Assembly (NCBI GenBank): GCA_947642445.1
Contig: CANRSF010000002.1
Coordinates: 62,001 to 126,000 of the forward strand
Length of the DNA stretch: 64,000 bases
DNA from: an uncultured Collinsella sp.
GTDB taxonomy: Bacteria > Actinomycetota > Coriobacteriia > Coriobacteriales > Coriobacteriaceae
Reading direction: 5' to 3'
Below the pieces are notes generated by a model. It was not told the origin of the DNA. It did no database searches and was given only the letters and a program-made list of their open reading frames with translations. Shown here piece by piece: positions 1 through 64,000 of this stretch. How positions within the stretch are numbered: the first letter of the stretch is position 1; each line of letters starts with the position of its first letter. A program made the translations under genes and the position numbers.

Positions 1-683
1 GAAACGCCGGCGGGAATATCGATGTCGATCTTTTCGTGCGAAGGCGTGCGGCCCTGACCGTCGCAGGTCTCGCAGGGATGGTCGATAACCGTGCCCTCGC
101 CATGGCAGTCGGGGCAAGGCGAGGAAGACTGAACCTGGCCCAAAAACGATCGCTGAACCGTCGTGACGTAGCCCGTACCGTGGCAGCGACTGCACTGCTT
201 TTCCTGTGCACCCTCGGCCCTACCGGTACCGTTGCAGTCCTCGCAAGGAGCAAGGCGATCATAGCTGATCGTCTTTTTGCAGCCGAGTGCCGCCTCCTCG
301 AGCGTCACCGAAAGCGAGATGGCCATGTCACGTCCGCGACGACGCTCACGACGGCTGCGGGCGCCACCGCCGGCACCGCCGCCAAAAAACGACGAGAACA
401 GGTCGTCCATGCCCATGCCACCAAAGATATCGTTGATGTCGACATAACCAGAGCCACCGGGGCCGTCCGCGGTGCCGTAACGGTCGTAGTTAGCACGCTT
501 CTGCTCATCGGAAAGAACGGAATAGGCCTCGTTGAGCTCCTTGAACTTGGCCTCGGCCTCGGGATCGTCCGAAACATCCGGATGTACGGTACGGGCCTTC
601 TTTAAAAACGCACGCTTAATCGTCCGCGCGTCGGCATCCCTGTCGACGCCAAGCACCTCGTAGTAATCCCTATTTTCCGACAC
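1..683 (-). CDS. dnaJ: Chaperone protein DnaJ (partial, 3' end outside window)
   Basis: Minus-strand frame from a GTG at 683 reads VSENRDYYEVLGVDRDADARTIKRAFLKKARTVHPDVS..., a J domain, followed by Gly-rich and CxxCxGxG zinc repeats. Missing from the ORF track because of the GTG start and the window edge. Confidence 0.93.
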   Translation of the reverse strand, partial: MSENRDYYEVLGVDRDADARTIKRAFLKKARTVHPDVSDDPEAEAKFKELNEAYSVLSDEQKRANYDRYGTADGPGGSGYVDINDIFGGMGMDDLFSSFFGGGAGGGARSRRERRRGRDMAISLSVTLEEAALGCKKTISYDRLAPCEDCNGTGRAEGAQEKQCSRCHGTGYVTTVQRSFLGQVQSSSPCPDCHGEGTVIDHPCETCDGQGRTPSHEKIDIDIPAGV

Positions 684-764
684 GACCGAATCCTTCCGAC
701 TTTCATTATTGTCACAGTGCGTCCTATACCCAAGCTGGGCCGACCGCAAACAAAGGGTTTGATG

Positions 765-1859
765 TTATTGCATTTGATACGGCGAAAGCATGGCCCGTTG
801 CGAGCAGCTCGCGAACCAAACCGACACGAGCGCGAACATGAAGCCGTTGGCAAAACCGTTGGCAAACTGCATCGCACCGCGCTTCCACCACAGCAGGCTG
901 CGATGAAGCACACCGTCCGAAAGCACCATGAACAGGCCCATGGTAAACGGAATAAAGCACATCACGGCAAAGGCCGAGAACACGCCCGAGATGGCCGACA
1001 GCACCAAAAACGGCGCCACAATGCCCATCAAGTAAAAGCCAGTACGAGCTTTGCCTTCCAAGCGCTCGGCCTCAACATGGGCGCGGCCGACCAGGTCGCC
1101 GCCCGCGGCACCGTTGGTGCCAGCATGACCCATGCCGCCAATGCGGACCTCGTCGCCATCGTGCGTGCCGGCAGGAAACTCAATCGTCTGCTCGGAGGTC
1201 ACACGGGTTCGCCCGCTGCCACCGCAATCGGGGCAGGGGTCGGCCACGACCTTACCGGAACCGCCGCACTCGGGGCAGACCGACTGGAACGTGCCCGCAC
1301 CAAACAGGAAGGACAGGTCAACGTCGATGTGGCCGCGGCCACCGCAGCTCGGGCAGGTATGGGCATGCTCAGACGAAACGGAGCCCGAGCCGCCGCAGTT
1401 GCTACAGGTATCGAAGCGCGTGTAGCGGACGGTCTTGCGGGCACCGCCCTTGGCCTCCTTGGCGTCGAGTTTGATATCGACGACCACGTTGGCGCCGTTC
1501 TCGGGATTGTAGGCAGCCTGGCCGCGACGCTGCTGGCCCCAGGCGCCACCAAAGGGAAAGCCGCCCTCAAAGGGATTGCCATAGCCCGTGCTGCCGGCGT
1601 AGCCGCCACCATAGGGCGAAGCCGTAGGAGCACCGGCAAAGGGATTGCCAGAACGCATGGCGTCGTAGCGCGCACGTTTTTGCTCATCCGAAAGCACGGC
1701 GTAGGCCTCGGAAACCTCTTTAAACTTTTCCTCGGCATCCGGCTCTTTATTGACGTCCGGATGGAGCTTACGGGCCTTTTGCTGGAAGGCCTTTTGAATA
1801 TCACGCGAGGTGGCGTCCTTGGAGACACCCAGAATCTCGTAGTAATCTTTTTCGTTCAT
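765..1859 (-). CDS. DnaJ-type protein with C-terminal hydrophobic (membrane) segments
   Basis: J domain ([37 protein letters not shown]) and CxxCxGxG repeats; C-terminus is hydrophobic ([39 protein letters not shown]...). ORF extends to 1889; MNEKDYY is the likely start. Confidence 0.88.
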
Positions 1860-1926
1860 CGTCGCCATGCGCGGCAACCTCCTGCTCACAGCAGCGTATA
1901 TATTCCGGTAATTCTACCCGAGCGGC

Positions 1927-3159
1927 CTAAGCTAGATCCCAAAACAGCTCGAACAGAACATTTCCATCGAGCCAGCCCAGATGGGTCGGCGCCAGACGGG
2001 CACAGGTGCGGCCAGCGATGACATCGACAGAGGCGATAGGCCCCGCATGGGTATCACCGTGCTCGGGCACCCAAGTGGCAAGCCCAAGCTCAAGAGCGCG
2101 ATCACAAGCCGCTGCCAGTTCATCGGCAGGGATGACACGAGACGCGCGAACCAACAGGTCGGAATCAACACCGCGCGTCATGCGACAAGCGAGCATCAGG
2201 TCCTCGGCCGCCGCCTCGCGCCGCGACAGATACTCGGCATCAAACATCGTCGCGGCATCGTCGCGTTGTACCAAACGCACGCGGTGAAAGTCACCACGGG
2301 GAGCCACGCCGGGAAACAGTCCAGCCAAGCGGTCGAAATCCTCGTCGTCGAGCATGCCCGCGGCAGAACGACCCAGGCCCAGGTAGCCCCGACCAGTCCA
2401 GTAGGCGATATTATGGGCACATTCATGCCCATCGAGCGCGTAGCTCGCCACCTCATACGGATGGTAGCCGGCCGAACTCAGCCGCTGGCGCGCAACGTCC
2501 ATGCATGCGGCCTGGAAATCCTCATCGGGCTCAAGCGACTCGTCACGGCACACCATGCGATAGAGTGGTGTGCCCTCCTCGAGCGTGAGCGGGTACACCG
2601 ATACATGATGCGGCGCCGCCGCCAGCACGCCATCGAGCGTGCTCCGCCAGCTTGCGGCCGTCTGCCCGGGAAGGCCGCACATCAGGTCGCACGACGCATC
2701 GAGGCCAGCGTCCTTCACCGTCGCGATAGCCGCAAGTGCCCGATTGGCATCGTGAATGCGGCCAATAGCAGCCAGCTCGGTATTGTCGAGGGTTTGCACG
2801 CCCAGAGAGATGCGCGTGACACCCGCCTCGGCAAGCGCTGAGGCGAGCTCAGCGGTCAGGGACTCAGGATTGGCTTCGCAAGTAAATTCAACGGGTTTGC
2901 ACCACATGGAGATACGCCGGGCAAGTTCCACCAAGCGCTCCCCTGCCAGCGATGGCGTGCCGCCGCCAGTATAGACCGTGCGGACCTGCGCAAGCGCCCC
3001 GGCGTCGCCAAAGGAATCGAGGCGCGCATACAACTGCTCAAAATAGGAATCAAGCGCGGCATCCAAATCACACGCAGCAAAGCTGCGCGAGTCAAAGTCG
3101 CAGTACCGGCACTTTTGAGCGCAAAACGGCACGTGCACGTACAGCGCGGTAACGGCCAC
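1927..3159 (-). CDS. hemW: Radical SAM heme chaperone HemW (coproporphyrinogen III oxidase-like)
   Basis: N-terminal LYVHVPFCAQKCRYCDF radical SAM motif; VYTGGGTPS; HemW-like length (410 aa). Confidence 0.9.
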   Translation of the reverse strand: MAVTALYVHVPFCAQKCRYCDFDSRSFAACDLDAALDSYFEQLYARLDSFGDAGALAQVRTVYTGGGTPSLAGERLVELARRISMWCKPVEFTCEANPESLTAELASALAEAGVTRISLGVQTLDNTELAAIGRIHDANRALAAIATVKDAGLDASCDLMCGLPGQTAASWRSTLDGVLAAAPHHVSVYPLTLEEGTPLYRMVCRDESLEPDEDFQAACMDVARQRLSSAGYHPYEVASYALDGHECAHNIAYWTGRGYLGLGRSAAGMLDDEDFDRLAGLFPGVAPRGDFHRVRLVQRDDAATMFDAEYLSRREAAAEDLMLACRMTRGVDSDLLVRASRVIPADELAAACDRALELGLATWVPEHGDTHAGPIASVDVIAGRTCARLAPTHLGWLDGNVLFELFWDLA

Positions 3160-3161
3160 CG

Positions 3162-4205
3162 TTAGGCCTCCAGCGGATGAGCAGGCACCGACTCGCCGGC
3201 GGCAAGCGCGGCCTCGCAGGCCACCACGTCGCGCTCGATATCATCGACCCGCGCCATAAACTCCTCGTACGTAGAGCAACGCACCACCTGAGCGCGCCAG
3301 GCGGCGGCATGGGGCATGCCCTTTAAGTACCAGCTTGCGTACGTGCGAGCACGCGACATGAGCGGCAGAAGCTCGTGCGTCAACGTCAGGTGCTCGCGCA
3401 GAGCCTCCAGGCGCTCGACCGAGGAGCGAGAAGGTACCGGCGTGCCATCGAGTGCAAGGGCTCGGGCATCGCCGAACACCCACGGATTGCCGTAGATGCC
3501 GCGCGCGATAAACACCGCGCTGGCACCCGAGCCGTGCAGATGCTCAGCAGCGTCCTCGGCCGAGAACACATCGCCCGAACCAATCACGGGAATCTCGACA
3601 GCGTCGGCAACCTCATCGACGACCGACCAATCGGCCTGGCCCGTGTAGAGCTGCGTGGCGCAACGACCATGCACGGCGACTGCGGCAGCCCCTGCACTCT
3701 CAAGCATCTGGGCAAATGTCGCGGCATTGCGGTCCTCGGCATAAAAGCCCTTGCGAATCTTGACGGTCACGGGCACGTGCGCCGCGCCAACCGTGGCCTC
3801 GACGATCTTCTCCGCCAGGTCGGGCGTGCGCATGAGCGCCGAACCCTCGCCCTTGGTGACAACCTTGCGGGCGGGGCATGCCATATTGATATCGATGAGC
3901 GACAGGCGATCGCCAACGCGCTCCTCGACGGCGACGACGGCGCTCGCAAACTGCTCGGGCTTGGAGCCAAAGAGCTGCACGCAAATCTGCTGCTCCTCGT
4001 CGGCCGGTAGCACCAGGCGCCAGGTCTTGTTGCTGGCATAGGCAAGACCCGCCACGCTCACCATCTCGCTGTAGGCAAGGTTGGCACCGCGGCGGCGACA
4101 CATGATGCGATAGGCGGGGTCGGTCACGCCCGCCATGGGAGCCATAAGGAACGGCTGCTCGGCATAGGCACCCAGCAGCCGCTTGCTGTATTCAGAAAGC
4201 GCCAT
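3162..4205 (-). CDS. dusB: tRNA-dihydrouridine synthase
   Basis: PFLMAPMAGVTDPAYR, DINMACPARKVV, VTVKIRKGF and IPVIGSGDVFS are Dus family motifs. Confidence 0.92.
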   Translation of the reverse strand: MALSEYSKRLLGAYAEQPFLMAPMAGVTDPAYRIMCRRRGANLAYSEMVSVAGLAYASNKTWRLVLPADEEQQICVQLFGSKPEQFASAVVAVEERVGDRLSLIDINMACPARKVVTKGEGSALMRTPDLAEKIVEATVGAAHVPVTVKIRKGFYAEDRNAATFAQMLESAGAAAVAVHGRCATQLYTGQADWSVVDEVADAVEIPVIGSGDVFSAEDAAEHLHGSGASAVFIARGIYGNPWVFGDARALALDGTPVPSRSSVERLEALREHLTLTHELLPLMSRARTYASWYLKGMPHAAAWRAQVVRCSTYEEFMARVDDIERDVVACEAALAAGESVPAHPLEA

Positions 4206-4209
4206 GGAC

Positions 4210-6021
4210 CTACTCGTCCACCTTGAGGATCGCCATAAACGCCTCCTGCGGGACCTCGACCGATCCGATGGCCTTCATACGCTTCTTGCCCTCTTTCTGC
4301 TTCTCGAGCAGCTTGCGCTTACGCGAGATATCGCCGCCGTAGCACTTAGCAAGAACGTCCTTGCGACGCGCCTTGACGGTGGAACGGGCGATGATCTTGT
4401 TGCCGATAGCACCCTGGATGGGCACCTCGAACAGCTGACGCGGGATGATCTCCTTGAGCTTGTCGCACAGGCCACGGGCCAGGCCATATGCCTTGTCCTT
4501 ATGGACGATAAACGAAAGCGCGTCCACCTCGTCGCCCGAAAGCAAAATATCGAGCTTCACGAGCTCGGAGGGACGGTACTCGTTGAACTCGTAGTCGAGC
4601 GAGGCATAGCCCTTGGTGCGGCTCTTGAGCTGATCGAAGAAGTCCAAGATGAGCTCGGCGAGCGGCATATCGAAGCGCATCTCGACCGATTTGCTCGTCA
4701 GGTGGATCATGTCGGTTGTGACGCCGCGGTGCTCGATGGCGAGCTGCATGACGGCACCCGTGTACTCAGGCGGGCAGATGATCTTTGCCTTGAGGTAGGG
4801 TTCCTCGATACGATCGATGCGTGTGGCCTCGGGAAGGTCCTGCGGACTGCGGACATCGATCATTTCGCCGTCGGTCTTGTAGACGTGATAGTCAACCGAG
4901 GGACTCGTGGCAATGAGGTCCAGGTTGAACTCGCGCTCCAGGCGTTCCTTGACGACTTCCATGTGCAGCAGGCCCAGGAAGCCCACGCGGAAGCCAAAGC
5001 CGAGCGCCACCGAGGTCTCGGGCTCCCACACCAACGACGGGTCGTTGACGTGCAGTTTATCGAGCGCGTCACGCAGGTTCTCGTAGTCCTTGTTGTCGAT
5101 CGGGAACAGGCCTGTATAGACCATGGGCTTGGCCTCGCGATAACCGGGAAGCGGCTCGGGGCAGGGGTTCGACGCCCACGTAAGGGTATCGCCCACTCGA
5201 ACGGCCTCGGGGTCCTTCAGACCCGTGACCACGTAGCCGACCTCGCCAACCGTCAGCGCGTCAACCGGGGTCTCGGCAGGACGCTTGACGCCAACGCCGT
5301 CGACCAAAAAGTCACCTTCTGCCTGCATCATACGCAGCGTATCGCCCTTTTTGATGGAACCATCGAAGACGCGCACCGTGGCCACCACGCCACGATACTC
5401 ATCAAAATACGAGTCCAGGATGAGCGCCTTGAGCGGCGCGTTTGCATCGCCCTTGGGCGGTGAGATCAAAAAGACGATGGACTCCAGCAGATCGTGGATG
5501 CCCTCGCCGGTCTTGCCCGATACGCATACGGCATCGTCGGCGGGAATCGCCAGGTCATCCTCGATCTCGGTCTTGACCTCATCGGGGTGTGCCGACGGCA
5601 GGTCGATCTTGTTGATGGCGGGCACGATATCCAGGTTGGCGTTCATGGCGAGCGTCGCGTTGGAGACGGTCTGCGCCTCGACACCCTGGGTGGCATCGAC
5701 GACGAGCACCGCGCCCTCGCAGGCGGCCAGAGAACGCGAGACCTCGTAGGTAAAGTCAACGTGGCCCGGCGTATCGATCAGATTGAACTGATACGTCTCA
5801 CCATCGTCGGCGTCATAGGAAACGCGGACGGCATTGGACTTGATCGTAATACCGCGCTCGCGCTCGATATCCATGGTGTCGAGCAGCTGCGACTCCATGT
5901 CGCGTTCGTCGACGGTATGGGTGAGCTCGAGGATGCGGTCACTGATCGTGGACTTGCCATGGTCGATGTGCGCAACGATCGAGAAGTTGCGGATGTGGGA
6001 AATGTCAATTGAAGTATTCAT
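4210..6021 (-). CDS. lepA: Elongation factor 4 (LepA)
   Basis: [34 protein letters not shown] and the LepA C-terminal region; [13 protein letters not shown] start preferred over the upstream ORF start at 6081. Confidence 0.97.
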
Positions 6022-6049
6022 GCGGACTATCTTACCCGAGCGGTACAAA

Positions 6050-6085
6050 AAATGGAGCCTGTTCCATAAAACAGGCTCCATTTAT
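6050..6085 (-). terminator. Intrinsic terminator downstream of rpsT
   Basis: aaatggagcctgttccataaaacaggctccattt: near-perfect stem with A/T tracts, between rpsT and lepA. Confidence 0.8.
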
Positions 6086-6117
6086 GCGCGTAATCTGTGT
6101 GGTGTGAAATTTACAAC

Positions 6118-6384
6118 TTAGGCGTTGATGCTGTTCACGAGCTTGGCAAGACCGGACTTGCGGTTGGAAGCCTGGTTCTTGTGGATAACATGCTTGGCGG
6201 CAGCCATGTCGAGACGCTTGGTGACGGTCTTGAGGGCAGCCTGGGCCTTCTCGGCGTCGCCCTCGGCGACGGCGGACTGGACGTGCTTGGTCAGCGTCTT
6301 GAGCTCGGACTTGACAGCCTTGTTACGCATGCGAGCTGCCTCATTGGTGCGGATACGCTTCTTCTGAGACTTGATGTTTGCCAC
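6118..6384 (-). CDS. rpsT: 30S ribosomal protein S20
   Basis: (V)[30 protein letters not shown]...; GTG start at 6384. Confidence 0.95.
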
Positions 6385-6517
6385 TTCTGGAGTTCCTTTC
6401 GAGTTCCTTGCAAAAAATGTATGACACCTCTGAGACACGGTGAGGTCATGCAAGCGCCTACTATAGCACGCTCCCCCTCAAAGGGATAGAACGAATTTGT
6501 CAAATAGGCAGGTATCA

Positions 6518-7480
6518 TCACGATTTTCTCAAGATGTTCGTAATCCAGAGCAAAAGCGCGGTCTCGGAATCTGCCGAACCCTTGAGCGCGAGCTCCACAT
6601 CAACGGCACCCTCGAGCGCTGCGACGAGCTCGGTCATCGAAAAACGACGCGCCCAGGTAAGGTGATTCTTGACCTGCCAGGACTGGAGCTTGAGCGTTGC
6701 GGCCAGCTCGCGACCCTGCCCACGCGCGTCGAGCGCCTTGGCGACGATAAGCTCGCGAATGCGACCGCACAGCAATGTGTAAGTCCACACGTAGCTCTTG
6801 GAGGGCAGGAGCTTAAAGAGCTCGAGCGAACGCCGCATATCGCGAGCCGAGACGGCGTTGAGGAAGTCCCAGGGTTGGACCTCGGCCGTACGTACAATCC
6901 AGCGATCAACATCGGCAAGTTCAATCTGGGGCGACTCGACCATCTGGGCAAGCTTGGCCAAGTCGTTATCGAGCATGCGCGTGTTTTCGCCCGAACGCGA
7001 GACGAGCTCCTCGGCGGCCGCCGTCGAAATCGACTTACCGCGCTGCGTCGCCATCTGCTGAACACGGCGCGGCAGTTCCCAGCGCTTGGTACCCGAGCAA
7101 TCGACGATAGCCTTCTTGTCGATCTTGGCGATTGCCTTATACAGGCGCGTATTCTTGGCAAGTGAGTCAGCGATGATGAGGCAGACCGTTGTTGGGCTGG
7201 GACTCGCCAGATACCCAACGAGCGGCTCCGAGACCGCCTTGGCGAGCTTTGAGCAGCCATCGAGGATTACCAGACGAAACTCGCTGCCCATCGGAAAGGT
7301 GTTAAGCGATCCGATAATGGACTCGATATCGGGGTCCTTGGTCATGTCTCGCTCGTCGAGGTTGAACTCGACCATACCCGATTTTTCCAGACGCGCTTTC
7401 ATACGCGAGACGGCGTGGTCGCGCTTGACTCCGTCGGTACCGACGATCAGATATGCCGGCAGCAAACCGGTTTCGGACAT
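6518..7480 (-). CDS. holA: DNA polymerase III subunit delta
   Basis: Length, LIVGTDGVKRDHAVSRMK N-terminus and AAA+ delta-like sequence; follows comEC as in many bacteria. Confidence 0.85.
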   Translation of the reverse strand: MSETGLLPAYLIVGTDGVKRDHAVSRMKARLEKSGMVEFNLDERDMTKDPDIESIIGSLNTFPMGSEFRLVILDGCSKLAKAVSEPLVGYLASPSPTTVCLIIADSLAKNTRLYKAIAKIDKKAIVDCSGTKRWELPRRVQQMATQRGKSISTAAAEELVSRSGENTRMLDNDLAKLAQMVESPQIELADVDRWIVRTAEVQPWDFLNAVSARDMRRSLELFKLLPSKSYVWTYTLLCGRIRELIVAKALDARGQGRELAATLKLQSWQVKNHLTWARRFSMTELVAALEGAVDVELALKGSADSETALLLWITNILRKS

Positions 7481-7558
7481 TGCGCTCCCCTCCCGCAGGC
7501 CTTCGTATTCGTTCCGTGCCATTCTAGCCCAGGGGCCCACCACACGCCAACGACGTCG

Positions 7559-9874
7559 TCACGGTCGCTGGCATCGCATCGCAAAGCCATTCGCAGTCGG
7601 TGTGACGGTAATGTCGCCGTGTTCGATGGTACACGCGAACACACCACCCGCTTCCTTAACGGCATCGATGCAGGCATCGGACGGATGGCCGTATCGATTC
7701 CCCTCACCGGCGCTTGCGAGGGAAAGCTCGGGCTTCAGGACGTCCAGCAACTCGCCATCGACTGAAACCTTGGAGCCGTGATGCCCAAGTTTAAGGACAT
7801 CGATATCCCCCACCTCCTGCACGAATTCCCGCTCTTGGTCGAGCTCGGCATCACCGGTGAGAAGTATTCGCAGGCCCTTGCCTTCCTGAACATAAGAGAG
7901 CAGCAGGACAAGCGAGTCCTCATTTCCCTCGCCATCCACGAACTCGAATGGCCACATCACGCGAGCGCAAAATGAGCCGATGTCGACCGTATCCCCACGG
8001 CGCACCTGCCGATACTCCACGCCAGGTCGGTTCAATACCTCGGCAGGAGCATCCTCCAGCGCATCCGCCGCCACGGCAATCGTTCCGACCGAAAACTGTT
8101 CGAGCACGGCAGGCAAACCACCCCAGTGGTCCTCATCCCAATGCGTCACAAAGACGGCATCGATATGGTGCACGTTATTGCGAACCAACGCCGCAACCAC
8201 ACGCTCGTCGAGCCCGCAGTCGACGAGAGCTACTGCGCCGCCTTGGCGGATAAGAATCGCATCGGCCTGGCCCACATCGAGCACCGTCACCGAAGGCGGA
8301 GCGAATCGATCCCAATAGACGTACGGAATCGCAGCCAAGAGCATCAGGCATGCAAGCCCCACCGCCATAGGACGTGCACGGGGACGCGGCCACCAGACCA
8401 GCAGAACCGCCAGAAAACACGGCACTAGGTAAATCCACATGCTATCGGGCGGCACGCTCACGTATGCACCCGGCACGGCGGCAAACAGCTGCTCGAAGAA
8501 CAGCGCGCAACGGGCGGCAATCATGGGCACAACGAGCGCCCAAGTCCGCAACGGTCCCACGAGCGAAAAGGGAGCCAGCGCGATCGACACAGCGAGCAGA
8601 ACGCTCACCACCGGACCGATGACCGCATTTGCCAACGGAGCAATGAGCGAGAATGTACCGAAGGCAGGAATGGTAATGGGAAGTGTCGCCAGTTGCGAGC
8701 ACAGCGTGACGGAAAGCACGCTGGCAACGCCCGATGGCACACCTAGCTCACCCAACGCGTAGGTCGCATAGGGACAAAAACACAGAATGGCTAAGACGCT
8801 GGCGCATGAAAGCTGAAAGCCCATCTCGAACAGCACCGTCGGCCGCAGTAGCACAAAGATGGACATGGTTACGAAGAGTGCCGAAAGGCCGTGCCGACGA
8901 CGCCCCGCGCCGTTTACGACAAGCGTCACGAACACCATGCAGCACGCGCGCACGGCCGAGGGAGACGCGCCCGTAAAGGCAGCGTAGCCCACAAGCGTTA
9001 TCGCCAATATCGCCCGCTGAAGACCACGTGAGCACCGAGTCTTTTGCAATACACCCTCGATTACAAACCCCACGATAGCCAAATGGCTGCCCGAGACTGC
9101 GATAAGATGCGCCGTTCCCGTCACCGAAAACCAGTCGCCCGCCGGCTGGGCGCGCAGCTCGGCCGAACGACCGCAGACGACACCGGCTATGAGCGCACGC
9201 GCCGGGTCGGTCGCAGGCGCGATGGACGCAAGCAGCCCATTTCGCAGCCGAAGCAGCGGCCTCGGAGAACCCTCATCGACCGACACAATCCGAACGGCTT
9301 TGACCTTACGCACCTCGCCTCGGAGCACACGCGATCGTCCATACGCATCGTTCTCAAAACGTGAAACGCGACCGATAACACGCACGTGCGCCCCGACCTT
9401 GAGCTCACGATCACACGATAGGCGAACCGTTGCCAAGTTCTTACCGTCCGAGCGTGCCCCGCAGGTATAGGAATACACGTCGTCGTTTATGGATGGATCG
9501 CCCTGCACGACAAACTCGAGGCCGCTTGCCGCTCGACCGTCGAGTGCCTTCGAGGCGCTGAGCACACCCACAGCCCACCACGCCGAGACGACCGCTCCCG
9601 CCACGAGACCGGCGGACGCGGCATACAGCCACCGCTTCAAAGGGGCAAGCCGCGCACAAGAGTGAGCCAGCACAACGAAAACCGCTGCCGCAACGGGAAT
9701 GGCCCATAGCGGCCCGACCGCCGTCGCCCGCTCCCTCAGCAGCGCATCAGCGGCTATGCTGAGCACCAAGGCGCAGCTCACGCACATGCCGGCACACAGG
9801 GCCATCGTCCACGGAATCAGGGGTCGCGGAGGCATCACGTGCTCGCGCTCGGTCGCGCTCATACGCAGATGCAA
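7559..9874 (-). CDS. comEC: ComEC/Rec2 DNA uptake channel protein
   Basis: Competence domain (HLIAVSGSHLAIVG) and C-terminal metallo-beta-lactamase domain (VLDVGQADAILI, THWDEDHWGGL, LKLGHHGSK). Confidence 0.95.
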   Translation of the reverse strand: MHLRMSATEREHVMPPRPLIPWTMALCAGMCVSCALVLSIAADALLRERATAVGPLWAIPVAAAVFVVLAHSCARLAPLKRWLYAASAGLVAGAVVSAWWAVGVLSASKALDGRAASGLEFVVQGDPSINDDVYSYTCGARSDGKNLATVRLSCDRELKVGAHVRVIGRVSRFENDAYGRSRVLRGEVRKVKAVRIVSVDEGSPRPLLRLRNGLLASIAPATDPARALIAGVVCGRSAELRAQPAGDWFSVTGTAHLIAVSGSHLAIVGFVIEGVLQKTRCSRGLQRAILAITLVGYAAFTGASPSAVRACCMVFVTLVVNGAGRRRHGLSALFVTMSIFVLLRPTVLFEMGFQLSCASVLAILCFCPYATYALGELGVPSGVASVLSVTLCSQLATLPITIPAFGTFSLIAPLANAVIGPVVSVLLAVSIALAPFSLVGPLRTWALVVPMIAARCALFFEQLFAAVPGAYVSVPPDSMWIYLVPCFLAVLLVWWPRPRARPMAVGLACLMLLAAIPYVYWDRFAPPSVTVLDVGQADAILIRQGGAVALVDCGLDERVVAALVRNNVHHIDAVFVTHWDEDHWGGLPAVLEQFSVGTIAVAADALEDAPAEVLNRPGVEYRQVRRGDTVDIGSFCARVMWPFEFVDGEGNEDSLVLLLSYVQEGKGLRILLTGDAELDQEREFVQEVGDIDVLKLGHHGSKVSVDGELLDVLKPELSLASAGEGNRYGHPSDACIDAVKEAGGVFACTIEHGDITVTPTANGFAMRCQRP

Positions 9875-10572
9875 TCTTTGATTTTGGCAAGCTTCTTCTC
9901 GCCGATTCCCGACACACGCATCAGATCGTCAACCGAGGCGAAAGCACCGTTCTTTGTCCGCTCATCGATAATCGACTGGGCCATAGAGGGGCCGATGCCC
10001 GAAAGCGTCTGCAGCTCTTCTGCGCTTGCCGTATTGATGTTTACTAGGCCTGTTGCGCCACTAACGCCCGACGATGCGGAAGTCCCACCATCAACACCGG
10101 CTTCCGCAATGGACGCCTGCTGCTCCCCTACCGTTGGAACGTGAATTTTTTGTCCATCAGTGACCTTGGATGCACGATTAAGCCCCGTAACGTCTGCTTC
10201 GGGCGCCAGCCCGCCGGCGGCATCAATCGCCTGAGCCACCCGCGCCCCGTCTTTGAGGCGATATACACCGGGTGACACCACGGCGCCATCAACATCGACA
10301 TAGACCTCTGCCGCGGCAGACGCCTTAGGCGAAGAGCCTTCGGATGTCTTTCCGCTCGAAGCATCGCCGGATCCCGGCTCCACTAACGTGCCCGAACCAT
10401 CAGTGCGCTCAAACGACACACCGCCGGCACCGCCGCCAAGGTTCGCCATCGCCAGCCCACTCGCCATCGCAATGACGACCAGTATCGCCATCACCACTGC
10501 CTTATGACCGAGCAGTTTGCCCGCCCAGCGGTCCATCTTTTTGACTCGTTCGTGTTGTTCGCGCTGCGCCAT
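9859..10572 (-). CDS. comEA: ComEA family helix-hairpin-helix DNA-binding competence protein
   Basis: N-terminal TM, SLBB-like region (VYVDVDGAVVSPGVYRL) and C-terminal HhH (VNINTASAEELQTLSGIGPSMAQSIIDERTKNGAF). MAQREQ start at 10572 preferred. Confidence 0.93.
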   Translation of the reverse strand: MAQREQHERVKKMDRWAGKLLGHKAVVMAILVVIAMASGLAMANLGGGAGGVSFERTDGSGTLVEPGSGDASSGKTSEGSSPKASAAAEVYVDVDGAVVSPGVYRLKDGARVAQAIDAAGGLAPEADVTGLNRASKVTDGQKIHVPTVGEQQASIAEAGVDGGTSASSGVSGATGLVNINTASAEELQTLSGIGPSMAQSIIDERTKNGAFASVDDLMRVSGIGEKKLAKIKDCICV

Positions 10573-10629
10573 AGCAAAACCTCCCAACACCATCGTGTCA
10601 GGAAAGGAGCTCCACAACAGCCAAGCCCC

Positions 10630-10641
10630 AAAACCGGTTTT
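10630..10641. promoter_or_regulatory. 12-bp palindrome AAAACCGGTTTT in comEA upstream region
   Basis: Direct reading; perfect palindrome between the 21-bp motif and the comEA start. Confidence 0.4.
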
Positions 10642-10647
10642 TGCGGT

Positions 10648-10668
10648 CAAACCAAAAACCGACCAAAA
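10648..10668 (-). promoter_or_regulatory. Candidate competence-operon motif copy 1
   Basis: Plus CAAACCAAAAACCGACCAAAA (minus TTTTGGTCGGTTTTTGGTTTG); 18/21 identical to 39229-39249; 76 bp upstream of comEA ATG. Confidence 0.6.
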
Positions 10669-10746
10669 CCTTGCACAAATCTGTCCATTTATTCAGGCAC
10701 ACGTCAGCAAATGAACGCTTAGCCGCAAAATGCCCAGATAGCAAAA

Positions 10747-10774
10747 GACCGACGATGCAGGCGCATCGTCGGTC
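10747..10774 (-). terminator. Terminator hairpin downstream of thiI
   Basis: gaccgacgatgc-aggc-gcatcgtcggtc 12-bp perfect stem with a TTTT run on the minus strand. Confidence 0.75.
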
Positions 10775-10785
10775 TATGCACAAAT

Positions 10786-12030
10786 TTACTCGTAATCTTG
10801 GTAAATCTCACGCGGAGCAAGCTCCGAATGTTTGCGTTTTAAGGTCTTAGGGGCCTTATACGTGTTGCTCTCGAAGTCGATGTACTCGGTCTGCTTGAGC
10901 AGGCGCTCGATCATCTCCTCATGATCGAACAACTCCCAGGCCTCATGCACGGCATCGAGTTTAGCGTGCGTCTCGGGTCGGCGCGGCATAAACAGCGTGC
11001 AGCAGTCGGGAGCGGCCTCAGTCGAGATATCGAACGTACCGATCTCCTCAGCACGCGCGATGATCTCCTGCTTGTCCGAACCGATGAGAGGACGGAACAC
11101 GGGGATCTTCACGGCCTCGTTGACGGCCATGATGTTCTCAAGCGTTTGGGAGGCAACCTGCCCAAGCGATTCGCCCGTAACGATGGCCTTGGCGCCCTCG
11201 ATGTGCGCAATGCGCTCGGCAACCGAATACATAATGCGACGGTACATGATCACGCGCAGGTTGCTGGGGCAGGTAACCGAAATCTCACGCTGGCAGTCGC
11301 CAAACGGCACCACGTACAGACGACCGATCTGGACACCCGGCGCAAGCGCACGGATGATGTCCTGCACCAAATACTCGCTCGTATCGGGCGTCTGCGGACG
11401 ACCGGAGAAATGCACCGGCACGCACACCGCGCCGCGACGCGCGAGCATCCAGGTCGCCACCGGAGAATCGATACCCGACGACAGCAGCGTCACGACCTTG
11501 CCGGCAGAACCCACCGGCAGACCGCCCACGCCGCGCTCAGAGCGCGCGTACACATAAACGCTGCCCTGGACCACCAGTACGTGCACCATTGCATCGGGGT
11601 CGTGCATTTGAACCTTTTTATCGGGGAAGGCCTCACACAGTACCTCGCCCACCTGACGATTGATATCGATCGAGGTGAGCTCATAGTCAGTATTGGAGCG
11701 CTTGGCGTGCACCTTAAACGAATCGAAGGAACCAAACTCGCGCAGCGCCTTCACGGCGGCGGCGCAGTACTCCTGCGGGTCGCGGTTGGTGTGATACGCC
11801 AAAGACACACGAGCAACGCCGGGGACGGTGCGGATGACACGCGCCGCCTCGTCGGCCTGATGCTCGTTAAAGGTCACGAGGATATAACCGGAAATTCGAG
11901 ACACGGCGTTCACGGAAAAGGCGGCCAAGGCCGCCTTAATGTTATCCATGAGGATATGCTCAAAATGTGCGCGGTTCTTGCCCTTCAGTCCAACCTCGTG
12001 ATAGTGGACTAGGCAGACGCGAGCCGCCAT
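10786..12030 (-). CDS. thiI: tRNA 4-thiouridine sulfurtransferase ThiI
   Basis: THUMP region, LLSSGIDSPVATWMLARRG PP-loop, AIVTGESLGQVASQTLENI. Confidence 0.94.
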   Translation of the reverse strand: MAARVCLVHYHEVGLKGKNRAHFEHILMDNIKAALAAFSVNAVSRISGYILVTFNEHQADEAARVIRTVPGVARVSLAYHTNRDPQEYCAAAVKALREFGSFDSFKVHAKRSNTDYELTSIDINRQVGEVLCEAFPDKKVQMHDPDAMVHVLVVQGSVYVYARSERGVGGLPVGSAGKVVTLLSSGIDSPVATWMLARRGAVCVPVHFSGRPQTPDTSEYLVQDIIRALAPGVQIGRLYVVPFGDCQREISVTCPSNLRVIMYRRIMYSVAERIAHIEGAKAIVTGESLGQVASQTLENIMAVNEAVKIPVFRPLIGSDKQEIIARAEEIGTFDISTEAAPDCCTLFMPRRPETHAKLDAVHEAWELFDHEEMIERLLKQTEYIDFESNTYKAPKTLKRKHSELAPREIYQDYE

Positions 12031-12312
12031 TTAGGCTTCAGCAACCTTGTGGCCGAGCGCCTTCTCGTAACGGGCCTCGTCGTAAGAGATGTCGCCGTCG
12101 ACAATCTCGTCCATAGCCATCGAGATGGTATCGGCACCGGAAAGCCCGATGGTGATGTCATCGACATCCTGGACGGCAAGCACGCGGTTGTGCTGGCCAC
12201 GCAGCATGCTATTGATGTCGCAGGCGCGCTTGGAGGCAAGCGAAGCGAGCAGGAAGCGGTTATGATCGGTCTTCTCCAGAAGATCGTCAATACAAGGCTT
12301 TACAACGGACAC
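12031..12312 (-). CDS. rpoZ: DNA-directed RNA polymerase subunit omega
   Basis: KPCIDDLLEKTDHNRFLLASLASKRACDINSML; located next to gmk. Confidence 0.88.
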   Translation of the reverse strand: MSVVKPCIDDLLEKTDHNRFLLASLASKRACDINSMLRGQHNRVLAVQDVDDITIGLSGADTISMAMDEIVDGDISYDEARYEKALGHKVAEA

Positions 12313-12317
12313 GGACC

Positions 12318-12887
12318 TCAGATCCTTTCATGCATATCGAGAACGCGAACGAGCTCATCGGTCGCGCGGTCGAGATCGTCATTCACCACGACGTCGTCGT
12401 AGCGGTCGGCAAGGGCAAGCTCATCGGCGGCGTTTGCCATACGCAGCTCAATCGTCTCGGGCGTCTCGGTACCGCGACCGACTAGACGCTCGCGGAGCAC
12501 CTCAAGCGAAGGCGGCTTGATAAAGATCAGCACGGCCTCGGGGAAACGCTCCTTCACCTGCAGGGCGCCCTGGACATCGATCTCCAAAATCAGAGACGAG
12601 CCCGAGGCGAGCTTGGATGTGACCTCGCTCACCAACGTGCCGTAGCAGTTACCGTGGACCTCGGCCCACTCAACAAACTCACCGTTTGCCACGCGGCGGT
12701 CGAACTCCTCACGCGTCAGAAAAAAGTAGTTGACGCCGTCGACCTCACCTTTGCGTGGTGCTCGCGTGGTAGCCGAAACCGTCAGACCCAGGTTCGAGCG
12801 GCGCTCGCGCACACGAGTGACGAGCGTACCCTTGCCTGCGCCTGACGGTCCAGAAATCACAAAGAGCTTGGAATCCTGAGCGCTCAC
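12318..12887 (-). CDS. gmk: Guanylate kinase
   Basis: LFVISGPSGAGKGTLVTRV, SATTRAPRKGEVDGVNYFF. Confidence 0.96.
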   Translation of the reverse strand: MSAQDSKLFVISGPSGAGKGTLVTRVRERRSNLGLTVSATTRAPRKGEVDGVNYFFLTREEFDRRVANGEFVEWAEVHGNCYGTLVSEVTSKLASGSSLILEIDVQGALQVKERFPEAVLIFIKPPSLEVLRERLVGRGTETPETIELRMANAADELALADRYDDVVVNDDLDRATDELVRVLDMHERI

Positions 12888-13196
12888 TTATTTGGTCAGC
12901 TGCTCGAGGAGCTGCTCGCGCTGACGGACGCCGAGGCCCTGGACGCGACGAGTAGCGGAGATACCGAGCTCCTCCATGATCTTGGCGGCCTTGGCCTTGC
13001 CATAACCGGGGAGAGACTCGATGAGGGTGGAAACCTTCATGCGGGAAGCGATGGGGTCATCGGAGTTGAGCACGGACTCGAGGGACTTCTCGCCCTTCTT
13101 GATCTGCTCGCGAAGCTCAGCGCGGGCGTGACGTGCGGCAGCAGCCTTCTCAAGAGCCTGCTTGCGCTGCTCGTCGGTAAGCTGAGGGAGTGCCAT
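12888..13196 (-). CDS. mihF: Actinobacterial integration host factor (mIHF)
   Basis: MALPQLTDEQRKQALEKAAAARHARAELREQIK...LPGYGKAKAAKIMEELGIS; adjacent to gmk/pyrF. Confidence 0.92.
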   Translation of the reverse strand: MALPQLTDEQRKQALEKAAAARHARAELREQIKKGEKSLESVLNSDDPIASRMKVSTLIESLPGYGKAKAAKIMEELGISATRRVQGLGVRQREQLLEQLTK

Positions 13197-13329
13197 TCGT
13201 ACCTCCAAATAGTTGGGTTATATCTGATTCAATAATTGGCATTTTAGCACGTAGAACGTACAAAATGCCTAATCGCGGCTCCATAGGTTAGACGATACCC
13301 GCAAAAAGTGCAATATACTGCGCCCAAAG

Positions 13330-13392
13330 TTAAGCCCCTGACCTGCGATTCCACACAAAGGATGGGAAAGTTTACGCAGGCACAGGGGCTAT
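13330..13392 (-). terminator. Hairpin downstream of pyrF (terminator or regulatory structure)
   Basis: gcccctgacctgcg ... cgcaggcacaggggc inverted repeat between pyrF and mihF. Confidence 0.55.
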
Positions 13393-13435
13393 TTTGTGCT
13401 AATGAGACCCAAAAGTGGTGACTTAGGGGAATCTT

Positions 13436-14152
13436 TTACGCGACGTTTTCGACCAGCTCGGCGACGATGGCGTCAAAGGCGGCAACCGGATCGTCGGCAC
13501 CGGTGATGGGACGACCCACCACAATGTGGCTTGCGCCACGCTCGATAGCCTGGGAAGGCGTCGCCACGCGGGACTGGTCGCCAAGGGCGGCACCCACCGG
13601 ACGCACACCCGGAGTCACGATCAGGGCATCAGGACCCAGCAGCTCACGCATGTCGTGAGCCTCCATCGGTGAGCACACGATGCCATCGATGCCGTTGGCC
13701 TGAGCAAGCTTTGCCAAGCGGGCGGCCTCCTCGGCCACGGGCGACTCGACGCCGATCTCGCTCAAGGCATCCTGATTCATGCTCGTGAGCACGGTGATGG
13801 CGACGAGTTTGGCGCGGTCCTCACGCGCCTCCTCGGCACCCTCGCGGCAGGCAGCGAGCATAGCACCCGAGCCCAGGCCGTGGACCGAAAGCAGGTCGGC
13901 ACCGGCAAGCGAGGCCGAGCGGGCAGCGCCGCGCACCTGATGCGGAATGTCATGGAACTTAAGGTCGAGGAAGACCTTAAAGTCAAGGTCCTTAAAGGTC
14001 TTGACGATCTGGGGACCCTCAGCGTAATAGAGCGTCATGCCGACCTTGAGCCAGGCGGCATGGCCCGAAAGCTCGTGGGCGAGCTCGAGCGCGCGCTCAC
14101 GGTCGCAGTCGAGGGCGACGATAACACGGTCGCGGGCATCATTCTCTAGCAT
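13436..14152 (-). CDS. pyrF: Orotidine 5'-phosphate decarboxylase
   Basis: VIVALDCDRERALEL, VFLDLKFHDIPHQV, VTPGVRP. Confidence 0.95.
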   Translation of the reverse strand: MLENDARDRVIVALDCDRERALELAHELSGHAAWLKVGMTLYYAEGPQIVKTFKDLDFKVFLDLKFHDIPHQVRGAARSASLAGADLLSVHGLGSGAMLAACREGAEEAREDRAKLVAITVLTSMNQDALSEIGVESPVAEEAARLAKLAQANGIDGIVCSPMEAHDMRELLGPDALIVTPGVRPVGAALGDQSRVATPSQAIERGASHIVVGRPITGADDPVAAFDAIVAELVENVA

Positions 14153-15054
14153 TCGAAAGCACCCACCAGCTCGTTGATGTCCTTTACGCCCTGGGACTCG
14201 GCCCAGGCCTCGAGCTCATGCGCGATCTTAAGCGAAGCACACGGATCGACGAAGTTGGCCATGCCGACCGACACGCAGGTGGCGCCGGCCAGGATAAACT
14301 CAGCCGCATCCTCGCCAGTCATGACACCGCCGACACCGTTGATGGGGATATCGACGGCCTGGGCAACCTCCCAGACCATGCGCACGGCGATGTGGTGGCA
14401 CAGCGGGCCCGAAAGGCCGCCCTTGGGCTTGGCCACGCGGGACTTGCGGGTATGAACGTCGATGGCCATGCCCTGGATGGAGTTGATGACCGAAAGGCCG
14501 TCGGCGCCGGCGGCCTCGAGAGCCTTGGCAATCTCGGCAACGTTGACCGGAGCCATCTTTACGAACAGCGGCTTATCGGTCACCTTGCGGCAGGCAGCCA
14601 TAACGGAAGAGGCGCCCTCGGGCGTTGATCCCATGGCGGCACCGCCGGCGGCAATATTAGGGCAGCTCACGTTGATCTCGTAGCCGGCAGCCCAGGGGCA
14701 CAGCTCGACATACATCTCGAGTGCGCGGACAAACTCGTCAACGGAGTGGCCGGCAACCTGACAGATGACCTGGCAGCCGTCCTTGGACAGCTGTTCGAGC
14801 CAAGGACCGGACTCACGGGCAAAGGCGGCCACGCCGGGGTTCTGAAGGCCCACGGAGTTGATCATGCCGCCCGGGATCTCGGCCATGCGAGGCGCGGGAT
14901 TGCCGGGCCAGGGCTCGGCAGCGCAACCCTTGGTGGTGATGGCGCCCAGCTGGGAAACATCAAAGAAGTTCTGGAACTGCCAACCGTAGCCAAAGGTACC
15001 GGCTGCGGTGTTGATGGGGTTCTGCATCTTGACGCCGCCGAAATCGACGGCCAT
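14146..15054 (-). CDS. pyrD: Dihydroorotate dehydrogenase (catalytic subunit)
   Basis: MAVDFGGVKMQNPINTAAGTFGYG, INVSCPN, GVGGVMTGEDAAEFILAGA. Start could also be GTG 15060 or 15069; ORF-track start at 15360 is too far upstream. Confidence 0.93.
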   Translation of the reverse strand: MAVDFGGVKMQNPINTAAGTFGYGWQFQNFFDVSQLGAITTKGCAAEPWPGNPAPRMAEIPGGMINSVGLQNPGVAAFARESGPWLEQLSKDGCQVICQVAGHSVDEFVRALEMYVELCPWAAGYEINVSCPNIAAGGAAMGSTPEGASSVMAACRKVTDKPLFVKMAPVNVAEIAKALEAAGADGLSVINSIQGMAIDVHTRKSRVAKPKGGLSGPLCHHIAVRMVWEVAQAVDIPINGVGGVMTGEDAAEFILAGATCVSVGMANFVDPCASLKIAHELEAWAESQGVKDINELVGAFEC

Positions 15055-15068
15055 GTTCACGGTACCCA

Positions 15069-15860
15069 CTAGAAGACCACCACCTTGGAAGCATCGAACA
15101 CAGGGCCGCACATACAGGCGCCCTTCATACCGTCGACCGTCTCGACATTGCAGGTGTTGCAGGCGCCAAAGCCACAGCTCATCATGCGCTCGAGCGACAC
15201 CTCGCAGTACGCACCGGCCTCGGCGGCTGCGGCGGCGACCTTCTTCATCATGACGGCGGGACCGCAGCTGGCCACGTAGTCGTAGCCGCCCTCGCCAAGC
15301 AGCTCGGCGGCAGGATCGGTGCAAAAACCGTGCGTGCCGAGCGAACCGTCGTCGGTGCACACGTTAACCGTGGCGCCCAGCGCACGGAACTCATCGACAC
15401 CCACGACTTTGGAAGCGGTGCCAAAGCCCAGGCACACGTCCACATCAACACCCTGCTCGGCAAGCATGCCGGCAAGACACAGCACAGGCGGAACGCCGAT
15501 GCCACCGGCGACGAGCAGTGCCTTCCTGGTGCCCTCGGGTACCATCCAGCCACGGCCACCGGGGCCCAACAGGTTAGAGGTGGAGCCAGGGCCCATCTGG
15601 GACAAACGGCGGGTATCGTCGCCCACGGCGGCGTACCACAGCTCGACGGTGCCGGCCTCGGCGTCGGCGCGGTAGAAACTCAAGGGCACACGAAGCAGAG
15701 AAGACGCATCGCCGGGGACGGCGATGTTCACAAACTGACCGGGCTTGAGCGCACTTGCAAGCTTGGGGGCCGAGATGACGAGCGAGAAGATGCCGTCGGC
15801 GATCTCCCGGTTCGAGACGACCTCGAAGTCGTGCATGCGTGCAGTGGAAGGTGTGGGCAT
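15069..15860 (-). CDS. pyrK: Dihydroorotate dehydrogenase electron transfer subunit
   Basis: FAD/NAD-binding reductase sequence with C-terminal Cys cluster (MMSCGFGACNTCNVETVDGMKGACMCGPVF). Confidence 0.93.
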   Translation of the reverse strand: MPTPSTARMHDFEVVSNREIADGIFSLVISAPKLASALKPGQFVNIAVPGDASSLLRVPLSFYRADAEAGTVELWYAAVGDDTRRLSQMGPGSTSNLLGPGGRGWMVPEGTRKALLVAGGIGVPPVLCLAGMLAEQGVDVDVCLGFGTASKVVGVDEFRALGATVNVCTDDGSLGTHGFCTDPAAELLGEGGYDYVASCGPAVMMKKVAAAAAEAGAYCEVSLERMMSCGFGACNTCNVETVDGMKGACMCGPVFDASKVVVF

Positions 15861-15952
15861 AGACGCTCCAATCCCCCATGCGGTTGCATGGTCTAAACGA
15901 ACAGAAAGCGCGGCACCGCAAGGGCGCCGCGCACAAAAGCGATAAGGCTATG

Positions 15953-17225
15953 CTAGCAGATGCAGCCGTCGGCGAGCGTCTGCTTGCCACCGACAAATAC
16001 ATCGGTGGCACGACCGGTGAGCGTGCGGCCGGCAAAACCGGAGTTCTCGGCGCGCGACTCGTAACCGTCCTCGCCAACCGTCCAGGTTGCGGAGGGGTCG
16101 AACACGGTCAGGTCGGCGACAGAGCCCGCCTTGACCTGAACCTGATCGAGGCCCAGAATCTCACGCGGCTTGATGGCCATGAGCTCGACCATGCGGCTCA
16201 CGCTCATCTTGCCCGTGTTGACCAGCTCAGTGAGCACGAGCGACAGCGAAGTCTCGAGGCCAATCATTCCAAAGGGCGCGAGCTCGAACTCGCGGGCCTT
16301 CTCCCACGGGGTGTGGGGAGCGTGGTCGGTAACGATAGCGTCGACGGTACCGTCGATAACACCCTGACGGATGGCCTCGGCATCCTCGTCGGTGCGCAGC
16401 GGCGGATTGACCTTGAGCGAGGTGTTGTAGGTCTCGTCCAGGTCGTTCTCGGTCAGGAACATGTGGTGCGGGGTGGCCTCGCAGGTCACCTGGACACCGG
16501 CAGCCTTACCGGCACGCACGAGCTCCAGGCCATGAGCGGTGGAGATGTGCTGGATGTGCAGCTTGGCACCGGTCAGCTTGGCAATCTCGATGTCGCGGGC
16601 AATCTGAAGCTCCTCGCCGGCGGCCGGCCAACCCTCGAGGGCCAGACGGGTCGAGACCTTGCCCTCGTTGATCTGGCCGTGACCGACCAGATCCTCGTCC
16701 TGGCAGTGGCTCATAAAGACCTTGCCGAACATCTTGCCGTAGTCCATGCAGCGACGGAGCATGCCCGCACCCTGCACGCCGCGACCGTCATCGGTGAAGG
16801 CGACGGCGCCGTGGGCGACCATATCGCCCATCTCGGACATAGCCTCGCCCTTAAGGCCGCGAGTCATAGCACCAGAAGGATAGACGCGGCAGTGGCCGAC
16901 CTCGGCAGCGCGGGACTTGACGAACTCAACGACGGTTCCGTTATCGGTAACGGGGTCGGTGTTGGGCATGGCGCACACGCCGGTGAAGCCGCCCTTGGCA
17001 GCAGCGCGGGTGCCGCTCTCGATGTCCTCTTTGACCTCGTAGCCAGGCTCGCGAAGGTGAACGTGCATATCCACCAGGCCGGGGACGAGGTACTTGCCGG
17101 AAAGGTCGCGGACCTCGGCTCCCTCGACGGCGAGATTCTCGCCGACCTCGGCGATCTTATCGCCGTCAATCAGGACGTCAACGACACCGTCAAGCTCGAC
17201 GGACGGGTCGACGACGTGGGCATTC

Positions 17226-17242
<17 letters not shown>
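15953..17242 (-). CDS. pyrC: Dihydroorotase
   Basis: LVPGLVDMHVHLREPGYE, TDHAPHTPWEK. Confidence 0.95.
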
Positions 17243-18771
<1,529 letters not shown>

Positions 18772-18780
18772 TCACATGTC

Positions 18781-18884
18781 TTGACTGCTGACACAGTCAA
18801 AAAAATAGATGCCCGACCGCTTAAAGCGGACCAGACACCCACAGGAAGGGCTGCTCTTTGGCAGCTATGTAATTCCATGTGGGT
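18781..18884 (-). promoter_or_regulatory. pyr operon leader with attenuator-like structures
   Basis: Minus strand: ACCCACA...TGTGGGT pairing, then stem TGTCTGG-(U)-CCGC/GCGG-TCGGGCA with T7 tract (18799-18805), then TTGACTG/CAGTCAA hairpin before the SD of pyrR. Confidence 0.72.
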
Positions 18885-19210
18885 ATCTCGTACCCCTTTA
18901 ATGGTCAAGGGATAGTGTAGCCAACCTCGAGCTTAATTGCGAGCATAAATACAGAACAATCCGTAAACGGAGCCCAATGCTCCATAAACCTATATATATT
19001 TGTGGGACGAGCTTGAAAACGCACGCACGAGCTGGCATAATCCCCTCTGCTGCACGCAAATCGGATCTACGTCCAGGGCCGTGGCGTGAGCACTATCGCC
19101 AAAAGAGGAATATCTCTGTGTAGATTACGCACAGGGAGCTGCTTCTGTGCTATAGTTCAGGCTTGTTTGTTAACGCGACATGTTCGTTTGTCGCCCAAGG
19201 AGGGTCAGTT

Positions 19211-19399
19211 ATGTCCAAAGTTTGCGAAGTTTGCGGTAAGCACCCCGTTGCCGGTCGCTCCATCAGCCACTCTCACCGCGTCACCAACCGTAAGTTCCGC
19301 CCCAACATCCAGCGCGTTTACGTCGTCGTCGATGGTCACCGTCGCAAGATGAACGTTTGCTCCACCTGCCTCAAGTCCGGCAAGGTTGCGCGCTCCTAA
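19211..19399 (+). CDS. rpmB: 50S ribosomal protein L28
   Basis: MSKVCEVCGKHPVAGRSISHSHRVTNRKFRPNIQRV. Confidence 0.96.
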   Translation: MSKVCEVCGKHPVAGRSISHSHRVTNRKFRPNIQRVYVVVDGHRRKMNVCSTCLKSGKVARS

Positions 19400-19407
19400 A
19401 TAAGGTC

Positions 19408-19758
19408 TTACCAACAAGTACCTCGGACTCTCCGGGTCAAAGACCTCGCGTTCATATAGAACTTACCAAAGGCGTCCTCCCCCACGGAGGGCGCCTTTTT
19501 GCACTCATTGGGGACAGACTTACATGAGTGTTTACAGATGTCAAAGGAATCATAGCCCAGCTGATATGCCTTGAAGCTTGACCAGCGGTACGCATCGAGC
19601 GAGTCGAGCGCGCCTTTCACAGGATTGAGATGGATATAATCGAGCAACTGGACCGCCTGCGTGTCCGACTCGACCGCGACCCGCGAATAGCGATTGTCAA
19701 ACAGGTGCCCCGTTCTCCCCGTTTTCCCATTGAAATACTCATATAAGTCTGTCCCCAA
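19408..19758 (-). pseudogene. REP-associated (Y1/IS200-type) transposase fragment
   Basis: YEYFNGKTGRTGHLFDNRYSRVAVESDTQAVQLLDYIHLNPVKGAL matches the C-terminal part of TnpA_REP proteins; the HxH N-terminal half is absent. Confidence 0.75.
19471..19500 (+). terminator. Intrinsic terminator of rpmB
   Basis: ggcgtcctcc-cccac-ggagggcgcc followed by TTTTT. Confidence 0.85.
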
Positions 19759-19764
19759 TGAGTG
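19502..19764. mobile_element. REP/RAYT-derived element flanked by long inverted repeats
   Basis: CACTCATTGGGGACAGACTTA(C/T)ATGAGT at 19502-19529 and its inverse at 19737-19764; interior encodes a RAYT/Y1-transposase C-terminal fragment. Confidence 0.75.
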
Positions 19765-19800
19765 GGGCGATGCGGCAAACGGGAAGTTAAAAGTTATAGT

Positions 19801-19830
19801 TGAAACGTTTCAGTTGATTGAAGCGTTTTA
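19801..19830 (+). promoter_or_regulatory. Two tandem LacI/cre-like operators upstream of adhE
   Basis: TGAAACGTTTCA (19801-19812) and TGAAGCGTTTTA (19819-19830), 18 bp centre to centre. Confidence 0.6.
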
Positions 19831-19922
19831 GTATGCCTTTTACGGGAATCTTACCGTTCGCCGAATAATTTCTTGCTATCATGCAAGACGTAGGGTAAAT
19901 CTCCGATCGCAAGGAGACACAA

Positions 19923-22571
19923 ATGGTGAAAAAGTCACCGGAAAACACTACTCCCGCAATTGTGGACAACGTAGAGGCGCTTGAGGCTAAGCTCGCTCAG
20001 ATGCGAGAGGCCCAGGCGCTTTTTGCTACGTACACGCAGGAGCAGGTCGACAAGATCTTCTATGAGGCCGCCATGGCCGCCAACAAGGCTCGTATCCCGT
20101 TGGCGAAGATGGCCATCGAGGAGACCGGCCGCGGCGTTCTTGAGGACAAGGTCATCAAGAACCACTACGCCGCAGAGTACATCTACAACGCTTACAAGAA
20201 CACCAAGACCTGTGGTGTCCTGGAGCGCGACGAGGCCTACGGCATCACCAAGATCGCCGAGCCCATCGGCATCGTGGGCGCCGTCATCCCGACGACCAAC
20301 CCCACCTCCACTGCGATCTTCAAGACGCTGATCAGCCTGAAGACCCGCAACGGCATCATCATCTCCCCGCACCCGGCAGCCGCCAAGTGCACCATCGCCG
20401 CCGCCAAGCTCGTGCTCGACGCCGCCGTCAAGGCCGGCGCCCCCGAGGGCATCATCGGCTGGGTCGATGTCCCCTCCATCGAGCTGACCAACATGGTCAT
20501 GCGCGACGTCGACATCATCCTCGCCACTGGTGGCCCGGGCATGGTCAAGGCCGCCTACTCCTCGGGCAAGCCCGCCCTGGGCGTTGGCGCCGGTAACACC
20601 CCGGTCATCATCGACGACACCGCCGACGTGCTGCTCGCCGTCAACTCCATCATCCACTCCAAGACCTTCGACAACGGCATGATCTGCGCTTCCGAGCAGT
20701 CCGTGACCGTCATCGACACCATCTATGACCAGGTTAAGGCCGAGTTCCAGAAGCGCGGCTGCTACTTCGTCAAGCAGGGTGCCGAGATGGAGGCCCTGCG
20801 TGCCGCCATGTTCAAGAACGGCGCCCTCGATCACCGCATTCCCGGCATGGCTGCCGCCAAGATCGCCGAGCTCGCCGGCATCGAGGTTCCCGCCAAGACC
20901 AAGATCCTGATCGCCGAGGTCACCTCCACCGACCCCGCCAAGGAGGAGTTCTCCCACGAGAAGCTCTCCCCGGTCCTGGCCATGTATCACGCCAAGGACT
21001 TCCAGGAGGCCGTCGACAAGGCCGAGCACCTGGTGCTCGCCGGTGGCCCGGGCCACACCGCCTCTCTGTACGTGCGCCCCGCCCAGGCCGAGAAGATCAG
21101 TCTGTTCGAGCACGTCATGAAGGCCTGCCGTATCGTCATCAACACCCCGTCCTCGCACGGCGGCATCGGTGATCTGTACAACTTTGGCATGAAGCCGTCT
21201 CTGACCCTGGGCTGCGGCTCCTGGGGCGGCAACTCCGTCTCCGAGAACGTTGGGGTGAAGCACTTGATCAACGTTAAGACTGTGGCCGAGCGCCGTGAGA
21301 ACATGCTGTGGTTCCGCGCTCCCGAGAAGGTCTACTTCAAGAAAGGTTCCACGCCCGTCGCCCTCGACGAGCTCGGTACCGTCATGGGCAAGAAGCGCGC
21401 CTTCATCGTCACCGACCAGTTCCTCTTCAAGAATGGCAACACCCGCGCCATCGAGGCCAAGCTCGACGAGATGGGCATCGCCCACGACTGCTTCTACGAC
21501 GTCGAGCCCGATCCGTCGCTGCAGTGCGCACGTCGCGGCGCCAAGCAGATGGCTCTCTTTGAGCCGGACGTCATCATCGCCGTCGGCGGTGGCTCCGCTA
21601 TGGACGCCGGCAAGATCATGTGGATGATGTACGAGCACCCCGAGTGCAAGTTTGAGGACATGGCCATGGACTTCATGGACATCCGCAAGCGTATCTTCAC
21701 TTTCCCCGAGATGGGCAAGAAGGCCTACTTCGTCGCCGTCCCGACCTCTTCGGGTACCGGCTCCGAGTGCACGCCGTTCGCCATCATCACCGACAAGGAG
21801 ACCGGCATCAAGTGGCCGCTCGCCGACTACGCGCTGCTCCCCAACATGGCTATCGTCGACGCCGACAACTGCATGACCGCCCCGCGCGGCCTGACCGCTG
21901 CCTCCGGCATCGACGTCATGACCCACGCCATCGAGTCCTACGTCTCCATCATGGCTTCCGACTACACCAAGGGCCTCTCCGAGCGCGCTGCTAAGCTCGT
22001 CTTCGAGAACCTGCCCTCCAGCTTCACGAACGGCGCCAAGGACCCGCACGCCCGCGAGGAGATGCACAACGCCTCCTGCATGGCCGGCATGGCCTTCGCC
22101 AACGCCTTCCTGGGCCTCAACCACTCCATGGCTCACAAGCTCGGCGCCTTCCATCACCTGCCCCACGGCCTCGCCAACGCCGTCATCCTGACCCGCGTTA
22201 TGCGCTACAACGCCGCCGAGGCTCCCGTCAAGATGGGCACGTTCTCCCAGTATCCTTACCCCAACGCGCTGCACAACTACGCCGAGATGGCCAAGTACTG
22301 CGGCATCGAGGGCAAGGACGACAAGGAGGTCTTCGAGAACTTCATCACGAAGCTCGAGGAGCTCAAGGACTTCATCGGCGTCAAGAAGACCATCGCCGAC
22401 TACGGTGTTGACGAGCAGTACTTCCTCGACACCCTCGACGAGATGACCGAGCAGGCATTCAACGACCAGTGCACCGGCGCTAACCCGCGCTACCCGCTCA
22501 TGAGCGAGATCAAGGAGCTCTACCTGGACGCCTACTACGGCCGCGAGCCTCAGGACTACGCCGTCTGCTAG
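19923..22571 (+). CDS. adhE: Bifunctional acetaldehyde-CoA/alcohol dehydrogenase
   Basis: 882 aa; N-terminal ALDH domain (GPGMVKAAYSSGKPALGVGAGNTP, ICASEQSV), C-terminal Fe-ADH domain (GGGSAMDAGKIMW, GLNHSMAHKLGAFHHLPHG). Confidence 0.97.
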   Translation: MVKKSPENTTPAIVDNVEALEAKLAQMREAQALFATYTQEQVDKIFYEAAMAANKARIPLAKMAIEETGRGVLEDKVIKNHYAAEYIYNAYKNTKTCGVLERDEAYGITKIAEPIGIVGAVIPTTNPTSTAIFKTLISLKTRNGIIISPHPAAAKCTIAAAKLVLDAAVKAGAPEGIIGWVDVPSIELTNMVMRDVDIILATGGPGMVKAAYSSGKPALGVGAGNTPVIIDDTADVLLAVNSIIHSKTFDNGMICASEQSVTVIDTIYDQVKAEFQKRGCYFVKQGAEMEALRAAMFKNGALDHRIPGMAAAKIAELAGIEVPAKTKILIAEVTSTDPAKEEFSHEKLSPVLAMYHAKDFQEAVDKAEHLVLAGGPGHTASLYVRPAQAEKISLFEHVMKACRIVINTPSSHGGIGDLYNFGMKPSLTLGCGSWGGNSVSENVGVKHLINVKTVAERRENMLWFRAPEKVYFKKGSTPVALDELGTVMGKKRAFIVTDQFLFKNGNTRAIEAKLDEMGIAHDCFYDVEPDPSLQCARRGAKQMALFEPDVIIAVGGGSAMDAGKIMWMMYEHPECKFEDMAMDFMDIRKRIFTFPEMGKKAYFVAVPTSSGTGSECTPFAIITDKETGIKWPLADYALLPNMAIVDADNCMTAPRGLTAASGIDVMTHAIESYVSIMASDYTKGLSERAAKLVFENLPSSFTNGAKDPHAREEMHNASCMAGMAFANAFLGLNHSMAHKLGAFHHLPHGLANAVILTRVMRYNAAEAPVKMGTFSQYPYPNALHNYAEMAKYCGIEGKDDKEVFENFITKLEELKDFIGVKKTIADYGVDEQYFLDTLDEMTEQAFNDQCTGANPRYPLMSEIKELYLDAYYGREPQDYAVC

Positions 22572-22589
22572 TTTTAGCACGGTTTTTAA

Positions 22590-22626
22590 CGGCGGGGGTG
22601 CACGGGTGTTTCACACACCCCCGCCG
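22590..22626 (+). terminator. GC-rich hairpin between adhE and the downstream kinase gene
   Basis: cggcgggggtg...cacacccccgccg; no strong T tract, so possibly an intercistronic stem. Confidence 0.5.
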
Positions 22627-22659
22627 TCGCTTCTATCGCATCGTTGAAAGGATGCAACC

Positions 22660-23424
22660 ATGCTGCTACCCGATTCCAAGACCGAGCTCGTCCGCCGTGG
22701 CAACAAGGTCGTTTACGACCTGGGCGACAAGATTGTCAAGGTCTTTAACGAGACCAAGCCTGTCTCCGACGTGTTCAACGAGGCTTTGAATCTTGCCCGC
22801 ATCAATGAGTGCGGCATCCGCAGCCCCAAGGCTCTCGAGGTTTCCCAGCTCGAGAACGCCAACGGCTGGGCGCTCGTGACCGAGAAGGTTCCGGGCACCA
22901 CCCTTGCCGAGAAGATGACTGCCGAGCCCCAGCGCTTTGGTGAGTATCTCGAGATGTTCGTCGACCTCCAAATCGAGATCCACGGCTACACCTCCCCGCT
23001 GCTCAACCGTCAGCGCGACAAGTTCGCCCGCATGATCGACAGCCTTGATCAGCTCAATGCCACCACGCGCTACAACCTTCAGGAGCGTCTGGACGGCATG
23101 ACCAAGGAGTTCAAGGTCTGCCACGGCGACTTCAACCCCTCCAACGTCATCGTCGGCGACGACGGCCAGCTCTATGTGTGCGACTGGGCACACGCCACCC
23201 AGGGCTCCCCTGCTGCCGACGTTGCCACCACCTACCTGCTCTTCGCCCTCAACAGCAAGGATCAGGCCGAGGCCTACCTGGAGCTCTACTGCGACCGCGC
23301 CGACATGCCCATGCAGGTCGTGCGTCAGTGGACGAGCATCGTCGCCGCTTCCGAGCTCGCTCGTAAGCGCAACGTGAACGATGAGTTCCTGAAGAACTGG
23401 ATCGACGTCGTCGATTATCAGTAA
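22660..23424 (+). CDS. Aminoglycoside phosphotransferase/choline kinase-like family protein
   Basis: VCHGDFNPSNVIVGDDGQLYVCDWAHATQGSPAADVA (Brenner-type HxDxxxxN...D), N-terminal kinase-like lobe. Confidence 0.8.
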   Translation: MLLPDSKTELVRRGNKVVYDLGDKIVKVFNETKPVSDVFNEALNLARINECGIRSPKALEVSQLENANGWALVTEKVPGTTLAEKMTAEPQRFGEYLEMFVDLQIEIHGYTSPLLNRQRDKFARMIDSLDQLNATTRYNLQERLDGMTKEFKVCHGDFNPSNVIVGDDGQLYVCDWAHATQGSPAADVATTYLLFALNSKDQAEAYLELYCDRADMPMQVVRQWTSIVAASELARKRNVNDEFLKNWIDVVDYQ

Positions 23425-23460
23425 TATCTGAGCGATTTATTTCGCATCGGAGGCACAAGA

Positions 23461-23495
23461 AAACCCCGCAGCTCATATGGGCTGTGGGGTTTTCC
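23461..23495 (+). terminator. Terminator downstream of the APH-like gene
   Basis: aaaaccccgcagctcatatgggctgtggggtttt with T tract. Confidence 0.85.
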
Positions 23496-23529
23496 TTTAC
23501 CCATCGAGTTTATTCACGCAACAAAATAG

Positions 23530-23572
23530 ACTGCTCCGCATCTCTTCCTAAGAGAGATACGGAGCAGTCCCG
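23530..23572 (-). terminator. Terminator downstream of proS
   Basis: gactgctccgcatctcttcctaagagagatacggagcagtc long stem-loop, TATTTT on the minus strand. Confidence 0.8.
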
Positions 23573-23600
23573 CAATTACATCTAATAGCAGAAACGTCGA

Positions 23601-25322
23601 TTAACGGCGGGCCGCCTTAACAAGCTCGGCAACCTTGGCGACGACCTCGTCAATCGCCACGTCCTCGCGCTCGCCCGTGGCACGGTCCTTGAGCTCAACG
23701 GTGCCATTCTTAAGGCCACGCTTGCCAAGCACCACCTGATACGGGAATCCCATAAGGTCGTTATCGGCAAACTTAAAGCCGGGACGCTCGTCACGGTCGT
23801 CGACGACGACCTCGATACCCTCGGCGCATAAGCCCTCGACGATTTGGTCGCAGACGGTTGCGCACTCCTCCTTCTTGGGATCGAGCGGAATCACAGCGAC
23901 CTCGTACGGGGCAACGGAAACCGGCCAGACGATACCGTGCTCGTCGTTGTGCTGCTCCACGACGGCAGCAAGCGAGCGGGACACGCCCACGCCGTAGCAA
24001 CCCATGATAAGCGGCTTCTCCTTGCCGTCCTCGTCCATAAAGGTGGCGCCCATGGCCTCGGAATACTTGGTACCCAGCTGGAAGACCTGCGAGACCTCGA
24101 TGCCGCGAGCAGCAGAGAGCGGCTTGCCGCAGTGCGGGCAGGGATCGCCGGCAACGACGGTGACCAGATCTGCCCACTCATCGACGGTAAAGTCGCGCTC
24201 GGGGCAGGCACCGGTAAAGTGATAATCGACCTCGTTGGCACCGCAGGCCCACTGCTTGGACTCGCGCAGGCTCTCGTCGCACACCAGACGGATGCCCTCG
24301 GGCAAGTTAACCGGTCCGATAAAGCCCTTGTGCAGACCGTAGGTCTGAAGCTCCTCGTCCGTCATCATGCGATAACCCTTGCCAAAGACATGCTCGGCCT
24401 TGCAGTCGTTGAGCTCATGATCGCCCGGGACGATGGCCACGACGGGCTTGCCCTCGGCATCGATGAGCGCCAGGGACTTGCGCGTGCCGTTCTCGGGGAA
24501 CCCAAAGAACTTAGCAACGGCCTCAATGGTGCCCATGCCCGGAGTCTCGACCTTGGTAAGCGTACCGTCACCGGGACCCTCAGTCACGACGACCTTGGTG
24601 CTTGCAGCCTCATCATCGGCGGCAAAACCGCAGTCATCGCAATAGACGAGAGAAGCCTCGCCGGCGTCGGCCAAAGCCATGTACTCGACGGAGGTATCGC
24701 CACCGATCTCGCCGGAGTCGGCAACGACGGGCAAGGCCTTGATGTAGCAGCGCTCGCAAATGTTAGCGTAGGCCTGCTTCATCTTGTCATACTCCTCCTG
24801 CAAGCTCTCCTGCGTGGCGGAGAAGCTGTAGGCATCCTTCATGATGAACTCGCGACCGCGCATCAGGCCAAAACGGGGACGGAACTCGTCGCGGAACTTA
24901 TCCTGGATGTGATAGAGGTTCACTGGCAGCTGCTTATAGGAGCGCAGCTCGTTGCGCACCAGGGCCGTGACGGTCTCCTCGTGCGTGGGGCCCAGCACGA
25001 ACTCGCGACCATGACGGTCGTCAAAGCGCACAAGCTCCTTGCCATAGGCATCGATACGGCCGGACTCACGCCACAACTCGGCGTCGACCATAATGGGCAT
25101 CATAAGCTCCTGGGCGCCGGCGGCGTCCATCTCGTCGCGCACGATGTTCTCAATCTTGCGAATCGAGCGCCATGCGAGCGGCAGGTAGGAATACAGACCG
25201 GCGGCCTCCTTGCGGATCATGCCGGCACGGAGCAGCAGGCGGTGGCTGGCGAGCTCAGCGTCCGCCGGATCCTCTTTGAGCGTCGGCGCATAGAGCTTAG
25301 ACATATACATTGCTCGGGTCAT
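23601..25322 (-). CDS. proS: Prolyl-tRNA synthetase
   Basis: SKLYAPTLKEDPADAELASHRLLLRAGMIRKEAAGLYSYLPLAWR, editing-domain insert; ~570 aa. Start may be one of the internal Met residues (MYMSK). Confidence 0.96.
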   Translation of the reverse strand: MTRAMYMSKLYAPTLKEDPADAELASHRLLLRAGMIRKEAAGLYSYLPLAWRSIRKIENIVRDEMDAAGAQELMMPIMVDAELWRESGRIDAYGKELVRFDDRHGREFVLGPTHEETVTALVRNELRSYKQLPVNLYHIQDKFRDEFRPRFGLMRGREFIMKDAYSFSATQESLQEEYDKMKQAYANICERCYIKALPVVADSGEIGGDTSVEYMALADAGEASLVYCDDCGFAADDEAASTKVVVTEGPGDGTLTKVETPGMGTIEAVAKFFGFPENGTRKSLALIDAEGKPVVAIVPGDHELNDCKAEHVFGKGYRMMTDEELQTYGLHKGFIGPVNLPEGIRLVCDESLRESKQWACGANEVDYHFTGACPERDFTVDEWADLVTVVAGDPCPHCGKPLSAARGIEVSQVFQLGTKYSEAMGATFMDEDGKEKPLIMGCYGVGVSRSLAAVVEQHNDEHGIVWPVSVAPYEVAVIPLDPKKEECATVCDQIVEGLCAEGIEVVVDDRDERPGFKFADNDLMGFPYQVVLGKRGLKNGTVELKDRATGEREDVAIDEVVAKVAELVKAARR

Positions 25323-26405
25323 TTATTTCTCCTCAATAAGTTTGTCGACCTCGGCCATAAGCGCGTCGACAATTTGATCCTCAGCTACTTTACCAATGAT
25401 CTGGCCATGCGAAAAGAGCAGGCCCTGACCACGTCCGCAGGCAACACCCAGGTCGGCGTCAGATGCCTCTCCGGGGCCGTTGACCGCACATCCCATCACG
25501 GCGATCGAAAGCGGCGCGGAATAGTTCTTAAGCCGCTCGGTGACCTCCTCGGCGATGGGAATCAGGTTAACCTGGCAGCGGGCGCACGTGGGGCACGAGA
25601 CGATCTCGGGACCACGGCGACGCAGGCCCAGCGACTGTAGAATTCCCCAGGCGACCGGCGGCTCCTCAACCGGATCGGCCGTGAGCGACACACGCATGGT
25701 GTCACCGATGCCTTCGGAAAGCAAGATACCCAAGCCTACAGAGCTCTTGATGGTGCCCTGAAGCTTGGTCCCCGCCTCCGTCACGCCCAGGTGAAGCGGA
25801 ACGTGTGGAATCTCACGCGACAGGGCGCGATAGGTATCAAGTGTCGTCTGTACGCTATGGGCCTTGGCGGATAGCACGATGTTGGTAAACCCACGGTCCT
25901 CAAAGTGCCGCACAAAGCGTTCGCTCGACATCACGAGCTTTTCGGGCTGCGTGAGGTCGTCGCGCTCGGCAATATCTTGCTCAAGCGAGCCCGCGTTCAC
26001 GCCAATGCGAATCGCGCAGCCCGCGGCACCCGCGGCATCGATGACGGCATCGACCTTAGCCCAATCGCCGATATTGCCGGGGTTGATGCGCAGCTTAGAG
26101 GCACCAGCCTCGACAGCGCCAATGGCAAGCTTATGGTTAAAATGGATATCGGCGACGATTGGTACCGGAGACTCGGCACAAATCGTGCGAAAGCCCTCGA
26201 GCGCAGCCTCGGTAGGCACGCTCACGCGCACGATATCGCAGCCAGCCTGCGCCAACGCGCACACTTGCGCAAGCGTTGCCTGGGCATCAGCGGTATCGGT
26301 GCAGGTCATAGATTGGACCACCACCGGCGCGCCGCCACCGATCTGCACGCCGCCCACATGCACGGGGCGCGTCAGCTCGCGAGGCAAAGGATGGGATAAA
26401 GACAA
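25323..26405 (-). CDS. ispG: 4-hydroxy-3-methylbut-2-en-1-yl diphosphate synthase
   Basis: VGGVQIGGGAPVVVQSMTCTDTADAQAT, CPTCARCQVN, GCAVNGPGEASDADLG; probable TTG start near 26405. Confidence 0.95.
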   Translation of the reverse strand: MSLSHPLPRELTRPVHVGGVQIGGGAPVVVQSMTCTDTADAQATLAQVCALAQAGCDIVRVSVPTEAALEGFRTICAESPVPIVADIHFNHKLAIGAVEAGASKLRINPGNIGDWAKVDAVIDAAGAAGCAIRIGVNAGSLEQDIAERDDLTQPEKLVMSSERFVRHFEDRGFTNIVLSAKAHSVQTTLDTYRALSREIPHVPLHLGVTEAGTKLQGTIKSSVGLGILLSEGIGDTMRVSLTADPVEEPPVAWGILQSLGLRRRGPEIVSCPTCARCQVNLIPIAEEVTERLKNYSAPLSIAVMGCAVNGPGEASDADLGVACGRGQGLLFSHGQIIGKVAEDQIVDALMAEVDKLIEEK

Positions 26406-26418
26406 TCCAAACACTCCC

Positions 26419-27795
26419 CTACAAAATAAATCGAAGGATGTCGGAACGAAGCATATAGACAAACAGCAGCGCAAAGAGCGCGATGCCCACATAGCTCACA
26501 ATCGTCTGGACCTTGAGCGGAAGCTCGCGGCCCGCAATCTTCTGAATGATCTCGATGACTAGCTTGCCGCCATCGAGTGGCGGGATGGGCAGCAGGTTCA
26601 TAAAGCCAAGCGAGAACGAAATGAGCGCGGCAAACGACAGGAACGTTACGGGGCCGGCAGCAGCAGCCTGTGAGGACATAACGCTAATACCCACGATCGA
26701 AGAAGACTGATCGAGAATCTCCATCGTATGCTGCGGCTGGAGTAGGCGCATCACGCCATCCGCCGTCTGTACAACATAGGAGAATGACAGACGCGCCGAG
26801 GTGATCGGGTCTAAACGGACCACCTGCGTAGAGGCATACACACCTAGGCGCTCGTCCTCTTTGAGCGCAACCGTGGTCGAATGCTGCTTGCCGTCACGCT
26901 CGTACTCGATGGCGATATCGTCCTTACCGGCGGCCTTGCCGATGGCATCGTAGACATCCATCCAAGTAGAACATGAGACACCGTCAACCGAAAGGATCGC
27001 ATCACCGGCCTCGATACCCGCCTTGGCGGCAATAGATCCCTCGTCAACCTGACCGATCACGTTGGTATCCATCGGCACGGTGACACCCGCAATGGAATAG
27101 ATGCTCATAAGGAGCAAAAAACCCGTCAAGATATTGACGATAATGCCTGCGAGCAGCATAAAGGCGCGCTTGAGAAAGCCTTGGCCAAGATAGGTGTGCG
27201 AGCGTTCTTGCGCAAGGAACTCGGCCTCGCCGCACGGCAGCTCCCACACATCGCCCTCGGCAGTCGCATGTTCGCGATCGAAACGGCGACCATCAAAGGT
27301 GGTATAGCCTGCCGTGTCTCGTGGCAACGTCTGATATTTGGTGGGATAGTAGCTCGGCGAGGGCTTCTCCCCTTCCTCATACCAGGGCGCGATGGAGCCC
27401 CAGCCCAGCAAAAGGGCGCATGCCTCGAGCACATCCTCCTCGGAAAGTTCGAGCTCGACAGCAAGGTCGGCCACGGTCACGCGACCATGACGATAGATAG
27501 CCGCGAGCACGCGATCGGCGCACGAAACATCGGTCGGATCCATACCGCAGATGGCAGCGTAGCCACCCAGCAGCAGCGGGGTCACGCCAAACTTGGTTCC
27601 AATGCGACGCGACGTGTAATGGATGTCAAAGCGGCACGGCAGACCCAAAAAGAACTCGGTCACACGGACGCCGCAGGCACGCGCCGCCAAAAAGTGGCCG
27701 CCCTCGTGCAAAAACACGAGGACGGAAAGCATCAGCAGGCCCCAAAAGACCGATGAGAGAACGCTCAGAACAGTATCCATAAAACGAAAAAGCAA
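26419..27795 (-). CDS. rseP: Site-2 protease family / RIP metalloprotease RseP
   Basis: VFLHEGGHFLAARACGVRV, PDZ domain, NLLPIPPLDGGKLV; carries an unusual insert (see findings). Confidence 0.93.
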   Translation of the reverse strand: MLFRFMDTVLSVLSSVFWGLLMLSVLVFLHEGGHFLAARACGVRVTEFFLGLPCRFDIHYTSRRIGTKFGVTPLLLGGYAAICGMDPTDVSCADRVLAAIYRHGRVTVADLAVELELSEEDVLEACALLLGWGSIAPWYEEGEKPSPSYYPTKYQTLPRDTAGYTTFDGRRFDREHATAEGDVWELPCGEAEFLAQERSHTYLGQGFLKRAFMLLAGIIVNILTGFLLLMSIYSIAGVTVPMDTNVIGQVDEGSIAAKAGIEAGDAILSVDGVSCSTWMDVYDAIGKAAGKDDIAIEYERDGKQHSTTVALKEDERLGVYASTQVVRLDPITSARLSFSYVVQTADGVMRLLQPQHTMEILDQSSSIVGISVMSSQAAAAGPVTFLSFAALISFSLGFMNLLPIPPLDGGKLVIEIIQKIAGRELPLKVQTIVSYVGIALFALLFVYMLRSDILRFIL

Positions 27796-27805
27796 TCCTT
27801 ATGGG

Positions 27806-28993
27806 TTAGGAACGGGTTGCAGCGAGCACCTGCGCAGCCTTTTCACGCGCCCACGCATCGATGTCGCGAAGCTGCTCAAACGAATCGACCACCTGCATAT
27901 CGTGGGCGTCCATGCAGGATTCCACAATGCGATCGATATCGGTAAAGCTGCAGCCATCGTGCAGGAAGGCATCGACGGCGACCTCGTTGGCGGCATTGAG
28001 CACGCACGGCATGGTGCCACCCGTCTTGCCGGCACGCTCGGCCAGTGCCAGACAGCGGAAGGTATCCATGTCGGCAGCATCAAACGTGAGCTGCCCCAGC
28101 TCGCGGAAATCGATACGAGGCGCCGGGGTATCCCAACGCTCGGGATACGAGAATGCGAACTGGATGGGAATACGCATGTCGGATGCGCCGAGATGCGCCA
28201 TCACGGAGCCGTCGGCGAACTCGACCATAGAGTGAATCTTGGACTGACGCTGCACGACCACGTTAATGAAATCGAGGTCGCAGTTAAACAGATGCATGGC
28301 CTCAATGCGCTCCAGGCCCTTGTTCATGAGAGTGGCGGAGTCAATGGTGATCTTGGCACCCATGGCCCACGTGGGATGCGCGAGGGCATCGGCACGCGTC
28401 ACGCGATCGAGCTCGTCGCGCGTGCGGCCAAAGAACGGACCGCCCGAGCAGGTGAGCCAAATGCAGTGGGCCTCGCGCGGGTTCTCCCCCAGATAGCACT
28501 GGTAGATGGCGGAATGCTCAGAGTCGACCGGAATAAGCTGGCCCGGTTGTGCCAACGGCATAAGCAAGTCGCCACCGACGACGAGGGACTCCTTGTTGGC
28601 AAGGGCAAGGCGCTTATTCGAGGTCAAGGCCGCATGGCTCGCCTCGAGACCGGCGGCGCCCACAATAGCGACAAGCACGCAGTCGACATCGTCGCGATGC
28701 GCGAGCTCGCAAACCGCCTGCGCGCCAACGCCGAGCTTCGTTCCCTCGGGCAACTCCTGCAGCACGGCGTCATCGCCATGATCGACATCGGCCACGGCAA
28801 CCGCCGGAACCGAGAACTCGCGGGCAGCGGCAACGAGCTCGGAGGTACTGGAGTTAACGGACAGCGCCGTCACCTGCAGGCGATCGGCATGCTGGCGGCA
28901 CACATCGAGCGCCTGGGTGCCGATAGAGCCCGTACAACCCAGGATGGCAACGCGAAGGCGTCCATCGGGGCCATACGTCGTCTGGAAGGACAT
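27806..28993 (-). CDS. dxr: 1-deoxy-D-xylulose-5-phosphate reductoisomerase
   Basis: RVAILGCTGSIGTQALDVC, ALANKESLVVGGDL, PVDSEHSAIYQCL-like motif. Confidence 0.96.
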   Translation of the reverse strand: MSFQTTYGPDGRLRVAILGCTGSIGTQALDVCRQHADRLQVTALSVNSSTSELVAAAREFSVPAVAVADVDHGDDAVLQELPEGTKLGVGAQAVCELAHRDDVDCVLVAIVGAAGLEASHAALTSNKRLALANKESLVVGGDLLMPLAQPGQLIPVDSEHSAIYQCYLGENPREAHCIWLTCSGGPFFGRTRDELDRVTRADALAHPTWAMGAKITIDSATLMNKGLERIEAMHLFNCDLDFINVVVQRQSKIHSMVEFADGSVMAHLGASDMRIPIQFAFSYPERWDTPAPRIDFRELGQLTFDAADMDTFRCLALAERAGKTGGTMPCVLNAANEVAVDAFLHDGCSFTDIDRIVESCMDAHDMQVVDSFEQLRDIDAWAREKAAQVLAATRS

Positions 28994-29907
28994 TACAGCA
29001 CGCCTCCGATCATCAGCAACAGCTGCGCGGTGATGCAGCCGAAGATAAGCGAATCGCTACGATCGAGCATTCCGCCGTGGCCCGGGATAAGGTTGCCGGA
29101 ATCTTTGACGCCCACACCGCGCTTGATGCGCGACTCGATAAGGTCGCCGATAACGCCCAGAATGGACACGACCACGCCGCACAGCAGCGCATAGGGCAGG
29201 CTGAGCTTGTAGAAGTGCGTCGCCCACAGGATGAGCCAAATCAAAACCGAGCCCAAGATGCCGCCGGCAAACCCCTCCCAGCTCTTTTTGGGAGAGATCT
29301 TGGGAACCATCTTGTGCTTGCCGATACGGCTGCCCACGATGTAGGCAAACGAATCGGAGACCCAAAGGGACGCGCAAACGCCCACTGAAAGCAGGGCGCC
29401 GGCAAAACCGGGCACGGCATCGCGCAGCAGCACGATAGCCGACAGCATAAAGCCAGTGTAGATGGGACCCATGAGCGTCACGGCCACATCAGAGATGCGG
29501 GTACGCGGCGACCAGACATACCAAATGCCCACAGCGAGCATCAAGGCAAAAAGCAGGGCATTCAGCAACATCGAATCGCCCAACGCCGACAGCGGAAAGA
29601 GTACGGCGGCAGCGATACCCATGCGCTCGTTAGCCATCTTGCCATCGAGCCTTGTCATACGGAAAAACTCATAGCAGCACAGACCGCTCATGACAGAAAC
29701 AAAGATGGCCGTGGGCACGATACCCAAAACCAGGCACAGGATAAAGACAACGGCGTAGACGATACCGGCGGCGGCACGGGTAATAAAGCCCGCCAGCCAC
29801 GAACCGGTGCCGCTCTTTGCTGCAGGTGCTCCCGCAGCGGCAGCCTTGCGCGCAGGCGCCGCGGAAACTGGCGTCTTGGGAGCAGATGCCTTGGGACGAT
29901 CGGACAC
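28993..29907 (-). CDS. cdsA: Phosphatidate cytidylyltransferase
   Basis: Multiple TM segments; SPKKSWEGFAGGILGS, IKRGVGVKDSGNLIPGHGGMLDRSDSL. Confidence 0.95.
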   Translation of the reverse strand: MSDRPKASAPKTPVSAAPARKAAAAGAPAAKSGTGSWLAGFITRAAAGIVYAVVFILCLVLGIVPTAIFVSVMSGLCCYEFFRMTRLDGKMANERMGIAAAVLFPLSALGDSMLLNALLFALMLAVGIWYVWSPRTRISDVAVTLMGPIYTGFMLSAIVLLRDAVPGFAGALLSVGVCASLWVSDSFAYIVGSRIGKHKMVPKISPKKSWEGFAGGILGSVLIWLILWATHFYKLSLPYALLCGVVVSILGVIGDLIESRIKRGVGVKDSGNLIPGHGGMLDRSDSLIFGCITAQLLLMIGGVL

Positions 29908-29909
29908 GA

Positions 29910-30704
29910 TTAAGCCTCCTCGGTCTTGCTCAGTCCACCAAACCTACGGTCACGGCCCTGATAGGCCAAAATGGCGTCGACAAGGCCCCAACGATCAAAG
30001 TCGGGCCAATAGGTATCGGTGACGTAGAATTCGGAATAAGCCACCTGCCACAGCAGATAGTTCGAAAGGCGCAGCTCACCAGAAGTGCGAATCACAAGCT
30101 CAGGATCGGGAAGGCCGGCGGTATAGAGGTGGGAAGCCACCATGTCGTCATCAATTGCGGCAGGATCGATCTTGCCGGCGGCAGTGTCGAGTGCGATTTG
30201 ACGGACAGCGCGGGTAATCTCGGCACGCGCGCCGTAGTTGACGGCAAGCGCCAGCGTCATACCGGTGTGATCGGCGCACTCGGCAAGACCGCGTTCAAAA
30301 ACGTCGCGGGTCTTCTTGGGCAGCGCGGAAATGTCACCCAAAAAGACAACGCGCACATTTTCGCGCTTCAGAAGCGGCAGCTCGTCGATAAACGTCTTGG
30401 CAAACAGATGCATCAAGACGTTTACCTCATGCTGCGGACGGTTCCAGTTTTCGGTAGAAAACGCATAGGCAGAAAGCACGTCGACGCCCAGGCGCACGCA
30501 GGCGGTAATGATCTCGCGAAGGGAGACGATACCCGCCTTGTGGCCCTCAGTGCGCGCAAGACCGCGCGACGTGGCCCAACGACCGTTGCCGTCCATGATG
30601 CACGAGATATGGTGCGGAATGTTATTGAGGTCAAGGTCGGAAAAACCGACGCCCGCAGGGGCGTCGGCAAAGTACTCGACCAGTTTATGCTCGTCGTATT
30701 GCAC
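29910..30704 (-). CDS. uppS: Isoprenyl transferase (undecaprenyl diphosphate synthase)
   Basis: HISCIMDGNGRWATSRGLARTEGHKAG, AYAFSTENWNRP, ELVIRTSGELRLSNYLLWQ. Confidence 0.96.
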   Translation of the reverse strand: MQYDEHKLVEYFADAPAGVGFSDLDLNNIPHHISCIMDGNGRWATSRGLARTEGHKAGIVSLREIITACVRLGVDVLSAYAFSTENWNRPQHEVNVLMHLFAKTFIDELPLLKRENVRVVFLGDISALPKKTRDVFERGLAECADHTGMTLALAVNYGARAEITRAVRQIALDTAAGKIDPAAIDDDMVASHLYTAGLPDPELVIRTSGELRLSNYLLWQVAYSEFYVTDTYWPDFDRWGLVDAILAYQGRDRRFGGLSKTEEA

Positions 30705-30705
30705 C

Positions 30706-31242
30706 TTAGATCTCCATGACCTCGGCTTCTTTTTCCTTCAGAAGCTCCTCGACCTTGGCGACATACTCATCGGTGTGCTTCTGGACCTTGGCCTGCTCGC
30801 GACGGACATCGTCCTCGGTGAGCTCCTCATCGCGCTCGAGCTTGTTGTTAAAGTCGCGACGGATGTTACGGATAGACACCTTGGCCTGCTCGGCGTACTC
30901 GCGGCACTCCTTGACGAGCTCGCGACGGCGCTCCTCAGTGGGAGCCGGGAACGGAAGACGAACGACGGTGCCATCGGAGTTGGGGGTAATACCCAGATCG
31001 GAAGCGCCGATGGCCTTGACGATAGCATTGATGAGCGCCTTGTCCCACGGCTCGATGAGCAGCATGTGGGCCTCGGGGGTCTTGACGGCGGCAACCTGCG
31101 TGACCGGCGTGGGAACACCGTAATAATCGACGGTGATGTCGGACAGAATGTTGGCATTGGCGCGGCCGGTACGAACCTTGGAGAAGTTATGCTTGAGGGA
31201 CTCGAGCGACTTGTCCATATGGGCGGTGATGTTCTCTGCCAT
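30706..31242 (-). CDS. frr: Ribosome recycling factor
   Basis: MDKSLESLKHNFSKVRTGRANANILSDITVDYYGVPTPV. Confidence 0.96.
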   Translation of the reverse strand: MAENITAHMDKSLESLKHNFSKVRTGRANANILSDITVDYYGVPTPVTQVAAVKTPEAHMLLIEPWDKALINAIVKAIGASDLGITPNSDGTVVRLPFPAPTEERRRELVKECREYAEQAKVSIRNIRRDFNNKLERDEELTEDDVRREQAKVQKHTDEYVAKVEELLKEKEAEVMEI

Positions 31243-31244
31243 GC

Positions 31245-31967
31245 TTAATCCTCCTGATAGACGAGCGTGCCGACGGGCTCACCCGCGAGCGCGCGCTTGA
31301 CGGTGTCCTCGCCATCGATGTTGAGGACCAAAATAGGCATACGGTTATCCTGGCACAGAGCCGTAGCCGTGGAATCCATAACCTGCAGGCCGCGAACGAG
31401 AACCTCGTGATAGGTAATCTTGTCAAAACGGACGGCATCGGCGCACTTGACGGGATCCTTGTCGTAGATGCCGTCAACCTTGGTGGCTTTAATCAGAATC
31501 TCGGCGCCGATCTCGCACGCACGAAGAGCCGCGGCGGTGTCGGTCGTAAAGTACGGATTACCCGAACCGGCGGCAAAAATAACAACGTTGCCCTTGGAAA
31601 GGTGGTTGATAGCGCGACGGCGAATATAGGGCTCGCAGATCTCGTTCATCTGGATAGCGCTCATCACGCGGCAGGGAACATCGTTATGCTCGAAGGCATC
31701 CTGCAGGGCGAGCGCGTTCATAACGGTTGCCAGCATGCCCATGTAGTCGGCCTGAGCACGCTCCATGCCACCGGCAGCGCCTGCCATGCCGCGGAAAATA
31801 TTGCCGCCGCCGACAACGACGCCGACCTCATGGCCAACGGCGAGCAGCTCCTTGACCTGCTTGGCAAGATGGTCGGTAACCTTGGGGTCAATGCCATATT
31901 GGCCGTCGCCCATCAGTGCTTCGCCGGAAAGCTTAAGAAGCACGCGTTTATATCGGATGTCGGACAA
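31245..31967 (-). CDS. pyrH: UMP kinase
   Basis: [35 protein letters not shown]. Confidence 0.97.
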
Positions 31968-32030
31968 AGCGATCCTCCTTTAATTAGACTCTCAATATGA
32001 TATCAAAGGCTCTGATAAGAGCCATGAAAA

Positions 32031-32061
32031 AGCAGGCTGTGAGTAAAACCCACAGCCTGCT
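32031..32061 (-). terminator. Terminator downstream of tsf
   Basis: agcaggctgtg-agtaaaacc-cacagcctgct with TTTTT on the minus strand. Confidence 0.85.
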
Positions 32062-32084
32062 CATTACCAGCTACAAGAGCTTAT

Positions 32085-32954
32085 TTACTCGCCACGGACC
32101 AGACGGTCAAAGGCAACGACGGTAATGGTGTCGCCGAGCTCCTTGGAGACCTGCTCAGCGTACTTCTTGATGGTGAGGGAGCTGTCCTTGATGAACTCCT
32201 GCTCGGTGAGCACGGACTGCTTGTAGAACTTCTCCAGACGGCCGACAGCCATCTTCTCCTGGATAGCCTCGGGCTTGCCGGACTCGGCAGCCTGAGCCAT
32301 GTAGATCTGCTTCTCGTGCTCGACGGTCTCGGTCGGGACCTGATCGCGGGTAGCGCAGATCGGGGCGACGGCGGCAACCTGAAGAGCAACGTCGTGAGCG
32401 AAGGTCTTGAAGGACTCAGCCTGAGCGGTCTCAGCCTTCTCGAAGGCAAACTCGACGAGGACGCCGATCTTACCACCCATGTGGATGTAAGAAGCGAGCG
32501 CGCCGTTCTCGGCCTTGCGGGCGGCGAAACGGGAGATCTTCATGTTCTCGCCCATGATGTGAATCATCTCGGTGAGCTCGGAGGAAACGGTCTCCTCGCC
32601 CATCGGCTTCTCGAGCAGAGCGTCGACGTCAGCAGGCTCGCTGGTAGCGACAACCTCGGCGACCTTGGAAGCAAAGCCGGTGAACTTGGCGTTGGAGCCA
32701 ACGAAGTCGGTCTCGCAGGAGAGCTCGAGCAGAGCGCCGGTCTTGCCATCCTCGGAGACGAACGCGGCGACAGCGCCCTCGTTGGTCTCACGGCCAGCCT
32801 TCTTGGCAGCCTTGGCAAGGCCGTTCTTACGCAGAACGTCGACAGCGGCGTCCATGTCGCCGTCAGCCTCGACGAGAGCCTTCTTGCACTCCATCATCGG
32901 GGAGTCGGTCATCTCGCGGAGCTGCTTGACCATAGCGGCGGTAATCTGGGCCAT
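32085..32954 (-). CDS. tsf: Elongation factor Ts
   Basis: MAQITAAMVKQLREMTDSPMMECKKALVEADGDMDAAVDVLR. Confidence 0.97.
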   Translation of the reverse strand: MAQITAAMVKQLREMTDSPMMECKKALVEADGDMDAAVDVLRKNGLAKAAKKAGRETNEGAVAAFVSEDGKTGALLELSCETDFVGSNAKFTGFASKVAEVVATSEPADVDALLEKPMGEETVSSELTEMIHIMGENMKISRFAARKAENGALASYIHMGGKIGVLVEFAFEKAETAQAESFKTFAHDVALQVAAVAPICATRDQVPTETVEHEKQIYMAQAAESGKPEAIQEKMAVGRLEKFYKQSVLTEQEFIKDSSLTIKKYAEQVSKELGDTITVVAFDRLVRGE

Positions 32955-32999
32955 TGTGGTTCCTTTCAAAGAGATGAAAAAGAATTAACTAAGACTGAT

Positions 33000-33728
33000 T
33001 TACTCGGCCTTGGGCTCAGCGGCCATCTCGGCCTCGGAGACCTGCTCCTTGCCGGAGCCAGCGAGGCAGGCGTCAGCCATGAGCTCGCACATAAGGGTGA
33101 CAGCGGAGATAGCGTCATCGTTGCAGGGGATGCCGTACTCGACCTCGTCGGGATCGGAGTTGGTGTCGATCAGAGCGACGACGGGGATGTTCAGGCGCTG
33201 GGCCTCCTTGATGGCGTTCTCCTCGCGCTTGGTGTCGATGACGAAGAGAGCCTGGGGCAGACCCTTCATGTCGCGGGCGCCACCGAGGTTGGTCTGGAGC
33301 TTGGTGAGCTCCTTGCCGAGAACAGCCTGCTCCTTCTTGGGGAGCACTGCCATGCGGCCGTCCTCGACCATGGCCTCGAGCTCCTCCATGCGGTTGATGC
33401 GGGAGCGGATGGTGACGAAGTTGGTCAGCATACCGCCGAGCCAACGCTGGTTGATGTAAGGCATGTTGGCGCGCTCAGCAGCGTTCTTGACGGCCTCCTG
33501 AGCCTGCTTCTTGGTGCCGACGAACAGCACGTTGCCGCCCTTGGCGACGTTCTTGACGAAGGTGTAGGCCTGGTCGGCGTCGAGGATGGTCTGCTTGAGG
33601 TCGAGGATGTAGATGCCGTTGCGCTCACCGAAGATGAACGGCTTCATCTTGGGGTTCCAGCGACGGGTCTGGTGACCGAAGTGGCAGCCGGCCTCGAGCA
33701 GGGTGCGGATATTAATCTTGGTAGCCAT
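33000..33728 (-). CDS. rpsB: 30S ribosomal protein S2
   Basis: [38 protein letters not shown]. Confidence 0.97.
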
Positions 33729-33947
33729 GTTAAACCTCCTGTGGTTTGCCTCCGCGCGGGGTCATCCTCCAAAACCAACCCGGACATGTGCTACCAAAGC
33801 CCGGGCACCACGGTATGAAGTAGCCGCGCGTGCGTGATAAAAACATGTTGCCGTGAAGCAACCCGATGAATGATAGCAGGAATGCATCTTCCTGCCAACC
33901 CGCAATCAAAACCACACACCTGAGTGCGACGCGGGACGTCCCAGCCA

Positions 33948-34868
33948 CTATTCGCCGCGGGGATGGGCTTGAGCCACGGCACGTTTGAGCCGATCGGGCG
34001 TGAGATGCGTGTAGATTTGCGTCGTGGACAGGCTCGCATGACCCAGCAGCTCTTGAACCGAGCGCAGGTCCGCACCGCCCTCGAGCAAGTCGGTCGCAAA
34101 GGTATGGCGCATCGCATGCGGGGCGATGTCGGTCGGAATGCCGGCGAGCGTCGCCAGCGTATGGAACCGCCGCCGGAGCATGGCGGCGCTCATGCGATTG
34201 CCGCGCGCCGATATAAGCAGCGGATGCGGCCCGGTAGCGAGGTCGCGGCGCTTTGCCTGAGCGAGCAACTCCGGCCTCCCCTCCTCAATATAGAGGCGCG
34301 TCACCTCGAGCGCACGACGATACAGAGGGACGATACGTTCTTTGCTCCCCTTGCCCCAAAGGCGCAGCGTGCGTTCGGACCAAGCGATGGACTCCACATT
34401 GAGTGCTGCGAGCTCAGAGATACGAGCACCCGAGGCATAGAGCAGCTCGAGCATCGCCGCATCGCGCAGTCCCGCGGGCGTCGAGGTATCAGGCGTCTTG
34501 AGCAGCGCCTCGACCTGCTGGGTCGTAAGGACGCCCGGCAGGTCGCGCGGCAGCTTGGGTGATGCGATCGCCGAGACCGCATCACCCTCGACAATCCCCT
34601 CAGCAGCCATCCACCGATAGAGCGAGCGAATGGCAGACAGATGCGCCGCAAGCGTTCGGGGAGCCACCTGCTCACGCGAAAGCTCGGCAAGATAGCGACG
34701 AATGGTGCGCACGTCGGCAGCGAAAGCATCGATATCCTCACGCTCGCACCAGGCAGCAAAGCGCTCCAGCCGCGAGCCATAGGCCGTCACCGTGTTGGGA
34801 GAAAGACCCTCGACACGTGCGATGTAGGCGATAAACGAGTCGACGGTGTCGTACAGGTCAAAGGCTAT
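33948..34868 (-). CDS. xerC: Tyrosine recombinase XerC/D-like
   Basis: Catalytic HAMRHTFATDLLEGGADLRSVQELLGHASLSTTQIYTH. ORF track starts at GTG 34790, but the XerC N-terminal domain continues upstream to an ATA at 34868 preceded by GGAGG. Confidence 0.85.
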   Translation of the reverse strand: MAFDLYDTVDSFIAYIARVEGLSPNTVTAYGSRLERFAAWCEREDIDAFAADVRTIRRYLAELSREQVAPRTLAAHLSAIRSLYRWMAAEGIVEGDAVSAIASPKLPRDLPGVLTTQQVEALLKTPDTSTPAGLRDAAMLELLYASGARISELAALNVESIAWSERTLRLWGKGSKERIVPLYRRALEVTRLYIEEGRPELLAQAKRRDLATGPHPLLISARGNRMSAAMLRRRFHTLATLAGIPTDIAPHAMRHTFATDLLEGGADLRSVQELLGHASLSTTQIYTHLTPDRLKRAVAQAHPRGE

Positions 34869-36208
34869 GACCGGTCGCCTCCAAACAGATCGGGGCGAGT
34901 GGCCAGATAGGCATCAAGGGCCTCGAGCGCACGGTCCGCATAGGCCTGGTAGCGGTCGCGCTTGCTGCGGCGCTTACCATCCTCGAGTGGCGGCACCAGG
35001 CCAAAGTTGACATGCATGGGCTGGTAGCCCACGGTGGCAGGATCGGTCGCATAGCCCACGAGCGCGCCCAGGGCGCCCACGCGGGGCAACTCGACGCCCG
35101 CGGCGCCGATAGCCTCGGCATAGGTGTTGAGCGCGGCGAGCAGGCCCGTCGCCACGGCCTCCATGTACCCCTCGGTGCCGGTGATCTGACCGGCCAGGCG
35201 CACACCGGTACCGGGCACGGCAAAGGTGCCATCGAGCACGTGCGGGGCATCGACAAAGGTATTGCGGTGCATGACACCGTAGCGGAAGAACTCGGCGTTC
35301 TCCAGACCCGGCACCATATGGAAGACGCGCTTCTGCTCGCCAAAGGTCAGGTTGGTCTGGAAGCCCACCAGGTTATAGGCGGTCTTCTCCTTGTTCTCGG
35401 CACGCAGCTGAATCGCCGCCCAAGGGCGACGTCCGGTACGCGGGTCGGTGAGGCCGACGGGCTTCATGGCGCCAAAGCGAATGGCGTCCTTGCCGGTGCG
35501 CGCAACCTCCTCGGCAGGCTGGCATGCCTGGAACAGATCGCCGCCCTCAAAGTCCTTGAGCACCACGCGGTCGGCCGTGGTAAGTGCCTCGATAAAGGCC
35601 TCGTACTCCTCCTTGTTGAGCGGAGCGTTGAGATAGTCGCCGCTCCCCTGCTCCTCGTAGCGCGACTGCGAAAACAGCACGTCCATATCGAGCGTGGAGG
35701 CATCGACGATCGGCGCCGCGGCATCGAAGAACGCAAGGGCGTCGCCACCGACGAGCTTCATGACCTCTTCGCTCAGCGCCGGTGAACACAGCGGGCCCGC
35801 GGCAATGACCACGTGGCCCTCGGGAATCTGCGTGACCTCGCCGTGCACGACCTCGATATTGGGACGGGCGGCAACCTCGGCCTCGACAAGCTCGGAAAAC
35901 TTGACGCGGTCGACCGCCAAGGCGCCACCGGCGGGAACAGCCGCGCGATGGGCGCAATCGAGCAGGACTGAACCCATGCGCTCAAGCTCGGCCTTTAACA
36001 AGCCCGCCGCAGAGTCCGGACGGGTCGATTTAAACGAATTGGAACAGACGAGCTCTGCCAGGTGATCGGTATGGTGGGCCGGGGAGCTCACCTGGGGGCG
36101 CATCTCGCGCAGCTTTACGGCAAACCCGCGGTCTGCCAGCTGAATCGCGCACTCCGAACCCGCCAGACCGCCACCGATAACCGTCACCTGATCGAACTGC
36201 ATCTGCAA
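34865..36208 (-). CDS. trmFO: Methylenetetrahydrofolate--tRNA-(uracil-5-)-methyltransferase TrmFO
   Basis: VTVIGGGLAGSECAIQLADRGFAVKLREMRP, LAELVCSNSFKS, VMHRNTFVDAPHVL. Confidence 0.95.
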   Translation of the reverse strand: MQMQFDQVTVIGGGLAGSECAIQLADRGFAVKLREMRPQVSSPAHHTDHLAELVCSNSFKSTRPDSAAGLLKAELERMGSVLLDCAHRAAVPAGGALAVDRVKFSELVEAEVAARPNIEVVHGEVTQIPEGHVVIAAGPLCSPALSEEVMKLVGGDALAFFDAAAPIVDASTLDMDVLFSQSRYEEQGSGDYLNAPLNKEEYEAFIEALTTADRVVLKDFEGGDLFQACQPAEEVARTGKDAIRFGAMKPVGLTDPRTGRRPWAAIQLRAENKEKTAYNLVGFQTNLTFGEQKRVFHMVPGLENAEFFRYGVMHRNTFVDAPHVLDGTFAVPGTGVRLAGQITGTEGYMEAVATGLLAALNTYAEAIGAAGVELPRVGALGALVGYATDPATVGYQPMHVNFGLVPPLEDGKRRSKRDRYQAYADRALEALDAYLATRPDLFGGDRS

Positions 36209-36216
36209 ACACCTTT

Positions 36217-37152
36217 CTAATTGACACGTTTTCCATTGTGACCGAAGGGCGTCTGGGCGTGAAGGGCAAACTTGGAGGGCGCATACCTTCCATCCATCAT
36301 GCGCTCGATAAGGCCCTCGAGTTCAAGCGAACCCAAGAGTTTGAGTACGCCGACAGCATCGAGCGAGACGAGCGCCGCGATGTCGTCGACCTTGAGCGGA
36401 GAGGCGATGAGCGCATGCATCACGGTCTGCTGTGTTTGATCCAGGTCGGCAATGCCGGGAGCATCGGGGCGCGAGTAGCGCAGAGTGCCGTAGATGCGTG
36501 AGATAGCCATCTCGATAGATTCCTCGTCGATGATGCAGCAGGCACCGTTCGCAATGAGGTAATTCGTGCCACGCGACTCGGGCGATAGGATCGACCCCGG
36601 CACAGCGAGAAGTTCTCGCCCCAAATCCATAGCAGCCTCGGCTGTAGAAAACGTCCCGGAAGGCATACCCGCCTCGGATACAAAGAGGGCTTGCGACAGG
36701 GCCGCGATCACGCGATTGCGGCGCGGAAAGGCAAACTTGCGCGGACCCATGCCCCACGGGGAGATCGACACGACCGCGCCACCCGTATCGAGCGTGCGCA
36801 TAATAAGCCCCGCGCTCGAGCGCGGATAGACCACGTCGGCGCCCGTCCCCAGCACCACGACGTGTTTGCCGCCAGCGTTGACCGCAGCCCAACCCGAGGC
36901 CTGGTCACAACCGACCGCGCCGCCCGAAACTACCGTCACTCCCGCCTCGACCGCCACCTTTGCCGCAAGCTCTGCCACGGCAAGACCATACGGCGAGGCC
37001 TTGCGCGCGCCGATGATGGAGAGCGCGGGCGTCGAAAGCACCTCGGGGTTGCCGCGCACATAGAGCGTCTGGGGTACATCAGAAAGCTCCAAAACGGTCT
37101 CGGGATACAACGCATCACCTGGATGCAGCTCGTAGGTCCCCTCGGCCATCAT
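36217..37152 (-). CDS. dprA: DNA processing protein DprA
   Basis: SIIGARKASPYGLAVAELAAKVAVEAGVTVVSGGAVGCDQASGWAAV, FPRRNRVIAALS, C-terminal winged-helix-like region. Confidence 0.94.
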   Translation of the reverse strand: MMAEGTYELHPGDALYPETVLELSDVPQTLYVRGNPEVLSTPALSIIGARKASPYGLAVAELAAKVAVEAGVTVVSGGAVGCDQASGWAAVNAGGKHVVVLGTGADVVYPRSSAGLIMRTLDTGGAVVSISPWGMGPRKFAFPRRNRVIAALSQALFVSEAGMPSGTFSTAEAAMDLGRELLAVPGSILSPESRGTNYLIANGACCIIDEESIEMAISRIYGTLRYSRPDAPGIADLDQTQQTVMHALIASPLKVDDIAALVSLDAVGVLKLLGSLELEGLIERMMDGRYAPSKFALHAQTPFGHNGKRVN

Positions 37153-38672
37153 TGGTCCCTCCTTCCCTGGTACATCGCCGCCTCGAGCACGTGGTCCTGC
37201 GTCACTTGCTCGCCCTCGGCGACGTCGGCGATTGTACGCGCGATACGCACCAGTCGCACGATGCCGCGACCCGTGAGATGTGTGCGCTTCGACAGGCCGA
37301 GCACACACTTCTCTGCCGCATCATCGAGCTCAAAGGTCGAAACGACGCCGTCAATGGACCGTGTCTCGTCATCCTCGGCCTCGGCATCCGCATCGTCCAT
37401 ACGGGATTCGCGCCAAGCGCGAAAAGCGCGACCGCGCACAACGTAGTCACGTAACTCGGCAGACGACATACCCTCCGCACCCTCGATAATCACTTGGGGG
37501 TCGGGACGGGTCACATCGATCATCATGTCGATACGGTCGGCCAAAGGACCGCGCAGCTTTGCCCGATAGCGCTCCACCATCGATGCCGAGCAGCGGCATG
37601 CCACCTCGCGATCGCCCAAAAAGCCGCAGGGGCAGGGATTGCTCGCGGCCAGCAGCTGAAAGCGCGACGGGAAGGTAAAGGCCCCGTCGACGCGTACGAT
37701 CCTCACATAGCCGCGTTCGATGGGCTGACGCAGCGTCTGCAGCACACCCGTGGGAAACTCGGCAAGCTCGTCCAAAAAGAGCACGCCGCCATGAGCAAGG
37801 CTGATCTCACCCGGGTGCACCGGGCGCCCACCGCCGATAAGACCTGCGGTCGAAATACTGTGATGGGGACTGCGGAAGGGCCGGTGCCCTGCCAACAAGC
37901 CATCAATGTTCTCACCCAAAACCGAATGGATGCACAGCGCCTCCTGTTGATCCTCAACGGAAAGCTCGGGCAGGATGCCGGTCATACGACGCGCGAGCAT
38001 CGTCTTGCCCGATCCCGGGGACCCGATCATGAGCAAGCCGAGTTCTCCTGCCGCCGCAAGCGCCATGCCGCGCTTGGCGACCTCCTGCCCCAGTACGTCG
38101 GCATAGTCGAGCTCGGGCTCAAAGGTCGCCTCGAGCACTTCAGAATCCAAGTAGTGCCGCGCGGCATCGCCCATGCCATGGGCAAGCTGAGACAAATGAT
38201 CGATGAATCCACAATCCACGCCCGCGAGTGGCACATGCTGGTCTGACCTGCCGGCGATAAAAGACAGCCCCATGTCGCGAGCCAGCAGCTGAAACGCCAC
38301 CTCGCCCTTGACGGGAAGCACCGTACCGTCCAAGCCGAGCTCGCCGGCGATAAGGCAGCGATCGAGGTTGTCACGGGGAATCTGCCCATCGGCCGCCAGA
38401 ACCGCGATGGCGATGGGCAGATCAAAGCCGCTACCGGTCTTGCGAATATCGCCGGGCGCTAGGTTGACCGTAATGCCCGAGCGCGGGATCTCGAACCCGG
38501 CGGAGCGCATCGCGCAGCGAATACGACCGCGTGACTCCATCACCTCCATACTCGGAATGCCGAGCATCTGGATGCCCGGAACACCACCGGCAAGCGAGAC
38601 CTCGACCGTGACGTGAATCGCCTCGACGCCACGGATGCAGGCCGCGTGAACGGCAAACGTCTCGAACGCCAT
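37149..38672 (-). CDS. comM: YifB/ComM family Mg chelatase-like AAA ATPase
   Basis: VSLAGGVPGIQMLGIP, MIGSPGSGKTMLARRMTGILP, FRSPHHSISTAGLIGGG, HGGVLFLDELAEF. Confidence 0.95.
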   Translation of the reverse strand: MAFETFAVHAACIRGVEAIHVTVEVSLAGGVPGIQMLGIPSMEVMESRGRIRCAMRSAGFEIPRSGITVNLAPGDIRKTGSGFDLPIAIAVLAADGQIPRDNLDRCLIAGELGLDGTVLPVKGEVAFQLLARDMGLSFIAGRSDQHVPLAGVDCGFIDHLSQLAHGMGDAARHYLDSEVLEATFEPELDYADVLGQEVAKRGMALAAAGELGLLMIGSPGSGKTMLARRMTGILPELSVEDQQEALCIHSVLGENIDGLLAGHRPFRSPHHSISTAGLIGGGRPVHPGEISLAHGGVLFLDELAEFPTGVLQTLRQPIERGYVRIVRVDGAFTFPSRFQLLAASNPCPCGFLGDREVACRCSASMVERYRAKLRGPLADRIDMMIDVTRPDPQVIIEGAEGMSSAELRDYVVRGRAFRAWRESRMDDADAEAEDDETRSIDGVVSTFELDDAAEKCVLGLSKRTHLTGRGIVRLVRIARTIADVAEGEQVTQDHVLEAAMYQGRRDQ

Positions 38673-39157
38673 CACGACACCTGCCAATCGAACGCGTTGT
38701 ACTGGTGCTCGATCTCGGCGATATGCCCGCCGCGAATGGTGACACCCACGGCATCGAAGCGAATCGCCTTGAGCGGATAATGCTCCATGAGATAGCAACT
38801 TGCGATGCGGCGGTAGCGGCGTTGCTTTTGGGCGTCCACGGCCTCCTCGGGAAAGACCCGCGTGCTGCAATTCAGTGCAACGCGTCTGGTCTTGACCTCG
38901 GCCATCACCACGACATCGTCGAGCTCATCGAGCAGCACCAGATCGGCCTCGCCCTCGGTGCAACGATAACCCTGCTCCAGCAAGGTGTAGCCGCGCTCGT
39001 TAAAGTAGTCGATGGTGATCAGCTCGCCCAGCATGCCCAGCTCGCGGGGACTGAGTCCCTTGATAAACTCGGGCGTCATCGCCCCGCAGTCGAGCTCGCC
39101 GTTTTCCCAACGCTCCTTGAGCTGCTGCGTCTTGCTCTTTTTGCTTGCGGCACTCAT
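38672..39157 (-). CDS. yraN: YraN (UPF0102) family protein
   Basis: LGELITIDYFNERGYTLLEQGYRCTEGEADLVLLDELDDVVVMAEVKTR endonuclease-like fold motif; next to comM. Confidence 0.88.
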   Translation of the reverse strand: MSAASKKSKTQQLKERWENGELDCGAMTPEFIKGLSPRELGMLGELITIDYFNERGYTLLEQGYRCTEGEADLVLLDELDDVVVMAEVKTRRVALNCSTRVFPEEAVDAQKQRRYRRIASCYLMEHYPLKAIRFDAVGVTIRGGHIAEIEHQYNAFDWQVS

Positions 39158-39228
39158 GGGGTCTCCTTTCCCGCACGCTGCATTGCCCCGATGATGAGGG
39201 CACCTTTCATGCGGGTAAGTACCGGAAG

Positions 39229-39249
39229 CAAACCAAAAGCTGACCAAAT
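39229..39249 (-). promoter_or_regulatory. Candidate competence-operon motif copy 2
   Basis: Plus CAAACCAAAAGCTGACCAAAT (minus ATTTGGTCAGCTTTTGGTTTG), 72 bp upstream of yraN ATG. Confidence 0.6.
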
Positions 39250-39261
39250 GCCGTCAAAAAA

Positions 39262-39299
39262 CGGGCCGTACGCAGCAATGGTGTTGCATACGGCCCGCT
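39262..39299 (-). terminator. Terminator downstream of rnhB
   Basis: cgggccgta...tacggcccg stem with TTTTTT on the minus strand. Confidence 0.82.
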
Positions 39300-39346
39300 A
39301 CCAGCAGGTTTATAGAACCTTTAAGGTCCCCATCTCCACAATTGGC

Positions 39347-40135
39347 CTAGAAAAGGCGCTCAGTCTGCAGAAAGTTTCCGCAAAAGCTCACGCGGTGCAG
39401 CGGACAAAGTCCATGTTTGCGAATGGCCTCGATATGCTCGGGGCTTGCGTAGCCTTTCGATTCGGCCAAATGGTACTCGGGGTACTCGGCGTCGTACTCG
39501 ACCATCATCTCGTCACGCGTGACCTTTGCCATGATGGACGCCGCGGCGATGCAGGCGATCTTGGCATCGCCCTTCACCACATCGCGCTCGTTGGGAACGG
39601 CGCCCAAAGGGTTGCCATCCATGAGGACGCAGTCGGGTTCAAGTCCCGTATCGGCCACGGCGCCCGCAACGGCGGTACGGATAGCACGGGCCATGCCCAT
39701 CTCATCGATATCCTTAGGCGCGATATGGCAAAAACCGATCGCCGTCGCCACCTCGGCAATCTTCACTGAGAGCAACTCGCGGCGCGCCGGCGTGAGCTTT
39801 TTGGAATCGTTGATGCCCCAGACGCGCGGCTCCATAGGAAGGCAGACGGCGCATACCGTCAAAGGACCGGCCACCGATCCGCGACCCACCTCGTCGACAC
39901 CAACGACCACCCCATTGCCGCCAAGCTCATGCATAAGCTCGTACATGTCATTGACGCGCTCGCGCTCGGCAAGTTCCTTGGCATGGCGCTTAAGAGCACG
40001 CTCGCAAGCCTTGATCACCTGCTGGCGCGGGTCCTCGCGATAATGCTCCACGAGGGCGGGGATCTCCTCAAACGTTGCGCTCGCCAGCTCTCCGGCAACC
40101 TGCGATGCCGAAACCGAGCTCGTCATATTGGCCAT
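39347..40135 (-). CDS. rnhB: Ribonuclease HII
   Basis: VVVGVDEVGRGSVAGPLTVCAVCL, INDSKKLTPARR; MANMTSS start preferred. Confidence 0.94.
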   Translation of the reverse strand: MANMTSSVSASQVAGELASATFEEIPALVEHYREDPRQQVIKACERALKRHAKELAERERVNDMYELMHELGGNGVVVGVDEVGRGSVAGPLTVCAVCLPMEPRVWGINDSKKLTPARRELLSVKIAEVATAIGFCHIAPKDIDEMGMARAIRTAVAGAVADTGLEPDCVLMDGNPLGAVPNERDVVKGDAKIACIAAASIMAKVTRDEMMVEYDAEYPEYHLAESKGYASPEHIEAIRKHGLCPLHRVSFCGNFLQTERLF

Positions 40136-40171
40136 ACCAGGCCCTCCTTGCATGCAAATCAGATAAAAAGA

Positions 40172-40197
40172 AGGGCCACCCGAAGGTGACCCTTGTG
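40172..40197 (-). terminator. Terminator downstream of rplS
   Basis: agggccacc-cgaa-ggtgaccct with T-rich tract on the minus strand. Confidence 0.8.
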
Positions 40198-40228
40198 TCC
40201 AAACGAGTGGACAGACGCTGCGATCTTC

Positions 40229-40570
40229 TTAGCGCTTCTCGGGGATGCGAGCAGCCTTGCCCACCTTGTCGCGGAGGTAGTACAGCTTGGCGCGACGGAC
40301 GCGACCATGACGAACGACCTCGAGCTTGGCGATCTTGGGGCTGTGAAGCGGGAAGGTACGCTCAACACCGACACCGAAGGACATCTTGCGGACGGTGAAG
40401 GTCTCGCGGGCACCGGCGCCGGCCATGCGGATGACGTCGCCCTGGAAGACCTGAATGCGCTCGCGGTCGCCTTCCTTAATGCGGTAGTGAACCTTGACGT
40501 TGTCGGCGACGCGAACCTGAGGAATGTCCTCGCGGATCTGCTGACGCTCGATTGCGCGGATGTAATCCAT
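40229..40570 (-). CDS. rplS: 50S ribosomal protein L19
   Basis: [47 protein letters not shown]. Confidence 0.96.
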
Positions 40571-40639
40571 GTGCAATTCCTTACTCTTCTAGAGGTGCCG
40601 TACCACCTTGGCCGGCACGTAGTTGAACAAACGTATTCG

Positions 40640-40667
40640 AGTATACACGCGCGGGTTTCTGCTGCAA
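40640..40667 (-). promoter_or_regulatory. Promoter of rplS
   Basis: Minus: TTGCAG (40667-40662), 16-bp spacer, TATACT (40645-40640). Confidence 0.6.
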
Positions 40668-40713
40668 GAACATTTTTTCACGCAGACAAAAAGACAAAAC
40701 CCGCACATGATAA

Positions 40714-40741
40714 CCGCCCGTCTCACGAATGAGACGGGCGG
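40714..40741 (-). terminator. Hairpin downstream of ppdK
   Basis: ccgcccgtctca-cgaa-tgagacgggcgg perfect 12-bp stem; weak T tract. Confidence 0.65.
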
Positions 40742-40779
40742 CATGAAGGGGGCTACGCTAGGCGTCTAAACCCAAAACG

Positions 40780-43530
40780 TTAGGCGGAACGCTTGGCCTC
40801 GAGCTTGGCCTGAGCGGCAGCCAGGCGCGCGAGGGGCACGCGATAGGGCGAGCAGGACACGTAGTCCACGTCGGCCACGTTAAACAGGCCCTTGATGGAC
40901 TTGGGGTCGCCGCCGTGCTCGCCGCACACGCCAAAGTGCATGTCGGGATTGGTGGCGCGGCCCTTCTCGACGGCCAAGCGCACGAGCTCCAGCACCGCCG
41001 CGTCGATGGTCTCGAAGGGGTTGTCTTTCAGAATCTTTTTATGCATGTACAGCGGGATGAACTTGGCCTCGGCGTCATCGCGCGAGAAGCCAAAGGTCGT
41101 CTGGGTGAGGTCGTTGGTGCCAAAGCAGAAGAAGTCGGTATGATGGGCGATCTCGTCAGCGACCATGCAGGCACGCGGCAGCTCGAGCATCGTGCCCACG
41201 GGAATATTGAGCTCGACGCCTTCCTCGGCGGAAACCTCGGCGATCACGCGCTCGATAACCTCGCGGGTCTGGACATGCTCGGCCGTGATGGAAACGAGCG
41301 GAACCATGATCTCGGGGCGCGGGTCGACACCCTCCTTGATAAGGCGGGCAGCGGCCGTGGCGACGGCGCGAACCTGCATGAGCGGCAGATCGCCAAAGAC
41401 GACGGACAGGCGCACGCCGCGCAAGCCCAGCATGGGGTTGGACTCGACCATGCCGTCAATGCGACGCAGGCGGGCGCGCAGGGCAGCGAGCTCCTCCTCG
41501 GGAGCGCCGGCGGCCTCCTTCTTGGTGATGGCGACCTCGAGCTCGCGAGGATTATCCAGGAACTCATGAAGCGGCGGATCGAGCAGGCGGACGACCACAT
41601 CGCGACCGGACATGGTCTTGAACATCGCCAGGAAGTCCTCGGTCTGAACCTTGAGCAGGTCGGCCAGGGCCTGCTGCTTCACGGCCTCATCGTCAGACAG
41701 GATAAAGCTCTGGATGATGTTCTTGCGATCGCCCAGGAACATGTGCTCGGTGCGGCACAGACCGATGGCCTCGGCGCCAAACTCGAGCGCGAGTGCAGCA
41801 TCCTCGGGGTTGTCGGCGTTAACGCGCACGTGGTTGGCGTGGCCGCAGGTCTCGTCCAAACGGATCTCATCAGCCCAAGACAGGATGGTGTCCAGGTCGC
41901 CGGTGAGCTCTGCAGAGACCAGGTCGACCGCGCCGTCGACGACGATACCCTGGGTGCCGTCGATGGAGATGACATCGCCCTCGCGCAGCACGCGGTCGCT
42001 GCCCTCGATGCGCACGACCTTCTCTGCCGCGTCAATGTGGAAGCGCTCAACGCCGCAAACGCAGGGCGTACCCATGCCGCGGGCGATAACGGCGGCATGG
42101 CTCGTCTTGCCACCGTGGCTGGTCAGGATGCCCTCGGCGGCGACCATGCCCTTCAGGTCGTCGGGGTTGGTCTCCCAGCGGACCAGAATGACCTTGTGGC
42201 CCTCGGCGGAACGCGCGACGGCGTCATCACTCGAGAACACGACCTCGCCCACGGCGGCACCAGGGCTGGCGTTAAGGCCGCTGGCCAGGGCCTCGTACTT
42301 CTTGGAGGCGTCGAACTGCGGGTGCAGGAGCTGGTCGAGCTGCGCGGGATCGATGCGGCTCACAGCCTCCTCGCGGGTGATGAGGCCCTCCTCGACCATT
42401 TCGATAGCAATGCGCAGGGCGGCAGTGGCGGTGCGCTTGCCCACGCGGGTCTGGAGCATCCAGAGCTTGCCCTGCTCGATGGTAAACTCGATATCGCACA
42501 TATCGCGGTAATGATCCTCGAGCGTCAGGAACACGCGCTCGAGCTCCTCGCCTGCGGACTCGAGGCCCGAGGTGGTCTTGAGGTCGGCGATGGGCTCGGT
42601 GTTTCGGATGCCGGCGACGACGTCCTCGCCCTGGGCATTCACCAAAAAGTCGCCATAGAACTCCTTGGTGCCGTCGGCCGGGTTGCGCGTAAAGGCGACG
42701 CCGGTCGCCGAGGTCTCGCCCTTGTTGCCAAAGGCCATGGCCTGGACGTTGACGGCGGTGCCGAGCTCGTCGGAAATGCCGTGCTGCTTGCGGTAGATGC
42801 AGGCGCGCTCGTTCATCCAGCTGCCAAAGACGGCCTGGATGGCAAGGCGCAGCTGGAGCTCCGGATCGTGCGGGAAGACGGGCTTACCGTCGGCGACCTC
42901 GAGCTCGGGATACAGGGTCGCCTCGACGTTCTCGGAGAAGATGCCCTTAAAGGTCTCGACGAGCTCCTGCAGGTCCTCGGCCGAAAGCTCGGAATCGACA
43001 CGAACGCCGGCGACCAGGCGGGCCTGGGTCAGGGCGTTCTCGAATAGATCGGCGTCGACGCCCATGACGACGTTGGAGAACATCTGGATAAAGCGACGGT
43101 AGCTGTCCCAGGCAAAGCGCGGGTTTTGCGTCTGCGCGATAAGGCCCTGGACGGAATCGTCGTTGAGGCCCAGGTTGAGGACCGTGTCCATCATGCCGGG
43201 CATGGAGAACGGAGCGCCCGAGCGAACCGACACGAGCAACGGATCGGAGGCATCGCCGAGTTTCTTGCCGCAACGGGCCTCGAGGTCCGCCTCAGCGGCA
43301 ACGATCTCATCGAGTGCGCCTTCGGGCCAGACGTTGCCGGCACCGGAGTACTCGACACAGGTCTGGCAGGTAATGGTAAAGCCACCGGGAACCGGCAGAC
43401 CGATACGGCTCATCTCTGCAAGGTTAGCGCCCTTGCCGCCAAGCACGAAGTTCATGGATTTGTCGCCCTCGGTGACACAGGTGCCCTGGGCGTCGGTTCC
43501 AAAACGGTAAACCCTCTTGCAATCGCTCAC
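40780..43530 (-). CDS. ppdK: Pyruvate, phosphate dikinase
   Basis: GGKGANLAEMSRIGLPVPGGFTI, GGKTSHAAVIARGMGTPCVCG, LPRACMVADEIA, CGEHGGDPKSI; 916 aa. Confidence 0.97.
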   Translation of the reverse strand: MSDCKRVYRFGTDAQGTCVTEGDKSMNFVLGGKGANLAEMSRIGLPVPGGFTITCQTCVEYSGAGNVWPEGALDEIVAAEADLEARCGKKLGDASDPLLVSVRSGAPFSMPGMMDTVLNLGLNDDSVQGLIAQTQNPRFAWDSYRRFIQMFSNVVMGVDADLFENALTQARLVAGVRVDSELSAEDLQELVETFKGIFSENVEATLYPELEVADGKPVFPHDPELQLRLAIQAVFGSWMNERACIYRKQHGISDELGTAVNVQAMAFGNKGETSATGVAFTRNPADGTKEFYGDFLVNAQGEDVVAGIRNTEPIADLKTTSGLESAGEELERVFLTLEDHYRDMCDIEFTIEQGKLWMLQTRVGKRTATAALRIAIEMVEEGLITREEAVSRIDPAQLDQLLHPQFDASKKYEALASGLNASPGAAVGEVVFSSDDAVARSAEGHKVILVRWETNPDDLKGMVAAEGILTSHGGKTSHAAVIARGMGTPCVCGVERFHIDAAEKVVRIEGSDRVLREGDVISIDGTQGIVVDGAVDLVSAELTGDLDTILSWADEIRLDETCGHANHVRVNADNPEDAALALEFGAEAIGLCRTEHMFLGDRKNIIQSFILSDDEAVKQQALADLLKVQTEDFLAMFKTMSGRDVVVRLLDPPLHEFLDNPRELEVAITKKEAAGAPEEELAALRARLRRIDGMVESNPMLGLRGVRLSVVFGDLPLMQVRAVATAAARLIKEGVDPRPEIMVPLVSITAEHVQTREVIERVIAEVSAEEGVELNIPVGTMLELPRACMVADEIAHHTDFFCFGTNDLTQTTFGFSRDDAEAKFIPLYMHKKILKDNPFETIDAAVLELVRLAVEKGRATNPDMHFGVCGEHGGDPKSIKGLFNVADVDYVSCSPYRVPLARLAAAQAKLEAKRSA

Positions 43531-43652
43531 GATACTTCCCCTTCCATGCGCTTACGCGCACGACCGTGGTAACGAATCGACCCGCCGGATGCAGGCCGTG
43601 AGGGAACTATACGGCGGGTTTTGGGCAGGCTTGAGCAGAGGGTGCGCGGTTT

Positions 43653-43692
43653 GGTAAACGTGCTAAAACAGGCGGTAAACGGTAGGTAAAGG
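43653..43692. promoter_or_regulatory. Three phased GGTAAA(C/G)G repeats upstream of ppdK
   Basis: ggtaaacg at 43653, ggtaaacg at 43674, ggtaaagg at 43685 (21 and 11 bp spacing). Confidence 0.45.
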
Positions 43693-43800
43693 TGGTTACC
43701 TTATGAAGATACCACTACAAGGAAAGTGCAGGTCGGATGTGATGTTTTTGCTAAATCGCTTTACCATTTATCAGCATTATTTCCAAGTATTCTCTTTGGT

Positions 43801-43860
43801 TAGCTAAAAGAGCCCCGTCCCAAATTAGCTACCCAAACAACCTTGTCCCAAGTGAGCTAC
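43801..43860. repeat. Intergenic repeat, two tandem degenerate units
   Basis: tagctaaaagagccccgtcccaaattagctac + ...ccttgtcccaagtgagctac; homologous to 51853-51884. Confidence 0.6.
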
Positions 43861-44732
43861 TTTTGTTGAGCGCGGCGGGCGGCACGGCGGGCTCTTGCCT
43901 CTTGAATCTCTTCGAGGTGAGCAATGATCTCGGCAGCGCTTTCCTCGATGGCTTTGCCGTCGGTACGCACAACAAAGCAGCCTAAGCGCTTCATGAGGGC
44001 ACGAGCTTCCTCAAGCTCGCTGCACACGCTCTCAGGTTCGGCATAGGAGCCGGCAACGGCACGGGCGTAGTCATCGCCCAAGCGGCTATCGCGAATCTCA
44101 GAAATAACGTCGACGGTCGAAATCAGGCCGAACAGGTGCATCGGGTTAACCTCGTAAATCGACTTGGGCGGCTCCATGCCATGCGCCAGTGGGACATTGG
44201 CGACCTTGTAGCCCTGATATGCTAAATACATCGACAGCGGCGTCTTGGATGTACGCGACACACCCAGCAGCACGATATCGGCACCCGACAGATCGTCGCA
44301 ACCACGACCGTCATCGTGCTCAACGAAATACTCCATGGCCTCGATACGATGGAAATAGCGGTCATCGGTCTTGTGAATCACGCCCGCAACGCACTTGGGC
44401 GGCACACCGATGAGCGACGACAGCACGGCAAGCGTCGGGCCGATGAGGTCGACCGAACGGATATGCAGCATACCCAGGTAATCGAGCACGCGGGCGCGAA
44501 GCGCCGGATCGACAATGGTATGGAACACGGCGACATCGCGATGGTCGGCATCGACGCGCGGCCCCACAAATGACTTGACCTGCTCCACGGAGGTCACCTT
44601 GGGCAGGCGTAAAACGCGAAAAGCCCCTTCATCAAATTGCCCGGACGCCGCAAGCACCACCTCACAAGCGGTATCGCCGAGCGAGTCGGAGATAACGATA
44701 ACGGTGGGACGAGCGGTGACCGGGCAATCCAT
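43857..44732 (-). CDS. Pyruvate, phosphate dikinase regulatory protein (DUF299 kinase/pyrophosphorylase)
   Basis: VIVISDSLGDTACEV, GVSRTSKTPLSMYLAYQGYKVANVPL; adjacent to ppdK. Confidence 0.95.
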   Translation of the reverse strand: MDCPVTARPTVIVISDSLGDTACEVVLAASGQFDEGAFRVLRLPKVTSVEQVKSFVGPRVDADHRDVAVFHTIVDPALRARVLDYLGMLHIRSVDLIGPTLAVLSSLIGVPPKCVAGVIHKTDDRYFHRIEAMEYFVEHDDGRGCDDLSGADIVLLGVSRTSKTPLSMYLAYQGYKVANVPLAHGMEPPKSIYEVNPMHLFGLISTVDVISEIRDSRLGDDYARAVAGSYAEPESVCSELEEARALMKRLGCFVVRTDGKAIEESAAEIIAHLEEIQEARARRAARRAQQK

Positions 44733-44766
44733 GCGGGGCTCCTTTTGCGCTTATGCGCAGGCTGGC

Positions 44767-46863
44767 TTACTTTTTGCGGGCAAGCTCACCGATGTTGGCA
44801 ATGCCGGAGAAAACGGCCTCGAAGCGGTTGAGCAGCTTAAGGCGATTATCGCGAAGCTGCTCGTCCTTGTCCATGACCATGACCTCATCGAAGAAACGGT
44901 CGATGGGCGCGCGCAGGGCGGCGAGGGCGGCAAATGCGGCCGGGTAGTCCTCGGCAGCAAGGGCGGCATCGACGGCGGTCTGAGCAGCCTCGGAGGCGTC
45001 GGCGAGCGCAAGCTCGACCTCGCCCATCAGGCTGCGGTCATACTCCGCACCCAGCTCGGGCTTGGAGATATGCGCGGCGCGGGCATAGGCGGTCGCCAGG
45101 TTGTCGAACGTCTCAGCGTCGTTCTTGCGGGCCTCGTCGAGGGCGGCGCAGCGGGCAAAGAAGACGGACGGGGCGATGATGTGCACCGCGGAGACGGCGG
45201 CGACGGTATCGGCCGGAATCTTTTCGTCGCGGGCCATGCTCACCAGGCGGCCATGGAAGAAGTCACGAACCTGCTGGGCGACCTCGGCGGCGTCGAACTC
45301 AATGCCCTGCTCACTGTAGAGTTCGAGGGCAAAGTCGATGAGCGACGTGGGGTCGATCGGCAGACGGTCGCGCAGGATGTTGATAATGCCGATAGCGGCA
45401 CGACGCAGCGCGTAGGGGTCGGAGGAGCCGGTCGGGGGCTCGCCGATGGCAAAGATACCGGCGATGGTATCGAGCTTGTCGGCGCAGGCCACGATGCAGC
45501 CAGCGGTGCCCTCGGGCAGCTCGTCACCGGCAAAACGGGGACGATAGTGATCGCGAATAGCATGGGCGACCTCGTCGTTCTCCCCCATCGCGGTCGCGTA
45601 ATAACCGCCCATCACGCCCTGCTGGCTCGTGAACTCGACGACGGCGTTGGACACCAGGTCTGCCTTGCACAGGTGTGCGGCGCGAGCAGCGTCGGCGGCA
45701 AGATGGGCGCCCAGGTGAGCCTCGCGGGCGATAGCGAGCGCGAGCTGCTCGATGCGCTCGGACTTGGCGAGCACGCTACCGAGCTTCTCCTGGAAGGCAA
45801 CCTTGGACAGACGCTCACGGAACTCGTCGAGGGAGATCTTCAGGTCCTCCTCGTAGAAGAACTTAGCGTCGTCCAGACGGGCGCGCACGACGCGCTCGTT
45901 ACCGTCGATCACGCGCTCGGCGTTCTCGGGCTTGCTGTTGGAGACGACCACGAACTCACGCGTCAGCTTGCCCTCCCCGTCATAGATCGGGAAGTAGCGC
46001 TGGTTGGTGAGCATGGACTCGCAGATAATCTCGTGCGGGACCTTGAGGAACTCCTCGTCGAAAGTACCGACGAGCACCGTCGGCCACTCGCAGAGGTTAA
46101 TGACCTCCTCAAAGACCTTCTTGGGCGTATCGACATGGCAGCCGGGGCGAGCGGCCTCGACCTCGGAGATACCGGCAAGGATGGCCTCGCGACGGCGCTC
46201 GGCAGAAAGCACGCCGGCGTCCTCGAGTACCTGCTCGTAGGCGGCGGGGCTGGCGACAACGTGGTCACCGGGGCCGAGCACGCGATGGCCGCGCGTGGTG
46301 TTGCCGCTCGTCACGTCGGCAAACGACACGGGCACAACATCCTCGCCCAGAAGGCAGCAAATCCAGCGGACCGGACGCACGAACGTCGCGTGCTCGTGGC
46401 CCCAGCGCTGGGAGCGGTAGTTGGGCCACTGCAGGCCGGCAATGGTCTTCTCGCACAGGGCCGTCAGGATCGGGGTTGCCGGTGCGGAGGGAATGTTCTT
46501 CTCGGCAAAGACATACTCGCGACCGTCGGTATCCTCACGACGGACCAGGTCCTCGGCAGCCACACCGCACTTGCGGGCGAAGCCCTGGGCGGCCTTGGTG
46601 GCGTTACCGTCAGCGTCGAAGGCGATGTTTGCCGCGGGGCCACGCTTGACCTCGTGAACCTCATCGGTCGCGGTGGCAACGTCGGCAACGAGCGCAGCCA
46701 GGCGACGCGGGCTCGAGATCACGCGGACCTCGCCGTGGGCCAGACCGGCCTCGTCGAGACCCTTGGCGATCATGGTACCAAGCTGCTTGACGGCATTGTT
46801 CAGCGGTGCAGAGGGCATTTCCTCCGTACCGATCTCAAACAGGAAATCCTTAGCGTCTGCCAT
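44767..46863 (-). CDS. glyS: Glycyl-tRNA synthetase beta subunit
   Basis: FLFEIGTEEMPSAPLNNAVKQL, PKVAFQEKLGS-type motifs; 698 aa. Confidence 0.96.
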   Translation of the reverse strand: MADAKDFLFEIGTEEMPSAPLNNAVKQLGTMIAKGLDEAGLAHGEVRVISSPRRLAALVADVATATDEVHEVKRGPAANIAFDADGNATKAAQGFARKCGVAAEDLVRREDTDGREYVFAEKNIPSAPATPILTALCEKTIAGLQWPNYRSQRWGHEHATFVRPVRWICCLLGEDVVPVSFADVTSGNTTRGHRVLGPGDHVVASPAAYEQVLEDAGVLSAERRREAILAGISEVEAARPGCHVDTPKKVFEEVINLCEWPTVLVGTFDEEFLKVPHEIICESMLTNQRYFPIYDGEGKLTREFVVVSNSKPENAERVIDGNERVVRARLDDAKFFYEEDLKISLDEFRERLSKVAFQEKLGSVLAKSERIEQLALAIAREAHLGAHLAADAARAAHLCKADLVSNAVVEFTSQQGVMGGYYATAMGENDEVAHAIRDHYRPRFAGDELPEGTAGCIVACADKLDTIAGIFAIGEPPTGSSDPYALRRAAIGIINILRDRLPIDPTSLIDFALELYSEQGIEFDAAEVAQQVRDFFHGRLVSMARDEKIPADTVAAVSAVHIIAPSVFFARCAALDEARKNDAETFDNLATAYARAAHISKPELGAEYDRSLMGEVELALADASEAAQTAVDAALAAEDYPAAFAALAALRAPIDRFFDEVMVMDKDEQLRDNRLKLLNRFEAVFSGIANIGELARKK

Positions 46864-46866
46864 GGC

Positions 46867-47778
46867 TTACGCCACCTCGCCTTCCTGGTCGGCATTCTCG
46901 TTGACTCCGGCGACCTCGGCCATGTAGGCCTCGCAGCACGCCTTGGCGACGGCGCGGACGCGCAGGATGTAGTTGGCACGCTCGACCGCGGACAGGGCGC
47001 CGCGGGCATCGAGCAGGTTGAAGGCGTGGCTGCACTTCATGACACAGTCGTACGCCGGCAACGGCAGCTTGCGCTCCAGGCAGGAATGGCACTCGGCCTC
47101 GTAGTCGTCAAACTTCTGACGCATCATCTCGACGTTGGCGACCTCAAAGTTATAGGCACTGAACTCGCGCTCATTCTCCAGGAACACGTCGCCATAGGTC
47201 ATGGGCGTGCCGTCGGGCAGATAGCTCCACACCAGATCGTAGACCGAGTTGACGCCCTGAGCGTACATGGCGATACGCTCCAGGCCATAGGTGATCTCGA
47301 CGGGCACGGGGTCGACCTCGATACCGCCCACCTGCTGGAAGTACGTGAACTGCGTGACCTCCATGCCGTTGAGCCAGACCTCCCAGCCAAGGCCCCAGGC
47401 GCCCAGCGTCGGGCTCTCCCAGTCGTCCTCGACAAAACGGACGTCATGGTCGTTGGGGTCCAGGCCAATGGCAGCAAGAGACCCCAGGTAAAGCTCCTGA
47501 GCATTAACCGGAGAGGGCTTAATGAGCACCTGGAACTGATAGTAGTGCTGCATGCGGTTAGGGTTCTCGCCGTAGCGGCCGTCGGCGGGACGGCGGCAGG
47601 GCTGCGCATAGCAGGTGCGCCATTCGGCGGGACCGAGCGAGCGCAGCGTGGTCGCGGTATGGAAGGTACCGGCACCGACCTCGGAGTCATAGGGCTGCAT
47701 AATGACGCAGCCCTGCTCGCCCCAGTACTGCTGGAGGCGCAGGATGATGTCTTGGAAGGAAAGCGATGAAGCGTTCAT
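46867..47778 (-). CDS. glyQ: Glycyl-tRNA synthetase alpha subunit
   Basis: [47 protein letters not shown]. Confidence 0.97.
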
Positions 47779-47837
47779 GCCTCTAATATCCCCTCGTCGA
47801 AACGATTACACGGTTAGGTACTGTACTATAGCGGTTT

Positions 47838-48407
47838 TTAGTCGATAGCGCCGATGCGGTTGAGCGGCCAGTAGCGCACAAGCGCCACAGCGATCAAATC
47901 AGAGCGATCGACGGGACCAAAGTAGCGCGAGTCGGCAGAGTTTTCGCGGTTGTCGCCCATCACCCACACGCACCCGTCGGGAACGGTGTAGGGATAACTC
48001 ACCTGGGCGCCAGGCGCTTGGACCGAAAGCGGCCAGCTCATGCCCGTCGTATAGTCCTCATCGAGCGCTTGGCCGTCAACGACCACCTTGCCGTCCTGCA
48101 GGTCGACCGTCTGGCCGGCCGTGGCAATAACACGCTTGACAAGAACATCATGCTCGGAAGTGACATCGGGGTTGTGGAACACCACGATATCACCCTGTTT
48201 GACGGGCTGACCGAGCTCGAGGCTCACCTTTTGCGCCAAGATCTGGTCGCCGATCTCGATCGTGGACTCCATGGAGCCGGTGGGCACCACAAAGGGTTCG
48301 ACCACAAACGAGCGAATCAGGAAGGTGGCGACCAGTGCGATTGCGACGACCACGATCCACTCAAACGCACCCTTTAGCACGGAATGCTGCGATGCGACCA
48401 TTCTCAC
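47838..48407 (-). CDS. lepB: Signal peptidase I
   Basis: FVVPTGSMESTIEIGDQILAQK, VWVMGDNRENSADSRYFGPV. Confidence 0.95.
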   Translation of the reverse strand: MRMVASQHSVLKGAFEWIVVVAIALVATFLIRSFVVEPFVVPTGSMESTIEIGDQILAQKVSLELGQPVKQGDIVVFHNPDVTSEHDVLVKRVIATAGQTVDLQDGKVVVDGQALDEDYTTGMSWPLSVQAPGAQVSYPYTVPDGCVWVMGDNRENSADSRYFGPVDRSDLIAVALVRYWPLNRIGAID

Positions 48408-49162
48408 TCCTCGCTCTGCGAATACGACGCGTCCAGGATCTCCTGCGCGTATGCGCGCTCCTCGGGCGTAAGCCGCGCCGTCTCGATCAGGTCGGAGCGC
48501 CAGCGGCAGGTGCGCTCGATGGCATTCTTGCGGCGCCAGGCGTCAACCTTGGCATGGTCACCGCTCACGAGCACCGGCGGCACGCCCTCGCCGTTGAACT
48601 CGGCGGGGCGGGTGTACTGCGCGTACTCAAGCAGGCCACCGTCCTCGGCAGTCGAGAACGACTCATCGACGTTGCTCATCTCGTCACCAAGGGCGCCGGG
48701 AATCAGACGTACGACGGCGTCGGCAACGACCATGGCGGGAAGCTCGCCGCCCGTAAGCACGTAGTCACCGATCGACAGGCGCTCGTCGGCATACGCATAC
48801 GCGCGCTCGTCGACGCCCTCGTAGCGGCTGCACACAAACAGCAGGCGCTCGCTTTTGAGCAGGCGCTCGGCCACATGCTGCGTAAAGGGTTCGCCGCAGG
48901 GCGTAAAGAACACCACGGTGGGCTTGGGACCCTCGGAGCCAATAGCCTCGATGGCCTCGGCGATGGGCTCGACCTTCATGAGCATGCCCTGCCCGCCGCC
49001 GTACGGCTCGTCATCGACGGTACGATGACGGTCGTGCGTCCAGTCACGCAGGTTGTAGGCCTTAAAATCAAAAAGGCCGGCCTTACGGGCGCGGCCCAAG
49101 ATCGATGTGGACATGACGGGCTCAAACATCTCGGGAAAGACCGAAAGGGTCTCGATCAGCAT
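48404..49162 (-). CDS. trmD: tRNA (guanine-N1)-methyltransferase
   Basis: LSVFPEMFEPVMSTSILGRARKAGLFDF, DEPYGGGQGMLMKVEP, YEGVDERAYAYADERLSIGDYVLTGGELPA. Confidence 0.96.
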   Translation of the reverse strand: MLIETLSVFPEMFEPVMSTSILGRARKAGLFDFKAYNLRDWTHDRHRTVDDEPYGGGQGMLMKVEPIAEAIEAIGSEGPKPTVVFFTPCGEPFTQHVAERLLKSERLLFVCSRYEGVDERAYAYADERLSIGDYVLTGGELPAMVVADAVVRLIPGALGDEMSNVDESFSTAEDGGLLEYAQYTRPAEFNGEGVPPVLVSGDHAKVDAWRRKNAIERTCRWRSDLIETARLTPEERAYAQEILDASYSQSEE

Positions 49163-49172
49163 GTTGTCCTCC

Positions 49173-49694
49173 CTACTTGTCCATATCGATCAAACCGTCC
49201 ATAACATGGACGGAAATTGTCCCCTGATCGGGAAGATCGAGCACAACCTGCTCGATCACGGGAATCAGCACCTCGCCGTACCGATCGCCCTCGACAACCC
49301 AAACATCGTTGGCGGGCGTCGACATGATCTCGACAATCGTGCCGAGCGAACCGAAGCGCTCGTCGACCACCTCGCGACCCATCAGGTCGGTATAGGCAGC
49401 GTCGAGCGAATCGAGCTCAAAGTCGTCACGATTTGCCAACACGTAGCATCCCGTGATGCCCTCGGCGGCCGTCAGGTCGTCAATGCCCTCAAACGAGACC
49501 AGATCGCCATCGCCCGTATCGGTGACGGACACGACCGTGCAAAAGCGGTCGCGCTTGAGCGCCGGCGGCGTCAGGGCGACGCGCATGCCCGGCTCTAATA
49601 CAGAAGGAAGCCCCCGCAGCGGCTGCGCGAGGACCTCCCCCTTCCTTCCGTGCGGCTTGACCACACGGGCGATGTTTTTGTACTGGGACCTCAA
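49173..49694 (-). CDS. rimM: 16S rRNA processing protein RimM
   Basis: NIARVVKPHGRKGEVLAQPL, PRC-barrel-like C-terminus; between trmD and khpA. Confidence 0.9.
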   Translation of the reverse strand: MRSQYKNIARVVKPHGRKGEVLAQPLRGLPSVLEPGMRVALTPPALKRDRFCTVVSVTDTGDGDLVSFEGIDDLTAAEGITGCYVLANRDDFELDSLDAAYTDLMGREVVDERFGSLGTIVEIMSTPANDVWVVEGDRYGEVLIPVIEQVVLDLPDQGTISVHVMDGLIDMDK

Positions 49695-49698
49695 GGTC

Positions 49699-49983
49699 CT
49701 AGCCCAGAACCTCTACCTCGACAGCAGTGTCGAGGCGAGCGGCCAGTGCACGGGCGAGCGTGCGAATGGCCTTGATGGTACGGCCACGACGGCCGATGAC
49801 CTTAGCGACGTCATCCTCGGCGACCGAAACCTCAATCGTGGAGGCGTCGTCACCATCGATGACCTCAAGGCTCACGGAATCCGGGTCGTCGACGATCTGA
49901 ACAACGAGATATTCGACGAGATCGGCGATGCGATCTGAGAGCATTGCCTCACCCTCGAGCTGTGCAGCGTCAACCTCAGGCAC
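49699..49983 (-). CDS. khpA: KH domain RNA-binding protein KhpA
   Basis: DDVAKVIGRRGRTIKAIRTLARALAARLD KH motif; next to rpsP. Confidence 0.9.
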   Translation of the reverse strand: MPEVDAAQLEGEAMLSDRIADLVEYLVVQIVDDPDSVSLEVIDGDDASTIEVSVAEDDVAKVIGRRGRTIKAIRTLARALAARLDTAVEVEVLG

Positions 49984-49986
49984 GAT

Positions 49987-50328
49987 TTACTCCTCGGCGC
50001 CCTCAGCGGCCTCAGCGGCAGCCTTAGCGGCCTCGGCCTCTTTGGCGAGCTGCTTCTTGGACTTCTTGACGACGGTCTCGGTCTTCTCGCCCTCGTTGGC
50101 GGCCTTGACCAGAGCGGCGACGGCGTCGGTGAGCTGAGCGCCCTTGGACTGCCAGTCGGCGATCTTCTCGAGGTCGAGATTGATGGTCTTGGGGGCGGTC
50201 ATCGGGTTGTAGCGGCCAACCTCCTCGATGATACGACCGTCACGCGGGGCGCGGGAATCGGCGACGACGACACGGTAGTACGGACGCTTCTTAGCGCCGT
50301 GACGAGCAAGGCGAATCTTGACTGCCAA
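49987..50328 (-). CDS. rpsP: 30S ribosomal protein S16
   Basis: (L)[45 protein letters not shown] start at 50328. Confidence 0.94.
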
Positions 50329-50529
50329 AGGAAACTCCTCCAACCAAGCAGCTTTAGGCTGCAACTACAAACAAACAGTTGAACATAATACGCCATCGAC
50401 GCGGGCAGGTGAAGTCCGTGAGACCAACTTCTTCGGTGTAGTCGAGGGCAAATCCATATCTTAGACAAGAATTCGGGATTTGCAAGCACATACACGCACC
50501 CCACATGAGCTGCGCGGTATACTCATGAC

Positions 50530-51783
50530 ATGGAAAGACGCGAACATACATACGGTTATGAGGATGCCATGGGCGTCACGCCGCCGCCCTGGACGGGTCC
50601 GGCGGTGGGCCTCATGGACCTCGATGCGTTTTTTGCGAGCGTGGAGATGCTCGATCATCCCGAATGGCGCGGAAAGCCGCTCATCGTGGGCGGAGACGCC
50701 GATTCGCGTGGCGTCGTGTCCACGTGTTCGTATGAGGCACGTCGCTTTGGCGTGCACTCTGCCATGGCCTCGGCCGAGGCGCGGCGCTTGTGCCCGCAAG
50801 CCATTTGGACGCACGGGCACTTTGATCGCTACCGCGAGGTGAGCGCGCAGGTCATGGCGATTCTTGCCGAGGAGACGCCGCGCGTTGAGCGCGTATCCAT
50901 CGACGAAGCCTTTATCGATATCACACCGGGTCGCTTTGCGCCCGAAGACCCGCTACTGGTTGCGCGGCGTATAAGCGACCGCGTGGCAGCGCTGGGAGTG
51001 ACCTGCTCCATTGGCGTGGGCTGCAACAAGACGGTCGCAAAGATCGCAAGCGAGCGGGATAAGCCGTTTGGGCTGACCATCGTGCGCCCCGGAACCGAGC
51101 AGCGCTTTTTGGCCGCGCTGCCGGTATCTGCCATGAGCGGCATCGGGCGCTCGGCCGAGGAGCGACTGCGCCGCATGCGCATCTACACGCTCGGCGAGCT
51201 GTCACGTTCACCGGAATCAACCTTGGCCTCTATTTTTGGCGTCAACGGCGAACGCATGCGCCAGCGTGCGCTGGGACTCGAAATATCCGAAGTAACAAGC
51301 CTCGATGAGGAACGCGAGGTTAAATCCGTGAGCAATGAGCGCACCTTTGCGAAAGATTTGACTGAGCGTGGGGACATCGAAGCGGCGATTGCGCTGTTGG
51401 GAGAGTCGGTTGGACGCCGCCTGCGCCGTCAGGGACTGACGGGCGGCACGGTAACGCTCAAGCTTAAGTATTCGTATGGCAGCGGACGCACGGCGCAGCG
51501 GCGGCTTCCCCACCCCACCGACGATGAGAACATCTTTGTGGCGGTTGCGCTCGAACTGCTCGACAACATCTGGCAGGAAGGCATGCATGTGCGTCTGGCG
51601 GGTATCGGGATGAGCGACTTTGACCATCAGGGCGGCATCCAGACCGACCTGTTCTGCGAAGTCGACGACCGCGGAGCCCAATCAAGCGACCGTCGCGACC
51701 TCTCAGTCGCGATCGATGCCGTCCGAGACAAGTTCGGCGACACCGCCCTATCTTTCGGCCGCCAATCCCGCTTCAATGATTAA
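50530..51783 (+). CDS. dinB: DNA polymerase IV
   Basis: GLMDLDAFFASVEMLDHPEWRGKPLIVGG, VERVSIDEAFIDIT, CSIGVGCNKTVAKIASERDKPFG. Confidence 0.95.
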   Translation: MERREHTYGYEDAMGVTPPPWTGPAVGLMDLDAFFASVEMLDHPEWRGKPLIVGGDADSRGVVSTCSYEARRFGVHSAMASAEARRLCPQAIWTHGHFDRYREVSAQVMAILAEETPRVERVSIDEAFIDITPGRFAPEDPLLVARRISDRVAALGVTCSIGVGCNKTVAKIASERDKPFGLTIVRPGTEQRFLAALPVSAMSGIGRSAEERLRRMRIYTLGELSRSPESTLASIFGVNGERMRQRALGLEISEVTSLDEEREVKSVSNERTFAKDLTERGDIEAAIALLGESVGRRLRRQGLTGGTVTLKLKYSYGSGRTAQRRLPHPTDDENIFVAVALELLDNIWQEGMHVRLAGIGMSDFDHQGGIQTDLFCEVDDRGAQSSDRRDLSVAIDAVRDKFGDTALSFGRQSRFND

Positions 51784-51805
51784 CCGCCTTTGTAAAAATA
51801 GAAAG

Positions 51806-51838
51806 CCGGGCAGGTGCGGAAAACCGCAACTGCCCGGC
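51806..51838 (-). terminator. Terminator between convergent dinB and rsfS
   Basis: gccgggcaggtgcgg-aaa-accgcaactgcccggc; CTTTCTATTTTT on the minus strand. Confidence 0.8.
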
Positions 51839-51852
51839 GAAATGCGCGAGGC

Positions 51853-51884
51853 TAGCTAAAAGCCCCATATCAAATGAGCCACTA
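51853..51884. repeat. Intergenic repeat copy related to 43801-43860
   Basis: tagctaaaagccccatatcaaatgagccacta versus tagctaaaagagccccgtcccaaattagctac. Confidence 0.55.
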
Positions 51885-52337
51885 GAGGAGGTCGAGGGGG
51901 AGCTGGGGGGCGTCACCCCAGAGCTTTTCTAGGCGGTAAAAGTCGCGGGCTTCGGGAGTGAAGACATGGACGACAACCGAGCCGTAGTCCATGAGCATCC
52001 AGGTCTTCTGCTCGCGGCCCTCGATGGAGAACGGATGCTCGCCGCAAGCCTCGGCAACCTTCTCCTCGATCTCGTCGACAATCGAATCGACCTGGCGGTT
52101 GTTGGTACCGGTGGCAAGCACAAAGTAGTCGCACACGTCGGAAAGCTCGGTCAGGTCGAGCACCTGCACGTCCTCGCCCTTCTTGTCGTAGGCGGCCTGC
52201 GCGGCGGCGCGGGCGACATCCTCGGCAGCGACACCGCTCGCGGACAGCGAGGCGGCGGTGCGGTCGGACGTGGCAGCGAAACTCTTGTGCTCCACACCTT
52301 CAAGAATCTGCTCGTCAGTCATGGTCTCGTCGGCCAT
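51882..52337 (-). CDS. rsfS: Ribosome silencing factor RsfS
   Basis: DVQVLDLTELSDVCDYFVLATGTNNRQVDSIVDEIEEKV...WMLMDYGSVVVHVFTPEARDFYRLEKLWGDA. Confidence 0.95.
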   Translation of the reverse strand: MADETMTDEQILEGVEHKSFAATSDRTAASLSASGVAAEDVARAAAQAAYDKKGEDVQVLDLTELSDVCDYFVLATGTNNRQVDSIVDEIEEKVAEACGEHPFSIEGREQKTWMLMDYGSVVVHVFTPEARDFYRLEKLWGDAPQLPLDLL

Positions 52338-52365
52338 GGAATACCTCTTTCTAGACACACCCGAG

Positions 52366-52989
52366 CTAGCGCAGCTGGGCGTAATGGTTGTAAATCGTAA
52401 TAGCCGTGGGATAAAGATAGCGCCCGGACTGGATCACAAAGACCAGACCCTGCGCAAAACAGGAGAAGAACAACTCATCGAGCGAGGACTTCCCCACCAT
52501 CTTGCGCAGCGCATGGGCATAGTCGCCGTGACGGTTGGGCTCGATGGCATCTGCCACAAAGACCACCATATCGAGCGGCGTCATGTCGCAGGCACCCACG
52601 GTGTGACGGTCGACAGCCTGGAAAACGGCCGGTGACAGCTCGGGAAAAAGCTGCGGAAGCTCATAGGCGGCAACAGGGCCATGCAAAAGCGGCGTCGCGG
52701 CGGAAGGAGAGCCGGCAACCTTGATGCCATAGTGAAGCGCGCGGGCCACGAGCTCGTCATCGGAAAGAACCTTGTCCCAGTCGTGAATTAAGCCGGCGGC
52801 AGCCGCATCAAAGCGGTCAACGCCGTAGACCTCGGCCAGATGAAGTGCGGTCTCGGCAACACCCAGCGAATGCACATAGCGCTTGCGCTTATCTTTCATG
52901 CGAACATCGAGCAGCTCTTGAATGCGCTTGAGCAGCGCGCGCTCATCGCCCTCAAACTGATCCTCTACCGACAACGTAGCCCCCATCAC
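52366..52989 (-). CDS. yqeK: HD-domain bis(5'-nucleosyl)-tetraphosphatase YqeK
   Basis: RYVHSLGVAETALHLAEVYGVDRFDAAAAGLIHDWDK; adjacent to nadD. Confidence 0.9.
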   Translation of the reverse strand: MMGATLSVEDQFEGDERALLKRIQELLDVRMKDKRKRYVHSLGVAETALHLAEVYGVDRFDAAAAGLIHDWDKVLSDDELVARALHYGIKVAGSPSAATPLLHGPVAAYELPQLFPELSPAVFQAVDRHTVGACDMTPLDMVVFVADAIEPNRHGDYAHALRKMVGKSSLDELFFSCFAQGLVFVIQSGRYLYPTAITIYNHYAQLR

Positions 52990-53663
52990 TCAAAATCTTC
53001 TTGGCCCAAATCGGCATATAGCCTGCGCTTGCGAATGTAGCCGAGCACGGACTCGCTCGTAAGATAGCGCACGCTCATGCCGCGGGCAACTCGCTTACGA
53101 ATGTTCGTCGAGCTGATCGCCAGCGCCGGAATCTGAATATAGCGCACGTCGAACGGCAGCCCCGACTCTTTGATTCGGGCACGCGCCGTATCGATATCAA
53201 AGCCCGGTCGCGTCGCCGCAATAAAGGTAGCAAGCTCAGCGATTCGTTCGGCATCATGCCAGGTCACAATATCGATAATCGCATCGGCGCCCGTAATAAA
53301 GTAGAGCTTTACCTGCGGCGGGTAAAAATCGCGAAGGGCATGAAGCGTATCGGCCGTATAGGTTACACCCGGACGGTCAATCTCGAACCGGCTCGCCAAA
53401 AAGGCCGGGTTCGCGGCGGTGGCGAGGACCGTCATGGCATAACGGTCCTCGGCAGGCGTAACCGGCTTGTCAAGCTTAAAGGCGGGAGAGCCCGCCGGCA
53501 TAAAGAGCACAGCGTCCAAGTCGAGCGACTCGCGCGCCTGCTCGGCAGTCACCAGGTGCCCGTAATGAATCGGGTCGAATGTGCCGCCCATAATGCCAAG
53601 CCGAAACTCCTTGCCCTCTTTTATGGGCAGCTCGGGCAAACCGATTCCACCGCGCAGCGACAT
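52986..53663 (-). CDS. nadD: Nicotinate-nucleotide adenylyltransferase
   Basis: LGIMGGTFDPIHYGHLVTAEQARE, ISSTNIRKRVARGMSVRYL. Confidence 0.95.
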   Translation of the reverse strand: MSLRGGIGLPELPIKEGKEFRLGIMGGTFDPIHYGHLVTAEQARESLDLDAVLFMPAGSPAFKLDKPVTPAEDRYAMTVLATAANPAFLASRFEIDRPGVTYTADTLHALRDFYPPQVKLYFITGADAIIDIVTWHDAERIAELATFIAATRPGFDIDTARARIKESGLPFDVRYIQIPALAISSTNIRKRVARGMSVRYLTSESVLGYIRKRRLYADLGQEDFE

Positions 53664-53666
53664 GGC

Positions 53667-55145
<1,479 letters not shown>

Positions 55146-55154
55146 CTACAAAAA

Positions 55155-55192
55155 GAGGGAGACCCTTGAATCCTAAAACTCAAGTGCCTCCC
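55155..55192 (-). terminator. Imperfect terminator-like hairpin between rpmA and obgE
   Basis: gggagacccttga...tcaagtgcctccc, CTCTTTTTG on the minus strand. Confidence 0.55.
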
Positions 55193-55217
55193 ACATATGT
55201 GCTCTATGAAGGGTGAA

Positions 55218-55475
55218 TTACGCGTTCGCGAGCGGGCGTACGCTGACCCTGTGCTTGATACCCTTGTGGAACTCAACGGTACCGTCGACCAGCGCGAACA
55301 GCGTATCGTCCTTGCCACGGCCAACGTTCTCACCCGGGTGGATGTGAGTGCCGTGCTGACGGACGAGAATCGTGCCCGTGGTTACCGTCTGGCCGGCATA
55401 GCGCTTCGTGCCAAGGCGCTGACCGCGGGAGTCACGGCCATTACGGGAGGAACCGAGTCCTTTTTTGTGTGCCAT
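55218..55475 (-). CDS. rpmA: 50S ribosomal protein L27
   Basis: [52 protein letters not shown]. Confidence 0.97.
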
Positions 55476-55508
55476 TGTGTATACCTACTCTTTCGTTACG
55501 AGTGTAAT

Positions 55509-55883
55509 CTACTCGGCGACGGGAGCCTCGGCAACAGCCTCGGCCTCTGCCTTGACAGCCTTCTTGGCGCGGGACGTAGCCTGGACCTTCACGATCTTCA
55601 GCTTGGTGAGCTGCTGACGGTGACCCTTCAGACGACGATAGCGCTTACGCTTGTGGAACTTGAAGACCAGCTGCTTCTCGCCCTTGAACTGCTCAACGAT
55701 CTGAGCGGTAACCTTGGCCTTGGCCAGCTTGTCGGGATCGGTGACGATCTTCTTACCATCGTTGAGGAAGATGACCGGCAGGGTGACCTTGTCGCCCTCA
55801 TTGCCCTCGATCTTCTCGACGGTGATGACATCGTCGGTGGCGACCTTGTACTGCTTGCCGCCCGTGTTAACGATTGCGTACAT
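55509..55883 (-). CDS. rplU: 50S ribosomal protein L21
   Basis: MYAIVNTGGKQYKVATDDVITVEKIEGNEGDKVTLPV. Confidence 0.95.
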   Translation of the reverse strand: MYAIVNTGGKQYKVATDDVITVEKIEGNEGDKVTLPVIFLNDGKKIVTDPDKLAKAKVTAQIVEQFKGEKQLVFKFHKRKRYRRLKGHRQQLTKLKIVKVQATSRAKKAVKAEAEAVAEAPVAE

Positions 55884-55950
55884 GTTTACTTGCCCTTCAT
55901 GCATCAGTTAGTGCAACAGCCGAATATAGTAGCAGGCGAAAATACCCCCG

Positions 55951-56763
55951 TCAACGAGTATGTGGAGCAAATCCACAAGTTCGCACAGGTATGGGGCTGA
56001 CGAGTCGGCCCTCGTCGTCCTCGCATGCTTGATTCTGACGCTCGACATCGTAGGAGCAGATGGTCACGAGGTCTTGCATACCGGTGGAAACAATAGGTGC
56101 ATCCACGCCCGGGGTCAAGCCCTGCAACAAAACATCAGCAGCGGAAAGCAAAATTTCCGGACGCATGGAGCCCTCGTTGTCGGCATGGGTGTCGAGCATG
56201 AGCACCAGATGGTCCGGACGCTCCCCAGCCGTGAGCTCATAGCCCACGAGCGTGTGATCCAAATCCAAGCGCTTGCTCTTTTTGCCGCGCGCGTAGTCGA
56301 TGCCATGGTCGGCGCGCAGCGTGTCGATCGCACGACGCACCTCGTCGGCGCTTACGGGCGCCTCGGGATCCAAGTGCAGGTCGATGCGATACGACAGACG
56401 CGTGAGCTGCGCCGTCAACGCCGGCGTGCGCACGTCGATATACGCCGCCTCGATGGGCGCCAGATCGGCCGGTGACGCCGCAGCCAGGCGCCCAAACGCC
56501 TCGTCGAGCGCCACGAACTCGGTCATAAACAGGTCATACCACTCGCAGGTCGACGACGTACCCACCGGTAGCGCCGAAGAGAAGCCCACGCGCATGTGCG
56601 GAGAGAAGCCCTGCGTGACGGCATAGGGAAGTCCCGCACGGCGCACGATGCGCTCAATGGTATGGATTACTTCGAGATGGCCCAGGTACTTAAGGCGATC
56701 GCGCTTGCCATAGCGAACACGAAGCCTAAAGAGCGTGGGGTTGTCGGTCAGGCGCTCACTCAT
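55951..56763 (-). CDS. TIGR03936-like (DUF2344) radical SAM-linked protein
   Basis: LRVRYGKRDRLKYLGHLEVIHTIERIVRRAGLPYAVTQGFSPHMRVGFSSALPVGTSS; ATGA overlap with the upstream radical SAM gene. Confidence 0.88.
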   Translation of the reverse strand: MSERLTDNPTLFRLRVRYGKRDRLKYLGHLEVIHTIERIVRRAGLPYAVTQGFSPHMRVGFSSALPVGTSSTCEWYDLFMTEFVALDEAFGRLAAASPADLAPIEAAYIDVRTPALTAQLTRLSYRIDLHLDPEAPVSADEVRRAIDTLRADHGIDYARGKKSKRLDLDHTLVGYELTAGERPDHLVLMLDTHADNEGSMRPEILLSAADVLLQGLTPGVDAPIVSTGMQDLVTICSYDVERQNQACEDDEGRLVSPIPVRTCGFAPHTR

Positions 56764-58637
56764 GCGCGATCACCCATCAATACATTCTTGACGTGGAGCG
56801 TGGGGCAGATTCCGCAGCCGGTGCACGACGTGCGGGTGCAGTCGGGAGTCGTGACACCCTCGAGCGAGCGACGGTACTCGCGCTCGAGGAAGCCACGCGT
56901 GCAGCCGGGGCTCACATGCTCCCACGGCAGGCGCCAGTCCAACTCGTAGGGCAGGTGCACGAGCTCATTGAGGTCGATGCCGTTTTTGGCAGCAGCCTCC
57001 TTCCAGTTATCGAGCGAGAAATGCTCTACCCAGGCGTCAAAGCGAGAGCCCGAGCGCCAAGCGTCGATGATGACGGGCGTCATGTCACGACCGGCGCGGG
57101 ACAGCGCGGCCTCGATGAGCGAGGTCTCGGCATCGTGGTAATGAACGCGGACGGCACGGTTGCGAACGCTCGTGATGAGCAGCTTCTGGCGACGCTTGAC
57201 GTCGTCGTAGTCGAGCTGCGGGCACCACTGGAACGGCGTGGCAGCCTTGGGGATAAAGACCGAAACCGAGATCGACACCGAGATCGAGCCGCGACGAGCC
57301 TTGGGCACCACGGAACGACCGAGCTCCAGCACGTGATCGGCCAGATTGGCGATGGCCACGATGTCCTCGTCGCGCTCGCCGGGAAGGCCCATCATAAAGT
57401 AGAGCTTCATGCGGTTCCAGCCGGCCTCGAAGGCCGCCTTGGCCGCACGGTCCAGGTCCTCCTCGGTCACGTTCTTGTTAATGATGTCGCGCATGCGCTG
57501 GCTGCCGGCCTCGGGCGCGAACGTCAGGCCGCCCTTCTTTTCGCCGGCGACCGACTCGGCCATATCCACGCCAAACGAATCCAAGCGCTGCGACGGAATA
57601 GACACGCGAATACCCGTATCTTCCAGGCGACGGTTGAGCCTGTCAAGCACGTCACGAATGCAGGAGTGGTCGGTCGTGGAGAGCGAGGTCAGCGACACCT
57701 CGTCATAGCCGGTCTTTTCCAGACCCTGAATCACCGACGAGACGATCTGGTCGGCCGAACGCTCACGCACCGGGCGATACGTCATGCCGGCCTGGCAAAA
57801 ACGACAGCCGCGAGCGCAGCCGCGCAGAATCTCGATAGACAGGCGGTCGTGAACCAGCTGCGCATAGGGCACGCACGACTGCGACAGCGGATTCGTGGCG
57901 CCGAAATCCTCGACGACGCGTTTGTAGACCACGGTCGGCGCATCCTTGCCCTCGCGCGGCACGGTGTAGCCGTGCGGCGAGCAGGGCTCGTCGTGACGAA
58001 CCTCATAGAGCGACGGCACGTAGTTGCCGGCAATGGATGCAAGCTGCTCAACAATCTGCGCGCGCGGGACTCCTTCGTCGCGCAGGCGGCGATGCAGCTG
58101 GCAGGTCTCGAGCAGCGATTCCTCGCCCTCGCCGATGAGGATGGCATCGAAGAAGGCCGCGTACGGCTCGGGGTTGTACACCGAGGGGCCGCCGGCGATG
58201 ATGATGGGGTCGTCTTCACCTCGGTCGGCCGCTAACAGCGGAATGCCAGCGAGATCGAGTGCCTCAAGGAAGTTCGTCACCGCCATCTCGTGCGGCACAT
58301 GCAGGCCGACGATATCAAACGAAGCGACCGGCGCTGCACCCTCGAGCGAGAGCAGCGGAATGCCTGCCTCGCGCATAGCGTCACCCATATCGGGCCACGG
58401 CACATAGCCACGCTCGCAGGAGATGCCCTCGGCCTGGTTAAGGATGTTGTAGAGGATGGCGATACCCTGGTTGGGCAGACCAACCTCGTACACATCCGGG
58501 TAGATCAGGCAGCAACGGTAGTCGGCATCGGCCTTGGAAAGCGTGCCCCACTCGTGATCGATATAGCGACTCGGCTTTTCGACCTTGGCGAGCAGCGGCT
58601 CAATTAAATGAAAACAGTCTTGATACGGAACGCGCAA
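56760..58637 (-). CDS. TIGR03960-like B12-binding-type radical SAM protein
   Basis: LRGCARGCRFCQAGMTYRPVRERS radical SAM cluster, N-terminal conserved domain (YRCCLIYPDVYEVGLPNQGIAILYNILNQ). Confidence 0.88.
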   Translation of the reverse strand: MRVPYQDCFHLIEPLLAKVEKPSRYIDHEWGTLSKADADYRCCLIYPDVYEVGLPNQGIAILYNILNQAEGISCERGYVPWPDMGDAMREAGIPLLSLEGAAPVASFDIVGLHVPHEMAVTNFLEALDLAGIPLLAADRGEDDPIIIAGGPSVYNPEPYAAFFDAILIGEGEESLLETCQLHRRLRDEGVPRAQIVEQLASIAGNYVPSLYEVRHDEPCSPHGYTVPREGKDAPTVVYKRVVEDFGATNPLSQSCVPYAQLVHDRLSIEILRGCARGCRFCQAGMTYRPVRERSADQIVSSVIQGLEKTGYDEVSLTSLSTTDHSCIRDVLDRLNRRLEDTGIRVSIPSQRLDSFGVDMAESVAGEKKGGLTFAPEAGSQRMRDIINKNVTEEDLDRAAKAAFEAGWNRMKLYFMMGLPGERDEDIVAIANLADHVLELGRSVVPKARRGSISVSISVSVFIPKAATPFQWCPQLDYDDVKRRQKLLITSVRNRAVRVHYHDAETSLIEAALSRAGRDMTPVIIDAWRSGSRFDAWVEHFSLDNWKEAAAKNGIDLNELVHLPYELDWRLPWEHVSPGCTRGFLEREYRRSLEGVTTPDCTRTSCTGCGICPTLHVKNVLMGDRA

Positions 58638-58647
58638 CGGAAAACCC

Positions 58648-59577
58648 CTAAGCAGCGAGATCGGACGCGTCTTGGTAGGACGCCATAGGACGGGTAGCGC
58701 CCGCGACCGTGGTCACCAGATCGCGAACGCGGGAGAACGTGGCAGTGACCACCTCGTTGGCACGGCTGTAGTCGACATCGCGCTCGTAGAGCGAAACGAG
58801 CGCACGGCCCATGCCATAGGTGCCCGCGGCAGCAGTGAGCGCCTTGACGGCAAACCCAATATGCGGCGTCTGCTTGACGAGCGCGCGGGTGACCGCGCGG
58901 ATCACAAGACCGCCGACAAGCACGCCCGCGACCTCGTAGCCGCGCTCAGGCTTAATGCCGCGTCCAAAGACGGCAGCGAGCTCAAAGAGCATGCCCACCT
59001 GCGCCAGCGCCATAACGGGATAATCGGCGCCCGGCAAAAACACCAGCGCACCGGTCGCCATATTGGTGAGCGCGCACGAGGTGATGATACGATTGGCCGC
59101 CGCGATGCGCATGAAGGCAAAGTTCGCCGCAAAAGCCGTTTCCTTTTCGGTGCGATCGAGAATCCAGCGGGCAAGCGTCTCGAGCAGATACGTCTTATCG
59201 GTTGCCGCTACCACGCCGAGCATAGGCGTGGACTCCTCGATAAACGGCACCTCCACAGCAGACTCGGCAAGCACGCACACGGGGGCGCCGGCGATCACGA
59301 GCTCCTGCACGGCACTCTCCAAGCGGTCGGAGCCGCACGAGAGCACCAGCACCACATCGGTATCGGTCTTTGGAGCAATTCGCTCCTCCCCCAGACGCTC
59401 GACGCGCACAATGCCCGAGGTCGTCTGCGGCACAAAGGCGTCACGCACCGTCTCGGCCAGAAAGCGCGAGGCGGACGAATCCAAATAGACCGAGACGCGC
59501 ACCGGCGTATCGGAATCCTTCTTAACGGACGCGCCCATCTTAAAAGCGCGGGTCAGCTTATCTACGGGAATTTTCAT
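58648..59577 (-). CDS. DUF697-like membrane protein with N-terminal soluble domain
   Basis: ALTNMATGALVFLPGADYPVMALAQVGMLFELAAVFG...TAAAGTYGMGRALVSLYER resembles DUF697/YcjF-type; N-terminal region unassigned. Confidence 0.6.
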   Translation of the reverse strand: MKIPVDKLTRAFKMGASVKKDSDTPVRVSVYLDSSASRFLAETVRDAFVPQTTSGIVRVERLGEERIAPKTDTDVVLVLSCGSDRLESAVQELVIAGAPVCVLAESAVEVPFIEESTPMLGVVAATDKTYLLETLARWILDRTEKETAFAANFAFMRIAAANRIITSCALTNMATGALVFLPGADYPVMALAQVGMLFELAAVFGRGIKPERGYEVAGVLVGGLVIRAVTRALVKQTPHIGFAVKALTAAAGTYGMGRALVSLYERDVDYSRANEVVTATFSRVRDLVTTVAGATRPMASYQDASDLAA

Positions 59578-59595
59578 AGCAAACCCCTCCAGCGG

Positions 59596-60822
59596 TTACG
59601 CGGCGCCCGAACGATGCCGCCATATGGATTGTACGATACCCACCGTCAGCAGCTGAATCATCATCGAAGACGAACCGAAGCTAATAAACGGTAGCGGAAT
59701 ACCGGTAATCGGCATCATGCCGATGCACATGCCGATGTTTTCGAAGGTCTGGAACGCCCACATGCCAACGATGCCCACACACGATAGGCGCAAGAACAGC
59801 GACTCACACTTAAAGGCGACGCGAATCGTCGAAAAGATCAGCAGCACGTAGAGGCACAGGAGCAAAAAGGAACCGCAAAAGCCAAAGGTCTCGGATAGGA
59901 AGGCGAAGACAAAGTCGGTGTGGAACTCAGGAAGAAAGCCGCCGGCCGACTGCGTCGCATGGCCCAAACCCTTACCAAAGAAGCCGCCCGAGCCAACGGC
60001 GATAAGCGACTGCTGCAGGTTGTAGGCATCGTCCGAATCGGCATTATCGGGGTCGATAAAGACCGTCAGGCGGTTCATCTGATACTGCTTGATGAGCACA
60101 TCGTGGCCGAGCAACGAATCAAAGACCGAATCGAGCGCCAGGACGAGGGCCACCAGGCCCACAAGCAGGGCCAGGGTCGACAGCACCCATTCGCGGCGCG
60201 CACCGCTCATGCAGATGACGATGGCGCCCGAGACCAGCACGACCAGGCCCGAGCCCAGGTCGCCCATGGCAACGACGGCCAAAAACGGGATGGACAGCAT
60301 GCCGCAGAGCTTGACGTAGTCGCGAACGGTATCGATGCGGCCGTTATACTGCGAGCCAAGCGTGGCGATAAAGAAGATGGTGATGAGCTTGGCAAGCTCG
60401 ACCGGCTGGAATGTCAAGCCGATACCGGGAATCTTGATCCAGCCCGTCATGCCCAGACCGCCCGTATAGGACAGACCCGGAATCTTGGGCGAGAAGATCA
60501 CGATCAGGTCGATGACGAGCAACGCCGTCGAAAAATTGGAAATACCGCGCAGATCGGTACGCCAGACGAGCACCGCAAGCACCGCGCCAATGCCAATGCC
60601 CAGCAGGTGGCGCGAGAATGAGGCGTCGGCCTTAAACTGTGACGCCGACCAAATAATGATGGCGCCATAGGCAACGAGCGCGACGGTAGCCAGCAGCACA
60701 CCGATATGCACCTTTTGGCGAAACGTACCGCGCGAGGCCGAAAGTTGCTTGTTGACGCGGTCCAGGCTGCTGCGAGAGCCGGTCTTGGTTGAACGGAACA
60801 GATCCGCCGGAGAAAAATCCAT
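59596..60822 (-). CDS. rodA: Peptidoglycan glycosyltransferase RodA (FtsW/RodA/SpoVE)
   Basis: Multi-TM; PVELAKL, GMMPITGIPLPFISFGSSSM. Confidence 0.95.
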   Translation of the reverse strand: MDFSPADLFRSTKTGSRSSLDRVNKQLSASRGTFRQKVHIGVLLATVALVAYGAIIIWSASQFKADASFSRHLLGIGIGAVLAVLVWRTDLRGISNFSTALLVIDLIVIFSPKIPGLSYTGGLGMTGWIKIPGIGLTFQPVELAKLITIFFIATLGSQYNGRIDTVRDYVKLCGMLSIPFLAVVAMGDLGSGLVVLVSGAIVICMSGARREWVLSTLALLVGLVALVLALDSVFDSLLGHDVLIKQYQMNRLTVFIDPDNADSDDAYNLQQSLIAVGSGGFFGKGLGHATQSAGGFLPEFHTDFVFAFLSETFGFCGSFLLLCLYVLLIFSTIRVAFKCESLFLRLSCVGIVGMWAFQTFENIGMCIGMMPITGIPLPFISFGSSSMMIQLLTVGIVQSIWRHRSGAA

Positions 60823-60831
60823 CGCAACCTC

Positions 60832-62901
60832 CTATCGAACCGAAGAATCGCCCGAGGCCGAAGAGGTATCGGGCTCGTCATAAATCACGCCGAGCACGTC
60901 GCGCACGACATGCATCGCGGTATCCGAACCACCGCCGCCCTGCTCCAGGACAGTAGCGATGACATACTTGGGATCATCGGCCGGTGCATAGGCGCAGAAC
61001 CACGCGTATTCGTCCTCGCCGCTTTTCTCGCCCGTGCCCGACTTGCCGTATACCTGCGGCGTCAGGGTGCCAAAGTGAGCCGCCAGGGACGTCGATGCCG
61101 TGTAAATCACGTCGTGCATGCCGTTGCGAACAAGAGTCAAATCCGAATCGCTGTTGATCTTGGCCTCCAGGCGCTTCTTCTTGCCCTTGCCGTTGTACTT
61201 ATAGGCATCGCCGTCGCCATCGCGCGACACGGCAGACAAAAACACGTGAGGCACGTACTGTTTGCCGCCGTTGGCAAGACCCATATAGGCGCACGCCATC
61301 TGCAGGGGCGTCACCAGGATGTCGCCTTGGCCGATGGCAATGTTGGTCATATCGCCGGCATTCCACTTGCGGTCCTCGGCAGAGGCGTCGGTAAAGTACG
61401 ACTCTTTCCACTCGGCATCGGGAATACGGCCCGCGCCCTCACTCGGCAGATCGATACCGCAGGTCTTGCCTAGGCCCCAGCGACGAAAGACCTCCTGCAG
61501 GCCCTCGGAATGTTGCTCGTCATAAAAGAAGGCCTTGCCCATGTCGTAGAAGACGGGGTCGCACGAGTTGGCGATACCCGACTGCAGCGTCATGGTGCCG
61601 TGGCCAGACGTCAGCCAGCAGCGCTTGCCCCAAGCCTTGCCCAGGCCCGTCCAATAGCCCGTGCAGTTGGTTGTCTGCGTTGAAGTGTAGGTTCCAAACT
61701 CAAGACCGGCCAGTGCCGAGAGCGGCTTGATGGTCGAGGCCGACATGTACTGTCCGCTAATGGCGCGGTTGAGCAGCGGGTGCGAACCCTTGTCATCATT
61801 GAGCTCGGTCCACACGTCATTTGAGACGCCGCCGATAAAGACGGACGGATCGAACTTGGGCTCGCTCGCCATGCCCAGGATCTCACCATTGTTGGGATCG
61901 AGGCACACCACAGCGCCGTTGCCGGCATTGCTGTAGCCGGTGGTCTTGGCAAGCTCGATGGCGCTCGCCAGCGCCGTCTCACAGGCCTGTTGGATCTTGA
62001 GGTCGAGCGTGAGCTTAATGTCGGAGCCGGCCTTGGCGGGCACGGCGCCGGCCTGACCGGTCACATTGCCCGAGGCATCGACCTTGACGGTCTGCTCGCC
62101 ACGAATACCCTGCAGCAGGTTTTCGTAGTAGCTCTCAACACCCGCCTGGCCCACGATATCGCCCGACTGGTACGTAATCTTGCCAGCAGAAGCATCATCA
62201 TCGCCAGAGGTTTTCTTATTCTGGGCCTCGAGCTGCTCGGAGGTAATGGTGCCGGTATAGCCCAAAATGTGACAGGCCGTCTCGCCGTACGGGTACTGGC
62301 GCTCGGTACGCTCGGCAATCTTGACGCCCGGGAACTCGCCTGCGTGCTCCTTGATATAGGCAACCGTTGAGCGGCGCACGTCCGTCGCGATGGTATGCAG
62401 ACTCTGGGCGCCCTCGGAATTGTCCTGGATATTGCGCAGCACAGCCACGTAGGGCATACCGAGCACGTTGGCAAGATGACGAACCAGAACCTCATCCTCA
62501 GCAAGGTCGCGATAGGCCACGACAGCAAGTGAGGGACGGTTCTGGACAAGCGCCACGCCATTGCGGTCGAGGATGCGGCCGCGCACAGCGGGTGTGGTAA
62601 CGGTGCGCGTCTGATTGCTATTAGCCTGCTTTTCGTAATAGTCCGACGAGACCATCTGCATGCCCCACAGCTTGACGGCAAGCGCCGCGAACATCGCGCC
62701 CACACCCGTGGTGAGGATGGAGAAGCGGCCCTTAAAGGCGGTCGCCGCGGTATTGCCCTCGCCCTCGGTGGCGCGCGGGGCCGTTCCATGCTGCGTATCG
62801 TAGGTAAAACGGGAATCGCCGCGACGCATGATGACCAGCGCGACCACGATGGCCACAACCAGCACGATACCGGCGATAATAACCGTCATCTGGGAAGACA
62901 T
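60832..62901 (-). CDS. mrdA: Penicillin-binding protein 2 (class B transpeptidase)
   Basis: RGRILDRNGVALVQNRPSLAV, SASTIKPLSALAG (SxxK), VYGKSGTGEK (KSG); next to rodA/mreD. Confidence 0.93.
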   Translation of the reverse strand: MSSQMTVIIAGIVLVVAIVVALVIMRRGDSRFTYDTQHGTAPRATEGEGNTAATAFKGRFSILTTGVGAMFAALAVKLWGMQMVSSDYYEKQANSNQTRTVTTPAVRGRILDRNGVALVQNRPSLAVVAYRDLAEDEVLVRHLANVLGMPYVAVLRNIQDNSEGAQSLHTIATDVRRSTVAYIKEHAGEFPGVKIAERTERQYPYGETACHILGYTGTITSEQLEAQNKKTSGDDDASAGKITYQSGDIVGQAGVESYYENLLQGIRGEQTVKVDASGNVTGQAGAVPAKAGSDIKLTLDLKIQQACETALASAIELAKTTGYSNAGNGAVVCLDPNNGEILGMASEPKFDPSVFIGGVSNDVWTELNDDKGSHPLLNRAISGQYMSASTIKPLSALAGLEFGTYTSTQTTNCTGYWTGLGKAWGKRCWLTSGHGTMTLQSGIANSCDPVFYDMGKAFFYDEQHSEGLQEVFRRWGLGKTCGIDLPSEGAGRIPDAEWKESYFTDASAEDRKWNAGDMTNIAIGQGDILVTPLQMACAYMGLANGGKQYVPHVFLSAVSRDGDGDAYKYNGKGKKKRLEAKINSDSDLTLVRNGMHDVIYTASTSLAAHFGTLTPQVYGKSGTGEKSGEDEYAWFCAYAPADDPKYVIATVLEQGGGGSDTAMHVVRDVLGVIYDEPDTSSASGDSSVR

Positions 62902-62914
62902 CTACGAGCCTCCC

Positions 62915-63487
62915 CTATTTGAGCTTACGGGTCTTGGGCTTAAAGCGCATGCCCGTCTGGCGTCCGCCACGTGCGGAGAATCCATAACCGGACTGCGGCA
63001 CGACGCCGGACATCAAAAACGGAATGGCAACCAAACCCGTCAGGATCGAAGACGGCAGCGCATGGCCGAAGATCGCCACGACAAAGCTCGTCTCCAAACC
63101 CATAAACAGCAAGATGATGCTGTAGATCACATTAATGACGAGCGCGAAGGCACCCACAGTGATGCCGCGCGCACTCGGGGTACCGCCCGTCTGACCGGCG
63201 GCGCTATGCACCAGGGCAAAAGAACCCACGGTCAGCAGGAGCGACATAACGCCCACCGGCACGGCAGCGGAAAGGTCATAGAACAAGCCGCTGCAAAAAC
63301 CGCACACGACGGCACGGGTCGGGTCGCCCGAGAACACGCTTATGCACACCAGGATAATCATAAAGTTGACGCGACCGCCCGCAATGGAGATCTGCGGTGC
63401 CAGGCCTGCCTGCAGCAGCACGCACACGATGGCGGCGATTACAAACGTACGGGAGCTCATCCCCTGCTCGTGTAGATCCATGGACAT
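62915..63487 (-). CDS. mreD: Rod shape-determining protein MreD
   Basis: Multi-TM small protein (ISIAGGRVNFMIILVCISVFSGDPTRAVVCGFCSGLFYDLS) between mreC and mrdA. Confidence 0.85.
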   Translation of the reverse strand: MSMDLHEQGMSSRTFVIAAIVCVLLQAGLAPQISIAGGRVNFMIILVCISVFSGDPTRAVVCGFCSGLFYDLSAAVPVGVMSLLLTVGSFALVHSAAGQTGGTPSARGITVGAFALVINVIYSIILLFMGLETSFVVAIFGHALPSSILTGLVAIPFLMSGVVPQSGYGFSARGGRQTGMRFKPKTRKLK

Positions 63488-63492
63488 GCCCC

Positions 63493-64000
63493 CTATTCGC
63501 TCGAGCCGGAATCGGTCGTCTCGGACGTGTCGGAACCGTCATCCGAGCTCTCGTCCTTCGTCTTGGTCGCAGCATCGCGCGACGTTCCCTGCGGCGTGCT
63601 ATTAGCGGTGCTCACGTCCTCATCCGAGGCCGACTGTTCGTCGGTCAGCGAGGTGATGACCAGCACTTCCTCGTTGTTCTCGGCCGTCGTCTGGGCGCGC
63701 ACCACAATGGTGTAGTACACGTCGTTTGCGGATTTTTCAACCGACGAGACGGTGCCGAGCGGTAGACCCTTGGGGAACACACCGCCAATGCCCGAGGTCA
63801 CGATGATGTCGCCAACCTTAACATCGGAGTCGACGCTCACGTACTCAAGACGCAGCGTGCCGTCAGCCTGACCCTGCAGCATACCCTGGGCGCGCGTGTC
63901 CTGCACCATGGCGGATACGCCGGAGTTCTCGTCGCCAATCAGGCGCACGGTAGAGGTCTTGGCCGATACCTCGATAATCTGGCCGATAACACCGGCAGAA
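63493..64000 (-). CDS. mreC: Rod shape-determining protein MreC (partial, 5' end outside window)
   Basis: VGDIIVTSGIGGVFPKGLPLGTVSSVEKSANDVYYTIVVRAQTTAENNEEVLVI; frame stays open to the window end (...SAGVIGQIIEVSAKTSTVRLIGDENSGVSAM). Confidence 0.9.
   Translation of the reverse strand, partial: SAGVIGQIIEVSAKTSTVRLIGDENSGVSAMVQDTRAQGMLQGQADGTLRLEYVSVDSDVKVGDIIVTSGIGGVFPKGLPLGTVSSVEKSANDVYYTIVVRAQTTAENNEEVLVITSLTDEQSASDEDVSTANSTPQGTSRDAATKTKDESSDDGSDTSETTDSGSSE

Follow-up and report, generated by a model that had tools for sequence, protein, structure and literature searches.

Members of the SARP family switch on antibiotic genes in Streptomyces, and direct repeats of 11 bp are established as binding sites of the OmpR family. 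In Bacillus subtilis, the targets of ComK include the comE genes, dprA, recA, ssb and pilus genes. The direct repeats recognised by SARPs have a spacing of 11 or 22 bp, the 3' repeat lies at 8 bp from the -10 element and, in the case of AfsR, sigma region 4 is held by the regulator in place of its -35 contact (PMC10936776). PimR, a SARP-LAL protein, binds CGGCAAG heptamers with 4-bp spacers (PMC5930380). In Micrococcus luteus, an actinobacterial model, Flp-pilus biogenesis is reported to be tied to transformation (PMC4322843), and the competence regulatory cascade is still described as unidentified (PMC12849477).

The operator described here, from a genome of the Collinsella aerofaciens group, has features of several of these systems. 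Like the Streptomyces SARP operators (the afs box of AfsR and the sites of PimR), it is made of 11-bp direct repeats oriented to the gene; a weak -10 may likewise stand about 8 bp beyond its last unit, and the PimR heptamer resembles the GTCAAGC, GGCAAGC and GCAAGG units found here. The Streptomyces operators, however, serve antibiotic genes and usually hold two or three units, whereas the genes here belong to DNA uptake and recombination and, in the genome G075, which is from another family, an array can comprise up to about 10 units. The list of targets is similar to that of the ComK regulon, but ComK boxes read AAAA-N5-TTTT in place of 11-bp direct repeats, and our candidate regulator has SARP rather than ComK domains. 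PhoB/OmpR-type boxes have in common with this operator the 11-bp direct repeats and, on the protein side, the OmpR-type winged helix; their regulators possess a receiver domain, which the candidate does not. M. luteus is likewise an actinobacterium whose competence involves comEA/comEC together with a Flp/tad pilus (PMC4322843), although, unlike here, no operator or SARP is described in the abstracts consulted. Searches of the literature returned nothing linking SARPs to competence, no description of competence control in Coriobacteriia and no natural transformation of Collinsella.

Two operators in the window and the genes behind them

Two sites in the window (the whole stretch of 64,000 nucleotides that was analysed), CAAACCAAAAACCGACCAAAA at 10648-10668 and CAAACCAAAAGCTGACCAAAT at 39229-39249, are identical at 18 of 21 positions, and the first reads TTTTGGT twice on the coding strand, with starts 11 bp apart. 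Both points had been made in the preliminary description and are confirmed in the sequence, as is the placement of the first site upstream of comEA; the distance to the ATG at 10572, given there as 76 bp, is in fact 75 intervening bases. The two half-sites of that description also stand, but the array is longer. A third unit lies one turn upstream (GCAAGG at comEA, GTCAAGC or similar at most other copies), and most copies run from a GCAAGG or GTCAAGC unit through TTTGGTCAGCw to TTTGGTTnG with an 11-bp period, giving the extended consensus GTCAAGC-wTTTGGTCAGCw-TTTGGTTnG. A sequence-only model, R1, was built from nine sites of the genome including the window's two copies. The features are as follows.

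10648..10676, minus strand: operator copy 1, array GCAAGG / TTTTGGTCGGT / TTTTGGTTTG, upstream of comEA (R1 E=3.8e-6; 0.00 expected; present in 18/18 related loci)
10637..10642 (approximate), minus strand: possible weak -10, AAAAAC (relatives have TAAAAC, GAAAAC or GATAAC), placed 8 bp beyond the final TTTTGGT, read from the sequence and conserved in the comEA alignment
9859..10572, minus strand: comEA, SLBB and helix-hairpin-helix DNA-binding protein (Pfam HHH_3 1e-22, SLBB 1.5e-11; ATG and ribosome-binding site conserved)
7559..9874, minus strand: comEC, DNA channel with Competence and metallo-beta-lactamase domains (Pfam Competence 5.9e-45)
6518..7543, minus strand: holA, DNA polymerase III delta, third gene of the comEA operon (from the open reading frame list; name taken from the preliminary description)
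39229..39255, minus strand: operator copy 2, 11-bp array upstream of yraN-comM-dprA (R1 E=1.7e-6; orthologous sites at the same position in G002 and G026)
38672..39157, minus strand: yraN, UPF0102 nuclease-like protein, first gene after copy 2, with its start at 39157 (Pfam UPF0102 3.6e-18)
37149..38672, minus strand: comM, Mg-chelatase-like helicase (Pfam Mg_chelatase 5.5e-79)
36217..37308, minus strand: dprA (Pfam DNA_processg_A 8.6e-57, DprA_WH 5e-9)

A pattern search allowing up to three mismatches returns only these two matches in the 64 kb, the same two that had been found by hand. That the window holds two copies only might suggest the chance similarity of two AT-rich stretches, but this reading is already refuted: shuffles give an expectation of 0.00, the whole genome gives 10 matches against 0, and R1 has exactly 20 specific matches in 212 kb, namely the window's two and, for every one of 18 related loci, a single match at comEA.

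Across the C. aerofaciens sites, what stands 8 bp after the last TTTGGT-type unit is heterogeneous, mostly AAAAAC/TAAAAC/GAAAAC, GGTACT or GCATGA, which counts against the SARP reading set out below. Such hexamers would be poor -10 elements, and activation is the predicted mode of control. A block, CCGGTACTTACCCGCATGA, follows the operator in the same phase at yraN (window about 39210-39230, minus strand), at a surface-protein gene and at nuclease-like genes, and is possibly a core promoter. On reading the comEA site, the consensus of neither the ComK box (AAAA-N5-TTTT) nor the CIN box (TACGAATA) was found, and the LexA box CGAAC-N4-GTTCG is absent from the operator site. Rfam returned only tRNAs at these loci. 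The heptamer ACCTGCG, frequent upstream of recA and comEA, proved to be nothing special, with 23 copies in the window.

The regulon in the genome and in the genus

The genome-wide search for further matches that the preliminary description had proposed turned out in its favour. In the 2.02-Mb genome, the pattern has 10 matches against 0 for the reversed control, and the genes downstream are comEA, yraN-comM-dprA, recA, rpsF-ssb-rpsR-rplI, the tad-pilus gene cpaB (Pfam RcpC), two genes for nuclease-like proteins and one for a 235-aa protein; the several tandem units upstream of recA are counted as two of the 10. With R1, 11 sites have E<0.01, and every one of them points at a gene close by, among them comEA, yraN-comM-dprA, recA, rpsF-ssb-rpsR, cpaB and nuclease-like genes; weaker sites precede, among others, the genes of a RAYT-like transposase, a WYL-like protein and a surface protein. 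Two matches inside genes were set aside as coding-sequence coincidences, one of the pattern search in sufB, which looks like chance, and one in an adenine-deaminase-like gene. A single type of site is thus shared by comEA/comEC, dprA, ssb, recA and pilus genes, and we regard the existence of this site and of its regulon as close to certain. The inclusion of cpaB fits the reported tie between Flp-pilus biogenesis and transformation in M. luteus (PMC4322843).

The set could also be read as a DNA-damage regulon instead of a competence regulon, with recA, ssb, dprA and comM responding to damage. Two members, recA and ssb, speak for this, as does the LexA-type box in the recA promoter of this genome and of its relatives. 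The box, however, is a separate element lying downstream of the array, which makes the array at recA a second, upstream control; moreover, no SOS role is known for the uptake genes comEA-comEC or the pilus genes cpaB-tad, which recur in two families. We consider a damage regulon improbable. Almost every Collinsella examined has the LexA-type box itself (CGAAC-N4-GTTCG) in its recA promoter.

The weak site upstream of the WYL-like gene, conserved in three genomes, is of interest for another reason, since a PafBC-like WYL-domain protein could itself be the regulator and PafBC uses sigma adaptation like SARPs (PMC10936776). The Pfam WYL score of this protein is nevertheless below threshold and the site before its gene is weak, and the idea appears very unlikely to be right. 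The weak operators before the WYL-like gene and one nuclease-like gene are flanked by an inverted repeat, TTTTCAACAGC...GCTGTTGAAAA. The RAYT-like gene (Y1 transposase plus HTH) likewise has a conserved weak operator copy, seen at three loci, and the 235-aa protein, which has no Pfam or NCBIfam match, stands consistently behind a good copy in the C. aerofaciens clade (five loci). A multi-copy AbiEi/DUF559-like family has the operator in two families of bacteria, at six loci in the C. aerofaciens clade and six in G075 and G091. Its Pfam matches are weak or absent; the proteins are probably PD-(D/E)XK nuclease-like and perhaps act on incoming DNA.

Within Collinsella, the comEA array is kept in all 18 loci with a full upstream region, and mean column identity there is 0.955 in the site vs 0.75-0.93 in flanking segments. 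A scan of 45 congeneric genomes found 6-14 sites in each of 24 and none in the other 21, and G002 and G026 have sites orthologous to those of the window's genome. In 20 Collinsella genomes examined that do not have the exact motif, comEC, recA and comM are still present, and in many cases the recA and yraN of one genome have an 11-bp repeat of another sequence in common, for example GAGTTTTGnAT-GAGTTTCAmGC in G027 and CGTTCGGATTC-CG(G/T)TCGG in G038. Simple 11-bp self-similarity is weak for recA and yraN in these other Collinsella, so that the evidence there is a test on the core GTYNG. In 60 regions before recA, yraN and comEA of the 20 genomes, with the LexA part of the recA regions removed beforehand, this core recurs at 11, 22 and 33 bp 15, 9 and 18 times, against an average of 1.6 in shuffles, which never reached these counts in 300 trials but ignore the relatedness of the genomes. 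At other spacings the mean count is 1.9 and the highest 5; on the opposite strand the counts at 11, 22 and 33 bp are 2, 0 and 0. Since the core was picked by eye from four variants after the data had been viewed, it is the 11-bp spacing, predicted beforehand, that is really tested.

Arrays in other genera and families of the order

The preliminary description had also called for a test of conservation in sister species and in related Coriobacteriia; the first is seen, but identical sequence is not kept beyond the clade. Outside the C. aerofaciens clade, the exact motif is at background, with 10 matches in 9 of about 100 genomes vs 6 for the reversed control. The failure of exact conservation, which by itself comes close to a refutation, can be ascribed to drift of the sequence while the spacing stays. 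In 20 genomes outside Collinsella, a motif-free measure of self-similarity upstream of comEA peaks at 11 bp (12.2/20 vs a null of 9.85, sd 0.26), with a second peak at 22 bp, and seven of the 20 reach at least 14, where 0.2 would be expected. The comEA repeat unit differs by lineage: GGTTAGAAAAC in G090, four copies of TTTGGAnnnnn in G047, CGCGGAAGGTn in G058, GCTGGATTCGC in G075 and TCGTTCAACTT in G094.

The genome G075 is of particular value here. A search with its own unit locates about 18 arrays, the longest with about 10 units, against 0 in the reversed control, and arrays of about 7-10 units stand before the same five core operons as in the Collinsella genome: comEA-comEC, yraN-comM, recA-recX, rpsF-ssb-rpsR and cpaB-tadZ (gene names except ComEC were read from translations). 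Further arrays lie upstream of nuclease-like genes, of the gene for a surface protein and of several toxin-antitoxin pairs. The strongest result of this study, shown by sequence, is that two families have the same five core operons behind arrays whose repeat units differ; for ssb and cpaB, the check covered the C. aerofaciens clade and G075. This recurrence indicates that the repeat unit drifts, whereas the regulon and its 11-bp architecture persist. The preliminary description's proposal of a shared competence control site is strongly supported by the genome-wide hits, by their conservation in sister species and by the recurrence of the same regulon behind different 11-bp repeats in another family.

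The toxin-antitoxin pairs directly behind arrays in G075, named by reading, are RelE/HigA-like, AbiEi-AbiEii-like and BrnT-like (six loci). The same genome has an unrelated dispersed 20-bp repeat, GCTGGCGCCGCGCGGGATCC, in about 20 copies or more (e.g. at 195423, 256665 and 279765 of contig C1).

A candidate regulator

The OmpR/PhoB-type response regulator suggested in the preliminary description would account for 11-bp direct repeats, and its DNA-binding domain is retained in our best candidate; the response-regulator part is not. The genome encodes ten proteins with PF00486, nine of them response regulators and one a 999-aa SARP. The N-terminal part of this protein contains a P-loop region, and its C-terminal part combines a winged helix with a BTAD domain (Pfam 2.7e-8, 34.8 bits vs a cut-off of 22.1); Trans_reg_C at residues 766-824 scored 26.2 bits, at the cut-off, in one search and 22.6 bits in another. 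It has no receiver domain. A SARP module joined to a large NTPase part is also the plan of AfsR and the SARP-LAL protein PimR, with the differences that here the SARP module is C-terminal and the NTPase N-terminal, and that the target set is competence. The protein was present in single copy in 32/32 genomes of the order tested, with an identity to that of our genome of 33-42% within the family, 98% in G002 and 22-32% elsewhere (mainly in the C-terminal part), and its winged helix aligns across the order. NCBIfam gave no name for it or for three other products, and a single-sequence search of the PDB found no relative of the SARP module.

The promoter of the SARP gene provides a link to the operator. 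The region before this gene was compared in 14 genomes of the family, and there the array core, lying on the reverse strand, occurs 17 times at 11/22/33 bp vs 1.3 in shuffles (0/400), which here too ignore shared descent, and 8 times vs 1.2 when G090 is left out. The unit there is the same as the comEA unit of the same genome in G090 (GGTCAGA/GGTTAGA), in G042 and G043 (TGTCGG) and, in another family, in G071 (GTCAG). No convincing array was seen in the SARP upstream regions of the window's clade, G075 and G091. The inverted arrays suggest autoregulation. The operator and regulon could also stand with a different reader, one of the nine OmpR/PhoB-type response regulators, since that family too binds 11-bp direct repeats; one of the nine, an orphan GlnR-like protein, lies beside glnA and has no kinase neighbour. 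No link of the nine to the operator was seen, however, and at least four genomes have operator arrays in front of their SARP gene; together with the resemblance of the units to the SARP heptamer, this makes such a reader unlikely. We infer that the regulator reading the site is quite likely the STAND-NTPase/SARP protein and not a classical response regulator, the operators here having direct repeats at 11 or 22 bp as SARP operators do.

Taken as a whole, the data are probably best explained by a Coriobacteriales-wide competence (DNA-uptake) operator read by a STAND-SARP activator. The SARP module (OmpR-type winged helix plus BTAD) would bind the units side by side, one monomer per helical turn, and may activate promoters whose -35 is poor and whose weak -10 would lie about 8 bp beyond the final unit, in the manner of AfsR in Streptomyces, while the N-terminal STAND-type NTPase part could sense the inducing signal. 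On balance, we also lean towards competence being run across the order by one fast-evolving STAND-SARP, with an operator sequence that changes by lineage and a constant regulon of uptake, recombination, tad pilus and nuclease-like genes, joined in some lineages by toxin-antitoxin pairs. The analysis proposes an operator together with its targets and names a candidate regulator, in bacteria that are abundant in the human gut but difficult to handle by genetics; with these in hand, the induction of transformation becomes directly testable.

The recognition helices of the SARP proteins, compared by eye, fall into three groups that go with the repeat units. Those with GGTYAG units read RNNLYSTISRLR in our genome and RNSLYSTLSVLR in G090; RESLYVTLSSLR-like helices occur with GTCGG/GTTCGG units in G038, G042, G022, G043 and G016, and RKNFYSIWSMLR-like helices with GCTKGAT units in G075 and G091. 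Operator and recognition helix thus appear to drift together, and the system offers a clear example of how a regulon is retained between families.
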